Assembly: GCA_903838355.1 (NCBI GenBank)
Contig: CAILYC010000040.1
Location: forward strand, 1 to 64,000
Origin: an uncultured Burkholderiales bacterium
GTDB lineage: Bacteria > Pseudomonadota > Gammaproteobacteria > Burkholderiales > Burkholderiaceae_C
DNA: 64,000 nt
Direction of reading: 5' to 3'
Below the pieces are notes generated by a model. The model searched no databases. It saw only the letters and a list, made by a program, of their open reading frames with translations, and was not told the origin of the DNA. A program made the translations under genes and the position numbers. This document shows positions 1 through 64,000 of this stretch, one piece after another; the first letter of the stretch is position 1; every line of letters starts with the position of its first letter.

Positions 1-308
1 CCTTCAAGCCCCTCAGATCCTTCAACACCCTCGGCCTCTTCATGCGACTGCACCAGGCCCTCGGTGTCGTCGAGATCGTCCAGTTCATCATAGTCCCCCG
101 AGACCACATCCATGAAACGAATGGCCTGCGACGCCTCTGGCGCCCAGGCGTGAGATGCGGTCTCGCTTGGCGCCTGGGCAATGGGCACCTCTTGCAAGGC
201 CTCGAAACGCTCACCCTGGGCAATGGCGTCGAGGTGAAGGCCTTGATTGGAAGCTTGGGCAGCATGGACAGGCTTAGAGGCTCTGGGTGTCTTCGGTGTC
301 GTGGACAT
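1..308 (-). CDS. rluB: N-terminal part of a probable 23S rRNA pseudouridine synthase (RluB-like), truncated by the window edge
   Basis: Minus-strand reading from ATG at 308 (MSTTPKTPRASKPVHAAQASNQGLHLDAIAQGERFEALQEV...) stays open to the window edge. Identity is inferred from position downstream of scpB; only the acidic N-terminal extension is visible. Confidence 0.5.
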   Translation of the reverse strand, partial: MSTTPKTPRASKPVHAAQASNQGLHLDAIAQGERFEALQEVPIAQAPSETASHAWAPEASQAIRFMDVVSGDYDELDDLDDTEGLVQSHEEAEGVEGSEGLE

Positions 309-450
309 GAAATGGGGTGCTCGCTGAAAAACAATGTGGAAATTAAATTAAAAGACGCCAAGCCACAGGCTCAAGGCTTGTGTTTTTGACTTCGGATTCA
401 GACTCAAGTCAAGCACGGCCGCCACCAAGAGGCCCGGACGAAGTCATGCT

Positions 451-1329
451 TCAAGATTCAGGGTGGCGAGCTTGAATCGGATCAGTCGGATCAGTCGGAT
501 CAGTCGGATCAATTGGGCCAATTGGGCCAATTGGGCCTGCTTTGCTGTGAGCGCCATCGGTGCCGTCATGCGCAACACCTTCAGGCCCGTTGTTGTCCGT
601 GCGACCCAGTCCACTGCCGGGTGAACTGACGTGCTCGTGGTCATGGAGGTCATGGAGGTCATGGAGGTCTTGCGCCTCGAGTTGACCCTTCAAGCGCGTG
701 TCTTCATCATCGGCTCGCTCTTGCAACCCAGCATCTGCACTATCCCCCAAGCCTGGGGTTTGCAGGCCTTCGAGTTCGTCCAAACCGTCAAAATGGTCCA
801 AGGCACTTTGCGCCATGTCATCCAAGTTTTGAAGGGTCAGTTGCTCCACACTGGTGAGTCCCAGGTCATCCAAAAATTGTCGGGTGGTGGCAAAAAGCGC
901 GGGGCGGCCCACCGTTTCTTTGTGGCCAATGACCTCGACCCAACCGCGGTCTTCCAGCTGTTTGATGACCAAGGAGTTGATCGTAACGCCTCGAATGTCC
1001 TCCATTTCCCCGCGGGTGACGGGCTGGCGGTGCGCAATGATGGCCAAGGTCTCCAGCACGGCTCGGCTGTATTTGGGCGGCTTTTCGGGGTGCAGACGGT
1101 CCAAATAGATGCGCATGTTTGGGCGACTCTGAAAACGCCAGCCTTGGGCGACTTGCACCAATTCAACGCCCTTGTGCGTCCACTCCAGTTGCAGTTGCTC
1201 TAGGAGGATTTTGATCGTATCCAAGCCCACCTCGTCGCCAAAGAGCGTGCGCATGTCTTTCATAGACAAGGGCTGCACGGCACAAATGAGCGCCGTTTCC
1301 AGGACCCGTTGGGCGTCCAAGGTATTCAT
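451..1329 (-). CDS. scpB: Segregation and condensation protein B (ScpB) with a repeat-containing C-terminal tail
   Basis: [31 protein letters not shown]...[29 protein letters not shown]...[14 protein letters not shown] is typical of ScpB. Start placed at the internal Met (1329) rather than the ORF start at 1455. Confidence 0.92.
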
Positions 1330-1530
1330 GATGAAACTCCGTTGCGATGAAGCCATGGCGCCCCAAAAGGCATGCAACCCAGCGCATGCTGGGGTTTGGG
1401 CTGGCGGGGGGTCCAAAGAGGCCGTTTTCTCAAACCGTTTGGGCCTGCAGACCACTGAGCCTTTGTGTCTTAGAGTCTTTGCGATTGGGTCAAAAAACCA
1501 AGGCCAACGGACTTGCCGCGCGTGCCCCCT

Positions 1531-2643
1531 TCAATCAGGGATCAAGTCCCTAGGCGTTAGGTTCAAATTGTAACTGAGTCCAAGCTGGTCAGTGCAGTCC
1601 CTCAAGTCAAGCGGCCAAGAGGAAGTCCAACTCAAGCGCTCACCACCAAAGGGGTGCTCAAAACTCAAGCGAAAGGCATGCAAAGCTTGACGCGCGAGGC
1701 TGCTTTGGGCTCGTGCGCCGTACAAAGTGTCGGCCCAAATCGGGTAGCCCTCATGGGCCACATGGACCCGAATTTGATGGGTTCGCCCGGTATGGAGTTG
1801 GCAATAGACCAAGGACGCGGCCAGTGCGCTCATGACCGATACACAGGACGTGTGGGCCAGTTTACCCGAGTCCTTGGAGAGGTCGACCACGCTCATTTTG
1901 GTACGGCTTTTGGGGTCTCGGCCAATCGACTGGTGAATCTCACGCCGCGCGCCCTCGCTCCAGACGCCTTGCACCACGGCCATGTACTCGCGCTTGACAC
2001 TTCGCTGGGCAATCATGGCCACCAATCGGTCCATGCACTCTCGAGTCCTTGCCACCACCATGAGGCCCGAAGTGTCCTTGTCGAGTCGGTGCACAATGCC
2101 AGCCCTTGGCACAAACCGCGCCGCTTCATCAAAAGCCAAGAGGCCATTGAGCAAGGTACCTCGCCAGTGCCCAGGCGCTGGGTGCACCACCAAACCCGCG
2201 GGTTTGTCGATCACCCGCAAATGGTCATCCTCATAGACCACCTGGATGTCCATCGGCTCAGGAATGAAGGCGAGGCTTTGTTCTGTCGGCCTCATCTCCA
2301 CCCAAAACCGTGTTCCTGCACGTGCCTTGGCCGAGGCTTTGCCCGCCAGCGGCAATTGGGCCAAAAGTTGGGCCTCAGGTCCACCCTCTTCAAGGCGAGT
2401 CAGAGGATCAGTAAAGCCCATGGGCAACTGGTGAATTTGACCCTGTGCGAGCATGGTCTGCAAATAACTCCGGGAAAACTCGGGCAGCAACTCACCAAGC
2501 GCCACATCGAGTCGCTTGCCATGCAAGTCCTCGCCCACCACCACCTCCCGCCACTCACTCTCCTCGCCCCTGGGGCCAAGAGACGTGGGATCAGAAAAAT
2601 CCTCCTCGGGCGGCTCATTTAATTGCGTGATCTTGTCCATCAT
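1531..2643 (-). CDS. rluD: 23S rRNA pseudouridine(1911/1915/1917) synthase
   Basis: S4-like N-terminus plus the RluA-family catalytic motif GIVHRLDKDTSGLMVVA and HTGRTHQIRVH. Confidence 0.93.
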   Translation of the reverse strand: MMDKITQLNEPPEEDFSDPTSLGPRGEESEWREVVVGEDLHGKRLDVALGELLPEFSRSYLQTMLAQGQIHQLPMGFTDPLTRLEEGGPEAQLLAQLPLAGKASAKARAGTRFWVEMRPTEQSLAFIPEPMDIQVVYEDDHLRVIDKPAGLVVHPAPGHWRGTLLNGLLAFDEAARFVPRAGIVHRLDKDTSGLMVVARTRECMDRLVAMIAQRSVKREYMAVVQGVWSEGARREIHQSIGRDPKSRTKMSVVDLSKDSGKLAHTSCVSVMSALAASLVYCQLHTGRTHQIRVHVAHEGYPIWADTLYGARAQSSLARQALHAFRLSFEHPFGGERLSWTSSWPLDLRDCTDQLGLSYNLNLTPRDLIPD

Positions 2644-2685
2644 GGTCGATAATAGGCGTGGAATGTTTAATTTGAAAGGTGCCCT

Positions 2686-3498
2686 GTGACCCGTCTATCC
2701 CCATTATCACTTGCAAAAGCCTTGGGCGCAGCGTCTCTCATGATGGGACTGCTTTGGGGCTGCTCGAGCAACACCTATGACGAAACCTTGGATTGGTCCG
2801 CCGACAAGATCTACGCCGAGGCGATGGAGAATTTAAACAACAAGATTTACGACAAAGCCATTGGCTTGTTTGAAAAACTTGAAGGACGTGCCGCCGGCAC
2901 ATCGCTCGCGCAGCAAGCGCAACTGGAAAAAGCCTATGCGCAGTACAAAAGCGGCGACCCCGCCTTGGCCGTGGCCACCTTGAACCGCTTCATCAAAATC
3001 AATCCCGTGAGCCCCGCGCTTGACTACGCGATTTACCTCAAAGGGGTGGCCAATTTCAACGACGATCTGGGCTTTTTATCGTCCATCACCCAGCAAGACC
3101 TCTCTGAGCGCGATCAAAAAGCGGCCAAAGAATCCTTTGACGCCTTCAAAGACCTCCTCAACCGCTTTCCCGACTCCAAGTACGCAGAAGACGCCCGATT
3201 GAGAATGCGCTACACCGTCAATGTGCTCGCGCAGTCCGAGGTCAATGTGGCGCATTACTACTTTAAAAAGGGCGCCTACATTGCCGCCATCAACCGCGCG
3301 CAAGCGGCCATCGATGAATACCGCGGCGTGCCAGCGATTCATGAAGCGCTCATCATTTTGCGAGACTCTTATGGCCAACTCGGCCTCACCCAACTCAAAG
3401 ACGACACCCAACGCGTTTTGGCGCAATCCTTTCCGGATCAATGGGACCGGGAGTTGGAGAACTTCAAGAAACCTCGGGCTTGGTGGCGCCTGTGGTGA
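2686..3498 (+). CDS. bamD: Outer membrane protein assembly factor BamD (lipoprotein)
   Basis: Lipobox region LLWGCSS; TPR-type body (YAEAMENLNNKIYDKAIGLFEKLEGR...NRFPDSKYAEDARLRM). Divergent from rluD. Confidence 0.93.
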   Translation: MTRLSPLSLAKALGAASLMMGLLWGCSSNTYDETLDWSADKIYAEAMENLNNKIYDKAIGLFEKLEGRAAGTSLAQQAQLEKAYAQYKSGDPALAVATLNRFIKINPVSPALDYAIYLKGVANFNDDLGFLSSITQQDLSERDQKAAKESFDAFKDLLNRFPDSKYAEDARLRMRYTVNVLAQSEVNVAHYYFKKGAYIAAINRAQAAIDEYRGVPAIHEALIILRDSYGQLGLTQLKDDTQRVLAQSFPDQWDRELENFKKPRAWWRLW

Positions 3499-5629
3499 GT
3501 CGTCTGAGGCCTTCGAGAAGCGTGGCCTCCTGAGACACCCTCGCCATGGGCGGGAGGGCTTGGATCAAACGCTTGCCGTAGCCAGTTTCAACCAAGCGCT
3601 TATCACACACAATCAGCACGCCTTTGTCACTTTCTCGGCGTATGAGTCTGCCCGCACCTTGCTTTAATGCGACACCCGCCTCGGCCAGAAAATAATGATT
3701 GAAGGGGCTCAGGCCGAGTTCTTCGAGCTTTTTGCTCCTGGCCACCACCATCGGATCGTTGGGGGGAGGAAAGGGCAGTTTGTCAATCACCACCGCTTGG
3801 AGCGCGTCTCCTGGCACATCAAACCCCTCCCAAAACGTGGCCGTCGCCACGAGCACAAAGGATCTCTTGGCGCCCAGGTCCTCGGCACTCCTAAAGCGCT
3901 GCATGAGCTCCTTTTTACTGCCCTCGCCTTGCGTCAAGACCTCAATGTGAGGGTGCTCTTGGAGCAGCGCTTTGAGCCTGTCACTGATCTCTTTCAACGC
4001 CCTCAGTGTGGTGGTGAGCACCAAGGTGCGGCCTTGCAGTGCCAACACCACCTTGGCGGACAACTCACTCACCATCTCCGAGTGTTTGGGATCACTGGGC
4101 AAGACCATCTCTTTGGGCACAAAAAGAACCGCCTGTTTGGCATAATTGAAGGGGCTTTGGACTTGCAGCACGCGTGCCTGGGTGAGACCACACGGCTCGG
4201 TGAACCAAGACAATTTGGGCTCGTGCCCCAAGGTGGCCGAGGTGAAGATCCAACTCCTGGGACTGCCCGGTGTATTGGGCAAGCCCTCTCTTGGCGGGGG
4301 GGCTGGGTGCGGTAAACCTGACGCCAATGGCGCTGCAACACCTTCACCCTGAGCGTCAAAAGGGGCCTGACTTGCCGCCCGCGACAAAGCGGCATTCAAG
4401 GGCTTGTCGCCCAGAGCCTCTTCTCCCGCTTGGCCCATGATGCAAGGACCCAATTGCTGCGCAATGTCCAAGGGCGCTTGTACCAAGCGCACACCAGCAC
4501 CCACATCGAGCCAGCGCACAAAACCACTGTCCAGGGGCTTTTGAAACACGAGCAAAATATCGAGCAGCTCGACCAAGCGCTCTTGTAGCCTCTCCCACTC
4601 CGGCGCCACGGGCATCATGGGCTCCATAGCCTCGCCCATCTCTGCGAGCATGTCTTGGGTGCCTTTGAGCACATCGAGCCACAAGGTCTCGTTGACCCCA
4701 TCGGGAGACTTCTGCGTCCAAGCAAGTTTGGACACACGCTCCGTCTTGGCAAATAGACCTCGCCAGTCCTTGGCACAGAGCTCGAGCTTGGCGGCCATTT
4801 CGCGCCACTCACCCATGCCACGCGCGGTGTTTTCTCCGGTGGCCAACACATCTTTGGCCAAGTCCAGCAATTGCGAGGTGCCCATTTGTTGGCCCAAAAA
4901 ATTCACCCCAATTTCATTCAACTGGTGCGCCTCATCAAAAATCACCACCCGCGCATTGGGCAACAACTCGGCCATGCCGCTTTCTTTCATCGACATGTCG
5001 GCAAAAAACAAATGGTGGTTGATCACGACCACGTCGCTCGCCAACGCCTCTTTGCGAGCTTGGGAGACGTAGCATTTTTTGAAATCTGCGCACTCCGAGC
5101 CCAAGCAATTTTCCCGAGTTGAAGTGATCATGGGCAGCAGTGCACTTTTTTCATCCAAGCCCACCAACTCGCCCAAGTCCCCCGTGAGGGTGCGTTGAGA
5201 CCATTTCTCCACCTTGGCCAAAAGGGTCACCACATAACGGTCAGGAAACAAGCCTTCTTGGCGAGCAAGGCCCATGCGGTACAGACACAAATAGTTCGCG
5301 CGCCCTTTGAGAAGCGCCATGCGAGCGGGCAACTTCAAGGCCCGAATCACGGCGGGCAAATCACGGCCAAAGAGTTGGTCTTGCAAGGTTTTGGTGGCGG
5401 TGGAAATCACCACCCGCTCACCACTCAGGAGCGCCGGCACCAAATACGCAAAGGTCTTGCCCACCCCAGTCCCGGCCTCCACCACCAAGGCGCCGCCTTG
5501 GTCCACGGTTTGTGCGACAGCAAGGGCCATTTCGGTTTGTCCCTCGCGCACGCGAAAGTGCGCATCGACTTGGGCCAAGGGCCCGTCGTTGGTGAAGATG
5601 CGCTCAACCGCTTCGATCAAACCGGTCAT
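3464..5629 (-). CDS. ATP-dependent DNA helicase, DinG/YoaA (XPD-like) family
   Basis: EAGTGVGKTFAYLVPAL (Walker A), FDEAHQL (DEAH), NCLGSEC...C (Fe-S cysteines), IFTSATL, GAGRLIRRESDKGV. Confidence 0.92.
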   Translation of the reverse strand: MTGLIEAVERIFTNDGPLAQVDAHFRVREGQTEMALAVAQTVDQGGALVVEAGTGVGKTFAYLVPALLSGERVVISTATKTLQDQLFGRDLPAVIRALKLPARMALLKGRANYLCLYRMGLARQEGLFPDRYVVTLLAKVEKWSQRTLTGDLGELVGLDEKSALLPMITSTRENCLGSECADFKKCYVSQARKEALASDVVVINHHLFFADMSMKESGMAELLPNARVVIFDEAHQLNEIGVNFLGQQMGTSQLLDLAKDVLATGENTARGMGEWREMAAKLELCAKDWRGLFAKTERVSKLAWTQKSPDGVNETLWLDVLKGTQDMLAEMGEAMEPMMPVAPEWERLQERLVELLDILLVFQKPLDSGFVRWLDVGAGVRLVQAPLDIAQQLGPCIMGQAGEEALGDKPLNAALSRAASQAPFDAQGEGVAAPLASGLPHPAPPPREGLPNTPGSPRSWIFTSATLGHEPKLSWFTEPCGLTQARVLQVQSPFNYAKQAVLFVPKEMVLPSDPKHSEMVSELSAKVVLALQGRTLVLTTTLRALKEISDRLKALLQEHPHIEVLTQGEGSKKELMQRFRSAEDLGAKRSFVLVATATFWEGFDVPGDALQAVVIDKLPFPPPNDPMVVARSKKLEELGLSPFNHYFLAEAGVALKQGAGRLIRRESDKGVLIVCDKRLVETGYGKRLIQALPPMARVSQEATLLEGLRRLTTGATKPEVS

Positions 5630-6546
5630 CGAGCAGTCCCCCCACTGGGCGCTGAGTCCGCGGGGGCGGTCCGTATCCCTGGCAAATCGCTGGCGGTCTC
5701 GCGCGTGTGCATCTCCTCAAAGGTGGGCAGGGGCTTGGGATGGGATGCTTTATCACTCAAGCGTTTTTGCACCTGGGCTTGGTGCTCACGCGCCTCTTTG
5801 AGTTTGTGCTCATGTGCCAAACTGGCCTGGCTTTGCTCTTGGGGTGTTGGGGCTTGACTGGTGGGATGCGCCACAGGGTTGGGTATTTTTGCGCTTTGGC
5901 TTTGGTGCTCGAGCAAGGCCTTTTGATGCTGGGCCCAGCGTTCCTCATAGGCCGCTTGGGCCTTGAGCATGCGGTCCTTTTCTCGCTCCTGGGATTCAAG
6001 GCTATCTTGCTGCGCCAAGGCGTTGCGGCTGTCTTGTGCCTTGATCGCGCGTTCAAGGTCCTGCAAGGGCAGCAACTGCTTTTTGAGCGGGCGCTGGCGC
6101 TCGAGGTGCTGGGCTTGTGCGTCGAGCTGACAGCCCGTCACGCCAAAGCGCAAAGAGCACTGGGCCATTTGCTGAGTAAATTGCGCCTCAACCTCTTCCA
6201 TTTGGGCTTTGATCGCATTTTTTTGATGGTCAATTTTCTCGAGCATGAGCGCGCTTTCACTTTTTAGGGGCGCAGCGCCTGTTCGCAAGCTTGGCGCTGC
6301 ATTGGGCGCAGGGCTTGGCGTCAAAAATTGCGGTTTCTCATGCCTTTGTTCTTGTGTTTGTTCTTGAGGTTGTTCTTGAGGTTGTTCTTGAGCTTGATCC
6401 GGCTCCGGTGTCTGCCCCCTCACCAAGCCCCCTCCCGCCAACAGCCCCATGCTCAGCACCACCACGAGCCAGGACGCAGTCCATCTTTGGCGGCCAGTCC
6501 CGCACACAGGTTCAAGAGTCGTCACACGGATCATGCAGTTCCACAT
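5626..6546 (-). CDS. Hypothetical coiled-coil, Gln/Glu-rich probably exported protein
   Basis: Hydrophobic N-terminal segment then a QEQPQEQPQEQTQEQ repeat and a charged helical body. Overlaps the helicase start by 4 bp. Confidence 0.7.
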   Translation of the reverse strand: MWNCMIRVTTLEPVCGTGRQRWTASWLVVVLSMGLLAGGGLVRGQTPEPDQAQEQPQEQPQEQTQEQRHEKPQFLTPSPAPNAAPSLRTGAAPLKSESALMLEKIDHQKNAIKAQMEEVEAQFTQQMAQCSLRFGVTGCQLDAQAQHLERQRPLKKQLLPLQDLERAIKAQDSRNALAQQDSLESQEREKDRMLKAQAAYEERWAQHQKALLEHQSQSAKIPNPVAHPTSQAPTPQEQSQASLAHEHKLKEAREHQAQVQKRLSDKASHPKPLPTFEEMHTRETASDLPGIRTAPADSAPSGGTAR

Positions 6547-6643
6547 TCAATTTGGGCCTCGGGCCCAAGGCTTACAAGAGGCAATCCATGGTCTGCCATT
6601 TTAGACCTTGCGCGCGCGCTCACAAGGCCCCACCATCGCCGCA

Positions 6644-7753
6644 TCAGACCAAGGCCGTGTCCACGTCCCTTTTGTCGAGCGCCAAAAACTCTTGAGACTG
6701 CATCTCCGTCAAGCGCGAAATGGTTCTTGGGAACTCGTGCGCCAAAGGGCCTTTGAGGTACAACTGCTCGGGGGGCACTTGCGCGCTCATCACCAACTTC
6801 ACCCGACGGTCATAAAGCACATCGATGAGCCAGGTAAAACGCCGTGCAGGAGAGGCCATGCGCTCGCTCATTTGCGGCACGTCGCTTAAAAAAACCGTCT
6901 GAAACCGAGTCGCAATTTCCAAGTAATCGTGGTGCGAGCGAGGCCCCACACACAGGGTCTCAAAATCAAACCACACCGCATTCTTGGTCACCTTGCGGGC
7001 TTGAATCTCGCGAGACTCGATGACAAGGGTTGAGTGGAGCAACTCATCGTGAGCGCTCAATCTCTCAAAAGTCGCTTGCATGGAGGTTTGCGCCCCATCA
7101 TCGTTCGGGCACAGGTAGAGGTCGGCCTGTTCAAGGGTCAATTGACGGTAGTCAACGCCTTGATCGACCCGAATGACTTCGAGCTTTTCGTTCAAGAGCG
7201 CCATCGCCGGCAGCAAGCGATCGCGATGCAAGCCGTCGGGATACAAATCGTTGGGGTGAAAATTCGACGTGGTCACAAAGCCCACTTGGTGATCAAAAAG
7301 CGACTGCAGCAGTCGGTGCAAAATCATCGCATCGGTGATGTCCGAGACATGAAACTCATCAAAGCAAATCAAATCATAGCGCTCAGAGATTTTTCGCCCC
7401 ATCACTTCCAAAGGATTGACCGTGCCTTGCAGGGATCGCAATTCATGGTGCACTTCGCGCATGAACTCATGGAAATGCAGTCGGGTTTTGCGCTTCGTTG
7501 GAACGCTTTCATAGAAGCAATCCATCAAAAAGCTCTTGCCGCGACCCACCCCACCGTAGAGGTAAACGCCCTTGGGTGCGACCTTGTGGTGAAAGAGTGT
7601 TGTGAGCCACGAACCCTTGGCTTCAAATTGAGCCCAATCCTGGGCACAGCGCTCCAAGGCCTGCACCGCCATCAACTGAGCCTCATCGCTTTTGAACCCC
7701 TTGACCAAGAGTTGCTCTTGGTAGACTGACATAACACCGCGCATAAAAAACAA
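6644..7753 (-). CDS. zapE: Cell division protein ZapE (AFG1-like ATPase)
   Basis: GVYLYGGVGRGKSFLMDCFYESVP, RLHFHEFMREVH, LICFDEFHVSDITDAMIL are diagnostic for ZapE/AFG1. Confidence 0.95.
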   Translation of the reverse strand: MFFMRGVMSVYQEQLLVKGFKSDEAQLMAVQALERCAQDWAQFEAKGSWLTTLFHHKVAPKGVYLYGGVGRGKSFLMDCFYESVPTKRKTRLHFHEFMREVHHELRSLQGTVNPLEVMGRKISERYDLICFDEFHVSDITDAMILHRLLQSLFDHQVGFVTTSNFHPNDLYPDGLHRDRLLPAMALLNEKLEVIRVDQGVDYRQLTLEQADLYLCPNDDGAQTSMQATFERLSAHDELLHSTLVIESREIQARKVTKNAVWFDFETLCVGPRSHHDYLEIATRFQTVFLSDVPQMSERMASPARRFTWLIDVLYDRRVKLVMSAQVPPEQLYLKGPLAHEFPRTISRLTEMQSQEFLALDKRDVDTALV

Positions 7754-7758
7754 ACACT

Positions 7759-9231
7759 TTAAAAGTTAAGGGCTCTCTTGTCCACGGCCAAGGCAGCTTC
7801 CTTGGTCGCTTCACTCAAAGACGGGTGAGCATGACAGATGCGCGCAATATCCTCACTCGAGGCTTTGAACTCCATGGCCATCACTGCCTCGGCTATCAAT
7901 TCACTGGCCGATGGGCCAATGATGTGCACCCCTAAAACTTCATCGCTGTCCCTGTGCGCGAGCACTTTGACAAACCCGCGGGTGTCTCCGAGGGCGCGTG
8001 CGCGCCCGTTGGCCAAGAAAGGAAACACCCCTGAGCGGTAAGGCGTCGAGGCGGCCTTGAGTTGCTGCTCCGTCTCACCCACCCAAGCGATCTCGGGACT
8101 GGTGTAGATCACCCAGGGAATGGTCTTGTAGTTGACGTGCCCGTGCTCTCCAGCGATGCGCTCGGCCACGGCCACCCCCTCTTCCTCCGCCTTGTGCGCG
8201 AGCATGGGGCCGCGAACCACATCGCCCACAGCCCAGACCTGGGGCAGCGACGTGCGACACAACTCATCGACCGCAATGGCGCCGCGCTCATCCAGGGCCA
8301 AGCCCACCTTCTCAGCACCCAGGCCTTGGGTGTTGGGCACGCGACCAATCGAGACAATCAGTTTGTTCGACACCACGCTTTGCGCCTCGCCCGCGGCATT
8401 GGTATAAGACACCTTGACGCCTTTGGCGCCTTGGCTCACCGCTTGCACCTTGACACCGAGCTCGATCTTGAGACCTTGCTGGGTCAACAACTTCCAAGCT
8501 TCCTTGGCCACTTGCTCGTCAACAGCCCCCATGAACACCGGCAAGCCTTCTAGCACCGTCACCTCAGCACCCAAGCGACGCCACACCGACCCCATTTCGA
8601 GACCAATCACACCCGAGCCGATGAGGGTGAGTTTTTTGGGCACCTCGCTCATTCGCAAAGCACCGTCGTTGGAGAGAATGTTCTCTTCATCAAAAGGCGC
8701 CATGTCCAACGCCCGTGCGCTCGATCCTGTGGCCACAATCACGTGCTGGGCACTCAAAATTTCATCCTGAGCCTTGGCCCCCTGGGTCCCACGGGAGGTC
8801 ACGGCCACACGGTAGAGTGCGTCGCTGCGATCCACAAAGCTGCCGCTGCCATGAAAAAAACTCACCTTGTTCTTTTTAAAGAGGTACAAAATTCCCTGGT
8901 TGTTTTGCGAGACCACCAGGTTTTTGCGCGCGAGCATTTTGCCCAAATTCAGACTCACCCCTTGGACCTCAACGCCGTGTTCACCGAGGTGAGTTAAAGC
9001 TTGCTCATAGTGCTCGGAAGACTGCAGCAGTGCCTTGGAAGGGATGCAACCCACATTGGTGCAGGTGCCCCCCGGTGCTGGGGCGCCTTGCTCGTTGCTC
9101 CAGGCGTCAATGCAAGCGGTCTTCAAACCCAGTTGTGCACAGCGAATGGCCGCGACATAGCCCCCCGGTCCGGCACCGATCACGATCACATCAAATATTT
9201 GGCTCATGGTCACGCACTCCTTAAATATCAA
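7759..9231 (-). CDS. lpdA: Dihydrolipoyl dehydrogenase (E3 of 2-oxoglutarate dehydrogenase)
   Basis: [36 protein letters not shown]-terminal [17 protein letters not shown]. In operon with sucA and sucB. Confidence 0.95.
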
Positions 9232-10504
9232 AGAGCAAACGAGCCGGATCTTCCAGCGCCTCTTTCATGGCAACCAGTCCGAGCACGGCCTCGCGGCCAT
9301 CAATGATGCGGTGGTCATAGCTCATGGCAAAGTAGTTCATGGGTCGAATGACGATTTGACCGTTTTCCACCACAGCGCGGTCTTTGGTGGCGTGCACCCC
9401 CAAAATCGCCGACTGAGGGGGATTGATGATGGGTGTTGACAACATCGAGCCAAAGACGCCACCGTTGGAGATGGAGAACGTCCCACCGGTCATCTCTTCA
9501 ATACCGAGTTTGCCGTCTTTGGCCTTGGTGCCGTATTCGGCAATTTTCTTCTCCACATCGGCAAAGCTCATCTGATCGGCGTTGCGCAAAATGGGCACCA
9601 CCAAGCCTCGCGGTGAACCCACCGCAATACCAATGTCAAAGTAGCCGTGGTAGACCACATCGGAGCCGTCAACAGACGCATTCAAGACCGGGTATTTCTT
9701 GAGTGCATGCACCGCGGCCTTGACAAAAAAGCTCATGAACCCGAGCTTGACGCCGTGCTCTTTTTCAAATTTCTCTTGAAAACGCTTTCTCATCTCCATG
9801 ACCGGCGCCATGTTCACTTCATTGAAGGTCGTTAAAATCGCATTGGTCGATTGGGACTGAAGAAGACGCTCTGCCACACGAGCCCTCAAGCGACTCATGG
9901 GCACACGCTGCTCAGGACGCTCGCCGAGGTCAAAACCGGGCATGCTCACCTGGGGCAAAAAACTGGCCACGGCGGGTGCAGCAGCAGCGACGTGGGGGAC
10001 GGGTGCCGCTTTGACTGCCGCTTGCGTGTGGGCCACCGCCTGCAAGGCATCGGCCTTGGTGACCCGCGCATCTTTGCCTGACCCCACCATGCCGTGGGGA
10101 CTCAGGGACGCTTCAGAGAGAATTTTTTGCGCAGCAGGCATTGCCACACCGGCCATGGACTGCTGGGCCGAAGCGCTGGGCACGGGGGCAACGCTGGAGG
10201 CTGCAGCAGCAGCAACTGGTGCTGAGACGCTGGCTGCGCTGGAGGCGCTGCCTTTGGGCACTGCTTGGGTATCGATGCGGGCGATGAGTTGCTCGGCCAT
10301 GACGGTCGCCCCGTCTGCCACCAACAGCTCGGTGAGCACGCCAGCACTGGGAGCGGGAACCTCCAAGACCACCTTGTCGGTCTCCACCTCCACCAAAATT
10401 TCATCGATGGCCACGGCTTGGCCCACAGATTTTTTCCAGGTGAGCAGTGTGGCCTCAGCCACGGATTCGGACAACTGAGGGACTTTGACTTCAACAATAG
10501 ACAT
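9221..10504 (-). CDS. sucB: Dihydrolipoyllysine-residue succinyltransferase (E2)
   Basis: Lipoyl site [13 protein letters not shown] and catalytic [14 protein letters not shown]. Confidence 0.96.
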
Positions 10505-10557
10505 GATCGACTCTCTTCATTAGGGTGAGAGCAGCTCGCTTTGAGCCGCCCCGGGGA

Positions 10558-13425
10558 TTATTTGGCGAGCACGTAGCCCTTGAGTTTTCCAAAGGCACCT
10601 TCAACCAAGGCCTTTTGCTGCTCTTGGTGCAAATGCGAATAGCCCGCGGCAGGAGAGGCCGAGGCGGCTCGACCGGAGTAAGCCAATTTCTGGCCCTCGA
10701 GCATGTTTTCATGGATATAGTGTTGCAAGAAAAACCAGGCCCCTTGGTTTTGCGGCTCGTCTTGGGTCCAAACGATCTCACTCAAGTTGGGGTATTTTTT
10801 AAGCTCCTGGGCAAAGGCCTTGTGCGGAAAGGGATAGAGCTGTTCAACGCGGACAATGGCCACATCCTCCAAGCCTTTTTCCTTGCGTTGCTTCACCAAG
10901 TCGTAGTAGACCTTGCCCGAGCACACCACCATGCGCTTGACGCGCTCGGCCTTGAGCTCATGGCTGTCTGGGATCACCGTTTGGAAACTGCCCTTGGTGA
11001 ATTCAGACAAGGGCGAGGTTGCATCCTTGTTTCTGAGCAAGGATTTGGGGGTGAAAATGATCAGGGGTTTGCGCAAATTTCTCACCATTTGGCGACGCAG
11101 CACGTGAAAGATTTGACTCGCCGTGGTGGGCTGCACAATTTGCATATTGGTGTCGGCTGCGAGCTGCATGAAGCGCTCAATGCGCGCTGAGCTGTGCTCA
11201 GGCCCTTGACCCTCATAGCCATGGGGCAGCATCAAGGTGATGCCGTTGACTCGACCCCACTTCACCTCACCCGACGCGATGAACTGGTCAATCACCACTT
11301 GCGCACCGTTGGCAAAGTCGCCAAACTGCGCCTCCCAAATCACCAAGGTGCTTGGATCGTTGGAGGCGTAGCCATACTCAAAACCAAGCACCGCCTCTTC
11401 CGACAAAATGGAATCGATCACGACAAAGGGCGCCTGGCCCTCGGAGACATTTTGCAGTGGCACATAAGTACCGGTGTCCCATTTTTCACGACTTTGGTCA
11501 TGGATCACTGCATGGCGGTGGGTGAAGGTGCCGCGTCCACAGTCCTCCCCGGACAAGCGCACCGGAAAACCATTCGCCACCAAAGAGGCCAAGGCCATGT
11601 GCTCGCCCATACCCCAATCAACTGGCATGTCGCCTCGCCCCATGGCCGAGCGGTCATCGTAGACTTTTTTGACCAATTGGTGCGGGGTCACGCTTGCTGG
11701 AATGGTGGTGATCTTCTCGGCCAAACGCTTCCACTCGTTCATGGAAAGCGACGTGTCGCCTGCATCGGTCCACTTCTTGCCCAGATAAGGCGCCCAGTCC
11801 ACCGTGAACTGGCTCTTGAAATTGGTGACAATGGGGTTGACGGTGTGCACGCCGGCATCCAAAGCGGCGCGATAGGCCTTGACCATCTCATCGCCCAAGC
11901 TCTCGCCCAAGCCCTGTGAGGCCAGTCGGTCCGAGTAGAGCTTGCGAGTTCCCGGGTGGGCGGCAATTTTCTTGTACATCAAGGGCTGGGTGAGGCTGGG
12001 GGTGTCTTGCTCGTTGTGGCCAAGTTTTCGAAAGCAAATGATGTCGACCACCACATCTTTGGAGAAGGTTTGCCTGAACTCAAGCGCCAATTGCGTGGCC
12101 AAGGCCACCGCCTCTGGGTCGTCCCCATTCACATGCAGCACGGGAGACTCAATCATCTTCACGACATCTGTGCAATAAAGCGTGGACCTGGAGTCGCGCG
12201 GATCAGACGTGGTAAAACCAATTTGGTTGTTGATCACAATGTGCAACGTGCCGCCGGTGTAATAGCCCCGGGTTTCGGCCAATGCAAGGGTTTCCATCAC
12301 CACCCCTTGGCCTGCAAAGGCGGCGTCGCCGTGCACCAACACTGGCAGCACTTGCTGACCCTTGGGGTCGTTGCGGCGGTCCATGCGCGCACGCACGGAC
12401 CCCTCCACCACCGGGTTCACAATCTCCAAGTGCGAGGGGTTGAAGGCAAGACTCAAGTGAACTGGGCCGCCCGAGGTGCTCACATCGGAACTAAAGCCTT
12501 GGTGGTATTTCACATCTCCACTGGGCAACTCTTCGGGCGCCGTGTGATCGAATTCGGCAAACAAATCCGCCGGCAATTTTCCCATGGAGTTGACAATGAC
12601 GTTCAAGCGTCCACGGTGGGCCATGCCAATCACCACTTCTTGCAGTCCCATGAGGCCCGCGCGATCAATCAACTCATCAATGCAGACGATAAAACTCTCC
12701 CCGCCCTCAAGGGAGAAGCGCTTTTGCCCAACATAACGGGTATGCAAAAACCGCTCAAGGCCTTCAGCGGCGGTGAGTTTTTCTAAAATGCGTTTCTTTT
12801 TGTCGACATCAAAATTGGGCTTGGAGCGGATGCCCTCCAACTTTTGTTGCCACCAGCGTTTGTGGTCCTGATTGGACATGTAGTTGAACTCAGCGCCAAT
12901 CGAGCCGCAATAGGTCTGTCTCAAGGCATTGAGCAACTCCCTGAGTGGCATGCGATCCCGCCCAAAAAACGTGTTGCTCGTGTCAAACACCGCTTCTTGG
13001 TCGGCATCGCTAAAGCCATAAAAGCTCGGACTGAGCTCGGGAATGTCGCGACGCTCTGCGCGCTTTAAGGGATCCAAATCGGCCCAACCCACCCCGACAT
13101 TGCGGTAAGCAGAAATGAGTTGCTGGACCGCGGTTCGTTTGCGCCCCATTTGCTCATCGGCCGAGGCCATCACCACCCGGGTGCCGCCTTGCTTGGCACG
13201 CGCGGCAAAGGCATTGATCACGGGCAAGTGGGGGACGTCCTTGGACTGGGTGCCGTCATGTGCGGGGACGTGCTGCAAGGCGTCAAAGTACTCCCGCCAT
13301 GTCTCGGGCACACTGCCCGGATTGGAGAGGTAGTTTTCGTAGAGCTCTTCGACATACGGGGCGTTGCCCCCAAAGAGATAAGTGTTGCCCGCATAGGCTT
13401 GGTATAGAGACGATGAACCGCTCAT
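10558..13425 (-). CDS. sucA: 2-oxoglutarate dehydrogenase E1 component
   Basis: 955 aa, MSGSSSLYQAYAGNTYLFGGNAPYVEELYENYLSNPGSVPETWREYF...GMAHRGRLNVIVN...GDAAFAGQGVV. Confidence 0.97.
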   Translation of the reverse strand: MSGSSSLYQAYAGNTYLFGGNAPYVEELYENYLSNPGSVPETWREYFDALQHVPAHDGTQSKDVPHLPVINAFAARAKQGGTRVVMASADEQMGRKRTAVQQLISAYRNVGVGWADLDPLKRAERRDIPELSPSFYGFSDADQEAVFDTSNTFFGRDRMPLRELLNALRQTYCGSIGAEFNYMSNQDHKRWWQQKLEGIRSKPNFDVDKKKRILEKLTAAEGLERFLHTRYVGQKRFSLEGGESFIVCIDELIDRAGLMGLQEVVIGMAHRGRLNVIVNSMGKLPADLFAEFDHTAPEELPSGDVKYHQGFSSDVSTSGGPVHLSLAFNPSHLEIVNPVVEGSVRARMDRRNDPKGQQVLPVLVHGDAAFAGQGVVMETLALAETRGYYTGGTLHIVINNQIGFTTSDPRDSRSTLYCTDVVKMIESPVLHVNGDDPEAVALATQLALEFRQTFSKDVVVDIICFRKLGHNEQDTPSLTQPLMYKKIAAHPGTRKLYSDRLASQGLGESLGDEMVKAYRAALDAGVHTVNPIVTNFKSQFTVDWAPYLGKKWTDAGDTSLSMNEWKRLAEKITTIPASVTPHQLVKKVYDDRSAMGRGDMPVDWGMGEHMALASLVANGFPVRLSGEDCGRGTFTHRHAVIHDQSREKWDTGTYVPLQNVSEGQAPFVVIDSILSEEAVLGFEYGYASNDPSTLVIWEAQFGDFANGAQVVIDQFIASGEVKWGRVNGITLMLPHGYEGQGPEHSSARIERFMQLAADTNMQIVQPTTASQIFHVLRRQMVRNLRKPLIIFTPKSLLRNKDATSPLSEFTKGSFQTVIPDSHELKAERVKRMVVCSGKVYYDLVKQRKEKGLEDVAIVRVEQLYPFPHKAFAQELKKYPNLSEIVWTQDEPQNQGAWFFLQHYIHENMLEGQKLAYSGRAASASPAAGYSHLHQEQQKALVEGAFGKLKGYVLAK

Positions 13426-13616
13426 GGCACGCTGACCTCCGATTCCCTTGGGGAAACATTAGTTGGTTGTAGAAAAAACCTCTGCGACACGGCTGCACCG
13501 GTTAGCAGATGCGAAATGGTCCAAATGGGACACAATCGTGGTGTATTGTGCCACCAAAAGCCAAAAATCGATCAAAATAGGGACATATCCCTTCATTACT
13601 GCCATCATCCCCGACA

Positions 13617-14194
13617 TGAATTACAAATCCGTGACTTCAAGACTCCTTGTCTGTGTGGCGTTGACCACCTTGACCGCTCTCACCGCTTGCTCCCTCATCC
13701 AAGGACCCAAAGGCGCAGAACAAACCACCCCGGACAACACACCCAAGATCCCCGCTGCGCCACCCAGGGCGAGCTTGGACTATATCGAGACCCAGGGATT
13801 TGACAAAAACCTTGCTGCCGCCTTGGCCTCGGACTTGCCCAGCGTACAAGTTCGCTTTGTCTACGAGGTCAAAGCCAGTGATCTACCCGAAAAGCTTGAA
13901 TTCATCCTCTCGAGCATCAAGCGCACTGGCGGCAGGGTCGACATGGAGGTGCCAAACGCCCAGGACAGCAACACACCGTCTTGGAGTTTCACCTCAGCCA
14001 TGGACCGCGTTTACACCCGGCTTGAGCGCTTTTTCAACAACATGACCAGAGCATCCACAGGCCTGATCGAGCGGGCTTGGAAAAAGCCCTTTGAGTCCAT
14101 CGATTCTCGCAACGCCAGAGTGGTGTTTGGCACCAATAAAAAGGGCGAAGTGATCATCACGGGCGTGAATTTCACGCTGCGCGCCAAGCCCTGA
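13617..14194 (+). CDS. Putative lipoprotein of unknown function
   Basis: MNYKSVTSRLLVCVALTTLTALTACSLIQGP: signal peptide with LTAC lipobox. Divergent from sucA. Confidence 0.7.
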
Positions 14195-14225
14195 GGCGAG
14201 TCAGCCCGAACTGCACCATGGGCAC

Positions 14226-14477
14226 TTGCTCTCCAACAAGCCTCAAAGCGTTGCAGCCTTGAGTGTGAGCCCACAGTCCTTGGAGCAGTTGGTGAGCCAG
14301 GAGATGCCCTACGGCAAGTACAAGGGCCGATTGCTTTGCGACTTGCCCTCGCACTATTTGAGTTGGTTTGCTCGGGAGGGATTTCCCAAAAATTCTTTGG
14401 GTGAGCTCTTGAGACTCATGCATGAGATCGATCACAATGATTTGAGGGGACTTCTCACACCTCTCGGAAAGCGATGA
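14226..14477 (+). CDS. DUF3820-like small protein
   Basis: MPYGKYKGRLLCDLPSHYLSWFAREGFPKNSLGELLRLMHEID matches my memory of the DUF3820 pattern (F/YGKYKG..I.DLP..YL.WF). Confidence 0.75.
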   Translation: MLSNKPQSVAALSVSPQSLEQLVSQEMPYGKYKGRLLCDLPSHYLSWFAREGFPKNSLGELLRLMHEIDHNDLRGLLTPLGKR

Positions 14478-15397
14478 GATTGGAACAAACGGCGCCCCAC
14501 AAAACCATCAACGGCGTGGACCTATTGCTGATTTTGCTCGTGACCTTCACCTGGGGCATCAATTACCCCATCATGAAGTTTGTGATCAGTCACTATCCAC
14601 CCGCGAGCTTTAGGACGTTTTCTTTTTTGCTTGGCTGTCTTTCTTTGGGCTTGTACGCCAAAGTCACAGGGCAAACCTTGCGCATTCCCAAACCTGAGCG
14701 AGCCTTGCTCTTTCGATTGGCCCTGCCCAACATGGTGCTTTGGCACCTGGGGTTGATTTATGGCATCGCGCTGCTGCACTCCGGAAGAGCCGCCATCGTG
14801 GGCTACACCATGCCGGTATGGGCTTACCTGTTCAGCTTGTTTTTTTTCAAGGCCGAATTCAATTATCGCATCGCCATGGGGGTGGTTTGCTCGCTTGGCG
14901 CGACGCTTTTATTGGCACAAGAAGAGTTTTCTCATTTCGCCGGCCAACCCTTGGGGCTGCTCTTTACCCTCTTGGCGGCCCTCTCTTGGGGCCTGGGAAC
15001 AGCCATGACCCGGCACGCCAAGTTTTCTTTTTCCGTGCTCGCCATGACCTTTTGGATGCTTTTCCTCGCCTTTGTGGTCTTTGCGGTGTTGGCGCTGATG
15101 TTCGAGTACCCGTCTTGGCGCTGGCCCAATGAACTGGAGTGGCTGGGCACCGCTTACAGTGGGGTGGTCACCTTTGCCATCAGCTATTTGGCCTGGTTCA
15201 AGGTCGCCAGAAAATTAAGCCCCGTGGCCTCGGGACTGTCGATCATGCTGGTGCCAATTTTGGGCTTGACGAGCGGTTGGTTGATTTTGGGCGAACAAAT
15301 TGCTTGGAGCGACATTGCCGCGCTGGTCTTGATTTTGGCGGCCATGGCCTTGGTCTTGTGGCCCACTTCAAAACCCAAAATCCAAGCCCAAGCCTAG
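14474..15397 (+). CDS. DMT superfamily (EamA-type) transporter
   Basis: About 10 hydrophobic segments; LLLILLVTFTWGINYPIMKFVISHYPPASFRTFSFLLG. Confidence 0.88.
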   Translation: MRLEQTAPHKTINGVDLLLILLVTFTWGINYPIMKFVISHYPPASFRTFSFLLGCLSLGLYAKVTGQTLRIPKPERALLFRLALPNMVLWHLGLIYGIALLHSGRAAIVGYTMPVWAYLFSLFFFKAEFNYRIAMGVVCSLGATLLLAQEEFSHFAGQPLGLLFTLLAALSWGLGTAMTRHAKFSFSVLAMTFWMLFLAFVVFAVLALMFEYPSWRWPNELEWLGTAYSGVVTFAISYLAWFKVARKLSPVASGLSIMLVPILGLTSGWLILGEQIAWSDIAALVLILAAMALVLWPTSKPKIQAQA

Positions 15398-15433
15398 GCC
15401 CGTGAATTGAGCACAAAAAAATCAAAAAAAGGC

Positions 15434-16660
15434 TCAAAGGAGCATTCCACCTTGAGGGGGTAGCCCCAAGGCACTTTGGCCGTAGGCGCTGGCATGGACA
15501 TCCCAGGTCAGTCCAATGTGAGAAGAGGCGGCATGGATGTCTCTGAATTGGCGCTGCAAGGGCAAATGGGTCGACAAACTGCCCGCTCCCGCGGCTGGCA
15601 TCAGCGTGTCAATGCAGCGCACCGCCAATTGCGCAGAAAAAGCAACATTTCTCTTCCACCTGAGCTTCGTTTCAATGGATGGATACTCCCCCAATCGAAC
15701 GCCCTCCTCCAAATCAAGCCAATCTTTTCGCATGACGGATTCAGCGAACTCAACGCAAGCTGCCGCCTCGGCAATGCGCGACTGCACCGCGCTCAACTCC
15801 GCCACCTTGATTGCGGTGTAAGTGCCCACGCGCTGGCGCAAAGACTGGGTGAATTGTTCAACCGCTGCTTTGGCTGTCCCCAAGGGCACGATGCCGAGCA
15901 CATAGGCAAAAGCCGCAAAAGCTGGCATGCGAAACATCGGATTTTCATAAAGCTTGGCCCCGGGCAGGTTCTGGCCAGAGGCAATTGTTTCGGCAGAAAT
16001 GCTGCGGTGATGGGGCACAAAACACCCCTTGACCTCGACATCGTGGCTGCCAGTTGCACTCAGACCATAGGAGCTCCAGTTGCCCAAGTTTTGATAGTCA
16101 CTTTGGGGGATCAAGAAAAAACGCCGCTCTGGTGCACCACCCGTGAACTCGGTCATGGCGCCCACCAGCATCCAGGTGCTGGCATCCACGCCGCTGCCAA
16201 AGGGCCAGCGGCCCGTGAGATGAAATCCACCCTCAACGGGCGTTGCACGACCACACGGAAAGGCCAAACTCGTGGCGGCCATATTTTTCGGGTTCTCACC
16301 CCAAATGTCTTCTTGCGCTTGCCGTTCAAACTGACCGATGTTCCATGAGTGCGAGGCCAAATTGGAATACACCCAAGCGGTCGATGAGCAGCCTTTGCAC
16401 AACTCGAGCACCACGTCCATCAACACCCCCAATCCAAGCTCGGAGCCACCATACCGCCTCGGCTGCATGAGTTGCATGAGGCCGCTTGCTTGCAGCTCAT
16501 CAATCGTTTCGTGAGGAATGCGCCGCAACTGCTCGGCTTCAAGCGCACGACTTGCCAACACCGGCGCCATGTCTTTGGCGCGGGCGACAGCCGACTCCGG
16601 CGTCAATGCTTTGTTGCTGGGCGTTGTCGGCACAGCATTATGAATGACAGTTAACCCCAT
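15434..16660 (-). CDS. Acyl-CoA dehydrogenase-fold / group D flavin-dependent monooxygenase (HsaA/HpaB-C2-like)
   Basis: IPHETIDELQASGLMQLMQPRRYGGSEL...GCSSTAWVYSNLASHSWNIGQF...GFHLTGRWPFGSGVD. Longer start at 16687 is possible. Confidence 0.8.
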   Translation of the reverse strand: MGLTVIHNAVPTTPSNKALTPESAVARAKDMAPVLASRALEAEQLRRIPHETIDELQASGLMQLMQPRRYGGSELGLGVLMDVVLELCKGCSSTAWVYSNLASHSWNIGQFERQAQEDIWGENPKNMAATSLAFPCGRATPVEGGFHLTGRWPFGSGVDASTWMLVGAMTEFTGGAPERRFFLIPQSDYQNLGNWSSYGLSATGSHDVEVKGCFVPHHRSISAETIASGQNLPGAKLYENPMFRMPAFAAFAYVLGIVPLGTAKAAVEQFTQSLRQRVGTYTAIKVAELSAVQSRIAEAAACVEFAESVMRKDWLDLEEGVRLGEYPSIETKLRWKRNVAFSAQLAVRCIDTLMPAAGAGSLSTHLPLQRQFRDIHAASSHIGLTWDVHASAYGQSALGLPPQGGMLL

Positions 16661-16702
16661 GGTGGCTCTCCTTGTATGCGTTGACACCGAACACGTGTTT
16701 TT

Positions 16703-19093
16703 TTATATCGACACCCGCCCCAGCGCCTTGAGGATTCTCTCAGGGGTATGGGGCTGCACTTGAACATTCGCACCCAAGACGCCAATGGCATCGTTGATGG
16801 CGTTCATGATTGCACCGGGCGCACCCGCGGTACCGGCTTCCCCCACTCCCTTGGCCCCCAACTCCGAGCCCCGCGTGGGTGTTTGAACATGTTCAATCAA
16901 GATATCGGGCATCTCAAAGGACATCGGCACCAAATAATCGGCCATGGAGCCATTGAGCAGTTGCCCGTCTGGGCTGTAGAGACACTCTTCAAAAAGCGCA
17001 CCGCCAATGCCTTGCACAATGCCGCCTTTGATTTGCTCGTCCACGAGCATGGGGTTGATGATCGTGCCGCAGTCCTCCACGCACCAGTGCTGGAGCAGCG
17101 TCACAAAGCCGGTCTCAATGTCGACCTCGACGAGAGACGCTTGGATGCCATTGGTAAACGTGAAGCCGTATTCTCTGGGAGTGTAATGCCGGGTGACGGT
17201 CAACTCGGATTGGTAATCTTTGGGCAAGGTGTCGGGCCTGAAGTAGGCCACGCGACCGACTTCACTCAGTGGCAGCAGACTTGTGCCACTCAACTTGTCA
17301 ATCAATTCATCGCCTTGAATATCCAAGAGCACTTTATCTTTGCCAAGAATCAAAGCGGCCACCTCCAAGATATTGGACTTGAGCAGCTTGCCCGCTTGAA
17401 GCACGGCCTCACCCCCAATGCCTGCTCCTCGGGAGGCCCAGGTGCCTCCACCATAGGGCGTCACCGCCGTGTCGCCGGTGATCACCCGAACCTTGTGCAA
17501 AGACACCCCAACAACACTGGCGGCAATCTGGGCAAAAATCGCTTCCGTGCCCTGTCCTTGTTCGGTGACACTCACCAAGACATTGAGCATACCAGACGAA
17601 TCGAGGCGAAGGGTCGCCCCATCTTGCGCAGAAATTCGAGCCCCACCCACGCCATAAAAAGCTGGCGACGGATTGGTGACTTCAATCATGGCCGCCAATC
17701 CAATGCCACGGTAAATGCCTTGGGCTCGGCTCGCACTTTGCTCTTGGCGCAAGCGCGGATAATCCATGAGCTTTAACAATTTGTCCAAGCATTGCTGATG
17801 GGACAACTTCTCAAACTTCAGACCCGAGGGAAAAGAATAAGGGTATTGGTCATCGGCAATCAAATTGCGACGGCGAAATTCAGCCGGGTCCATGCCAATC
17901 TCTCGGGCGGCCACATCCACAATGGCCTCAGTCACCGCCACCGCAATGGGGTGTCCCACCGCACGGTACTGGCAAGTCAAATTCTTGTTGGTAAAGACCA
18001 CATCCAAATGCGCTTTGTAATGGCGATGTCGGTAAGGACCGCCCGTGAGGTTCACCACTTGGTTGCCCTCAATGCCACTGGTTCTGGGGTAAACCGAAAA
18101 AGGTCCAATGCCCGTCAAATCTCGAAGCTCAAAGCCAATAATGTCCCCGGCTTTGGAGCAGGCCAACTTGATGTTGATCTTGTGCTCACGCGCATGGATA
18201 TCGGTCAAGAACGATTCAATTCGATCGGCGACAAATTTAACGGGCCGTTTGAGCATCACCGAAATCGCGGCAGTGGCCATTTCATCGGCATAGACATGCA
18301 CTTTGATGCCAAATGATCCACCCACATCTGGGCAAATTACGCGTATATTGGATTCAGGGATGTTCAAATGACGCGAGAAAATATCTTGCATCATGTGCGG
18401 CGCTTGCGTGGATTGGTACACCGTCATGGTGTGCTCCGCCGGGTTGTAGTTGGCCAAGATGCTTCTTGGCTCATTGGTGACACCGGTGTGTCGAGAGAAC
18501 TCATAGACCCGCTCCACCACCACGTCAGCTGCGTCAAAGGCGGCCCTAAAGCCTTCGGTCTCGAGATCTCGGGTGAAACACAAATTATCCCCAAGCTCGG
18601 GGTGGATCACCACGTCGCCCTGCAGGGCCTGCTCCATATCGCTCACCACGGGGAGAGTCTCCCACTGAACCTGAATGTGATCCAAGGCGTCCTCGGCTTG
18701 GCGACGGCTCAAGGCCACCACGGCCGCCACCGCCTCTCCTTGCCAGCAGGCTTTGACGGGTGCAATGGCAAACTGCTCGACTGAACGGATGCCTTTCAAG
18801 TGACTCAGCACGCCCACCCAGGGACTGCAAAACTCGGCCACCTCGGCCCCACTGAAGACCGCGATCACACCGGGCTGCTGACGAGCACGCGTCAAATCCA
18901 AGTCTTTGATCAAGGCATGCGCATGCGGACTTCGATAAAAAACCACATGGGCCAAGCGTGGCAAGCGTATGTCGTCAAGGTACTGACCGCGTCCTTCCAA
19001 GAGCTTTTTGGCTCCGAGTCTGGGCTCGCTCGCCCCAATATAGCCCTGCGCAGACTCGAGCAACGCCTGGGGTGTGTCTTGGGGTGCGTTCAT
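16703..19093 (-). CDS. Xanthine dehydrogenase/CO dehydrogenase family molybdopterin-binding large subunit
   Basis: GRGQYLDDIRLPRLAHVVFYRSPHAHA...DVGGSFGIKVHVYADE...WASRGAGIGGEAV...GAKGVGEAGTAGAPGAIMNAINDA. Confidence 0.92.
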   Translation of the reverse strand: MNAPQDTPQALLESAQGYIGASEPRLGAKKLLEGRGQYLDDIRLPRLAHVVFYRSPHAHALIKDLDLTRARQQPGVIAVFSGAEVAEFCSPWVGVLSHLKGIRSVEQFAIAPVKACWQGEAVAAVVALSRRQAEDALDHIQVQWETLPVVSDMEQALQGDVVIHPELGDNLCFTRDLETEGFRAAFDAADVVVERVYEFSRHTGVTNEPRSILANYNPAEHTMTVYQSTQAPHMMQDIFSRHLNIPESNIRVICPDVGGSFGIKVHVYADEMATAAISVMLKRPVKFVADRIESFLTDIHAREHKINIKLACSKAGDIIGFELRDLTGIGPFSVYPRTSGIEGNQVVNLTGGPYRHRHYKAHLDVVFTNKNLTCQYRAVGHPIAVAVTEAIVDVAAREIGMDPAEFRRRNLIADDQYPYSFPSGLKFEKLSHQQCLDKLLKLMDYPRLRQEQSASRAQGIYRGIGLAAMIEVTNPSPAFYGVGGARISAQDGATLRLDSSGMLNVLVSVTEQGQGTEAIFAQIAASVVGVSLHKVRVITGDTAVTPYGGGTWASRGAGIGGEAVLQAGKLLKSNILEVAALILGKDKVLLDIQGDELIDKLSGTSLLPLSEVGRVAYFRPDTLPKDYQSELTVTRHYTPREYGFTFTNGIQASLVEVDIETGFVTLLQHWCVEDCGTIINPMLVDEQIKGGIVQGIGGALFEECLYSPDGQLLNGSMADYLVPMSFEMPDILIEHVQTPTRGSELGAKGVGEAGTAGAPGAIMNAINDAIGVLGANVQVQPHTPERILKALGRVSI

Positions 19094-19596
19094 GATGGGT
19101 CCACCGGGTTGGGGGCATGCAAAGCGTTTTGGATCAACACCTCTTCAATGGCATCCACAATGGACTGGTAGCCCGTGCAGCGACAGTAGTTGCCAGAGAT
19201 CAGCTCTCGGATATCGGTTCTGGTGGCCTTGGGGTAGTCTTGCACAATGCTGTAGGCGCTCAAGAGCATGCCTGAAGAGCAAAATCCACATTGAAAGGCA
19301 TTGTGCGCCAAAAAGGCTTTTTGCAATTGTTGAAATTCGGCGCGCTCACTCAGACCCTCAATGGTTTGGACAGTCTTGCCATTGGCCGAAACGGCCAAGC
19401 TCAAACACCCCCGCACCAACACGCCATCGACCAAGACCTGGCAGGCGCCGCAAACCCCGTGCTCGCAGCCCAAGTGAGAACCGGTGAGCCCCAAATCTTC
19501 GCGCAGGAAATCCACCAAGTGCTGGCGCACGGGAATGGGTTTGTTCACGGCCTCACCGTTCACCCAAAAGTGCACCGGCATCATGTGCTCACTCAT
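19090..19596 (-). CDS. (2Fe-2S)-binding small subunit of Mo-hydroxylase
   Basis: GSHLGCEHGVCGACQVLVDGVLVRGCLSLA and CGFCSSGMLLSAY...ISGNYCRCTGYQSIVDAI. Start at MSEHMMPVHF. Confidence 0.93.
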   Translation of the reverse strand: MSEHMMPVHFWVNGEAVNKPIPVRQHLVDFLREDLGLTGSHLGCEHGVCGACQVLVDGVLVRGCLSLAVSANGKTVQTIEGLSERAEFQQLQKAFLAHNAFQCGFCSSGMLLSAYSIVQDYPKATRTDIRELISGNYCRCTGYQSIVDAIEEVLIQNALHAPNPVDPS

Positions 19597-20456
19597 GCCA
19601 CACCTTCCCCGATGGCGCCCAAGGCGCGAGACAACAGCACCCCAGCCCAATGCGCTTTGGTGGTCGACTGGGCTTGTAAATCCGCCTTTGGGATCAACTC
19701 CGAGCGCAGTACCGCCAAGCACGCTGGCAGGGCCAACTCCCGCAGAACTTGGCCTTGAAGGTGCTGCATGGTCTTGAGCGCCAACACGGGCTGGTCACCG
19801 ACTGCCAAAAAGGCAAGTCGAGCCCCATCGATGCGCCCTTGCTTGACTCGCAAGGCCATGGCCATTCCGACCAGTGCGTAGTCTCCCCGCCTTCTGGCGA
19901 GCTCCCTGAACACTTGAACCTCGTTGGCTTGAACCGAGGCAAACTCAATGGCCGTGATCAATTCACCCGCACGCAAATCGGTTTGATAAAGGCCTTGAAA
20001 AAAGTTTTGTGCGGACACACGTCGCTCACCGTGAAGACCTTGGAGGACCAAAGTGGCATTCAAACACAAAGCCACCGCGGGGTACTCTGCCGCCGGGTCG
20101 GCCAATGCGAGACTGCCCCCAATCGTGCCGACATTGCGAATGGCCAAATGCGCCACATGGCTCGCACTTTGAAATAGGAGTGGCACATGAGTGCTCACCA
20201 ACGCAGAGCTTAGCAACTGAGCGTGGGTCACGAGTGCGCCGATGCGAAGACTCGGCCCCTGGAGCGCAATGGTGCGCAATTCGCTCAAACCGGTGATATC
20301 GACGAGCAGTTTGGGCCAAGACATTCGCAAATTCATCATGGCGAGCAAGGATTGTCCTCCGGCCAGAATTTGAACCTCCCCCTCGTGCTCGGCCAAGAGA
20401 CTCAAGGCTTGGGCCAATCGAGTCGGTTTGACGTAATCAAAGTCTGGGGATTTCAT
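19593..20456 (-). CDS. FAD-binding medium subunit of Mo-hydroxylase
   Basis: LAGGQSLLAMMNLRMSWPKLLVDITGL and AIRNVGTIGGSLALADPAAEYPAV. Confidence 0.93.
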   Translation of the reverse strand: MKSPDFDYVKPTRLAQALSLLAEHEGEVQILAGGQSLLAMMNLRMSWPKLLVDITGLSELRTIALQGPSLRIGALVTHAQLLSSALVSTHVPLLFQSASHVAHLAIRNVGTIGGSLALADPAAEYPAVALCLNATLVLQGLHGERRVSAQNFFQGLYQTDLRAGELITAIEFASVQANEVQVFRELARRRGDYALVGMAMALRVKQGRIDGARLAFLAVGDQPVLALKTMQHLQGQVLRELALPACLAVLRSELIPKADLQAQSTTKAHWAGVLLSRALGAIGEGVA

Positions 20457-20462
20457 GGCGGA

Positions 20463-21197
20463 CTAGACCTTGATGCCCAAATAAAAACTCTTGACCAAAT
20501 CGTTGCCGATGAGGGTTTGAACATCGCCTTTAAAGACAATTTCCCCGTTGACAATGATGTGGCCGTAGTCGGCGATTCGCATCGCTTGGTGAAAACTTTG
20601 CTCGGCCATCAAAACCGTGAGTTGGTATTGGGCTTTGAGTTCTTGAATTTTGCTGATGGTGGTCGACACCAGCAAAGGAGACAAGCCCACCGAAGGCTCA
20701 TCGATCAAAAGCAATTTGGGCGAAGCCATGAGAGCGCGGGCAATGGCCAGCATTTGCTGCTGACCACCCGACATGGAGCCCGCCAATTGCCCATGGCGCT
20801 CAGCCAGCAGTGGAAAGGCCTCGTAACAAAATTCCAAGTTGCGCTTTATTTCAGCTCTCGCGGCCAGGCGAAAAGCACCGAGCATCAAGTTTTCAAAAAC
20901 GGTTAATTTGGGGAACAGTCGCCGCCCCTCAGGCACCAAGCTCACCCCAAGATTGACGATGTCCTCGGTGGTCATTTGCGTCAACTCGTGCTGTTGACCG
21001 TCAATGTCGAGTTCAATCGAGCCGGCGCTGGGCTTGACCATGCCCATCACACACTTCATGAGTGTGCTTTTGCCGTTGCCATTGGTCCCGAGCAAGGCCA
21101 CGGTTTGGCCTTGATCGATCTCCATCGACACACCGTGCAAAGCGCGAACGGCGCCGTATCCCGCGTCAACGCCTTTGATGCTGAGTTTAATCCCCAA
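20463..21197 (-). CDS. Branched-chain-type ABC transporter ATP-binding protein (LivF-like)
   Basis: ALLGTNGNGKSTLMKCVMG Walker A, SGGQQQMLAIARALM signature. Confidence 0.92.
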   Translation of the reverse strand: MGIKLSIKGVDAGYGAVRALHGVSMEIDQGQTVALLGTNGNGKSTLMKCVMGMVKPSAGSIELDIDGQQHELTQMTTEDIVNLGVSLVPEGRRLFPKLTVFENLMLGAFRLAARAEIKRNLEFCYEAFPLLAERHGQLAGSMSGGQQQMLAIARALMASPKLLLIDEPSVGLSPLLVSTTISKIQELKAQYQLTVLMAEQSFHQAMRIADYGHIIVNGEIVFKGDVQTLIGNDLVKSFYLGIKV

Positions 21198-21903
21198 GAT
21201 AGGCCCTTTGCACGTCTGGATTTTTCACGACTTCTTGCGGCGTGCCTTCGCAAATGATCTGCCCGGTGTCCAAGCACACCACCCGCTGAGAAAACGCCAT
21301 CACCGCTTGCATGATGTGCTCAATCATGATGATGGTGATTCCTGAGGCGCTCAAATCAAACAAAATCTCCAAGACCTCGTCCACCTCGGCGCCGGCCAGC
21401 CCTGCCATCGCTTCATCCGAAATCAGCAGCTTGGGGCTGGCTGCCATGGCGCGCGCCAACTCCATTTTCCTGAGCTCAACTTGGGAGAGTTGATTGGATT
21501 GAACATGGGCTTTGTCGGCCAACCCCATGCGAGTCAAAATCTCCATGGCTTTGTCGCGCTCTTTGGGCCCATCCAATCCCGTCACAAAGGCGAAAGGGAC
21601 CAACAAGTTTTCCATCACCGTCATGCTGGAAAAAGGCTTGGGGATTTGAAAACTTCTGGCAATGCCCAGCTTGGTGCGCACATGGGCACGCTCGGCGCTA
21701 ATGTCTCGGCCGTCAAAATGAATGTGGCCGGCGCTGGGTTCAAGCGAGCCGGAAATACAATTGATCAAGGTGGTCTTTCCAGAACCATTGGGGCCAATGA
21801 GGCCGAGTCGCTCACCCCGCTTCACCGTCAAATTGACGCCATTGAGGGCCGCAAATCCACCAAAGGTTTTGCTCAACTGATCTATTTTGAGGATCGGGTC
21901 CAT
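21187..21903 (-). CDS. ABC transporter ATP-binding protein (LivG-like)
   Basis: GLIGPNGSGKTTLINCISG; C-terminal ICEGTPQEVVKNPDVQRAYLGD. Confidence 0.92.
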   Translation of the reverse strand: MDPILKIDQLSKTFGGFAALNGVNLTVKRGERLGLIGPNGSGKTTLINCISGSLEPSAGHIHFDGRDISAERAHVRTKLGIARSFQIPKPFSSMTVMENLLVPFAFVTGLDGPKERDKAMEILTRMGLADKAHVQSNQLSQVELRKMELARAMAASPKLLISDEAMAGLAGAEVDEVLEILFDLSASGITIIMIEHIMQAVMAFSQRVVCLDTGQIICEGTPQEVVKNPDVQRAYLGD

Positions 21904-22817
21904 TTTTTTATCAATCCCAAGATGCCTTCAGGCGCGAGCACGACAAAGAGAACCAAAATGACCCCCACCACCAACACATTGAGCTCATTGGACACCGTCA
22001 CCGACACCACTTGCTGGAGACTTCCCAAAAGAACGGCGCCAATCAATGGACCCAACCAATGCGCCGTGCCCCCAATGATGGGCATCCCGAGCGCCGAAAT
22101 CGAATAACTCAAATTAAAGGTCGAGGTGGGCTCGATGTAGCTCATGTACATGGGCATGGGCGCACCGGCCACCCCCATCAAGGCGCCAGAAATCGTGCAC
22201 GCCATGAGCTTGATCTTCAAGGTGGGCACCCCGGAGCACTCGGCCGCCTCTTCTGAGTCCCTCACCGCCCGCAAACCTCGCCCCAAAAAAGACGTCTGGA
22301 TATAGCGAGCAATGGCAACGGAAGCCACGGCCAAGACAGCCATGACAAAAAAGAGCATTCGGTTGTAGTTCTGAAAAACAAAAATGACACTGGGCCGGGT
22401 CAACTGCAAACCACTCGCGCCGCCCACATAAGGCCAGTTGTTCACAGCAGTCTCCATGATGAAGACCACGGCCACGGTGGCAATGGAGAAAAAGATCCCC
22501 CTGAGCTTCAAGGTGAGGAGTCCGACGGCCAACCCCAAGAGTCCGGCCAACACCCCACCACACAAAATTTGCACGAGCAAAGGAGCCGCCAACCACTTGA
22601 ACAAAACCACCGCACTGTAGGCTCCGACGGCCAAGAACGCGGGCACGCCAAAATTCACATACCCGGCATATCCCCCCAAGATGTTCCAAGCGGTGGCCAG
22701 TACCACAAACTGCAAGACGATGAAGCCGGCGTAAAAAATATACTCATTCACGTCCAACAGCGAGAGTCCAAAAAAACCCAGCAGTGTGAGCAAACAAACC
22801 CCATAAAACTTGCTCAT
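21882..22817 (-). CDS. ABC transporter permease (LivM-like)
   Basis: Multi-TM; GGYAGYVNFGVPAFLAVGAYSA, GRGLRAVRDSEEAAECSGV. Confidence 0.92.
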   Translation of the reverse strand: MSKFYGVCLLTLLGFFGLSLLDVNEYIFYAGFIVLQFVVLATAWNILGGYAGYVNFGVPAFLAVGAYSAVVLFKWLAAPLLVQILCGGVLAGLLGLAVGLLTLKLRGIFFSIATVAVVFIMETAVNNWPYVGGASGLQLTRPSVIFVFQNYNRMLFFVMAVLAVASVAIARYIQTSFLGRGLRAVRDSEEAAECSGVPTLKIKLMACTISGALMGVAGAPMPMYMSYIEPTSTFNLSYSISALGMPIIGGTAHWLGPLIGAVLLGSLQQVVSVTVSNELNVLVVGVILVLFVVLAPEGILGLIKKWTRSSK

Positions 22818-22826
22818 GTCTGCGAC

Positions 22827-23699
22827 CTACCTTCCAAAAAGACCTTGGGGTTTGAGTCCCAAAATCAATAAAAGTAAGCCAAAGGACACCGCCGGCGCCC
22901 AAGAGGCCCCCAAGGTCATGAGCACAATGGACTCGGCCACACCCAAGAGCAACCCCGCCACCAAAGTGCCACTCATGCTGCCAAGACCGGCCAGCACCAC
23001 CACGCAAAAGGTGCGACCAATGTAGATGCGGTCCATGGCCGGCTCAACCGGCCCCACAATGATAAGCATCGCTCCGCTCAGGGCATTGACCGCGGTGGCA
23101 ATGCCAAAGGCGAGCTGCTTGATTTTGACGGGATTGGCGCCCATGAGCCGCAAGGCACCCTCATCTTGACCCACCGCCTTGATGGCCCGACCATTGAAAG
23201 TTTTGGAGAAATATTGGGTGAGTGCAAAGGTGAGCACCACGGCCACACCAAAGGCCACCAGCATTCGGTAGGGGAAACGGTAGTCAAGGATCTCCAAACT
23301 GTTGCCAATGTAGCTCGCTCTCACCGTGCGCTGATCCACACCAAAGACCAAAATCAAACACACCTCGATGATGAAGGCCAAACCAAAGAAAAAAGCCAAT
23401 CCCCGAATGCCCGCATCGGTGCCGCGTTTTTCAAAGGTTTCATAGTAAAAACGGTAAATCAACATGCCCAATAGGAAGAAGGGGGGCATCAAGAGCACGC
23501 CGCAAACAATGGGGTCAATGCCAAGGCCTGAGAGCATGTAAGTGCAATAGGATCCAAAGACCAACAAGGCGGGATGGGCCACATAGGGCACATCGAGCAA
23601 ACCAAAAGCGACGGACAGCCCGAGACTCACTGCGGCATAAAAGCAGCCAAGCAAGATGCCAAATAAAGTGGCCTCGAACAGCAGGTCAATTGAGAACAT
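22827..23699 (-). CDS. ABC transporter permease (LivH-like)
   Basis: ILLGCFYAAVSLGLSVAFGLLDVPYVAHPALLVFGSY...GRAIKAVGQDEGALRLMG. Confidence 0.92.
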   Translation of the reverse strand: MFSIDLLFEATLFGILLGCFYAAVSLGLSVAFGLLDVPYVAHPALLVFGSYCTYMLSGLGIDPIVCGVLLMPPFFLLGMLIYRFYYETFEKRGTDAGIRGLAFFFGLAFIIEVCLILVFGVDQRTVRASYIGNSLEILDYRFPYRMLVAFGVAVVLTFALTQYFSKTFNGRAIKAVGQDEGALRLMGANPVKIKQLAFGIATAVNALSGAMLIIVGPVEPAMDRIYIGRTFCVVVLAGLGSMSGTLVAGLLLGVAESIVLMTLGASWAPAVSFGLLLLILGLKPQGLFGR

Positions 23700-23761
23700 G
23701 TCTAGCGGTCAAGTTCAAATCGATGGGACGCCCAGGCTCACTGCACCATCGCCCCAAGCCC

Positions 23762-25021
23762 TCAAGTCGCTTTGCGCGCCAGGTCAAAGGGGGTGATGAC
23801 GTTGCCTTGCTTTTCAGCTTCAGGCCAAATCACCACTTGCTTGCCGACATTTTTGAATTGCTCGTCATTGTCGTCGGCAATGTTTCTGTACTGTGCTTGC
23901 ACCAACCGCGGTTGGGCTCGTTCACCCAATTTATCAAAACGGATGGGTCCAACAATGGTGTTCATCTCGTTGCTGCGCAAATACGCCGCGAGCTTTTTGT
24001 GCTCCAAGCTCTTGGTTGCGTTCGCGGCTTGCTCGACCATTTGACCAATGCCATAACTAAAGGGCGCCAAGTAATAACCCAAGGGATCGACTTTCGCCGC
24101 CACTGCACGCTCGTGGTAGCGTGACAAAAAGCTCTCGATACCAGGAAACTTCATGCCTGGCACATAGGAGTTGTAATTCACCACGCCATTGAGCAAACTG
24201 CCCAAGCTTTTCATCACCGGCGTGAACTGCAAGCCGACCATGCCACCGCCAAAGATCTTGACTTGTGCACCCAGGCCAATCTCATTGACCGATCGCATGA
24301 TGGCCACCGCCTCGTTCGGGTAACAAGCAACAAACACCACATCGGGCTTGGCCGCACGAACCGAGCGAACGATGGAGGAGAAGTCGGTGTTGTTGGGTGG
24401 ATAATTTTGATCATAGACCACATTCCAACCCGTGCTTTTGATGAGCTCGCGCGCGCCATTGGCCAAGTTTTGTTGAAACTCGGCGTCGGCTGCAAAAATG
24501 GCGATGGTCTTGCCGCCGGCATTTTTTCCAGCCTCTAAAAAACCCTCTGACCAGCCCTTGGCATCGTTCCAAGGCGCATTGTTGAACCACATGTCGTGCT
24601 GGACTTTGGCGTTGACTTGGAAGGAAAAATTGCCCATGAGCAACAAACCACGCTCCTTGACCAGGGGCATGATGGGTGCGGTGGGGTTGGTTGCATAGGG
24701 CGCAAAGAGCAAATCCACCTTGTCCACGTCCAAGAGCTTGGTGTAAAGCCCAGGCGTGAGGGCGCCATTGCTTTGATCATCGTAGGCGATCAATTCAACC
24801 TTGCGCTTGAGCAGTCCGCCCCGGGCATTGATGTCTTCAACCCACATGCGAATAGCCAAAAGTGACGCTTGCCCCCCTGCGCCCAGACCTCCAGTTTGAG
24901 GCATGCTCATGCCGATTTTGACCACCCCAGATTGTGCAAACGACAACCCGCCCGGAATGGCTGAGGCCAATAGACCCGCCCCAGTTGACCCAATCACTTT
25001 GCGACGCATGTTGTCCATCAA
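23762..25021 (-). CDS. ABC transporter substrate-binding protein (LivK-like)
   Basis: Signal peptide; VVKIGMSMPQTGGLGAGGQASLLAIRMWVEDINARGGLLKRKVELIAYDDQSN. Confidence 0.9.
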   Translation of the reverse strand: MMDNMRRKVIGSTGAGLLASAIPGGLSFAQSGVVKIGMSMPQTGGLGAGGQASLLAIRMWVEDINARGGLLKRKVELIAYDDQSNGALTPGLYTKLLDVDKVDLLFAPYATNPTAPIMPLVKERGLLLMGNFSFQVNAKVQHDMWFNNAPWNDAKGWSEGFLEAGKNAGGKTIAIFAADAEFQQNLANGARELIKSTGWNVVYDQNYPPNNTDFSSIVRSVRAAKPDVVFVACYPNEAVAIMRSVNEIGLGAQVKIFGGGMVGLQFTPVMKSLGSLLNGVVNYNSYVPGMKFPGIESFLSRYHERAVAAKVDPLGYYLAPFSYGIGQMVEQAANATKSLEHKKLAAYLRSNEMNTIVGPIRFDKLGERAQPRLVQAQYRNIADDNDEQFKNVGKQVVIWPEAEKQGNVITPFDLARKAT

Positions 25022-25119
25022 GCACTCCTAGAGTAAAACAAAGACTAGGTCTATGCTAAGAGATGGGTCGATAAGCGATATTGGATTAAACCCTTACAAA
25101 TCTGAGGAGCACTGCAGTT

Positions 25120-25587
25120 TTAGTTGGGCAATTCAGACACTTTTTCCATCTTTGAGTAATCTTCACCTGACCACTGGGGTGCGCTTTTGATATCAAAGAA
25201 ATTGAGCTCAATCATTACATTGTTGGGGTCGCGAATGAACAATTGGTAGAGCTCGGACTCGGGAAAGTATCTGGGGAAAAAAGCCAACCCGATGGTGTTG
25301 AATTTGGCGACAAACTCGTCGGGGTTTTGCGCCAAGAAAGCCACATGGTCGATGACACCGGTTTGTCCATCGGCGGCGTTCTCGCCCGTTCCCAGGTAAT
25401 ACTTTTCTCGGTTGGGGATTTTGGACGGCCCCAGGTGCACCTGAATGGATCCATTGATCCCAAGCCAATAACCCGGGAAGGGAAAATCTGGACGCTTCAT
25501 CACCTCAAAGCCGAGCACCGACATGTAGAAATCTTTGGTTTTCTCCAAATGCTCCGCTCGGATGAAAAAATGGTTCAAGGAATGGAT
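25120..25587 (-). CDS. VOC family (glyoxalase/extradiol dioxygenase-fold) protein
   Basis: SLNHFFIRAEHLEKTKDFYMSVLGFEVMKRPDFPFPGYWLG...DHVAFLAQNP...FIRDPNNVMIELNF. Start taken at second Met (MPIHSLNH). Confidence 0.88.
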   Translation of the reverse strand: MHSLNHFFIRAEHLEKTKDFYMSVLGFEVMKRPDFPFPGYWLGINGSIQVHLGPSKIPNREKYYLGTGENAADGQTGVIDHVAFLAQNPDEFVAKFNTIGLAFFPRYFPESELYQLFIRDPNNVMIELNFFDIKSAPQWSGEDYSKMEKVSELPN

Positions 25588-25673
25588 GGGCATGCTGGGT
25601 TTCCTTCGTGACAATCAACACAATTGAATGAGCAAAAACGTTTGATGAAAGACGCACATCAAGAAAGATTGCA

Positions 25674-26561
25674 TCAAGGCGGCGGCACCAAGTGTCGGTA
25701 CCACTGTGAAATTTCTTCGCCCGTTTGGATCACAACACCCTCTTTGGCCAACAGGTAGTCCAAGAGCTGCTCGAAGTATCCTATTCGATGGGGCGTACCG
25801 GTGATATAGGGGTGCACACTAATGGCCATGACCCGGGTCTGAAAGACGCTCTCCATCCACAATCGATCCAAGTGTTCGCGCCCCCGCAAAAACAACTCAT
25901 CACTGGCGTGGCTTTGAAGGAGCATCATCGGGATGTCGTTGATCTCAACCGTGTAAGGCACCGACAGCACGGGCTTTGGCTTGGCTTGGATCCAAGTCGG
26001 TTGATCATCCAAGACCCAATCGGCCACATACTCAATCCCAGCGGCAGAGAGCAAATCAATGGTTTGATCATTCTCGGTGAGTCCGGGGCTCTCCCAACCG
26101 GTGGGGGCTTTGCCGGTGAATTGACGGATGCTTTGCACGGCCTGCTCGATGGACGCGGCTTGATCTTCCAAGCTGTGCATGGGCCCTTGCACATGGCCGT
26201 GCCCCATGAATTCCCAGCCGAGCTCAAGGGCCGCCTCGGCAATGCGGGGGTAGGTTTCGCACACAATGCCATTGACCGCCATGGTGGGAACGATGTTGCG
26301 CCGCTGGAGTGCATCGCGCAAGCGCCAAAACCCCACCCGCATGCCGTATTCATGCCAGGCCCAATTGGGCAAATCGGGCTTCAAGGCCTGCCCCATAGGG
26401 GGGCTCAAAACGGTACGGGGCATGGCCTTGGCAATGGACCAATGCTCGACATTGACAATGATCCACACCAACATGCGCCCCCCCTTGGGAATGGGCAAAG
26501 GCGCCCGGTCCACGATGGCCGAAAAGGGTACACGGTGACTTAAGAGTGAGTCCATCTTCAT
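25674..26561 (-). CDS. Polysaccharide deacetylase-family protein, PuuE/allantoinase-like
   Basis: NVEHWSIAKAMPRTVLSPP...GMRVGFWRLRDALQRRNIVPTMAVNGIVCETYPRIAEAALELGWEFMGHGHVQGPMHSLEDQAASIEQAVQSI resembles the PuuE-type NodB fold. Confidence 0.82.
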   Translation of the reverse strand: MKMDSLLSHRVPFSAIVDRAPLPIPKGGRMLVWIIVNVEHWSIAKAMPRTVLSPPMGQALKPDLPNWAWHEYGMRVGFWRLRDALQRRNIVPTMAVNGIVCETYPRIAEAALELGWEFMGHGHVQGPMHSLEDQAASIEQAVQSIRQFTGKAPTGWESPGLTENDQTIDLLSAAGIEYVADWVLDDQPTWIQAKPKPVLSVPYTVEINDIPMMLLQSHASDELFLRGREHLDRLWMESVFQTRVMAISVHPYITGTPHRIGYFEQLLDYLLAKEGVVIQTGEEISQWYRHLVPPP

Positions 26562-26647
26562 CGCCTTTCTAAGAGTTCAAAGTTGCTTGGGCCTCAGGCA
26601 CAAGACGCCGCCGCCCCCCCAGCACGCACATCACATGGTTTTGATTT

Positions 26648-27271
26648 TTAGACCGTTAAATTTTGTAGCCAAGACTGAATTTCTTCACATTGCCCATGCT
26701 CTGAGCTCCTAAGCCACTCATAGACCACCATCTCGGTGGTCACCAACTCTGCCCCAGCTGAGGCAAGTCGGTCAAGTGCCGCATCTTTGTCACTTTGGCG
26801 CACGGAGAGCGTGGCATCGACCACCACCCAAACCTCAAACTCATCTTCCAACAAATCGAGCGCCGTTTGCAGCACCGCCACATGGGCCTCAAGACCCAAG
26901 AGCACGATTTGGTTTTTTTCGGGCGCCAAGGCTTCCTTCTTTTGCAAATGCTTGGGCAAGCTGCGCGCATTGCCTTGAGGAGGAGCTTGTTTCACCGGCG
27001 GGCGAAGGATCTCAATCAAACCTTCTTCACAAGCCGAGAACACCATTTTTGTGAGCGGCTTGGGGCAAAGCGTTTGGAGTGCTGGCGGCATGTGACCCCA
27101 AAGCTTGGGGTACTGCTCGGTGCAACTCATGGGAATATGGAGGGACCGCGCCGCGCGTGCGAGCAACTGCGCGCGCGCCAAGAGCGTTTGCGCCTCGGAC
27201 ACACGCTCGAGCGCACCTTCTTGCACGTCCAAGAAAACCAATTGACATTCTTCGCTTGAGATCAGCATCAT
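26648..27271 (-). CDS. Isochorismatase-family hydrolase
   Basis: CQLVFLDVQEGAL...IPMSCTEQYPKLWG...KMVFSACEEGL...IVLLGLEAHVAVLQTALDLLEDEFEVWVVVDA. Confidence 0.88.
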   Translation of the reverse strand: MMLISSEECQLVFLDVQEGALERVSEAQTLLARAQLLARAARSLHIPMSCTEQYPKLWGHMPPALQTLCPKPLTKMVFSACEEGLIEILRPPVKQAPPQGNARSLPKHLQKKEALAPEKNQIVLLGLEAHVAVLQTALDLLEDEFEVWVVVDATLSVRQSDKDAALDRLASAGAELVTTEMVVYEWLRSSEHGQCEEIQSWLQNLTV

Positions 27272-28248
27272 GACACCTTCACCACCACACGGCCTTTGAC
27301 AAGGCCTTTTCTCAACGCCTGGGCGGTTTGCACCACTTCTTCGAGCCCAATGACTTGGGTCATGCGCTCGAGTTTGACCAAATCCAAATCTTGGGCCAGG
27401 CGCTTCCAGGCTTCAACCCTAAGAGACAGGGGTGCCATCACCGAATCAATGCCCAGCAAACTCACTCCGCGTAAAATAAACGGCATCACGGTTCCTGGCA
27501 AATCAAAGCCCTGGGCAAGACCACAAGCGCTCACGACACCGCCATAGCGCGTCTGGGCCAAGGCATTGACCAAGGTGTGCGAGCCCACCGAATCCACCAC
27601 TGCGGCCCAACGCTCTTTTTGAAGAGGCCGAGTGGCCGCGCCCGAGAGCTCCGCACGGTCCAAGACCACTGAGGCGCCCAATGCTTTCAAATAGTCGGCT
27701 TCATCCAATTTGCCGGTGCTCGCCACAACGGTGTAGCCCAACCCAGAGAGCAAAGCCACGGCGACACTGCCAACCCCCCCACTCGCCCCGGTGACCAACA
27801 CCTCACCGCAGCCGGGCATCAAGCCATGGCGCTCGAGCGCCATCACACTGAGCATGGCGGTGTAGCCTGCCGTACCAATGGCCATGGCTTGTAAAGCGCT
27901 CAATCCTGAGGGCAGATGCACCAAGCCCTTGGACTCTAGGCGCGCGCGCTCGCTCAAAAGACCAAAGCGCGTCTCCCCCAAGCCCCAGCCGTTGTGGATG
28001 AAAGCATCCCCAGCATGCCAATCGGGTGAGTCAGAAGTGAGCACCACCCCCGAGCCATCGATCCCCGCCACCATGGGCCAAGTGCGCACCACGGGAGACG
28101 TGTTGGTGATGGCCAAGGCGTCTTTGTAATTGAGTGAGGAGTAAAGCACTTGCGCGCTCACGTCGCCTGTTGGGAGTGAATCCTCGCTCAAACTTTCAAT
28201 TTGAGCGCCAAACGCTTCATCTTTTCTGAGCACCAGGGCTTTGAACAT
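27268..28248 (-). CDS. acuI: MDR-family NADPH-dependent oxidoreductase (AcuI/YhdH-like acrylyl-CoA reductase family)
   Basis: MFKALVLRKDEAFGAQIESLSEDSLPTGDVSAQVLYSSLNYKDALAIT...GEVLVTGASGGVGSVAVALLSGLGYTVVASTGK. Confidence 0.85.
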   Translation of the reverse strand: MFKALVLRKDEAFGAQIESLSEDSLPTGDVSAQVLYSSLNYKDALAITNTSPVVRTWPMVAGIDGSGVVLTSDSPDWHAGDAFIHNGWGLGETRFGLLSERARLESKGLVHLPSGLSALQAMAIGTAGYTAMLSVMALERHGLMPGCGEVLVTGASGGVGSVAVALLSGLGYTVVASTGKLDEADYLKALGASVVLDRAELSGAATRPLQKERWAAVVDSVGSHTLVNALAQTRYGGVVSACGLAQGFDLPGTVMPFILRGVSLLGIDSVMAPLSLRVEAWKRLAQDLDLVKLERMTQVIGLEEVVQTAQALRKGLVKGRVVVKVS

Positions 28249-28428
28249 GGCTCTTGTCTTTCTAAGGGCAAACTGTGAGGTGGGAGGGGATTTGGGCGCA
28301 CCCTGTGCGTGCGCGGCTGTATAAAACAACAGACAAAATCACAAACCCTCTCGATTCGTTCCAGAGTTTAGGTGATTTTTGGACTGAACACGCTCTTTTC
28401 CCCCTCTCCAACAAACCCCTAGCCCCAA

Positions 28429-29328
28429 ATGTCATCAATCCCCATTAAAATCAAGGCCATGCGCATTTGGCTCGTCTCCACACTCTTGTTTGCTTGTAGC
28501 CTCGGCTGGGCCGCACCCAAGCACCAACCGGCCCAAGACATTGAACAGTTCTTGGCGGATGCGGGCGTGATCAATCAAATGGAGCAGTTGCGTCAAAACA
28601 TGAGTGACACCGCCTCAGGCTTGGTGGTGAATGCGATGGGCCTCCTCGGTGTGCCCTACCGAGCTGGGGGCATGAGCGAGAAGACAGGCTTTGACTGCAG
28701 TGGCTTTGTAAGAACCATTTTCGAGCGCTCCATCGGCTTGGTCTTGCCCAGGCGCGCCAAAGACCAAGCGGAGGTCACGCAAAACATCCAAGTGGAAGAT
28801 TTGAAGCCGGGTGACTTGGTGTTTTATCACACCCTGCGCCAGGCCTTTAGCCATGTGGGCATCTACATTGGAGACGGCAAATTCATTCACTCACCCAGAC
28901 CCGGCCACCAAGTGCGAATTGAAGACATGCGCGAGGCCTATTGGGCCAAACGCTTTGATGGCGCCAGGCGCGTGAAGGAGCTCAACCCCAATTCGGTGAG
29001 CGAGACGAACGCGATCACCCTCTCGAACATGAGCGCCGTGCCCAGCATGCCCAACAGTGCCTTGCTCGCGAGCACCAGCGCGTCGAGCAAGCCGCTCCTG
29101 GGTTCGGCATACGCCGCAACGCTGCCCACCCTAGGCGCAGTGGCACCGCTTGGGGCCGCCTCGGCTGGGCCCTTGTCAAACCTCTTGCCCTTGAGCTTAC
29201 CGAGCCTCAGTCTCCCGGGCTCCATCGGCAATGTGCTGCCGAACTTCTTGGGCTTCAAAAGCAGCAGCTCGAACTCGGGCATCAATGCGCCACCTCCCGC
29301 GACTGGCTTGAACTCAGAATCCAACTGA
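28429..29328 (+). CDS. C40 family (NlpC/P60) peptidase
   Basis: GVPYRAGGMSEKTGFDCSGFVRTIFERSIGLVLPRRAKDQAEV...LKPGDLVFYHTLRQAFSHVGIYIGDGKFIHSPRPG. Low-complexity Ser/Leu/Ala tail. Confidence 0.92.
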   Translation: MSSIPIKIKAMRIWLVSTLLFACSLGWAAPKHQPAQDIEQFLADAGVINQMEQLRQNMSDTASGLVVNAMGLLGVPYRAGGMSEKTGFDCSGFVRTIFERSIGLVLPRRAKDQAEVTQNIQVEDLKPGDLVFYHTLRQAFSHVGIYIGDGKFIHSPRPGHQVRIEDMREAYWAKRFDGARRVKELNPNSVSETNAITLSNMSAVPSMPNSALLASTSASSKPLLGSAYAATLPTLGAVAPLGAASAGPLSNLLPLSLPSLSLPGSIGNVLPNFLGFKSSSSNSGINAPPPATGLNSESN

Positions 29329-29353
29329 CAGCGCTGGACACCAAGACCCAAGC

Positions 29354-29650
29354 CTAACGCAAAGCTCGGTCGCGTGCACCCACTCTTCTTGCGACGGCAT
29401 CTCCCCAAGCCAACAACCACAGGGTCAATAGCCCAATATCCTTGGGGTTGTTTCTACCAGGCAAGGATTGCAAAAACGCATAGACATCGTTGAGATCTTT
29501 GACACTCAAGATTTTTTCACCAAAGGCCGGCATATCGTTGAGGACATTGCGCACAAAACTGGAGTCTTCCAGCGACCACGATCTCACCGAGTTGATTGCC
29601 CGCATCCGTGCGCAGGTCTTGGCCACCAATTTTACAGACGATGAACTCAA
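29354..29650 (-). pseudogene. Probable cytochrome c family C-terminal fragment
   Basis: VRNVLNDMPAFGEKILSVKDLNDVYAFLQSLPGRNNP is cytochrome-c-like (distal Met region) but no CXXCH is present upstream in frame. Confidence 0.5.
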
Positions 29651-29726
29651 TCCACCACAACTGCGGATTGTGGAAAAAGCGATTGCTCGCCTCTAGCGAG
29701 CTTGCTGCGTTTTAACAGGGTGCGCG

Positions 29727-29756
29727 GAAATCCTCTCCGTTAGGCGGAGGATGTCA
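29727..29756 (+). mobile_element. Possible right-end remnant of an IS200/IS605 (TnpB-type) element
   Basis: ggaaatcctctccgttaggcggaggatgtcaat: imperfect hairpin followed by GGATGTCAA, resembling right ends I recall for IS1341/TnpB elements. No transposase reading frame is present. Confidence 0.35.
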
Positions 29757-29877
29757 ATACCTGCCTGTCGCTCACACGCAGGACCACTATTCGTCCTTGC
29801 ATGCACGTCTTTGGAGAAACGAACTCCAAGGTCATCTTAAATGGCCCCTTGAGGGTGCAGTGACGAGACTTTGGGTT

Positions 29878-31737
29878 TTATTTTTTCTTGCTGGGTGGCA
29901 AATCGGTGCATGAGCCGTGAGCGACCTCAGCAGCAAGTCCAATCGTTTCACCCAAGGTGGGGTGAGGGTGGATGGTTTTACCAATGTCCATTGCATCGGC
30001 GCCCATCTCAATGGCCAAGGCCACTTCACCGATCATGTCGCCCGCGTGGGTGCCCACCATGCCACCGCCCAAAATTTTGCCGTGACCGTGCGCCTGGGGT
30101 GAATCGTCAAAGAGCAGCTTGGTAAAGCCCTCATCGCGGCCATTGGCAATGGCGCGGCCTGAAGCGGCCCAGGGGAACATGCCCTTTTTCACCGCAATGC
30201 CGCTGGCCTGCGCTTGCTCTTCGGTGAGCCCCACCCAAGCAACCTCAGGATCGGTGTAAGCCACGCTGGGAATGACACGCGCATTGAATGCACTTTGACT
30301 CAAATTCGCGTCGCCCAAAATTTCACCGGCCACGACCTCGGCCGCCACATGGGCCTCATGCACAGCTTTGTGGGCGAGCATGGGTTGACCCACCACATCG
30401 CCAATGGCAAAGATGTGGGGGACGCTGGTTCGCATTTGGATGTCAACACCAATAAAACCGCGCTCACTCACGGCCACGCCCGCCGCTTCGGCATTGATCT
30501 TTTTGCCGTTGGGGCTGCGCCCCACCGCTTGGAGCACCAAGTCGTAAGTTTCTTTGCTCACACCTTTGGCGCTTTCAAAGCTCACCTCAATGCCTTTGCT
30601 CGTGGCGAGAGCGCCGACGGTTTTGGTGGCGAGCATGATTTGATCAAAGCGCGGCGCATTCATTTTCTGCCAAACCTTGACCAAGTCGCGGTCCGCGCCT
30701 TGCATGAGGCCATCCATCATCTCGACCACATCCAAGCGTGACCCCAAGGTGCTGTAGACCGTGCCCATCTCAAGACCAATGATTCCTCCACCGAGAATCA
30801 GCATTTTCTTGGGGACCGATTGAAGCTTGAGCGCACCGGTGCTGTCAACGATTCTGGGATCCTCGGGCATGAAGGGCAGCCGAACCGCTTGCGAGCCCAC
30901 TGCGATGATGGCGCGCTTGAACTTGAGGGATCTGGTTTGACCGGATTTTTCCTGGCCCGTGCCTTGGGTCTCTTCAACGCTCAAGGTGTGGGGGCCGGCA
31001 AAAAAACCAAAGCCTCGGACAACCTCGACTTTGCGTATTTTGGCCATGGCCCCCAAGCCGCCAGTGAGCTTGGTGATGACCTTGTCTTTGTGCCCTCTCA
31101 GTTGGTCCAAGTTGACGGTGGGCGGCGCAAAACTCACCCCCATCGCGGACAAGTGTGAGACCTCGTCCATGACACTGGCCACGTGCAACAAGGCTTTGGA
31201 GGGGATGCACCCCACATTCAAACATACGCCACCGAGCGACGCATAACGCTCGACCAAAATGACCTTCAGACCCAAATCGGCCGCCCTGAAAGCAGCGGAA
31301 TAGCCGCCTGGCCCACCGCCAAGGACCAAGACATCGCAGTCGGTCTGGCTGGGCCCGGGAGTGGCGGACTTGATGGCCGCAGCGGGGGCAAGGGGGGCAG
31401 CGCTCGGGGCTGCAGGCAAAGTGGGTTCGGGTGTTGGCGATGAAGCCTTGGGGGAGGTGGCGGTGGCGGTGGCGGTGGCGGCGGGAGCTTGTGCACTGTC
31501 TGCCGTCTCGAGTGTCAAGAGCACGCTTCCCTCTTTGACCTTGTCGGAGAGTTTGACCTTGAGCGCTTTGACCACCCCGGCATGGGAGCACGGAATCTCC
31601 ATAGAGGCTTTGTCCGACTCCACGGTGATCAAACTTTGTTCAACTTTGACTGTGTCGCCCACCTTCACCAAAATTTCAATCACCGCGACTTCTTGGAAGT
31701 CACCAATATCGGGGACCTTGATGTCTATGCTGGCCAT
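29878..31737 (-). CDS. lpdA: Dihydrolipoyl dehydrogenase of PDH complex with N-terminal lipoyl domain
   Basis: Lipoyl motif [13 protein letters not shown], Ala/Pro linker, then [51 protein letters not shown]. Confidence 0.96.
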
Positions 31738-31749
31738 GGTTGGACTTTC

Positions 31750-33147
31750 TTAAAGAAGGACGCGGCGGAAATCGCCCAAGATTTGTGCCAAATGCGCATT
31801 GAAACGGGCCGCTTGCGCACCATCGATCACGCGGTGATCCCAACTGAGGGACAAGGGCAAAATCAAACGCGGCTCAAAAGCTTGGCCGCTCCAAACGGGT
31901 TGCATTTGGCTTTTGCAAACACCCAAAATCGCCACTTCAGGCGCGTTAATGATGGGGGTGAAGTAGCGCCCACCTATGCCACCCAGGGATGAGATGGTGA
32001 AACACGCGCCACTCATTTGAGCCGGACCGAGTTTGCCTTCGCGGGCTTTTTTGGCCAAGTCAGACATTTCTTGCGAGATCTCCAAGACGCCTTTTTTGTC
32101 GGCATCTTTGATGACGGGCACCATGAGACCATTGGGCGTGTCAGCGGCAAAACCAATGTGGTAATACTGCTTATAAACCAAATCCTCGCCATCCAAAGAG
32201 GCATTGAAGTCAGGGAATTTTTTGAGCGCACTCACACAAGCTTTGATCAAAAAGGCGAGCATGGTGATTTTGATGCCACTTTTTTCATGCTCCTTGTTGG
32301 CGAGCACGCGAAAGGCTTCCAAATCGGTGATGTCGGCATCGTCGTGGTTGGTCACGTGGGGGATCATCACCCAATTGCGGTGCAAATTTGCCCCTGAAAT
32401 TTTCTTGATGCGGCCCATTTCTTTGCGCTCCACAGGACCGAACTTGGCAAAGTCCACCTTGGGCCAGGGCAAGAGTCCCAAGGCCTCACCAGAACCCGAA
32501 GAGGTTCGAGCGGACCCAGAAGCGGCCTGGGCTGTGGTTTGAATGGCACCGGCCATCACACTGCGCGAGAAGGCTTGCACATCGTCCAAGGTGATGCGCC
32601 CTTTGGGGCCGCTGCCTTTGATCTCGCTCAAGGGCACGCCCAACTCACGGGCGAATTTGCGAATAGAAGGCGACGCATGGGGCACTTGGGCGAGCAAGGC
32701 GGGGGTCTGCGTGGGGTTGTGCGCTGGGGAGGCTGCAACAGGTGCAACAGTTGCGGCCAAAGATGCAGCCACAGGTGGGGATAATGCTGAGGCCAAAGGA
32801 GCGCCCCCAGCCGCGGCTTGCAGCGCTGCAGGGGTGATGGCGGCAGATACTTCGGGGGCAGCAACTGCCACGCCAGGGGAAGCAGGCATTTCGCGACTCT
32901 CGCCTGAGGCGGCCAGCGTCACCATCGCAAGCACGCTGCCTTCTTTGACGCGGTCGCCAAGTTTGACCCTGAGCTCGCTGATCACCCCTTTGACGGAGGA
33001 TGGAATTTCCATGGACGCTTTGTCCGACTCCACCGTGATCAAGGACTGTTCGAGCTCAATGGCGTCTCCCACTTTGACCAAAATCTCGATGACACCCACG
33101 GATTCAAAATCCCCAATGTCAGGCACTTTTAATTCGACTGTACTCAT
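31750..33147 (-). CDS. aceF: Pyruvate dehydrogenase E2 (dihydrolipoyllysine acetyltransferase), single lipoyl domain
   Basis: [13 protein letters not shown] lipoyl site; peripheral subunit-binding ASPSIRKFARELGVPLSEIKGSGPKGRITLDDV; LSLSWDHRVIDGAQAARF. Confidence 0.96.
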   Translation of the reverse strand: MSTVELKVPDIGDFESVGVIEILVKVGDAIELEQSLITVESDKASMEIPSSVKGVISELRVKLGDRVKEGSVLAMVTLAASGESREMPASPGVAVAAPEVSAAITPAALQAAAGGAPLASALSPPVAASLAATVAPVAASPAHNPTQTPALLAQVPHASPSIRKFARELGVPLSEIKGSGPKGRITLDDVQAFSRSVMAGAIQTTAQAASGSARTSSGSGEALGLLPWPKVDFAKFGPVERKEMGRIKKISGANLHRNWVMIPHVTNHDDADITDLEAFRVLANKEHEKSGIKITMLAFLIKACVSALKKFPDFNASLDGEDLVYKQYYHIGFAADTPNGLMVPVIKDADKKGVLEISQEMSDLAKKAREGKLGPAQMSGACFTISSLGGIGGRYFTPIINAPEVAILGVCKSQMQPVWSGQAFEPRLILPLSLSWDHRVIDGAQAARFNAHLAQILGDFRRVLL

Positions 33148-33163
33148 GCAGCGTCTCCTGGAA

Positions 33164-35875
33164 TTAGGCGTTCAATGGGTTGATTTTGTCGGTTTTGATC
33201 TGGTACTTTTCAATGGCCTCCAAGACTTTGGAGGTGGGCAACAGGCCGTCCTCGCTCAAGGCTTTCAAGGCGGCCAAGACGATGAAGTGGCGATTGATCT
33301 CAAAATGCTCACGCAGTCTGGAGCGGAAATCGCTGCGACCAAAGCCATCCGTGCCCAAGACCTTGAAACTTCGGCCCTTGGGGATAAAGGCGCGAATTTG
33401 CTCGGCATAGGACTTCATGTAGTCGGTTGACGCAACGACGGGGCCTTCATGGGCGCCGAGTTGCGTGGCCACAAAAGAGGCCTTCGCAGTCTGGTCGGGG
33501 TGGAGCAAATTCCAGCGATCCATCTCTTGGCCTTCGCGGGCGAGTTGATTAAAACTCGGACAACTCCAAACATTGGCCACGACGCCAAAGTCTTTTTTCA
33601 GCAGCGCCTGAGCGGCAATCGACTCGCGCAAGATGGTGCCCGAACCGAGCAAATTGACCCGGGGAGCCTTTTTGGCGCCGTCTCCAGCGCTGAGCAAATA
33701 CATGCCCTTGATGATTTCTTCTTCCGTGCCCGCTTGCAGACCCGGCATGGGGTAGTTTTCATTGAGGAGGGTGATGTAGTAAAAGACGTTTTCTTGCTTT
33801 TCTACCATGCGCCGCAAACCGTCTTGCATGATCACCGCCACTTCGTGGGCGAAGCTCGGGTCGTAACTCAAACAGTTGGGGATGGTGCCAGCCAAAATGT
33901 GACTGTGACCGTCTTCGTGTTGCAAACCTTCACCATTCAAGGTGGTGCGCCCGGAGGTGCCACCGAGCAAAAAGCCGCGTGCTTGCATGTCCCCTGCCGC
34001 CCAGGCCAGGTCACCAATGCGCTGGAACCCGAACATGGAGTAGTAGACATAAAACGGGATCATGATGCGGTTGTTGGTCGAGTAGGACGTGGCGGCCGCA
34101 ATCCAAGAACTCATGCCCCCCGCTTCATTGATACCTTCTTGCAAGATCTGGCCTGCTTTGTCTTCCTTGTAGTACATGACTTGGTCTTTGTCGACCGGGG
34201 TGTACTGTTGGCCTGCAGGGTTATAAATCCCCACTTGCCTAAAGAGGCCCTCCATGCCGAAGGTTCTGGCCTCGTCGACCAAAATCGGCACCACGCGAGA
34301 GCCCAGTGCAGGGTCGCGCAAGAGCTGGGTTAAAAAGCGCACATAGGCTTGGGTGGTGGAGATCTCGCGACCTTCAACCGTGGGCTCCAAAATTGACTTG
34401 AAGGTCTCCAAAGCGGGAACCTGAAAAGCCTCTTCGCTTTTGACACGGCGAGCGGGCAAGTAGCCTCCGAGGGCGGCTCGGCGCTGGTGCAAGTACTGCA
34501 TCTCAGGCGTGTCGTCGGCGGGTTTGTAAAAAGGCAAAGCGGCCAAGTCACTGTCAGGCACGGGAATATTAAATCGGTCGCGAAAGATTTTGATGTCTTC
34601 GTCGGTGAGCTTTTTGGTTTGGTGAACCGTGTTCTTGCCTTCGCCAATTTTGCCCATGCCAAAGCCCTTGACGGTCTTGATGAGCAAGACCGTGGGCTGG
34701 CCGGTGTGCTTGACCGCCTTGGCGTAAGCCGCGTAGACCTTTTGGGGGTCGTGGCCGCCGCGGCGCAAATTCCAAATTTCGTCGTCGCTCATTTTAGCGA
34801 CCATCTCCAAGGTCTTGGGGTCTCGACCAAAGAAATGCTCACGAACGAAGGCACCGTCGTTGGCCTTGAAGGCTTGGTAGTCACCGTCCAAGGTCTCCAT
34901 CATGATGCGACGCAGGGCCCCATCGTGATCCTTGGCCAAGAGATTGTCCCAATTGCTGCCCCAGATGAGCTTGATCACATTCCAGCCCGAACCCCTGAAT
35001 TCACTCTCGAGCTCTTGGATGATTTTGCCGTTGCCGCGCACAGGTCCGTCCAATCGCTGCAAATTGCAGTTGATCACAAATATCAAATTGTCGAGTTTTT
35101 CCCGAGCGGCCAAACCAATGGCGCCCAAAGACTCGACCTCGTCCATTTCACCGTCTCCACAAAACACCCAAATTTTTCGGTTCTCGGTGTTGGCAATGCC
35201 TCTGGCGTGAAGGTATTTTAAAAAGCGGGCCTGGTAGATGGCCATCAAGGGGCCCAGTCCCATCGAGACGGTCGGGAACTGCCAAAACTCGGGCATGAGT
35301 TTGGGGTGGGGGTAGCTCGAGAGGCCTTTGCCTTGAACTTCTTGTCTGAAGTTGAGGAGTTGCTCCTCGCTCAAGCGCCCTTCTAAGTAAGCACGCGCAT
35401 AGACACCCGGTGAGACATGGCCTTGGATGTAGAGGAGGTCGCCGCCGTGGTTCTCGTTTTCAGCATGCCAAAAATGATTAAAACCCGCGCCAAAGAGGTG
35501 AGCCAAAGAGGCAAAGGAGCCGATGTGCCCGCCCAAGTCGCCGCCATCCTCGGGGTGATGGCGATTGGCTTTGACGACCATGGCCATGGCGTTCCAACGC
35601 ATGTAAGCGCGCAGTCGCTCCTCGATCTCGATGTTTCCCGGACAGACCTCTTCCTCCTCGGTGTTGATGGTGTTGATGTAACCGGTATTGGCCGAGAATG
35701 GCAAATCAATTCGGCTTTCTCTGGCGTGCTCAAGGAGTTGCTCAATCAAGAAATGGGCGCGCTCAGTGCCTTCAGACGCAATCACGGCGCTCAAAGCATC
35801 AAGCCACTCTCGGGTTTCTTGACTGTCGGTGTCGTTGAGCGCGAAGGTGCGCTGCTCGTTGGGTAAAGCGGACAT
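33164..35875 (-). CDS. aceE: Pyruvate dehydrogenase (acetyl-transferring), homodimeric type E1
   Basis: 903 aa; HPEDGGDLGGHIGSFASLAHLFGAGFNHFWHAENENHGGDLLYIQGH...FCGDGEMDEVESLGAI. Confidence 0.97.
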   Translation of the reverse strand: MSALPNEQRTFALNDTDSQETREWLDALSAVIASEGTERAHFLIEQLLEHARESRIDLPFSANTGYINTINTEEEEVCPGNIEIEERLRAYMRWNAMAMVVKANRHHPEDGGDLGGHIGSFASLAHLFGAGFNHFWHAENENHGGDLLYIQGHVSPGVYARAYLEGRLSEEQLLNFRQEVQGKGLSSYPHPKLMPEFWQFPTVSMGLGPLMAIYQARFLKYLHARGIANTENRKIWVFCGDGEMDEVESLGAIGLAAREKLDNLIFVINCNLQRLDGPVRGNGKIIQELESEFRGSGWNVIKLIWGSNWDNLLAKDHDGALRRIMMETLDGDYQAFKANDGAFVREHFFGRDPKTLEMVAKMSDDEIWNLRRGGHDPQKVYAAYAKAVKHTGQPTVLLIKTVKGFGMGKIGEGKNTVHQTKKLTDEDIKIFRDRFNIPVPDSDLAALPFYKPADDTPEMQYLHQRRAALGGYLPARRVKSEEAFQVPALETFKSILEPTVEGREISTTQAYVRFLTQLLRDPALGSRVVPILVDEARTFGMEGLFRQVGIYNPAGQQYTPVDKDQVMYYKEDKAGQILQEGINEAGGMSSWIAAATSYSTNNRIMIPFYVYYSMFGFQRIGDLAWAAGDMQARGFLLGGTSGRTTLNGEGLQHEDGHSHILAGTIPNCLSYDPSFAHEVAVIMQDGLRRMVEKQENVFYYITLLNENYPMPGLQAGTEEEIIKGMYLLSAGDGAKKAPRVNLLGSGTILRESIAAQALLKKDFGVVANVWSCPSFNQLAREGQEMDRWNLLHPDQTAKASFVATQLGAHEGPVVASTDYMKSYAEQIRAFIPKGRSFKVLGTDGFGRSDFRSRLREHFEINRHFIVLAALKALSEDGLLPTSKVLEAIEKYQIKTDKINPLNA

Positions 35876-36075
35876 GGTTTGTCTCCTCGGGGCTTAGATG
35901 GCTTGGTGGGCTTGTGCGTGAACTTTGTTTTTTTTCAGATTATCACACAGGTCAATCGGATTTCAAATTATGCTTTTATTTTTTATATTATGAAATTAAA
36001 AAAACAGTAAAAAAATATGCAGGGGCCTGCGCTTGTCTCAAGAGACACGGCCACAAGTGCCTCTAAAATGAACCC

Positions 36076-38592
36076 ATGTTCAACCTGTTGCACACCATTC
36101 GCTTGCCTTTGAAAGTCGTTTTGAAGGCTTGGACCCGGTGGTGGCGCAACCAAAGCCCAAGCCGCCAAGACCGTTTCGCTTTGATGGCGCCATTGACGGC
36201 GGTCATCTTTTTCTTCGCCGCCATCGCCACCGCATTTGGCTATTTGCGCTATGAGGAAATCCTTCGCGAAGAAGAGACCGTGCGGCGTGACATCGAATAC
36301 GCCCAGCAGCGATTGCGCATCCGTCTCTTGGAGCGACAAGAGCAAGTGCTGCGCTTGTCGCGCGAAATTTCCACGGGAGAACTTGCCGACTTGGACTTCC
36401 TGAAAGAGGCCGGCTCCATTGTTTCCCACTACCCGGAAGTCTCCGGCGTGAGTTGGCTAGACACCAAAATGCGAGTGAAATACTCCTATGCGGGAGCGGG
36501 CGTGCAAAACCCACAACTGCACCTCTTGGGAGACTCCCTCAAAACACCGAGCTTGATCCGCACCTTTGAGTGGGTCAAGCATCGACAACAAAGCGCCTAT
36601 GCCCCCCCAAGCATCAGCGAAGCCGTGGGACGCGACACCCCAGAGCCGCAACTCCAACTCTTGGTGCCGTTTGTCGTGAAAGGCAATTTCAGTGGGGTGT
36701 TCTTGATCGAATACAAGATCGATGGACTCATGCGCTTTGTCATTCCCCCAGAAGTCAAAGACCGTGTGGCGCTCTCCATTTGGGATGACAGCCAGCATTT
36801 GCTCAGCGGCCAGGTGCTCAAACAGAGTGTTCGAGCCGCCTACCTGGCCCCATGGATCAAACCGCCTTACCATTATGAAGTTCCCATTGCCCCGGTGGGC
36901 AATGGGCTGATTCTCAAAGCCCAAGCCTTTCGCACCTCACAAGGGGTGATTGGCAATGGACTTTTTTGGATGATCACCCTCTTGAGCCTACTCACCGCTT
37001 GGATGCTCATTGGCACTTGGCGCCACACCCGCCGCCGCCTGCAAGCCCAACAAGCCTTGGTGGCCGAGACCAATTTCAGGCGTGCCATGGAAAATTCCAT
37101 GCTCACAGGCATGCGCGCCATGGACATGAATGGCTGCATCACGTATGTCAACGCAGCCTTTTGCCAAATGACGGGTTGGGCAGAGCTTGACTTGGTGGGC
37201 CAATACCCCCCATTTCCCTATTGGCCCGATGCCGACCGCGAGGTCTTGGCCGCCAAACTGGCCGAGGAGTTGAGCGGCAACAACACGCAAACCGGCCTGC
37301 AAGTGCGGGTCAAGCGCCGTGACGGCACCCTCTTTGATGCACGCCTATATGTCTCCCCCTTGATCGACGCCAAGGGCGCACAATCGGGCTGGATGACCTC
37401 GATGACCGATATCACCGAGCCCAACCGCATCCGCCAACAACTCTCCGCTTCCTACGAGCGCTTCACCACTGTTCTTGAAGCCTTGGACGCCTCGGTGTCG
37501 GTGACCCCAATTGGTTCGAGCGAAATGCTGTTCACCAACAAGCTATACCGCCAATGGTTCGGCGCCAAGAGTGAAGGCCATTTGCAAATGATCGAAGAGG
37601 CCTTCGAGTCCATCCAGATGATGAACAACTTGGCACAGGACGCCGACGATTTGGCCGGTCTGCCATCTCAGAACTTAGAACGCACCTTCTCCGAAAACGC
37701 CGAGATCTTGATCCCAAACCTGGGCAAATGGCTGGAAGTGCGATCACGCTATTTGAATTGGGTCGATGGCCGTTTGGCGCAAATGATCATTGCCACCGAC
37801 ATCACCCCTCGTCGCCAAGCCGAAGAGTTGCAAGCCTTGCAAACTGAGCGGGCTCAGTCCTTGAGCCGCTTGGTGACCATGGGCGAGATGGCCTCGAGTG
37901 TGGCGCATGAACTCAACCAACCCCTCGCCGCGATCAGCAACTACTGCTCGGGCATGGTCTCGCGCATCAAAAGCGGGCAGTTACAAGAAGCAGATCTCTT
38001 GTTGGCACTCGAAAAAACTTCACACCAAGCTCAGCGTGCAGGTCAAATCATTCAAAGAATCCGCAGCTTTGTCAAAAGGAGCGAGCCCAACCGCAGCTTG
38101 GCCAACATTGGCATGATCGTGATGGAGGCCGTTGAGCTCACCGAGATTGAATTCAAACGCCGCCAAGTCAAACTCACCCACTACATCTCCGCGAGCCTGC
38201 CTCCCGTCATGGTCGAGCCGATTTTGATTGAACAAGTGCTGGTCAACTTGCTGCGCAACTCGGCCGAGTCCATCGACAACGCCAAGAGGGAGAGCGGGCA
38301 TCGGCATGTCGAGATGAAAGTCACCCCACAACTGATCGATGCTCAACAGGTGATTGAATTCACCGTCACCGATTCGGGGCTAGGACTCGCCCCAGAGGCG
38401 CTTGAGCGTCTCTTTGAGGCCTTCTTTTCCACCAAAACCGAAGGCATGGGCATTGGGCTCAATTTGTGCCGAAGCATTGTCGAGTCCCACCAAGGCCGAA
38501 TGCAGGCACAAAACATCTACAATGGTGATAAGGTCATTGGGTGTTGCTTCTCCTTTTGGCTACCAGCTCACGAAGAATTGGTGGCGCAGTAA
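36076..38592 (+). CDS. Membrane PAS-domain sensor histidine kinase (FixL/DctB-like)
   Basis: Two N-terminal-half TM segments, PAS (RRAMENSMLTGMRAMDMNGCITYVNAAFCQMTGW), H-box MGEMASSVAHELNQPLAAISNYCSGM, G-box VTDSGLGLAPEALERLFEAFFSTKTEGMGIGL. Confidence 0.93.
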   Translation: MFNLLHTIRLPLKVVLKAWTRWWRNQSPSRQDRFALMAPLTAVIFFFAAIATAFGYLRYEEILREEETVRRDIEYAQQRLRIRLLERQEQVLRLSREISTGELADLDFLKEAGSIVSHYPEVSGVSWLDTKMRVKYSYAGAGVQNPQLHLLGDSLKTPSLIRTFEWVKHRQQSAYAPPSISEAVGRDTPEPQLQLLVPFVVKGNFSGVFLIEYKIDGLMRFVIPPEVKDRVALSIWDDSQHLLSGQVLKQSVRAAYLAPWIKPPYHYEVPIAPVGNGLILKAQAFRTSQGVIGNGLFWMITLLSLLTAWMLIGTWRHTRRRLQAQQALVAETNFRRAMENSMLTGMRAMDMNGCITYVNAAFCQMTGWAELDLVGQYPPFPYWPDADREVLAAKLAEELSGNNTQTGLQVRVKRRDGTLFDARLYVSPLIDAKGAQSGWMTSMTDITEPNRIRQQLSASYERFTTVLEALDASVSVTPIGSSEMLFTNKLYRQWFGAKSEGHLQMIEEAFESIQMMNNLAQDADDLAGLPSQNLERTFSENAEILIPNLGKWLEVRSRYLNWVDGRLAQMIIATDITPRRQAEELQALQTERAQSLSRLVTMGEMASSVAHELNQPLAAISNYCSGMVSRIKSGQLQEADLLLALEKTSHQAQRAGQIIQRIRSFVKRSEPNRSLANIGMIVMEAVELTEIEFKRRQVKLTHYISASLPPVMVEPILIEQVLVNLLRNSAESIDNAKRESGHRHVEMKVTPQLIDAQQVIEFTVTDSGLGLAPEALERLFEAFFSTKTEGMGIGLNLCRSIVESHQGRMQAQNIYNGDKVIGCCFSFWLPAHEELVAQ

Positions 38593-38643
38593 AGCGATAC
38601 ACTGGCAGGTTTGAGATTTCATAATTACAGGTGACAGGGGCAA

Positions 38644-39279
38644 ATGATGAGCTTGATTCCAAAAAAAGGCACGGTTTATGTGGTTGACGATGACGAGGCC
38701 GTGCGCGACTCCTTGCAGTGGCTCCTCGAAGGCAAGGACTACCGGGTGCGATGTTTTGACTCGGCCGAGTCCTTCCTCAACCGCTATGACCCCAGAGAAG
38801 TGGCATGCCTCATTGTGGACATCCGCATGGGAGGCATGAGCGGCCTGGAGCTCCAAGAAAAACTCACCGAAAAGAATTCCCCCCTCCCCGTGGTCTTCAT
38901 CACCGGTCATGGCGACGTGCCCATGGCCGTTGACACCATGAAAAAAGGTGCCATGGACTTTATCCAAAAGCCCTTCAAAGAAGATGACCTCGTGCCCTTG
39001 GTGGAGCAAATGCTTGAAAAAGCCAAAGATGCCTTTGCGGGCCACCAACAAGCCGCCTCCAGGGATGCATTGATGTCCAAGCTCACCAGCCGCGAAGCCC
39101 AGGTTTTGGAGCGCATTGTGGCGGGCAGGCTCAACAAACAAATTGCCGATGACCTTGGCATCAGCATCAAAACCGTTGAGGCCCACCGTGCCAACATCAT
39201 GGAAAAACTCAATGCCAACACGGTGGCCGATTTGCTCAAAATTGCACTCGGCTCCACGTCCAGCAAAACCGCCTCTTAA
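38644..39279 (+). CDS. FixJ/NarL-type two-component response regulator
   Basis: GTVYVVDDDEAVRDSLQWLLEGKDY receiver and LTSREAQVLERIVAGRLNKQIADDLGISIKTVEAHRANIMEKLNA LuxR HTH. Confidence 0.94.
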   Translation: MMSLIPKKGTVYVVDDDEAVRDSLQWLLEGKDYRVRCFDSAESFLNRYDPREVACLIVDIRMGGMSGLELQEKLTEKNSPLPVVFITGHGDVPMAVDTMKKGAMDFIQKPFKEDDLVPLVEQMLEKAKDAFAGHQQAASRDALMSKLTSREAQVLERIVAGRLNKQIADDLGISIKTVEAHRANIMEKLNANTVADLLKIALGSTSSKTAS

Positions 39280-39321
39280 CGCTGTCGCGCGCGGGCTTGC
39301 CCCCATTCGACGCCAATCTTC

Positions 39322-39368
39322 AAGCCTCAAGCCCCAGACTGCTGGTCTGGCCTAGAGGCTTTCCTTTT
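39322..39368 (+). terminator. Rho-independent-like terminator after the response regulator gene
   Basis: aagcctc...ccagac-tgct-ggtctgg...gaggcttt followed by ttccttttgg: nested stem (AAGCCTC/GAGGCTT and CCAGAC/GTCTGG) with a T-rich tail. Confidence 0.65.
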
Positions 39369-39461
39369 GGGGTCGCAATATCCACATGAGCCTCAAGCGC
39401 ATTCACAGCCCCAAAACACAAAACAACACCACTCAACTCAACTCACCAAACCAAACCAGCC

Positions 39462-40376
39462 ATGAGCGCCAACATCATCGACGGACGACAACTCTCGCAC
39501 ACCCTCAGGCAAGACTACGGGCAACGTGTTAAACGACTGGCCTCCCAGGGCGTGACGCCCGGCCTGGCCGTGCTCTTGGTCGGTCAAAATCCCGCCAGCC
39601 AGGTCTATGTCAAAAACAAAGTCTTGGCCTGCAAAGAGATTGGCATGCACTCCGTGCTGCTTGAATTTGAGGCCGACATGACGCAAGCGCGCTTGCTCCA
39701 AGAAATTGACCGCCTCAACCACGACGCGAGCATCCATGGCATTTTGGTGCAATTGCCCCTGCCCCCCCAAATTGACCCCCAATCGGTGATTCAAGCCATT
39801 TCACCGCTAAAGGATGTGGATGGGTTTAACTTGGAGAGTGCGGGTGGTTTGATGTGCGGGACCAAGAGCTTTTGGCCTTGTACGCCGCACGGCTGCCTCC
39901 AAATGCTAGACGCCATCGGTTTCGATTTAAAAGGCAAACACGCCGTGGTGGTGGGGCGCTCCAATATCGTGGGCAAGCCCATGGCCTTGATGCTTTTGCA
40001 AAGGAATGCAACGGTCACGATTTGCCACAGTCAAACCGCAGACCTCAAAGCCCAGACCTTGCAGGCGGACGTGCTGGTGGCGGCGGTGGGCATTCGCCAC
40101 TTGATCAAAGCCGACATGGTCCAACCCGGGGCAGTGGTGCTCGATGTCGGCATGAACCGAGACGAGCAGGGCAAGTTGTGCGGGGACGTGGACTTTGCGG
40201 CGGTGAAAGAAGTGGCCTCCTACATCACCCCCGTGCCCGGAGGCGTCGGCCCCATGACCATCACCATGCTATTGGCCAACACTTTGGAGGCGGCGCAGAC
40301 CGCCCTATCAACCTTGACAGACTTGTCAGCCCAGACTGTCCATGCTGCCCATAAACCCCCAACACCGAGGGCTTGA
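39462..40376 (+). CDS. folD: Bifunctional methylenetetrahydrofolate dehydrogenase/cyclohydrolase FolD
   Basis: [29 protein letters not shown]...[18 protein letters not shown]...[25 protein letters not shown]. Confidence 0.96.
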
Positions 40377-40382
40377 TCAACC

Positions 40383-42485
40383 GTGAACACCCATACCGCA
40401 TTCTCTGCCTTGGCCCGCGCTCAAGCCCAGCCCAATCCTTTGCTCGACTTCGAGAGCCCAGCACGTTTTGATGAAGTCAAAGCCGAGCACCTCGAGCCCG
40501 CCATGGATGTTCTCATTGGACAAGCACAAGCAGCGCTCAAAGAAGTCTCCACGCCAGAGTTCAAAGCCGATTGGCACGCCATTGAGCTCAAGCTCGATGT
40601 CCCCGTTGAGCGCCTGAGTCGAGCTTGGGGTGTGATCAACCACTTGAATGCCGTCATGGACTCGGCCCCTTTTCGGCTGGCCTACAACCAAGTCTTGCCC
40701 AAGGTCACCGAGTTCTGGACACAGCTTGGATCCAACGACGACTTGTTTGCAAAATATGCCGGCGTGCAAGCTAGCCCTTTGCATGCTCACACACGCCAGG
40801 CCTTGAAGCTGGCCTTGCGCAACTTCATCCTTGGCGGCGCTCAACTCAAGGGCCAGGACAAAGTAGACTACGCTTTGCTGCAAGAACAATTGGCACAATT
40901 GACCCAAAAATTCAGTGAAAACGTGCTCGATGCGACCGATGCATGGTTTTATCTGGCCGACGTCACTGAACTCACGGGTCTGCCAGAGGACGTGATTCAG
41001 ACCGCGCGTGAATCGGCCCAAGCTCTGAGCCAAGAGGGTTATCGCTTGAGCTTAAAAATGCCTTGCTATCTGCCAGTCATGCAGTTTGCACAACATCAAG
41101 CCCTGCGCGAAAAGCTCTACCAAGCCTACCAAACCCGTGCATCCGATCAAGCCGAGACCAGTGCTTTGGTGTTTGACAACACCCTGGTGATGAAAGATAT
41201 TTTGCGTTCACGCCACAAGGAGGCTCGACTCCTGGGGTTTGGGCATTTTGCCGCCCTCTCGCTCGAGCCCAAAATGGCACAGTCGGCCGAGGAGGTCATT
41301 GATTTTTTGGCAACCCTGGCCAAACGTGCCAAGCCCCATGCCCTCAAAGACTTGCAGGACTTGAGGACTTTTGCAAAAGAGTTGGGTATTGAAGAGCCGC
41401 AGGCTTGGGACTGGACCTTCGTGGGAGAAAAGCTCAAGGAAGCACGCTACGCCTTCAGTGAACAAGAGGTCAAGGCCTACTTCCCGTTTGAGAGTGTTTT
41501 GAAGGGACTCTTTGAACTCATTCAAAAACTCTTTGGCGTGACCATCACGCAAGCACTCGCTCCCGTCTGGCATGAGGATGTCAGGTTTTACCACATCAGC
41601 CAAGGCGCGGACTTGATCGCACAGTTTTACCTTGACCCCTTTGCCCGCCAAAGCAAGCGCGGCGGAGCGTGGATGGACGATGCACAAAGCCGTTGGCTCA
41701 GACCCGATGGCGGCACTTTGCAAACCCCCATTGCCCACTTGGTGTGCAATTTTGCCAGTGCGACGAGCACCACACCCGCCACCCTCACCCATGACGACGT
41801 CATCACCTTGTTCCATGAGTTTGGGCATGGACTGCACCACATGCTCTCAAGAGTCGATGTGCGCGATGTCTCAGGTATCAATGGCGTGGAGTGGGATGCG
41901 GTTGAGTTGCCCAGTCAATGGATGGAGAACTTTTGTTGGGAGTGGTCGGTGGTGGAGCCCATGACGGCGCACGCCGTGACGGGGCAGCGCATGCCCAAGA
42001 GCTTGTTTGATCGACTCTTGCTAGCGCGCAATTTCCAATCTGGCCTACAAACCTTGCGGCAAGTCGAGTTCGCGCTCTTTGACATGCAACTCCACAGCCA
42101 AGCCCAGGCCGTTGAAGACGTGCAAGCCCTGCTCACGCGCATCAAGTCCGAGGTGAGTGTGATCCCCACCCCAAAATGGGTGAGAAGCGCACACAGCTTT
42201 AGCCATATTTTTAGCGGTGGTTATGCGGCAGGCTACTACAGCTACAAATGGGCCGAGGTGTTGAGTGCCGACGCCTATGCTGCGTTTGAGGAGACCATGA
42301 CACCCACGGGTGCCTTTGATGCGAAAACGGGCGAGCGGTTTTTGCAAGAAATCTTGCAAGTCGGCGGATCCCGCCCTGCGCTAGAGTCCTTCATTGCATT
42401 CAGGGGGCGAGCCCCTGAGATGGACGCGTTGCTCAGACACCAAGGCATGAGTGAGACGGTCAAGTCGACCTCCCCCCATGCTTGA
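40383..42485 (+). CDS. prlC: M3 family oligopeptidase A
   Basis: TLFHEFGHGLHHMLSRVDVRDVSGINGVEWDAVELPSQWMENFCWE zinc-metallopeptidase signature. Confidence 0.94.
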   Translation: MNTHTAFSALARAQAQPNPLLDFESPARFDEVKAEHLEPAMDVLIGQAQAALKEVSTPEFKADWHAIELKLDVPVERLSRAWGVINHLNAVMDSAPFRLAYNQVLPKVTEFWTQLGSNDDLFAKYAGVQASPLHAHTRQALKLALRNFILGGAQLKGQDKVDYALLQEQLAQLTQKFSENVLDATDAWFYLADVTELTGLPEDVIQTARESAQALSQEGYRLSLKMPCYLPVMQFAQHQALREKLYQAYQTRASDQAETSALVFDNTLVMKDILRSRHKEARLLGFGHFAALSLEPKMAQSAEEVIDFLATLAKRAKPHALKDLQDLRTFAKELGIEEPQAWDWTFVGEKLKEARYAFSEQEVKAYFPFESVLKGLFELIQKLFGVTITQALAPVWHEDVRFYHISQGADLIAQFYLDPFARQSKRGGAWMDDAQSRWLRPDGGTLQTPIAHLVCNFASATSTTPATLTHDDVITLFHEFGHGLHHMLSRVDVRDVSGINGVEWDAVELPSQWMENFCWEWSVVEPMTAHAVTGQRMPKSLFDRLLLARNFQSGLQTLRQVEFALFDMQLHSQAQAVEDVQALLTRIKSEVSVIPTPKWVRSAHSFSHIFSGGYAAGYYSYKWAEVLSADAYAAFEETMTPTGAFDAKTGERFLQEILQVGGSRPALESFIAFRGRAPEMDALLRHQGMSETVKSTSPHA

Positions 42486-42533
42486 TGCATTGGCCCAGCA
42501 AAAGAACCGGGTTCCAGTCCGTGGGTTCCCCGC

Positions 42534-44000
42534 TTACTTTGAAGTTGCAGGCGCGCTGGCGGCCAAGGGTGGATTATGGGGTGGAGGTGGAGGCGAAGGT
42601 GCAAGTACAGGTGCAGGTGCAGGGGCAGAAAAAGGATTGAGCCCAACAGCGCCGGGCGAGGATGGGCCTGCGACTGGCGCAGCAGGGGGCACGGGCGCAT
42701 CCGACAAAGTTTTAAGAAAAGCCACCACATCGCCAATTTCACTGGGGGTGAGCGCTGGGCCCTCCGAGGCCAACCGATTGAAAGGCGCGCGGTCGCTCAC
42801 AATGTTGGAGAGATAAGCATTGGGCAAATCATTGGGCACACCAGCGGGACCGTACCATCGCTTTGGATTGGCGTTGCGGGTGGCATAAAAGGAGACCACC
42901 TCGTTCAAATCGGTAAAGACGCCGTTGTGCATAAAATACTGCCGTTGTGCAACGTTTCGAAGCGAGGGCATGCGAAAAGTGCCACAAAACTGCTCGATCG
43001 TTACACCCACAGGAACATTGGAGCTCAGCGCCGGCTTGTTGCGCTTGGGCCCACAAAGCCCGAGATCAAAATTGGACGGGTTGGCGTTGGCAGGAATTTT
43101 GGGGTTTCTGGGTATGCCTGTCGCATACATTGCAAAGTCAGTGAATAAATTGTCACTGGGCTTAGAGGATTGCGGGTTCATCAAGTGACACGATGCGCAG
43201 TTGCCCTTGCTCGGGTTCATGAAAAGGTTCAGACCACTTTGTTCTGACGCACTGAGATTGACCTGCCCCTTTACAAACTGATCGTATTTGGAATTAAAGG
43301 CATTGAGTGCAGGGCTTTTTTCAAAGGTAGCAATGGCTTGTGCAATGGCTTGAAACGCCGTGTCGGTATTGTTAAAGACACCCAGGCCAAAGAGCGCGGT
43401 CATGTCTTTGGCGTAACTGGCCCTTTGTACTTTGGCCACCACTTGACTGGCATTGGCGTTGTTCATCTCTGCGCTGGATAAAAATGGGATCATCGCTTGG
43501 GCCACCAAGTTATCCGCGCGCCCATCCCAAAACAGCCCTCCTTTGGGATCCGTGTCTGTCCCCACCACCCTGAATGAAAAGCTGGGAACAAACGAGCTGT
43601 AGGCGTTTTGCATGGCATTGCGACTACCAAAGGAGTTGGGGGTACTGCCCAAGGGGACGCCCAGTCTTGAGCCATTGAGACTGGAAAAACCAGTCTGCGG
43701 GTTGTGGCAACTCACACAGGCAACGCCCGCAGGTTGCGAGAGATTTTTGTCATTGAAAATCTTTTGTCCCAAATTTTCCAGCGTGACCATAGGGGCGGCG
43801 GCTGTGCTGTTGGGAGGCGCTGGGGAAGGTGCTGTGATTTGCGCGTGCGCCGAATAGGTCCAGGCCATGAGGCCTGCGAGCGTCAAGGCCACGAGAAAGA
43901 CTTGCCGCCACATGTGCTTGAGGTGCTTGAGGTGCTTGAGGTCAATACCGTGTTGAGTTCCTATGGCGAGAGGACTCGCCGAATTCATACTGCTGTTCAT
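42534..44000 (-). CDS. Di-heme cytochrome c peroxidase / MauG-family protein
   Basis: Two CXXCH sites (GVACVSCHNPQTGF, GNCASCHLMNP); FRMPSLRNVAQRQYFMHNGVFTDLNEVVSFYATR. Pro/Ala-rich C-terminal tail. Confidence 0.88.
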   Translation of the reverse strand: MNSSMNSASPLAIGTQHGIDLKHLKHLKHMWRQVFLVALTLAGLMAWTYSAHAQITAPSPAPPNSTAAAPMVTLENLGQKIFNDKNLSQPAGVACVSCHNPQTGFSSLNGSRLGVPLGSTPNSFGSRNAMQNAYSSFVPSFSFRVVGTDTDPKGGLFWDGRADNLVAQAMIPFLSSAEMNNANASQVVAKVQRASYAKDMTALFGLGVFNNTDTAFQAIAQAIATFEKSPALNAFNSKYDQFVKGQVNLSASEQSGLNLFMNPSKGNCASCHLMNPQSSKPSDNLFTDFAMYATGIPRNPKIPANANPSNFDLGLCGPKRNKPALSSNVPVGVTIEQFCGTFRMPSLRNVAQRQYFMHNGVFTDLNEVVSFYATRNANPKRWYGPAGVPNDLPNAYLSNIVSDRAPFNRLASEGPALTPSEIGDVVAFLKTLSDAPVPPAAPVAGPSSPGAVGLNPFSAPAPAPVLAPSPPPPPHNPPLAASAPATSK

Positions 44001-44099
44001 GTGTCTCTCCTAAAAAGGGGTGGATGGTCATCATCCAAAAAATCCAGTTGCGAAGTTTCACGGGGGGTTGGGTTGGAGTTCCTGAGCGGCATGCACACT

Positions 44100-45632
44100 T
44101 CAATTGGGGGGTGGCGGCTGGAAATCACGAATCTGGTAGACCGAGTTGATCACTTGAAACTCAATGGTCAGGGGTGTTTTAAATTTCACCAAACTGGGCA
44201 AATCGTTGGGCGGCGGGGGCAGCACCGTGCCTGGCGTCAAGGTCATGGTGACTGGGCTGGCGTTGATGGAGAACGTGAGCGTGGACAAGTTTGCTGCGTA
44301 GCTCAGCAAATACCCAGACTGTTGGATCACCGATTGGGGCGGGGGTGTCAGGTTGCAGCTGACCGATTTCGCCACGATGGCGGAACCTGGGGCACCCATG
44401 TTGGCCAGGATGTTGATTTGCACGGGATTGGGCACGTTTTGTGCAGGACAGCTTTTGTCGATCACGCCTGGGGCATTGGTGCCCACCACCAAGACACCGC
44501 GCAAGTTGATCGTGGGCGGATTGGCGATCCAGGGTATGGCGCCCATCAATTGCACTTGCCCCACCACCTGGGCTTGAAGGGCTGGGGTGTTGCTGGGGGA
44601 GTTGACGCCCGTGACGGTCAGCACGCCATTGGTATTGAGCACATTGAGTTGGACCAGCTCGGAATTGGCTGGCATTTGTGCCGCCACAGCGGAAGGGACT
44701 TGAAGGTTCAGGCCCTGTGTTTGGATCTGCCCGTTTTGCACATTGCCAGCCGAAGTGGGGACACTGATCAAGAGGGTTTGACCATTGGCAGGGGCCGGAG
44801 TGGCATCGACCACTCGGGTGGCAAAAAACACATTGCCCGCGTTGTTTTGAGAAGCTTCGACCCAGGCTCTCACCAGACTGCCCGAGGTGATACTTTGTGG
44901 CACGGCATTGAGGGCATGAATTTGAGGCGGTCCGGCGTTTTGGTTGATCAGCAAATCATTGTTATTGCGACCCAGAACCATCCCACTGACCAGGTTATAA
45001 GTGGGTGCAACGCTCAGCAACTCAATCCTCGAGGCTTGCAGCACATAGGTGTTTTTAATGGTATCAAAAATCCAGATGCCATAAATCTGTACGTTCACAT
45101 TCGCTTTCAAGGCAGCCAAGTTGGCCAAGCCATTCAACACCGTGGCACTTCCTGAGGCGGTGCTTTGCGCCAACACTTGAACCCATTGGTTCATCACTTG
45201 GAAATAGCTCCCTTGCAAGCTCGCGTTGATGGGGCCACGCAACATTGGCGTGATGTTGATGACACTGGCCACGCCCGATTGTGACTGGGTGATCTTCACG
45301 CGTTGCCCCAATTGGGTTTGAGTCGTCGTGAAGGCCCCCGTTTCGTCATCGGTTTGGCTCACCGCTTGGCTGTCGTCATACTCGACACCGTCAACAATCA
45401 CACTGCCAAAACCCGCAATCAAACCTTCCACCAGACCCGTACCGCCACTGCCCACCCCACCGGGCGAGATGAGGCTGGCCACCACGGCAGTGCCGCCACC
45501 GCCTCCGCAAGAAAGCAAAGACGACAGCAACACCAGCAACCCCAAGCGCGAGATCCAAGTTTTGGGGGAGACGCCGCGGTGGCTCCCCATGACCATGGGC
45601 CGAAGCAGCAGAGAGACGAAAAAAAGACTCAT
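44100..45632 (-). CDS. DUF5666-like lipoprotein
   Basis: LSSLLSCGGGGG lipobox; repeated short beta-domain patterns (AGFGSVIVDGVEYDDS..., VSGMVLG..., VRAWVEAS...) typical of DUF5666. Confidence 0.75.
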   Translation of the reverse strand: MSLFFVSLLLRPMVMGSHRGVSPKTWISRLGLLVLLSSLLSCGGGGGTAVVASLISPGGVGSGGTGLVEGLIAGFGSVIVDGVEYDDSQAVSQTDDETGAFTTTQTQLGQRVKITQSQSGVASVINITPMLRGPINASLQGSYFQVMNQWVQVLAQSTASGSATVLNGLANLAALKANVNVQIYGIWIFDTIKNTYVLQASRIELLSVAPTYNLVSGMVLGRNNNDLLINQNAGPPQIHALNAVPQSITSGSLVRAWVEASQNNAGNVFFATRVVDATPAPANGQTLLISVPTSAGNVQNGQIQTQGLNLQVPSAVAAQMPANSELVQLNVLNTNGVLTVTGVNSPSNTPALQAQVVGQVQLMGAIPWIANPPTINLRGVLVVGTNAPGVIDKSCPAQNVPNPVQINILANMGAPGSAIVAKSVSCNLTPPPQSVIQQSGYLLSYAANLSTLTFSINASPVTMTLTPGTVLPPPPNDLPSLVKFKTPLTIEFQVINSVYQIRDFQPPPPN

Positions 45633-46489
45633 GACTTGGCATCCATGCCGGGTGAGAGAAGTGCGGCCTGTCCATCAGGGTCTGCTGCAAAGGTAAAAAG
45701 TCCCAGTCTGAATCGATAAGGCGCATCACACCCTTCATCGTCCTTCACCATTTGGGTTGCGGCTTGCACTATTTGCTTGAGAGCCTGGGCCCAGAGCTCA
45801 CGCGCCATGGCGTTCAAACGCTCAATCGACTCGGCACTCAAGCCATCGGCAAACACACTTTGCTCCAAAAACTTGCTCCTCTCGGGGTTCAAGAGATTGT
45901 GGATACCGGCCGAGAGGTGATCGGCCACACTGACCGCCAGCATTTGACTCGCCTCTTTGTTTTGCGCGTCAGGGCTAAAACTCTCTTTTAGTAAGCGCAC
46001 TTGGGGCCCCAGATCTTTGGCCACACCCAAGCGGCACATCTCCATGAGGACCGACCTCGGGTGAAAATCTTTCGACACCGATTGCGCCAACTGCTCAAAA
46101 GAAGGCTCTGCACCTGAATAAGCAATCGTGTCCTCAAGGCCCAGGCTCAACCACCGGGTGACCACTTGACTCGCCGCGCTGGGCTTGCCCCAGTGCTCGC
46201 GCTGCTGTTGTAACTGCAAGGCATCCATGTTCAATTCTTCGCGGTAGGTTCTGACCTCTTTGCGGTGCAGCCCAGAGAGCAAACTGACCGCCGAGTCGGA
46301 CGTTTTGCGCTCCAAGCGCTCGAGCTCCATCATGGCCATTTTCCAAAACAAAGGTTTCAAGGCCGTTGCAAACTCGGTGTAGCCAATCCCAGTACGGCTC
46401 ATCCACAACACCAAAGGCTGAACAACGGCCAGCATCTCGTCCAAAGAGGATGAGTTCGCGGGCTCGTTTGGGGCTTCAAAATTCGTCAT
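45629..46489 (-). CDS. DUF6502 family protein (possible winged-helix-type regulator)
   Basis: LDEMLAVVQPLVLWMSRTGIGYTEFATALKPLFWKMAMMELERLERKTSDSAVSLLSGLHRKEVRTYREELN. Start at MTNFEAP. ATGA overlap with the DUF5666 start. Confidence 0.75.
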   Translation of the reverse strand: MTNFEAPNEPANSSSLDEMLAVVQPLVLWMSRTGIGYTEFATALKPLFWKMAMMELERLERKTSDSAVSLLSGLHRKEVRTYREELNMDALQLQQQREHWGKPSAASQVVTRWLSLGLEDTIAYSGAEPSFEQLAQSVSKDFHPRSVLMEMCRLGVAKDLGPQVRLLKESFSPDAQNKEASQMLAVSVADHLSAGIHNLLNPERSKFLEQSVFADGLSAESIERLNAMARELWAQALKQIVQAATQMVKDDEGCDAPYRFRLGLFTFAADPDGQAALLSPGMDAKS

Positions 46490-46500
46490 GATTTTATTGT

Positions 46501-46517
46501 ATGGGAAATTTACCCAT
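46501..46517. promoter_or_regulatory. 17-bp palindromic putative operator, site A
   Basis: ATGGGAAATTTACCCAT, 11 bp upstream of the DUF6502 ATG. Confidence 0.6.
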
Positions 46518-46654
46518 TTAAAAAGTATTTTCGTTTTTGAAATAAAGCACGCCATTTGAAGCGCGTCAAGCTCAGAAAATCGTTCAATAGACCACAAAAT
46601 TGCGAAATAAGAATTCTTTAGAACTCAATTTTTCTAAAATAACCCTGGTTATAG

Positions 46655-46671
46655 GTGGGAATTTTTCCCAT
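46655..46671. promoter_or_regulatory. 17-bp palindromic putative operator, site B
   Basis: GTGGGAATTTTTCCCAT, same TGGG-N7-CCCA geometry. Confidence 0.6.
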
Positions 46672-46681
46672 TTATTTTAAT

Positions 46682-46698
46682 ATGGGATATTTTCCCAT
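46682..46698. promoter_or_regulatory. 17-bp palindromic putative operator, site C
   Basis: ATGGGATATTTTCCCAT, followed by a half-site ATGGG at 46704. Confidence 0.6.
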
Positions 46699-46815
46699 AT
46701 AGTATGGGTGTCACTTTTGAAAGTTCTGTTGCCACTTTCACGGGGGTTTAAGCCGGCAGCAGAACTTCCAAGTGACGATCAACGGTCAAACAACAGTCCA
46801 TTTGGAGAAAAAACC

Positions 46816-48378
46816 ATGAGCAATGATTTGAGCACCAGCGCCGGCGGCGTCCTTCCCATCACACTCGACACCACCCACACCTTCATCACCATTTTTGGCT
46901 CGAGTGCGGCCCAATCCATCACCGTCAATGGCCACACTTGGGTGGCCGACCCCACCACCCACCTCTACCAAACCACCACCGATTTGGCGGCCGAGTGGCA
47001 GACCTGCTATCTGGCCATGCAAAACGGACAAGGTGCTAGCCTCAACGATATCCAGCGCCTGGAAGGCAACGCCCAAGCCGTCTTTGACAACACGGCCCTC
47101 AGCAAACTGAGCACGAGCCAGTTGAGCACCGATCGGCAAGACACTCAACGCGAATTGGATGCCATCTTTGCGAGCATGGTCGGCTCGAATGTGAGCTTGA
47201 ATGCGCCCATGACCAAAACACAGTACTTGAGCGTGGAGAACTCGCTTCAATCCAATGACAGCTTGTCAGAGTTGGCCATGCAAGGACACGGTTTGGACGG
47301 CACAGGGCTCGCGCGCTACGCCGGCTACTCCAAAGATTTCCAAAACAATGGCGACAAGACCATCCTTTTTATCGGAGGCGGACTCAACAACAACACCAAC
47401 GCCGTTGCCAACTTTTTCGATGACAACATTCTTTCCAACATGCCGTTTGCCGTGGTTGAGCACAACGGCACGGCCACCCAACTCAATGAAAATGCCAATG
47501 CTGAGAACACCTTGACACAGGCGGTGAGCGCATTGGACGACAGCATGTTTTACCGAACCTATTCTGCCAGCGACTTTGCGAGCACGGCATCCTCCACCCA
47601 CGTCAATTTCATCTCTCCCGCCTTGACCTTTCTGAACGCCCAAACCACCACCGCGCCCAAGGGCTCCATCGTCACGCTTGAGGGCTATGTGGTTTCAGGC
47701 ACCATCACCACCAACACCCACACCTGGCAGGCCAATGCCTCGGGGACTTTTGAAACCAGCGCAGACTTGGCAACCGAATGGAGCAATGCCTATCAAGACT
47801 TGATCAACAACGGCGGGACAAGCTTAACGCCTGAGTTGCGCTTGGAAGCCAATGCCCAATCGGTGCTGCTCAACACAGGACTGGCCAAAGCCAGCGCCAC
47901 CCTACAAACAGCATACCGGGTGGATTTGCAACGTCAATTTGATGCGCAATTTGCCGCGATGACACTGGCCAGCGTTGACCCCAATGCGCCCTTAACGCTC
48001 CAGACTTACTTGAGCATTGAACACACTTTGCAAAGCAACCCGCAACTCGAAGAACTGGCCATCCAAGGTCACGGCCTCAATGACACAACTTTCACACAAT
48101 ACAAAGGCTACACCGATCAAATTCAAAATCGGATCGACAACAAAACCTTGTATGTAGGTCCGGGGCTGGATCACAACGAGGCGGCCATTCCAAATTTGGT
48201 CGACGATGTCATCCTCTCTCACATGCCCTTCGCGGTGGTGGTCAAAAATGGACAACTCAAACAACTCAACCAAAATGGCAACATCGAGTCTTTGGCCACC
48301 GACGCGGTCACCGCTTTGAATGCGACGATGCACACCACGGCTTTGCAGCCACAAGACTTCTCACTCACCAAGGCTTGA
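46816..48378 (+). CDS. Protein of unknown function with two internal ~230-260-aa repeats
   Basis: Module 1 (…HTWVADPTTHLYQTTTDLAAEWQTCYLAMQNGQGASLNDIQRLEGNAQAVF…LAMQGHGLDGTGLARYAGYSKDFQNN…) is mirrored by module 2 (…HTWQANASGTFETSADLATEWSNAYQDLINNGGTSLTPELRLEANAQSVL…LAIQGHGLNDTTFTQYKGYTDQIQNR…). Confidence 0.8.
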   Translation: MSNDLSTSAGGVLPITLDTTHTFITIFGSSAAQSITVNGHTWVADPTTHLYQTTTDLAAEWQTCYLAMQNGQGASLNDIQRLEGNAQAVFDNTALSKLSTSQLSTDRQDTQRELDAIFASMVGSNVSLNAPMTKTQYLSVENSLQSNDSLSELAMQGHGLDGTGLARYAGYSKDFQNNGDKTILFIGGGLNNNTNAVANFFDDNILSNMPFAVVEHNGTATQLNENANAENTLTQAVSALDDSMFYRTYSASDFASTASSTHVNFISPALTFLNAQTTTAPKGSIVTLEGYVVSGTITTNTHTWQANASGTFETSADLATEWSNAYQDLINNGGTSLTPELRLEANAQSVLLNTGLAKASATLQTAYRVDLQRQFDAQFAAMTLASVDPNAPLTLQTYLSIEHTLQSNPQLEELAIQGHGLNDTTFTQYKGYTDQIQNRIDNKTLYVGPGLDHNEAAIPNLVDDVILSHMPFAVVVKNGQLKQLNQNGNIESLATDAVTALNATMHTTALQPQDFSLTKA

Positions 48379-48450
48379 TGCCCAAGCCCCAAACAGAGGT
48401 TCACTGCACCATGCAAAATGCAGCTGACATGAATTCTGCTTTGGGGCTGC

Positions 48451-48546
48451 GAGGCTGCGAGGCTGCGAGGCTGCGAGGATGCGAGGATGCGAGGATGCGA
48501 GGATGTGTGGATGTGTGGATGTGTGGATGTGTGGATGCGTGGATGC
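48451..48546. repeat. 8-bp tandem repeat array (12 units) with block-wise variants
   Basis: gaggctgc x3, gaggatgc x3, gaggatgt x1, gtggatgt x3, gtggatgc x2, with degenerate flanking units. Confidence 0.95.
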
Positions 48547-48589
48547 GTGGACTTATGGAAGCGCAGCAACAACTCCGTGCAAAAACGCT

Positions 48590-49270
48590 CTAGAAATAAA
48601 AGGTCTTCACCCCATGCGCCGTGCCCAAGAGGCAGACGTTGGCCTTTTGGTGCGCAAACACACCGACCGTTACCACCCCAGGCCACTGGCTCACCAAGGA
48701 CTCAAAGGCCAAGGGATCTTGGATCTGCAAACCCCTCACATCCAATAGATGCTGCGCATTGTCCGTCACCCAAGGCTTGCCCTCTTTCATCCGAAGGCTG
48801 GCTTTTACCCCCGAACCCAGTGACTCAAAACATTGGATCAACCTGGCAGCGGCCATAGGGATCACTTCAACCGGCAAAGGAAAGGCCCCCAAGGTCTGTA
48901 CCCATTTGGATTCATCGGCAATGCAAATGAACTGTTTCGATTGGGCCGCGACAATCTTCTCTCGGGTGAGCGCAGCACCTCCTCCTTTGATCATGTAGCC
49001 GTGCGACTCGATCTCATCGGCACCGTCCACATACACATCAAGCTCGGCCACCTCATGGCTGGCAAACACAGGAATGCCCAACTGCTTGAGTCGAGCACTC
49101 GACGCTTCTGAGCTCGACACGGTGCCCGCAACCTTGAGGCCGGACGCGGCCAGGGCATCGATGAAAAAATTCACAGTCGAACCCGTGCCCACCCCAAGCC
49201 AGGCACCGGGGCCAATCAGGGACAATGCCGCTTGCGCGACCTGCGCTTTGAGCGAGTCTTGAGGTGACAT
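48590..49270 (-). CDS. rpiA: Ribose-5-phosphate isomerase A
   Basis: GAWLGVGTGSTVNFFIDAL, DVYVDGADEIESHGYMIKGGGAALTREKIVA. Confidence 0.95.
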   Translation of the reverse strand: MSPQDSLKAQVAQAALSLIGPGAWLGVGTGSTVNFFIDALAASGLKVAGTVSSSEASSARLKQLGIPVFASHEVAELDVYVDGADEIESHGYMIKGGGAALTREKIVAAQSKQFICIADESKWVQTLGAFPLPVEVIPMAAARLIQCFESLGSGVKASLRMKEGKPWVTDNAQHLLDVRGLQIQDPLAFESLVSQWPGVVTVGVFAHQKANVCLLGTAHGVKTFYF

Positions 49271-49395
49271 GGAGTTCACGTGATATTCTCCCGATCTCTG
49301 AAACAATAGAAGTCATCCTGCGCAATGTGTGCGTTTGAGAAGGATTGACCCCTCACCCACCATTTTGTGCTCTTAAAAAAAAGAAGTTTACCCCC

Positions 49396-50490
49396 ATGCC
49401 GGTGCCCTACTCCCTCATCAAACCACTATTTTTTGCCTTGGATCCTGAAGTGGTCCACGACCTCACCGTGTCTTTTCTTGAAAAGACCCAAGGCTCGCTT
49501 TGGGCTCACCTGTACCGTCAACCTCGCTTGGACGACCCGGTGCGATTGTGCGGGCTGAGTTTTCCCAACCGGGTGGGACTGGCGGCGGGTTTGGATAAAA
49601 ATGCCCGCTGCATCGACGCGTGGTCCAGCATGGGACTGGGCTTTGTGGAGGTGGGGACCGTCACCCCTCGCCCCCAAGGGGGCAACCCCAAACCCAGAAT
49701 CTTCAGGCTCCCCCAAGAGGAGGCCCTCATCAATCGATTGGGCTTTAACAACGAGGGCTGTGAGAGTTTTGTGAACCACATTGGCCAAAGCCTTCATTTG
49801 CGCAAGCCCTCAAGCTCTCCAGTTCTCCTCGGGCTCAATATTGGCAAAAACGCCACCACCCCCATCGAGGACGCTCCCAAGGATTACTTGCTCGCCTTGG
49901 AAGCGGTTTACCCCTTTGCCGACTATGTGACGATCAACATCTCAAGCCCCAACACCAAAAACTTGAGAACCCTGCAGTCCGATGAGGCCTTGTTCGCCTT
50001 GCTTTGCGTGCTCGATCAAAAGCGCCAGGAATTGGCTGAACAAACCGGCCGTCGAGTCCCCATGATGGTCAAAATCGCACCCGACATGAGCGAAGACGAA
50101 TTGAGACTTTTTGCCTCGACCTTGGCGCGCCTGTGCCCCATCGATGAAAGCGCCAAACAAGGTCTTTGGGGTGTCATCGCCACCAACACCACTCTGCACA
50201 AAGATTCTGTTGCTCACCGGCCCCATGGCGATGAAGCGGGAGGACTCTCGGGCGCCCCCCTCAAAGCGCGCAGCAACGACACGGTGCGCGAGTTGCGCCG
50301 CCTCTTGGGACCCCACTTCCCCCTGATCGGCGTCGGGGGCATCATGACCGCAAAAGACGCGGTCGAGAAAATTAACGCCGGCGCCGACTGCGTGCAACTC
50401 TACAGCGGCTTGATTTACCACGGCCCAGCGTTGATCAAGTCGGTGGCGCAAGCGCTCCAAACACACTCGGCATCACGACAGCAGGCATAA
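49396..50490 (+). CDS. pyrD: Dihydroorotate dehydrogenase (quinone)
   Basis: FPNRVGLAAGLDKNARCIDAW, GFVEVGTVTPRPQGGNPKPRIFRLPQEEALINRLGFNNEG, LIGVGGIMTAKDAVEKINAGADCVQLYSGLIY. Confidence 0.97.
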   Translation: MPVPYSLIKPLFFALDPEVVHDLTVSFLEKTQGSLWAHLYRQPRLDDPVRLCGLSFPNRVGLAAGLDKNARCIDAWSSMGLGFVEVGTVTPRPQGGNPKPRIFRLPQEEALINRLGFNNEGCESFVNHIGQSLHLRKPSSSPVLLGLNIGKNATTPIEDAPKDYLLALEAVYPFADYVTINISSPNTKNLRTLQSDEALFALLCVLDQKRQELAEQTGRRVPMMVKIAPDMSEDELRLFASTLARLCPIDESAKQGLWGVIATNTTLHKDSVAHRPHGDEAGGLSGAPLKARSNDTVRELRRLLGPHFPLIGVGGIMTAKDAVEKINAGADCVQLYSGLIYHGPALIKSVAQALQTHSASRQQA

Positions 50491-50558
50491 AAAAAGAGCA
50501 AGAGTTAGACTCCTGCCCTCGTTTGTTGAACTCGCCGCCATCCAAGCGCCAGTGACTC

Positions 50559-50607
50559 TTAAGGGATGAGCCCTGACCCCTTAAGGGATGAGCCCTGACC
50601 CCTTAAG
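50559..50607. repeat. 22-bp direct doublet (REP-like)
   Basis: ttaagggatgagccctgacccc x2 followed by ttaag. Confidence 0.85.
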
Positions 50608-50629
50608 ATCAAGTGTCCCCTCAGGCTGA

Positions 50630-51175
50630 TCAGCGTTTTTTGCTGGCGGTTTTGGAGGCATTCATGGCTTGTTGGGCCATGGTTTTGACATTGCTTTGGG
50701 CCATGTCAGAGGCTTGCTTGACAGCTTTTTGCACCGACTCAAGGGCCGTATTTCCAGCAGACACGGCGGTTTTGAAAGCGGTCACCGCCGACTCAGAACC
50801 CGCAGGTGCATTCTTGGCCATGTTGTCAAACATGTCTTGGAATAATTTTTGACCTTTGGCCATCTCGGCCTCAATCACATGAGAGACTTCGCTGCCCGTG
50901 GCGCTGGCAATGTCATACAAGTGGCGGTTATAGGTCGCGGCCTTCTCCGCCAAAGGCTGAAACATGCTCGACTGCAAAGCCAACAATTCTTGAGCGTCTT
51001 TCACGCTCATGGCTGCGTGGGTGCCATCTTTGGTGTCGCTCATGGCCGACTTGGCCGCAGCCAAATTGAGCTCAATGAGTTGCTCAACACCCGCAAAGGC
51101 TTTGGTGGTCAAACCCACCAAGGTCTCCAAATTGGATTTGTTGGCGGCCATGATCTGTTCAGGGGTAAGGGTCAT
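50630..51175 (-). CDS. Phasin family protein
   Basis: MTLTPEQIMAANKSNLETLVGLTTKAFAGVEQLIELNLAAAKSAMSDTKD; Ala/Lys-rich C-terminus. Confidence 0.93.
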   Translation of the reverse strand: MTLTPEQIMAANKSNLETLVGLTTKAFAGVEQLIELNLAAAKSAMSDTKDGTHAAMSVKDAQELLALQSSMFQPLAEKAATYNRHLYDIASATGSEVSHVIEAEMAKGQKLFQDMFDNMAKNAPAGSESAVTAFKTAVSAGNTALESVQKAVKQASDMAQSNVKTMAQQAMNASKTASKKR

Positions 51176-51447
51176 GAGAGTCTCCGAGTTTTCAAAATTC
51201 AAAGGATAATAAGATTCTTGCAATCAAAATTGATTCATCGCAATATGAAGGAAGTATAGGTCTGATCTTTTGGGAATCAAGCCCTAAAGAACGCTCCATG
51301 CGTTCTTTAGAGAGCATTTACTAAAAACAGATCCTTCTGGCGGGAGATCGATTTTTTATCTTTTTTGCCGCCTCTTGTCCCCTTTTACTCCTGTACTCCT
51401 TTACTCTTGAACCCTTCCCCCCCCCTGCCTCCCATTGCACCGTCTCC

Positions 51448-52671
51448 ATGTCTGAACCCTTGATCTCTGTGATTGAGCCCTCCACCCAGCGAGCCATCTT
51501 TCACTTGTCGTTTGCCAGCTTTGCCAGCATGACGATTCAGCGCCTTTGTGACCCCATGCTGCCCCAACTCGCCCAAGACTTTCAAGTCGAGCGCGTGCAA
51601 GCCGCCCATGTGATCTCTTTTTTCGCCGTGACCTATGGCCTCATGCAGGTGTTTTTTGGACCCTTGGGCGACCGCTTTGGCAAATACCGTGTCGTTGCAA
51701 TGGCCACCATCGGCTGCAGCCTAGGCTGCTTGGGCAGCGCCTTGGCTTGGAATTTGTCTTTTTTGGTCTTTTGTCGCGTCATGACGGCCACCTGTGCTGC
51801 CGCCATCATCCCTTTGGGTTTGGCCTGGGTGGGAGACTCGGTTCATTACCAGATCCGGCAAGAAACCTTGGCCAAAGTGGGCTTGGGCTCGACCATGGGG
51901 ATCGTCGCTGGTCAACTGGTGGGGGGGCTTCTCACGGACACACTGGGTTGGCGCTTTGCCTTTGGCGCTGTGAGTGCAGTCTTTTTTGTGGTGGGCTGGG
52001 TGCTCTGGACCAACCCCAAGGCCCGAATTGAGAATCAAGGTCTCACCCGCAAGGAACAGGGAGAAGTCTCCCTGTCCTTTATTGACAATGCCAAGGCCGT
52101 GCTCTCCAAATCCAGGGCCAGGCGTTTGATGTGCTTCATCTTTCTGGAGGGCTGCTTTGCTTTTGGGGTGCTTGCCATCTCGGCCACCCATTTGCACGAC
52201 GCCCAAGGCTTGCGCGTCTCGGTGGCGGGCATCATCGTGGCGCTCTTTGGTCTGGGTGGGGTGATTTACATGGCGGTTGCCAAATGGCTCATTTACCGCT
52301 TGGGCGAGACCCAACTCATCCGCTGGGGGGCACTCGCCTTTGGCCTGGCCTATGGCGCCATTGGCTTTGCCAGCAGCATGGTGGTGGACGCACTCACCTT
52401 CACGGCTGCAGGCTTTGGGTTTTTCATGTTTCACAACACCATGCAAGCCTTGTCCACGCAACTCGACCCCAATCGCAGGGGAACTTGCATGGCGCTTTTT
52501 GCCTGCATATTGTTTGCCGGTCAATCGCTTGGGGTGGTGGCTTGCACCTTGCTCATCCCTTACTGGGGATCGGGCATGGTTTTGCTCTTGTGCGGCGCCA
52601 TGCTTGCCCTCATCGGCGTGGCCTTGCCCATCTTCGTGGAAGTGGACCGCCAAAACAATGAAGAGGTCTGA
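51448..52671 (+). CDS. MFS transporter
   Basis: 12-TM-like profile; VTYGLMQVFFGPLGDRFGKYRVVAMATIGCSLGCLGSALAWN. Confidence 0.9.
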   Translation: MSEPLISVIEPSTQRAIFHLSFASFASMTIQRLCDPMLPQLAQDFQVERVQAAHVISFFAVTYGLMQVFFGPLGDRFGKYRVVAMATIGCSLGCLGSALAWNLSFLVFCRVMTATCAAAIIPLGLAWVGDSVHYQIRQETLAKVGLGSTMGIVAGQLVGGLLTDTLGWRFAFGAVSAVFFVVGWVLWTNPKARIENQGLTRKEQGEVSLSFIDNAKAVLSKSRARRLMCFIFLEGCFAFGVLAISATHLHDAQGLRVSVAGIIVALFGLGGVIYMAVAKWLIYRLGETQLIRWGALAFGLAYGAIGFASSMVVDALTFTAAGFGFFMFHNTMQALSTQLDPNRRGTCMALFACILFAGQSLGVVACTLLIPYWGSGMVLLLCGAMLALIGVALPIFVEVDRQNNEEV

Positions 52672-52818
52672 GTCAGTGACGCTCAAAAAGACAGTTTTTT
52701 AAACGGCCGTGTGCGGTGTTTGAGCTTGTACACTAGGGCGTGCCGGCATCACCATCATCACCATCGGTGTTGGCCAAAGCGCCCTGCTCAAGCCGTTAGT
52801 GCACGCTTCATTATTTCA

Positions 52819-53844
52819 ATGTTTGCCCCGTCCTCGAAGAAATCCTCCACGACACCCTACATGACATCCCCCATGACCCCTCCCTTGACCCTCTCTTCAA
52901 GCCCCAAGGCAACAAGCCCAGACTGGTCCGCGCTGGCCCTCGCCTTGGAAGAGAACCCCGACTACAAGGTTCTGCGCCGCTTGAATCCCGAGAAGTGGCT
53001 CTTGGCGAATGAGACTGCGGTCCATCGCCTCGGCACCCTCAAAGGCGTGGTCTTGGACACCGAGACCACGGGCATGAACAGTTTGAGCGACAAGGTGATT
53101 GAACTGGGCATGATCGTCTTTGAATACGACCCCGTGAGCGCCAAGGTGGTGAGTGTTTCGCGCGTTTTCAATGAACTGGAAGACCCGGGCTTTGCGATAC
53201 CACCAGAGAGCACAGAGATTCACCACATCACCGATGCGATGGTCAAGGGCAAATCCATCAATGACCAAGCCGTGCATGATTTACTTCAAGGGGTGAGTCT
53301 GGTGATCGCCCATAACGCTCGTTTTGATCGGCCCTTTGTAGAAAACAGGTGGCCCATTTTCACCACACTACCATGGGGTTGCAGCATTCAAGATGTGAAC
53401 TGGCGCACCAATGGCGTGGGCTCGGCCAAGTTGGAGTATTTGGCCATGCTGCAAGGAGTTTTCTATGAAGCACACCGTGCCGTCACCGACTGCTGGGCCC
53501 TGCTTGAGATCTTGAACATGCACCTCAGCAAAGAGAACCAAACCGTGGCCCAAGGCCTGTTTGAATCCATCGATAAAAAAGAGCATCAAGTTTATGCGAT
53601 TGGCGCCCCCTTTGAGAGCAAAGACCTCTTGAAATCCAGAGCCTATCGCTGGAATGCCGAAATCAAAAGCTGGAGCAAGGTCCTCGGCTCTTTTGAGGGC
53701 ATGAAGGAAGAACTCGCTTGGCTCAAGGTCAATGTGTATGGCCACAAAAAAGACGCCAAGGTGGAAATCGAGACCTTCTCGCGCCTTGAAAAGTATTCAG
53801 ATCGACCTGGGGACATCAAACTCCAAAGCTTGGCCACGCTCTAA
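52819..53844 (+). CDS. DnaQ-like 3'-5' exonuclease domain protein
   Basis: LKGVVLDTETTGMNSLSDKVIELGMIVFEYD (ExoI), LVIAHNARFDRPFVENRWP (ExoII), EAHRAVTDCWALLEIL (ExoIII). Start uncertain (52819 or 52861). Confidence 0.88.
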   Translation: MFAPSSKKSSTTPYMTSPMTPPLTLSSSPKATSPDWSALALALEENPDYKVLRRLNPEKWLLANETAVHRLGTLKGVVLDTETTGMNSLSDKVIELGMIVFEYDPVSAKVVSVSRVFNELEDPGFAIPPESTEIHHITDAMVKGKSINDQAVHDLLQGVSLVIAHNARFDRPFVENRWPIFTTLPWGCSIQDVNWRTNGVGSAKLEYLAMLQGVFYEAHRAVTDCWALLEILNMHLSKENQTVAQGLFESIDKKEHQVYAIGAPFESKDLLKSRAYRWNAEIKSWSKVLGSFEGMKEELAWLKVNVYGHKKDAKVEIETFSRLEKYSDRPGDIKLQSLATL

Positions 53845-54153
53845 TGCTTGACATTTAAAGAGCGAGGTCAGACACGCCGGGGGCGGTGGCCATCGAGCCT
53901 GCGAGCGAGGTCGCAAAAGAGTTTTCGATCGCACTCAAGAACCGGGAGGTCAATGTTGCGGGCAAAGCGCCTTTGCATCAGCCTTTGTAGATTGAACGCT
54001 GAGTTCTCATTGCCAAAGCCTAGACCAACAGGTCCTCAGGTCCTCATGTCCATAGCTCCCGAGTCACCGTGCCACTCATCGGCAAAACGCTCCGCACCCA
54101 ACACGCCAGCCAACACCCATCACTTGAACACTCAAGGGGTGTGAAGGCCAAAG

Positions 54154-54519
54154 TTACTGAACGGGTTGCCAAGGCACTGGGCAAGACGACACCTGGGGGT
54201 AATACTGCTGATAGCTGGGACAGTAATAGGCCACGGGGGCCGCACCTTGCATGACTGGCGCGCCGCCATAGACCGGTGCGGGGTTCACCACCACAGGAGG
54301 GGTAGCATAGACGGCACCATAGGCTGGATAAGTCGCCGCATAGACAGCACTTCCCACCAAGGCACCCGCCACAAAAGGCACCCCCCAACCACCGCCGTAA
54401 TAACCACCGCGGGCATATCCACCGTGCCCGCCACCGTAATGTGCAAACCCATGGGCTTGGCTGGTCAAACTGGTACAAAGCAAGACTGATGTGAACATCA
54501 AAAGTGTGAGTTTTTTCAT
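54154..54519 (-). CDS. Small exported Gly/Tyr-rich protein
   Basis: MKKLTLLMFTSVLLCTSLTSQAHG signal peptide then YGGGHGGYARGGYYGGGWG. Confidence 0.7.
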   Translation of the reverse strand: MKKLTLLMFTSVLLCTSLTSQAHGFAHYGGGHGGYARGGYYGGGWGVPFVAGALVGSAVYAATYPAYGAVYATPPVVVNPAPVYGGAPVMQGAAPVAYYCPSYQQYYPQVSSCPVPWQPVQ

Positions 54520-54707
54520 GTTGCCTCCTTTGAGGATAGGGCTGAGTTTAATCACCTTGGTCAATTAACCTATCATCGGTCTTTTGATCCCCCAGGTCAA
54601 TGGGTTTGAGCCTGGTAATCTTACAACGCAATGCACCCCACCCAGGATGACACAACAAAGACTTGCAATGTAAAGTACTTTGTAGGACTAGAATGATTTT
54701 TCGTGTC

Positions 54708-55076
54708 ATGAAAAAGGTTAAGACCATGCGCTCACCCCTTTCTAACGCCATCGGCTTCAAATCCCTCACTTGGGCTTGCATCGGCTTGACTCTGTTACTG
54801 GGGTTTACCCAAGCGCAAAGTGCGGGCCCCACCATCAAAAGCCGTGATTTGCCCACTTCTCTGTACAGCTACTGGGTCAAACAAAAACCCGACTTGGGCA
54901 GCATGGGCCACTGCGCCGTGGCCTTTGACAGTGGAACCGATGAGCGCAAAATGGCCTATGGTTGCTCCGTCTTCATCAAAATGTCAGCCCAAGGCGAGCG
55001 CAAAGCCTTGCAATACTGCGAGACGATGCGCGCCAACAATCAAATCAAAGCGCCTTGCCAACTCGTGGTTGAATGA
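54708..55076 (+). CDS. Small secreted protein of unknown function
   Basis: MKKVKTMRSPLSNAIGFKSLTWACIGLTLLLGFTQAQS signal peptide; mature part with several Cys. Start uncertain. Confidence 0.6.
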   Translation: MKKVKTMRSPLSNAIGFKSLTWACIGLTLLLGFTQAQSAGPTIKSRDLPTSLYSYWVKQKPDLGSMGHCAVAFDSGTDERKMAYGCSVFIKMSAQGERKALQYCETMRANNQIKAPCQLVVE

Positions 55077-55096
55077 GCTTGTAGATCAGGGCGCAA

Positions 55097-55498
55097 TCAC
55101 GAGAGTGAGATGGCCATGAGGCTCACCACACACGCATACGCCACGGTCCAACAAATGGTGCGCCAAGTGGGTCGATCGGTGACATAAAAAAAGACATAGA
55201 GCCAGCGTGCTGCGATGAACACCACACTCAACTGATCGATGCGTGTGCTCTCGACACCGGCCAAGGTGGCCACCAAGACCGAAGCAGCAAAAAAAGGAAA
55301 GGCCTCAAAACTGTTGTGCTGCGCTGCATTGGCCCGCGCCCTGAACCCCGTTTGACGCGCCAACCACTCTCGCGGATTGTGATTGTCAAACTCTTTGAAT
55401 TGCCACTTGGCAATGGTGGTGCACATCACGGGCGTGATGCCAGCCAATAAAATACATAAAAAAGCAATGTTCATTGTTGCACTCAGGTTTAACACCAA
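55097..55498 (-). CDS. MAPEG family membrane protein
   Basis: NPREWLARQTGFRARANAAQHNSFEAFPFFAASVLVATLAG...ARWLYVFFYVTDRPTWRTICW. Confidence 0.88.
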   Translation of the reverse strand: MVLNLSATMNIAFLCILLAGITPVMCTTIAKWQFKEFDNHNPREWLARQTGFRARANAAQHNSFEAFPFFAASVLVATLAGVESTRIDQLSVVFIAARWLYVFFYVTDRPTWRTICWTVAYACVVSLMAISLS

Positions 55499-55643
55499 GA
55501 CGGTCCGAATATTGTATTGGGCTCTGGACTTGAAGGGCTAGACCAGCAAAGAATAGCGCCACGACAAAGTTCTTGCTCAATTGGGGGAAAGTCTCATTGA
55601 GCCGTGTAAAACGGTCTGCATTTGGAATCTACAATGCACTGCC

Positions 55644-57077
55644 ATGTCCAAGCTTCAAGAACTTCTTCACCCCTCTCACATTGTGCCCTTGATCGTGGCC
55701 AGTGCTTTTTTCATGGAAAACCTGGACGGCTCGGTCATCAACACGGCCTTGCCCCAAATGGCCTTGTCGATGGGGGTCAGTGCGGTGGACATGAGCATTG
55801 GTATCACGTCTTACTTGATCACGCTGGCGGCCTTTATTCCCTTGAGTGGTTGGTTTGCCGATCGTTTTGGTGCGCAGCGCGTGTTCGGCTGCGCCGTGGC
55901 CATCTTCACCCTGGCCTCGATAGGCTGCGCCTTGAGTGAAACGGTGCAAGCCTTTACCCTGGCACGAATCCTTCAAGGCATGGCAGGCGCCATGATGGTC
56001 CCTGTGGGCCGACTCATCGTGCTCAGAATTACACCCAAAGATCAATTGGTCAAAGTGGTGGCCCTCATCACCTGGCCTGGGCTCATGGCCCCGATTGTCG
56101 GGCCGCCTTTGGGGGGTTTCATCACCACTTACTTTTCTTGGCACTACATTTTTTATTTGAATGTGCCATTGGGGCTCATTGGGCTTTGGCTCATCAAAAA
56201 GTTCATCACCAACCAAAGTGAGGACAGCAAAAGACCCCTGGATTTTGTGGGTTTTGTGCTCATAGGCTTGGGACTGGCCACCTTTGTGATGGCGGTGGAG
56301 TCTTTGGGCAATGAAGGCCTGTCTGAGCACTGCGGTGGTTTGTTTTTGGCTTGTGCCACATTGGGGGTCTTGGCTTGGTGGCACACCCAAAGGCACCCGA
56401 CACCGCTCTTGAATTTCTCCGTGCTGCGCGTGCCCACCTTTGGCACCATTTTCTTTTATGGATCACTCACTCGCGTGTGCATTGGCGCCACCCCCTTTTT
56501 AGCGCCCTTGATGTTTCAAGTGGCCTTTGGCTACAACGCCTTTGCCTCTGGCCTCTTGCTGCTCTCGGCCATGCTCGGCAACCTCGGGCTCAAGCCCTTC
56601 ACCCCCAAGCTATTGCGGCGTTTTGGATTTCGCTCCATCATGCTGGGAAATGGTTGCTTGGCCGCTTGCTCAGCCTTTGCCATCGGGCTTTTGAGTCCCA
56701 CCTCCCCCGTGGCCATCATTGTCATGGTCATGTTGGTCTATGGCATCACACGCTCCATGCAATTCACCTGCATCCAGACGATGGCCTTTGCCGATATACC
56801 GCCTGAGCAAATGAGCGGGGCCAACACCCTTTTTAGCACCATGGCCCAACTCACCCAAGGGGTCGGGGTGGCGCTTGGCGCCACCCTGATCCATGCCAGT
56901 GTCTACCTGCGCCAAGGAGACATCCATCACCCTCAGTCCAACGACTTTGAACTCGCATTTTTTGGGGTGAGCGGCCTCATCTTTATCTCACTCTTGGGTT
57001 ACCGCGCTCTAGGCTTGGATGCGGGAGCATCGGTGAGCAAACACGAAAAGTTCCACATCCACACAACGCCCAAATAA
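55644..57077 (+). CDS. DHA2/EmrB-type MFS drug transporter
   Basis: SAFFMENLDGSVINTALPQMALSMGVS...SYLITLAAFIPLSGWFADRFGAQRVFGCAVAIFTLASIGCALS. Confidence 0.92.
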   Translation: MSKLQELLHPSHIVPLIVASAFFMENLDGSVINTALPQMALSMGVSAVDMSIGITSYLITLAAFIPLSGWFADRFGAQRVFGCAVAIFTLASIGCALSETVQAFTLARILQGMAGAMMVPVGRLIVLRITPKDQLVKVVALITWPGLMAPIVGPPLGGFITTYFSWHYIFYLNVPLGLIGLWLIKKFITNQSEDSKRPLDFVGFVLIGLGLATFVMAVESLGNEGLSEHCGGLFLACATLGVLAWWHTQRHPTPLLNFSVLRVPTFGTIFFYGSLTRVCIGATPFLAPLMFQVAFGYNAFASGLLLLSAMLGNLGLKPFTPKLLRRFGFRSIMLGNGCLAACSAFAIGLLSPTSPVAIIVMVMLVYGITRSMQFTCIQTMAFADIPPEQMSGANTLFSTMAQLTQGVGVALGATLIHASVYLRQGDIHHPQSNDFELAFFGVSGLIFISLLGYRALGLDAGASVSKHEKFHIHTTPK

Positions 57078-57078
57078 C

Positions 57079-58425
57079 TCAGGACTTGAACGACGCCAGA
57101 CAAGACTCGACAACCAAGGCAATGCCCAGCAGTTGGGCGTCTTGGCCAGCGACATGTGAGAGCATCAGACCCATCGGGAGTTCATCTGCACTTTGACAAG
57201 GCAAGCTGATGGAGCAGCCGTCCAAGAAATTAAACACGGACGTGTTCCTGAGCATCAATCGGTTGGCTCGGGTAAAGGCCTCATCATCATGGCGCAAAGA
57301 CGCGATGGCAGGCGCCACCATTGGTGTGGTCGGGCACAAGACCGCGTCAAAGCCTGAGAACGCTTGCTGCACATTCAAGATCCACTGCGCGCGTGCCTTG
57401 AGCAAATCCCAGTATTGCGCAGCACTCACCCCTTGGCCTTGCTTTAAGCGCACCACGACTCGCGGGTCGATGCGCTTTTCATGCATCATCACCAAGGCGT
57501 GGTGCTCTGCCCAGGCCTCGATGGGCGAGAGACCCGCCGGCGTGTTGATCTCGGCCATCTCGCTCAAAATGGGAACATCCTCTTGCAAGATGATGGCGCC
57601 CTTGCGTGAAAGCGCCGCCAAGCTGCGCTCAAAGGCGTTGGCCACCCCGCTCTCCAAATCGTCCATGACGACGGTTTGGGGGACCAAAAATTTGAGCCCC
57701 TTGAGGTCTCTTTTTTTAACAGACAAAAATTGGCCAGACAGCACCTGATCGAGCTCAATGGCGTCTGTCACACTTTTGGTGATGGCGCACACCGTGTCCA
57801 TGGCAGGACACAGGGGGACGGTGCCACGAATGCTCACACGGGTTTGTGTGTTTTTGAATCCCACCAAACCGCAAAGCGCGGCAGGAATTCGAATGGAGCC
57901 GCCCGTGTCGGAGCCAAGAGCCGCGTGGCAAATGCCCAGTGCCACCGAGACCGCCGCACCACTGCTGGAACCCCCTGGGATTCTGGGCGTTTGAGGGTCG
58001 CAAGGGTTGACCGGTGTGCCGTGGTGAGGATTGATGCCAATGCCTGAAAAGGCAAATTCGGTCATGTTGGTGCGACCCAAGACAATCGCACCGCTCGCCT
58101 TCAAGGACTGCACAGCGTGCGCATCTTGATGAGCCAGCGCCGAGCCTTGCAGCACCACGGAGCCCGCATGGGTGCATTCGCCCTCGACATCAAAGAGATC
58201 TTTGATGCTGACGGGCAAGCCAAGCAGGGGTTGCGATGCAGAAGAAGAAGAAAGAGGGGCGCGCTTGAGTCGCGTGTCAATTGTCCTGGCTTGGGCCAAG
58301 GCCTCTGCTGCATACAGCTTTAAAAAAACCGACTGGGCTGGAGGAGATTGCGCCAAAGCCAAAGACCGTTCAATCAAGTCTTCGTGACTGAGACCCTGGG
58401 CGAGTTGATGCTTCATCGAGGTCAT
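57079..58425 (-). CDS. Amidase family protein
   Basis: LLGLPVSIKDLFDVEGECTHAGSVVL...PRIPGGSSSGAAVSVALGICHAALGSDTGGSIRIPAALCGLVGFKNT (Ser-cisSer-Lys signature). Confidence 0.94.
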   Translation of the reverse strand: MTSMKHQLAQGLSHEDLIERSLALAQSPPAQSVFLKLYAAEALAQARTIDTRLKRAPLSSSSASQPLLGLPVSIKDLFDVEGECTHAGSVVLQGSALAHQDAHAVQSLKASGAIVLGRTNMTEFAFSGIGINPHHGTPVNPCDPQTPRIPGGSSSGAAVSVALGICHAALGSDTGGSIRIPAALCGLVGFKNTQTRVSIRGTVPLCPAMDTVCAITKSVTDAIELDQVLSGQFLSVKKRDLKGLKFLVPQTVVMDDLESGVANAFERSLAALSRKGAIILQEDVPILSEMAEINTPAGLSPIEAWAEHHALVMMHEKRIDPRVVVRLKQGQGVSAAQYWDLLKARAQWILNVQQAFSGFDAVLCPTTPMVAPAIASLRHDDEAFTRANRLMLRNTSVFNFLDGCSISLPCQSADELPMGLMLSHVAGQDAQLLGIALVVESCLASFKS

Positions 58426-58450
58426 GGCGTGGAGTCCTACAATTAAGAAT

Positions 58451-58822
58451 TCAGGGGATCAAACTGTCCCAAATTTTATCCATCTCCAAGGCCAAGGCTT
58501 GGTCTCTCAATGTCAACGCGTCCACCTCATGGGTGCTCAAAAACACCTCGACTTTGGCATAGACATTGGACCAATGGGGGTGGTGATCCTGCTGATGAAT
58601 GAGCGTGGCCACTTGGGTCATAAAAGCGAACGCTTGGCCAAAATCCTTGAACAGAAAAACCCGCCTCATCCCCAGACCCAAGGCATCGATTTGCCACTCG
58701 GGTGCCAAGCCTCTCAAAACTTGCAGTTCTTCCTGACTCAAAGGCTTGGGTTTTGGCATTGTGGGGTTGAGCGGTGGTTGTCCAACAGGATAAAAATCCA
58801 TGCGAATTGAACACCCAGGCAA
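58451..58822 (-). CDS. phhB: 4a-hydroxytetrahydrobiopterin dehydratase
   Basis: RRVFLFKDFGQAFAFMTQVATLIHQQDHHPHWSNVYAKVEVFLSTHEVDALTLRDQALA. Confidence 0.9.
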   Translation of the reverse strand: MPGCSIRMDFYPVGQPPLNPTMPKPKPLSQEELQVLRGLAPEWQIDALGLGMRRVFLFKDFGQAFAFMTQVATLIHQQDHHPHWSNVYAKVEVFLSTHEVDALTLRDQALALEMDKIWDSLIP

Positions 58823-58840
58823 ATTGGATACGCGGCTTGG

Positions 58841-59845
58841 CTACTCCGCTTCAATGCCCCTGAGCTTAATCACGCGACCCCAACGCGGATAATCTTTGGC
58901 CACAACTTGGGCCAACTCGTCGGGGGTTGAACTCTCGGCGTCAAGTCCTGCTTTGCCAAGCAAGTCACGAATCTCAGGCAACTTCAGCACATAAGCGGTC
59001 TCTTTGCTGAGCCGGTCCACCATCTCTTTGGGGGTTTTGGCGGGGTAAAACAAGGCATACCACATTTCCACATCGATGCCCTTGTAACCCAACTCTCCAA
59101 AGGTGGCAACATTGGGTGCAACGGGGTGGCGTTTGGGGCTTCCAACCGCCAAGGCAATCAACTTGCCAGAATTGACAAAGGCTTGGGCCACATGGACGGG
59201 CAAAAAGCCCACCATCAACTCACCCGAGAGCAAATCGTTGGTGTAGCCCGCAGAGCCCTTGTAGGGTACATGCAAAAGATCGAGTTTGGTCTCGAGCTTT
59301 AAGAGCTCCATCGCCATGTGGTGTGGTGTGCCCACACCGGGCGAGCCAAAAGTGACGGCACCCGGTTTGGCCTGCGCCACATGAATCAGATCCTGCACGG
59401 ATTTGATGCCGGTTTTCGGGTTTGTCACGAGCATCAAGGTGCCCCAAGCGGTCATGGACACGGGCGCAAAATCTTTGATGGGATTGAAGGGCACATTCTT
59501 GTACATCTGCTGAGCAATCAGCATCGTGTTGGCACCCATCAAAATGGTGGAGCCGTCGGCCGGCGCTTTGGCCACCATGTCGGCACCAATGTTGCCACTC
59601 GCACCAGGAGAATTTTGCACGACGATGGCCACTCCCAGACGCTCACCGAGCTTGGGAGAAATGGCACGGGCAATGGTGTCCATGCCGGTACCAGGGGTAA
59701 AGGGTACGATCATTTTGACCGATTGAAGGGGGGGTTGGGTTTGGGCTTGGGACTGGGCCCATGAGCCCAAACAAGCCACCAACAATCCCATGACCACACC
59801 CCAAATGCGCCACTGGTTCTGATGAGCAAGGCGGTATGAATCCAT
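58841..59845 (-). CDS. Tripartite tricarboxylate transporter (Bug) substrate-binding protein
   Basis: VKMIVPFTPGTGMDTIARAISPKLGERLGVAIVVQNSPGASGNIGADMVAKAPADGSTILMG. Confidence 0.93.
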   Translation of the reverse strand: MDSYRLAHQNQWRIWGVVMGLLVACLGSWAQSQAQTQPPLQSVKMIVPFTPGTGMDTIARAISPKLGERLGVAIVVQNSPGASGNIGADMVAKAPADGSTILMGANTMLIAQQMYKNVPFNPIKDFAPVSMTAWGTLMLVTNPKTGIKSVQDLIHVAQAKPGAVTFGSPGVGTPHHMAMELLKLETKLDLLHVPYKGSAGYTNDLLSGELMVGFLPVHVAQAFVNSGKLIALAVGSPKRHPVAPNVATFGELGYKGIDVEMWYALFYPAKTPKEMVDRLSKETAYVLKLPEIRDLLGKAGLDAESSTPDELAQVVAKDYPRWGRVIKLRGIEAE

Positions 59846-60102
59846 TGATTACTTCCTTTTCAAGTCAAAAATATCAGCGTCAAAAAGACCTGAGAATTAA
59901 TTAATGGTAGCATTCTATCGTCCTATTCGCCAATCGAATCAATCGACAGCAGAGACCCCACTTGAGTGCTCTTTTTGGAGAAGTGACTTCAAGCAAAGAC
60001 CGACTAGGATAAACCCTAGAGCCATTGCAAAAACCAACAAAATACCGCTTGACATTGAGCCTACGTGTTAAGCTTATTTCAGCCGTTCACTCTCATGACC
60101 TC

Positions 60103-60891
60103 ATGCCTACTTCGACCATTCTTGAAACACACGATCTGCAAAAAGACTTCAAAGGCTTTGTTGCTGTTAATCGGGTATCTTTAAAGGTCGAGCGCGGTCA
60201 CATCCACGCCATCATTGGGCCCAATGGTGCGGGCAAAACCACCTTTTTCAACCTCCTCACCAAGTTTCTCGCCCCAAGTGCTGGAACGATTGTCTTCAAC
60301 GGTCAAGACATCACCGCGGATCAACCCGCGCAAGTGGCCAGGCGAGGCATCATTCGCTCGTTTCAAATATCCGCGATTTTTCCGCACCTGAGCGTGCTCG
60401 AGAACGTGCGCGTGGCGCTGCAGCGACGCAGCCAACAAAGTTTTCAGTTTTGGCGATCTGAGAAAAGTCTGCACCCCTTGCATGAGCGGTCACTAGAACT
60501 CCTTGCTGAAGTCGGCATTGAATCCTATGCACACCACTTGAGTGCAGAACTCCCTTATGGACTGAAACGCGCGCTCGAAATTGCCACCACCTTGGCGATG
60601 GAGCCAGAGCTCATGCTCCTTGACGAACCCACCCAAGGCATGGGCTTGGAAGACGTCCAAAGGGTGAGTGAGCTCATTAAAAAAGTGAGCGCCGACAAAA
60701 CCATCATCATGGTGGAACACAATATGAAGGTGGTGGCCAGCATTGCCGACCGCATCAGTGTGATGCAGCGCGGCCAAGTCATCGCCGAGGGACCCTACGC
60801 CGAGGTGTCAACCAACCCCCAGGTGCTCGAGGCCTATATGGGACAAGAAGAAGAACCCAGTGCATTGGAGAGTGTCCCCCGTGCACACTGA
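60103..60891 (+). CDS. ABC transporter ATP-binding protein (LivG-like)
   Basis: AIIGPNGAGKTTFFNLLTKFLAPSAGTIVFNGQDI; VSTNPQVLEAYMGQ. Confidence 0.92.
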   Translation: MPTSTILETHDLQKDFKGFVAVNRVSLKVERGHIHAIIGPNGAGKTTFFNLLTKFLAPSAGTIVFNGQDITADQPAQVARRGIIRSFQISAIFPHLSVLENVRVALQRRSQQSFQFWRSEKSLHPLHERSLELLAEVGIESYAHHLSAELPYGLKRALEIATTLAMEPELMLLDEPTQGMGLEDVQRVSELIKKVSADKTIIMVEHNMKVVASIADRISVMQRGQVIAEGPYAEVSTNPQVLEAYMGQEEEPSALESVPRAH

Positions 60892-61612
60892 AACCACCCA
60901 TCAAAGTACCCCTGGCGCAGTGCTCAAAGTGCACGGCCTGCATGCCCACTACGGCGAGTCGCACATCCTTCACGGCATTGGCTTTGAAGTCTTCGCCGGA
61001 GAAGTTGTGACACTTTTGGGCAGAAACGGCGCGGGCAGAACCACCACGCTCAAATCCATCATGGGGCTCGTGGCCAAACGCCAAGGTTCCATTGAAATTC
61101 AAGGCACAGAGGCCATCCACCTCGAACCCCACCACATTGCCAAATTGGGCCTTGGTTTTTGTCCAGAGGAGCGTGGGATTTTTTCCTCCCTGAGTTGTGA
61201 AGAAAATTTACTCCTCCCACCGATATTAAAGCCCGGCGGCATGACGCTTGAAGCACTCTATGATTTATTTCCCAATCTTTTAGAGCGAAAAGACTCCCCA
61301 GGCACCAAACTGTCTGGGGGCGAACAACAAATGCTCGCCTTGGCACGCATTCTTCGCAGCGGCGCCAAGTTGCTGCTGCTCGATGAAATTTCAGAAGGAC
61401 TGGCCCCCGTGATCGTTCAAAGTCTGGCGCGTTTGATCCTCAGACTCAAAGAGGCCGGTTTCACGATCGTGATGGTGGAACAAAATTTTAGATTTGCAGC
61501 GCCCTTGGCCGATCGCTTTTATGTGATGGACAGAGGGCAAATTGTGCAAACGTTTGAGCAGCCCGATCTCGAACGGGTGAGCCCCAACCTCAAGGAGTTT
61601 CTTGGCGTTTAG
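60860..61612 (+). CDS. ABC transporter ATP-binding protein (LivF-like) with Arg in Walker A
   Basis: TLLGRNGAGRTTTLKSIMG; LSGGEQQMLALARIL; GTG starts at 60860/60872/60881, overlapping the previous gene. Confidence 0.9.
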   Translation: MHWRVSPVHTETTHQSTPGAVLKVHGLHAHYGESHILHGIGFEVFAGEVVTLLGRNGAGRTTTLKSIMGLVAKRQGSIEIQGTEAIHLEPHHIAKLGLGFCPEERGIFSSLSCEENLLLPPILKPGGMTLEALYDLFPNLLERKDSPGTKLSGGEQQMLALARILRSGAKLLLLDEISEGLAPVIVQSLARLILRLKEAGFTIVMVEQNFRFAAPLADRFYVMDRGQIVQTFEQPDLERVSPNLKEFLGV

Positions 61613-61704
61613 CGCGTCAGGGCCTTGGCGTGAAGGATCGACATTCTTCAAAAAACGTGTGAATGTTTGTGATGATGATTTTTAGAAAAAACAAGGAGAT
61701 AAGC

Positions 61705-62916
61705 ATGAAGTTCAGTAGCAAGAAAACATGGTTGGCACTCGCCGTGAGCCTAGGGCTTGGCGCAACGATGACGGCCAACGCAGGCAATGAGGTGGTGATT
61801 GGTGACATTGACGACATGTCAGGTCTTTATGCCGATGTGATTGGCCAAGGCGGTGTTGAGGCCGTCAAAATGGCGATCAGCGATTTTGGCCCCACCGTTT
61901 TGGGTAAAAAAATTGTCTTCATCAGCGCCGATCACCAAAACAAGCCCGACGTCGGGTCTTCCAAATTCAGGGAGTGGGCCGATAAAAATGAACTCAACAT
62001 GCTCTTGGGTGGATCCAATACTGGCGTGAGCTTGGCCATGGCCAAGGTCGCGGGCGAGAAAAAAGTCCCCTTCATCGCCATCGGTGCCGCTGGCGCCTCA
62101 CTCACCAACCAAGACTGCAATGCCTACATTGTTCACTACGCCTATGACACCACCGCACTGGCCAATGGCACTGCGTCTGTGATCACCAAAGAAGGTGGAA
62201 AGTCTTGGTACTTCTTGACCGCCGATTACGCTTTTGGCACGCAACTCCAAGACGCGGCCACCAAGGTGGTGAACGCCAATGGCGGCAAATCCATCGGCTC
62301 GGTGCGCGTGCCCTTGTCGGCCTCGGACTTTTCCTCCTTCCTCCTCCAAGCCCAAGGCTCCAAAGCGCAAGTACTGGGACTGTCCAACGCCGGCAACGAT
62401 TTCACCAATTCTTTGAAGGCGGCCAATGAGTTTGGCATCACCAAAACCATGAAGCCCGCCGCCTTGTTGGCCTTCATCAGCGACATCCACAGCTTGGGCC
62501 TGCAAACCGCACAAGGCTTGTACCTCACCACCGGTTGGTACTGGGATTTGAATCCAGACACCCGCGCATTTGGCAAACGCTATTTTGAAAAAATGAAAAA
62601 AGAGCCCACCATGAACCAAGCGGCTTATTACTCGGCCACCTTGGCGTACTTGAATGCGGTGAAGGCGGCCAAAACCACCGATTCGGACAAGGTCATGCAA
62701 GAGCTCCACAAAATCAAAATCAACGACATGTTTGTCAAAGGCGGTTATATCCGCGCCGATGGCGTCATGGTCCACGACATGTACGTGATGCAAGTCAAAA
62801 AGCCCGCGGATTCTCAATACCCATGGGACTACTACAAAGTGATCAAGACCATGCCGGGCGAAGAAGCTTTTGGCCCCTTGTCTGACTCGACTTGTCCTTT
62901 GGTGGTCAAAAAGTAA
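61705..62916 (+). CDS. ABC transporter substrate-binding protein (LivK-like)
   Basis: MKFSSKKTWLALAVSLGLGATMTANAGNEVVIGDIDDMSGLYADVIGQGGVEAVKMAISDFG. Confidence 0.92.
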   Translation: MKFSSKKTWLALAVSLGLGATMTANAGNEVVIGDIDDMSGLYADVIGQGGVEAVKMAISDFGPTVLGKKIVFISADHQNKPDVGSSKFREWADKNELNMLLGGSNTGVSLAMAKVAGEKKVPFIAIGAAGASLTNQDCNAYIVHYAYDTTALANGTASVITKEGGKSWYFLTADYAFGTQLQDAATKVVNANGGKSIGSVRVPLSASDFSSFLLQAQGSKAQVLGLSNAGNDFTNSLKAANEFGITKTMKPAALLAFISDIHSLGLQTAQGLYLTTGWYWDLNPDTRAFGKRYFEKMKKEPTMNQAAYYSATLAYLNAVKAAKTTDSDKVMQELHKIKINDMFVKGGYIRADGVMVHDMYVMQVKKPADSQYPWDYYKVIKTMPGEEAFGPLSDSTCPLVVKK

Positions 62917-62965
62917 TTCGGGGTTTTCGTGATCAAGCCACCCTCAACCCGGCCCAAGTGAAGAC

Positions 62966-63850
62966 ATGACCGATCTGTTTGGTTTCCCCGTTCCCGTGAT
63001 CTTGGGGCAATTGATGCTCGGACTGGTCAATGGCTGCTTTTATGCCATGCTCAGTCTCGGGTTGGCGGTGATCTTTGGCCTCTTGGGGGTGGTGAACTTT
63101 GCCCACGGGGCGTTTTACATGCTGGGCGCCTATGGCACCTGGGCCTTGTTGAATTTCTTAGGGATAGGTTACTGGGGTGCCTTGATTTTGTCGCCCCTGA
63201 TCGTGGGGTGTCTGGGAATTGTCATCGAGCGCACCATGCTCAAGCGTTTAACCCAAATCGACCCCCTGTATGGATTGCTGCTCACCTTTGGGCTTTCTTT
63301 GATTGCCGAGGGCTTCATACGAGAAGGCTTTGGTGCATCCGGTCAAACCTACCCCGTGCCCGAATTGCTGCAAGGTGCGGTCAACGTGGGCTTCATGATT
63401 TTGCCCATCTACCGTGTCTGGGTGATTGTCGCCAGTCTCACCGTGTGTTTGATCACTTGGTTTGTCATTGAAAGAACACGACTGGGCTCGACCCTGAGAG
63501 CCGCCACCGAGAATCCGCAACTGGTTCAAGCCTTTGGCATCAACGTGCCCTTGATGGTTTCTCTCACCTACGCCGCAGGCGTGGCCCTGGCGGCTTTTGC
63601 TGGGGTGTTGTCTGCACCCATCATCCAGGTCTCCCCTTTGATGGGATCGTCCCTGGTCATCGTGGTGTTTGCCGTGGTGGTCATCGGTGGTATGGGCTCC
63701 ATCATGGGTGCGATCTTGAGCGGCTTGATGCTCGGGATCGTGGAAGGATTTACCAAAGTCCTCTACCCAGAGGCATCCAACATCGTGGTCTTTGTGATCA
63801 TGGCCATTGTGCTGTGCTGGCGGCCCAACGGTCTTTTTGGTAAAGGTTAA
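62966..63850 (+). CDS. ABC transporter permease (LivH-like)
   Basis: LGLVNGCFYAMLSLGLAVIFGLLGVVNFAHGAFYMLGAYGTW...GMGSIMGAILSGLMLGIVEGF. Confidence 0.94.
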   Translation: MTDLFGFPVPVILGQLMLGLVNGCFYAMLSLGLAVIFGLLGVVNFAHGAFYMLGAYGTWALLNFLGIGYWGALILSPLIVGCLGIVIERTMLKRLTQIDPLYGLLLTFGLSLIAEGFIREGFGASGQTYPVPELLQGAVNVGFMILPIYRVWVIVASLTVCLITWFVIERTRLGSTLRAATENPQLVQAFGINVPLMVSLTYAAGVALAAFAGVLSAPIIQVSPLMGSSLVIVVFAVVVIGGMGSIMGAILSGLMLGIVEGFTKVLYPEASNIVVFVIMAIVLCWRPNGLFGKG

Positions 63851-63854
63851 GGCC

Positions 63855-64000
63855 ATGGAGCACCCTCGCCAGCGTCAACTTCTCTACCTGGGCCTATTGA
63901 CCTTGGGGCTTGTGGCGCCATGGCTGGGCGTGTACACAGTCTATTTGATGACCTTGTACTGTTTTGCCATCTTTGCCTGCGCCTTTAATCTGCTCTTGGG
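63855..64000 (+). CDS. ABC transporter permease (LivM-like), truncated by window end
   Basis: MEHPRQRQLLYLGLLTLGLVAPWLGVYTVYLMTLYCFAIFACAFNLLLG, open to window end; position after LivH. Confidence 0.8.
   Translation, partial: MEHPRQRQLLYLGLLTLGLVAPWLGVYTVYLMTLYCFAIFACAFNLLL

Follow-up and report, generated by a model that had tools for sequence, protein, structure and literature searches.

DUF6502 proteins as probable autoregulators acting on palindromic operators in their own promoters

The palindromes preceding the DUF6502 gene studied here are, as judged by comparative genomics, very probably landing sites of the DUF6502 protein itself, and there is a strong case that they serve as operators through which the protein represses its own operon as well as a divergent promoter. 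A previous, sequence-only reading of this DNA had nominated DUF6502 as the autoregulating factor, a view that comparison strongly supports through the conservation of the sites, their rarity elsewhere, a predicted helix-turn-helix (HTH) and the match between operator class and protein subfamily. The sites, their conservation, their near-confinement to DUF6502-bearing genomes, the class-subfamily match, the promoter geometry and the predicted HTH were all obtained by computation.

Results

The analysed stretch of DNA (hereafter the window; 64,000 nucleotides) belongs to a draft genome of 2.74 Mb, where it is part of contig 40. Among the contigs collected, those of Burkholderiales MAGs are most closely related to it. 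Inspection of the 326-bp region between the DUF6502 gene (45629–46489, minus strand, 286 aa), which is proposed to encode a DNA-binding autoregulator, and a divergent gene recovered the three 17-bp palindromes described before, designated operators O1 (ATGGGAAATTTACCCAT; 46501–46517), O2 (GTGGGAATTTTTCCCAT; 46655–46671) and O3 (ATGGGATATTTTCCCAT; 46682–46698). O1, the predicted autoregulatory site, lies exactly 11 bp from the DUF6502 start codon (46487–46489, minus strand) and the centres of O2 and O3 are 27 bp apart, both as previously reported. The additional half-site that had been claimed at 46704 did not survive comparison: it is missing from both closest orthologous loci (G020 and G033) and is thus probably due to chance. 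An Rfam scan of the region returned chance-level matches only.

The motif TGGG-N7-CCCA occurs three times in the intergenic region as compared to 0.005 occurrences expected from 20,000 dinucleotide shuffles. When any arm and any spacer of 3–12 was admitted, a three-copy family of 4-bp arms emerged in 14% of the shuffles, and hence the single sequence is only moderately surprising and conservation has to settle whether the sites are real. This freedom in the choice of arm and spacer is what speaks for the palindromes being accidental, or a small dispersed repeat without regulatory role. However, position and sequence are kept across many loci, the version with an all-A/T spacer (TGGG-W7-CCCA) is found at only four sites in the window's genome, three of which reside in this intergenic region, and the motif counts at DUF6502 loci as well as the genome-wide distribution of sites described below already contradict such an origin, which we regard as having virtually no chance of being correct. 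The three palindromes are real.

Sites are kept upstream of DUF6502 orthologues with 89% (G020), 84% (G033) and 54% (G017) protein identity. An equivalent of O1 is present at the same place in all three genomes, O2 has counterparts in G020 and G033, and O3 is conserved in the latter two as well. Orthologous sites often show extended symmetry, e.g. TGATTATATGGGAAAATTTCCCATATAATCA. Across 61 related genomes, TGGG-W7-CCCA is mainly found at DUF6502 loci, which account for three of four sites in the window's genome, 3/3 in G020 and 2/2 in G033. Nine sites were detected in 33 genomes of the same genus without detected DUF6502, and most of those examined are located inside coding sequence. One of them (G036:C20:87), located where a contig ends, shows the arrangement of an operator with TATAAT, suggesting that it represents a truncated promoter whose DUF6502 gene probably lies in the missing part.

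To the conservation in orthologous genes can be added that in distant DUF6502 genes. We assembled a family-wide set of 260 DUF6502 genes for which upstream DNA was usable. Perfect inverted repeats with 5-bp arms and spacers of 3–12 were all counted de novo, with no motif supplied, and compared to five shuffles of each upstream region. TGGGA-N5-TCCCA (61/260 loci) and TGGGA-N6-TCCCA (43/260 loci) both rank in the top three of these repeats, and neither arose in any of the shuffles. An arm match of at least 9/10 is present upstream at 161 of the 260 loci; many of the remaining 99 have a palindrome of their own and some have none. For the first 80 loci, such a match was obtained in 46 cases, as compared to 11 of 400 shuffles and one of 78 downstream regions. 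No operator of this type was found near the DUF6502 genes of Acinetobacter. At most Acinetobacter loci (L087–L102), DUF6502 immediately follows a longer gene of the same orientation, the 3' end of which appears cupin-like by eye.

The motif is also not equally common genome-wide; it is rare elsewhere in the window's genome, and searches for exact sites in further genomes gave a corresponding picture. GTGGGA-N5-TCCCAC is present in 16 of 17 genomes with DUF6502 as compared to one of 24 without, and TTGGGA-N6-TCCCAA in 23 of 24 with and 3 of 24 without, the latter search including a few chance or unexplained sites. As the DUF6502-bearing genomes were chosen largely because their loci were already known to carry sites, the independent evidence provided by these numbers is the scarcity of sites in the negatives and, within the bearers, at positions other than DUF6502 loci. 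The sites are nearly confined to DUF6502-bearing genomes and mostly located at the DUF6502 gene itself.

The type of operator tracks the protein subfamily. Operators of the ATGGGA-N5 class (outer A) go along with histidine at residue 143 of the DUF6502 protein in 43/43 cases, GTGGGA-N5 operators (outer G) with arginine in 34/38 and TTGGGA-N6 operators (outer T) mostly with proline (27/31) and with S, T or N at residue 75. This correspondence holds even between paralogues of one genome, which serve as the best control: in G675, G554, G442 and G282, paralogues have different operator classes, each matching the subfamily of its own protein. Residue 77 varies with the operator too. None of seven proteins carrying neither K nor R at this position has the standard operator, as compared to 161 of the 253 others (p = 0.001); two Q77 proteins have GTGGAA...TTCCAC upstream and the single A77 protein has GTGTAAC...GTTACAC. 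Specificity matching is confounded with phylogeny, as most of the remaining variation is inherited by clade, and a column-by-column association of protein and operator class is dominated by it. We therefore used independent pairs, which yielded five independent switches between A and G operators, three of them accompanied by a change from H to R at residue 143. With only five contrasts, the association between protein and operator is suggestive.

These data also bear on whether the sites belong to another regulator of the host, DUF6502 being merely a member of the regulon. Any conserved operator could be that of another protein, and binding by DUF6502 is predicted. However, genomes without DUF6502 are nearly devoid of sites, replacements of K77 accompany altered operators, and one regulator acting on all copies as a third party would not give rise to a pattern in which paralogues of the same cell have different operators matching their own subfamilies. 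Such a regulator thus appears very unlikely, and we continue with DUF6502 as the protein that would recognise the sites.

All 67 relatives scanned and the window's protein are members of PF20112 (DUF6502), the latter scoring 34.3 bits against a gathering cut-off of 27. The N-terminal region of the protein had been described as HTH-like, and AlphaFold2 (AF2) modelling agrees with this: the model (pLDDT 82) contains helices at residues 37–58, 65–72 and 76–85, the last two forming a predicted HTH (residues 65–85) with R76-K77 at the start of its last helix. Of 260 DUF6502 proteins, 259 have kept R76. In the model, the HTH is followed by a winged-helix-like unit (residues 131–166), the second helix of which starts at residue 144, i.e. 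beside residue 143, and then by a C-terminal helical part. Curated Pfam HTH profiles (TetR, MarR, Xre, LysR and others) gave only stray matches in one or two of the 67 members, none better than E = 0.08, and an NCBIfam scan of the window provided no curated HTH family match for DUF6502. A sequence search of solved structures retrieved no DUF6502 relative up to E = 10.

When the model was compared to 350,542 chains with Foldseek, no PDB match was significant, HetR ranking top (E = 0.053, TM 0.3). HetR, the cyanobacterial heterocyst regulator, is dimeric and binds a GGG-N5-CCC inverted repeat as well as its own promoter (PMC4192349). The proposed role of DUF6502 is alike in that a regulator acts on an inverted repeat with triple-G arms, including one in its own promoter, whereas the spacing differs, DUF6502 sites reading GGG-N7-CCC or GGG-N8-CCC. 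The HetR family is not among the Pfam matches listed for DUF6502 members. A profile comparison by hhalign of A3 with a single HetR sequence likewise gave no support for homology to HetR (probability 0.5%). We treat the structural resemblance as a lead.

We next consider how the protein might act. TACAAT (46496–46501, minus strand), positioned 6 nt before the ATG, is a putative -10 box for DUF6502, and the window's -35 box (TTTTTA) is weak. At 30 related loci in the window's clade, the operator occupies the spacer between -35 and -10 with fixed geometry, and so overlaps the putative DUF6502 promoter. A hexamer matching TATAAT in at least 5 of 6 positions is present at the fixed offset after 19 of the 30 related operators, as compared to 0.57% of background positions. 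The ATG is commonly located 6 nt beyond the -10 box in this clade, indicating that the DUF6502 mRNA is probably leaderless. A scan of the region for consensus promoters returned nothing above threshold, and the case for the promoter thus rests on the conserved geometry.

The sequence-only reading had left it open whether a dimeric repressor or activator controls both directions. A bound operator in the promoter spacer would exclude RNA polymerase, and this location favours repression, more precisely autorepression; the dimer we infer. MerR-type activators bind in the promoter spacer as well, and together with the weak -35 box of the window this would suit a DUF6502 protein that binds the palindromes and mainly activates, or switches between both modes. 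However, several relatives possess near-consensus boxes at 17-bp spacing that need no activator, e.g. L079 with TTGACT, 17 bp holding the operator, and TATATT, and operators of the N6 subgroup overlap the -10 region itself. A mainly activating or switching protein is hence improbable, and autorepression remains the preferred reading.

The genes that would be subject to this control include two located behind DUF6502. A gene for a DUF5666-like predicted lipoprotein (44100–45632, minus strand) overlaps the DUF6502 stop codon by 4 nt, and a MauG/CCP di-haem peroxidase-like gene (42534–44000, minus strand; PF03150, 1.3e-36) is the third of the probable operon. In the family, the gene after DUF6502 is overlapping or close and encodes a predicted lipoprotein of the DUF5666 type at many loci. 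Relatives of the DUF5666-like gene were found at 42 of 84 loci searched, and PF18914 (DUF5666) matches 25 of 39 proteins encoded downstream of DUF6502; the window's own downstream protein has no match to this profile. A relative of the MauG-like gene is present at nine loci, redundant copies included, and follows in the closest group. In G617, G773 and G698, extra operators precede DUF5666 genes by 41–92 bp, which provides an independent link of the operator to exported lipoproteins, and others precede beta-propeller genes in G442 and G675. The remaining extra sites, namely one at a sigma-54 activator gene in G617 and several without clear target, may be due to chance.

Three observations made at individual loci are recorded here. 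In two related genomes (L296, 2474; L297, 2459), TTGGGA-N6-TCCCAA precedes beta-propeller (PF09826) genes, beyond the DUF6502 promoter. At L293 (2350; G617), a PAS/sigma-54 activator gene is preceded, at a distance of 140 bp, by an operator-like site. Sensor histidine kinase genes occur near DUF6502 at L304 (3557–5017; confirmed by Pfam) and L009 (by eye); a link of these kinases to a releasing signal is possible.

On the other side of the intergenic region, O3 is placed in the putative divergent promoter as O1 is in the DUF6502 promoter, between a -35-like TTTTAA (46675–46680, plus strand) and a putative -10 box (TATAGT; 46698–46703, plus strand) that at the equivalent position reads TACACT (G020) or TATAAT (G033). 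O2 is the predicted upstream site of this promoter. The transcript is predicted to start at ~46710 and its 5' end to form a conserved stem-loop of 67 nt (46710–46776, plus strand) with 26 pairs, four of which have compensatory changes on both sides among three genomes. Among 61 genomes, the stem-loop is found at this locus only. The divergent gene (46816–48378, plus strand) encodes a protein of 520 aa with two repeats that are ~43% identical by repeat alignment. It is present in G000 and G020 only among the genomes examined, both of them from the window's genus, searches against plasmids, Pfam, NCBIfam and PHROG retrieved nothing, and the structure model of its product is poor (pLDDT 45). The stem-loop could stabilise the mRNA. 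Alternatively, it could be an RNA product in its own right, as one genome (G033) keeps the operators, the promoter and the hairpin and lacks the divergent ORF.

Discussion

Taken together, the comparison suggests a model in which we infer that DUF6502 binds directly and as a dimer, that the outcome is repression and not activation, and that a signal is involved. A DUF6502 dimer would bind TGGGA-N5-TCCCA via its N-terminal HTH, with the subsequent winged helix probably assisting. When bound at O1, the dimer would cover the stretch between its own -35 and -10 and keep RNA polymerase off, so that DUF6502 would be autorepressed together with the DUF5666-like lipoprotein gene that overlaps it and, probably, with the MauG-like gene, until a signal releases them. 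O2 and O3 would act likewise on the divergent promoter, whose transcript is predicted to start with the conserved stem-loop and to run into the divergent gene.

In this, DUF6502 would resemble one-component autorepressors of the TetR, MarR or LacI kind, which likewise involve a local self-controlled operon and a palindromic operator over the promoter. Unlike these, DUF6502 could not be convincingly assigned by sequence to any of the curated HTH families of Pfam or NCBIfam. PF20112 is on record without assigned function, the DNA-binding role being the proposal of this analysis, and a literature search retrieved no paper on DUF6502 and none with representative operator strings, a mention of DUF5666 proving uninformative. 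The mechanism is thus of a standard kind; a DUF6502 regulator family with a readable operator and a testable recognition code appears to be new in the libraries searched.

A more far-reaching interpretation, which we consider rather doubtful, is that DUF6502 constitutes a proteobacterial regulator family with a fold distantly related to HetR, in which the HTH would read the G triplet and winged-helix residue 143 the flanking base, and which in the window's genus would also drive a promoter whose stem-loop RNA is the product itself.

In the samples drawn from the window's order and from across its class, DUF6502 is encoded in 16% and 27% of the genomes, respectively, with up to four copies per genome. 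If the proposed autoregulation is true, the whole DUF6502 family would be transcription factors, mostly controlling themselves and a neighbouring exported protein. Their operator would be readable from the genome, with a partial recognition code that mutations could probe, and the family would provide a first functional handle on the DUF5666 lipoproteins.
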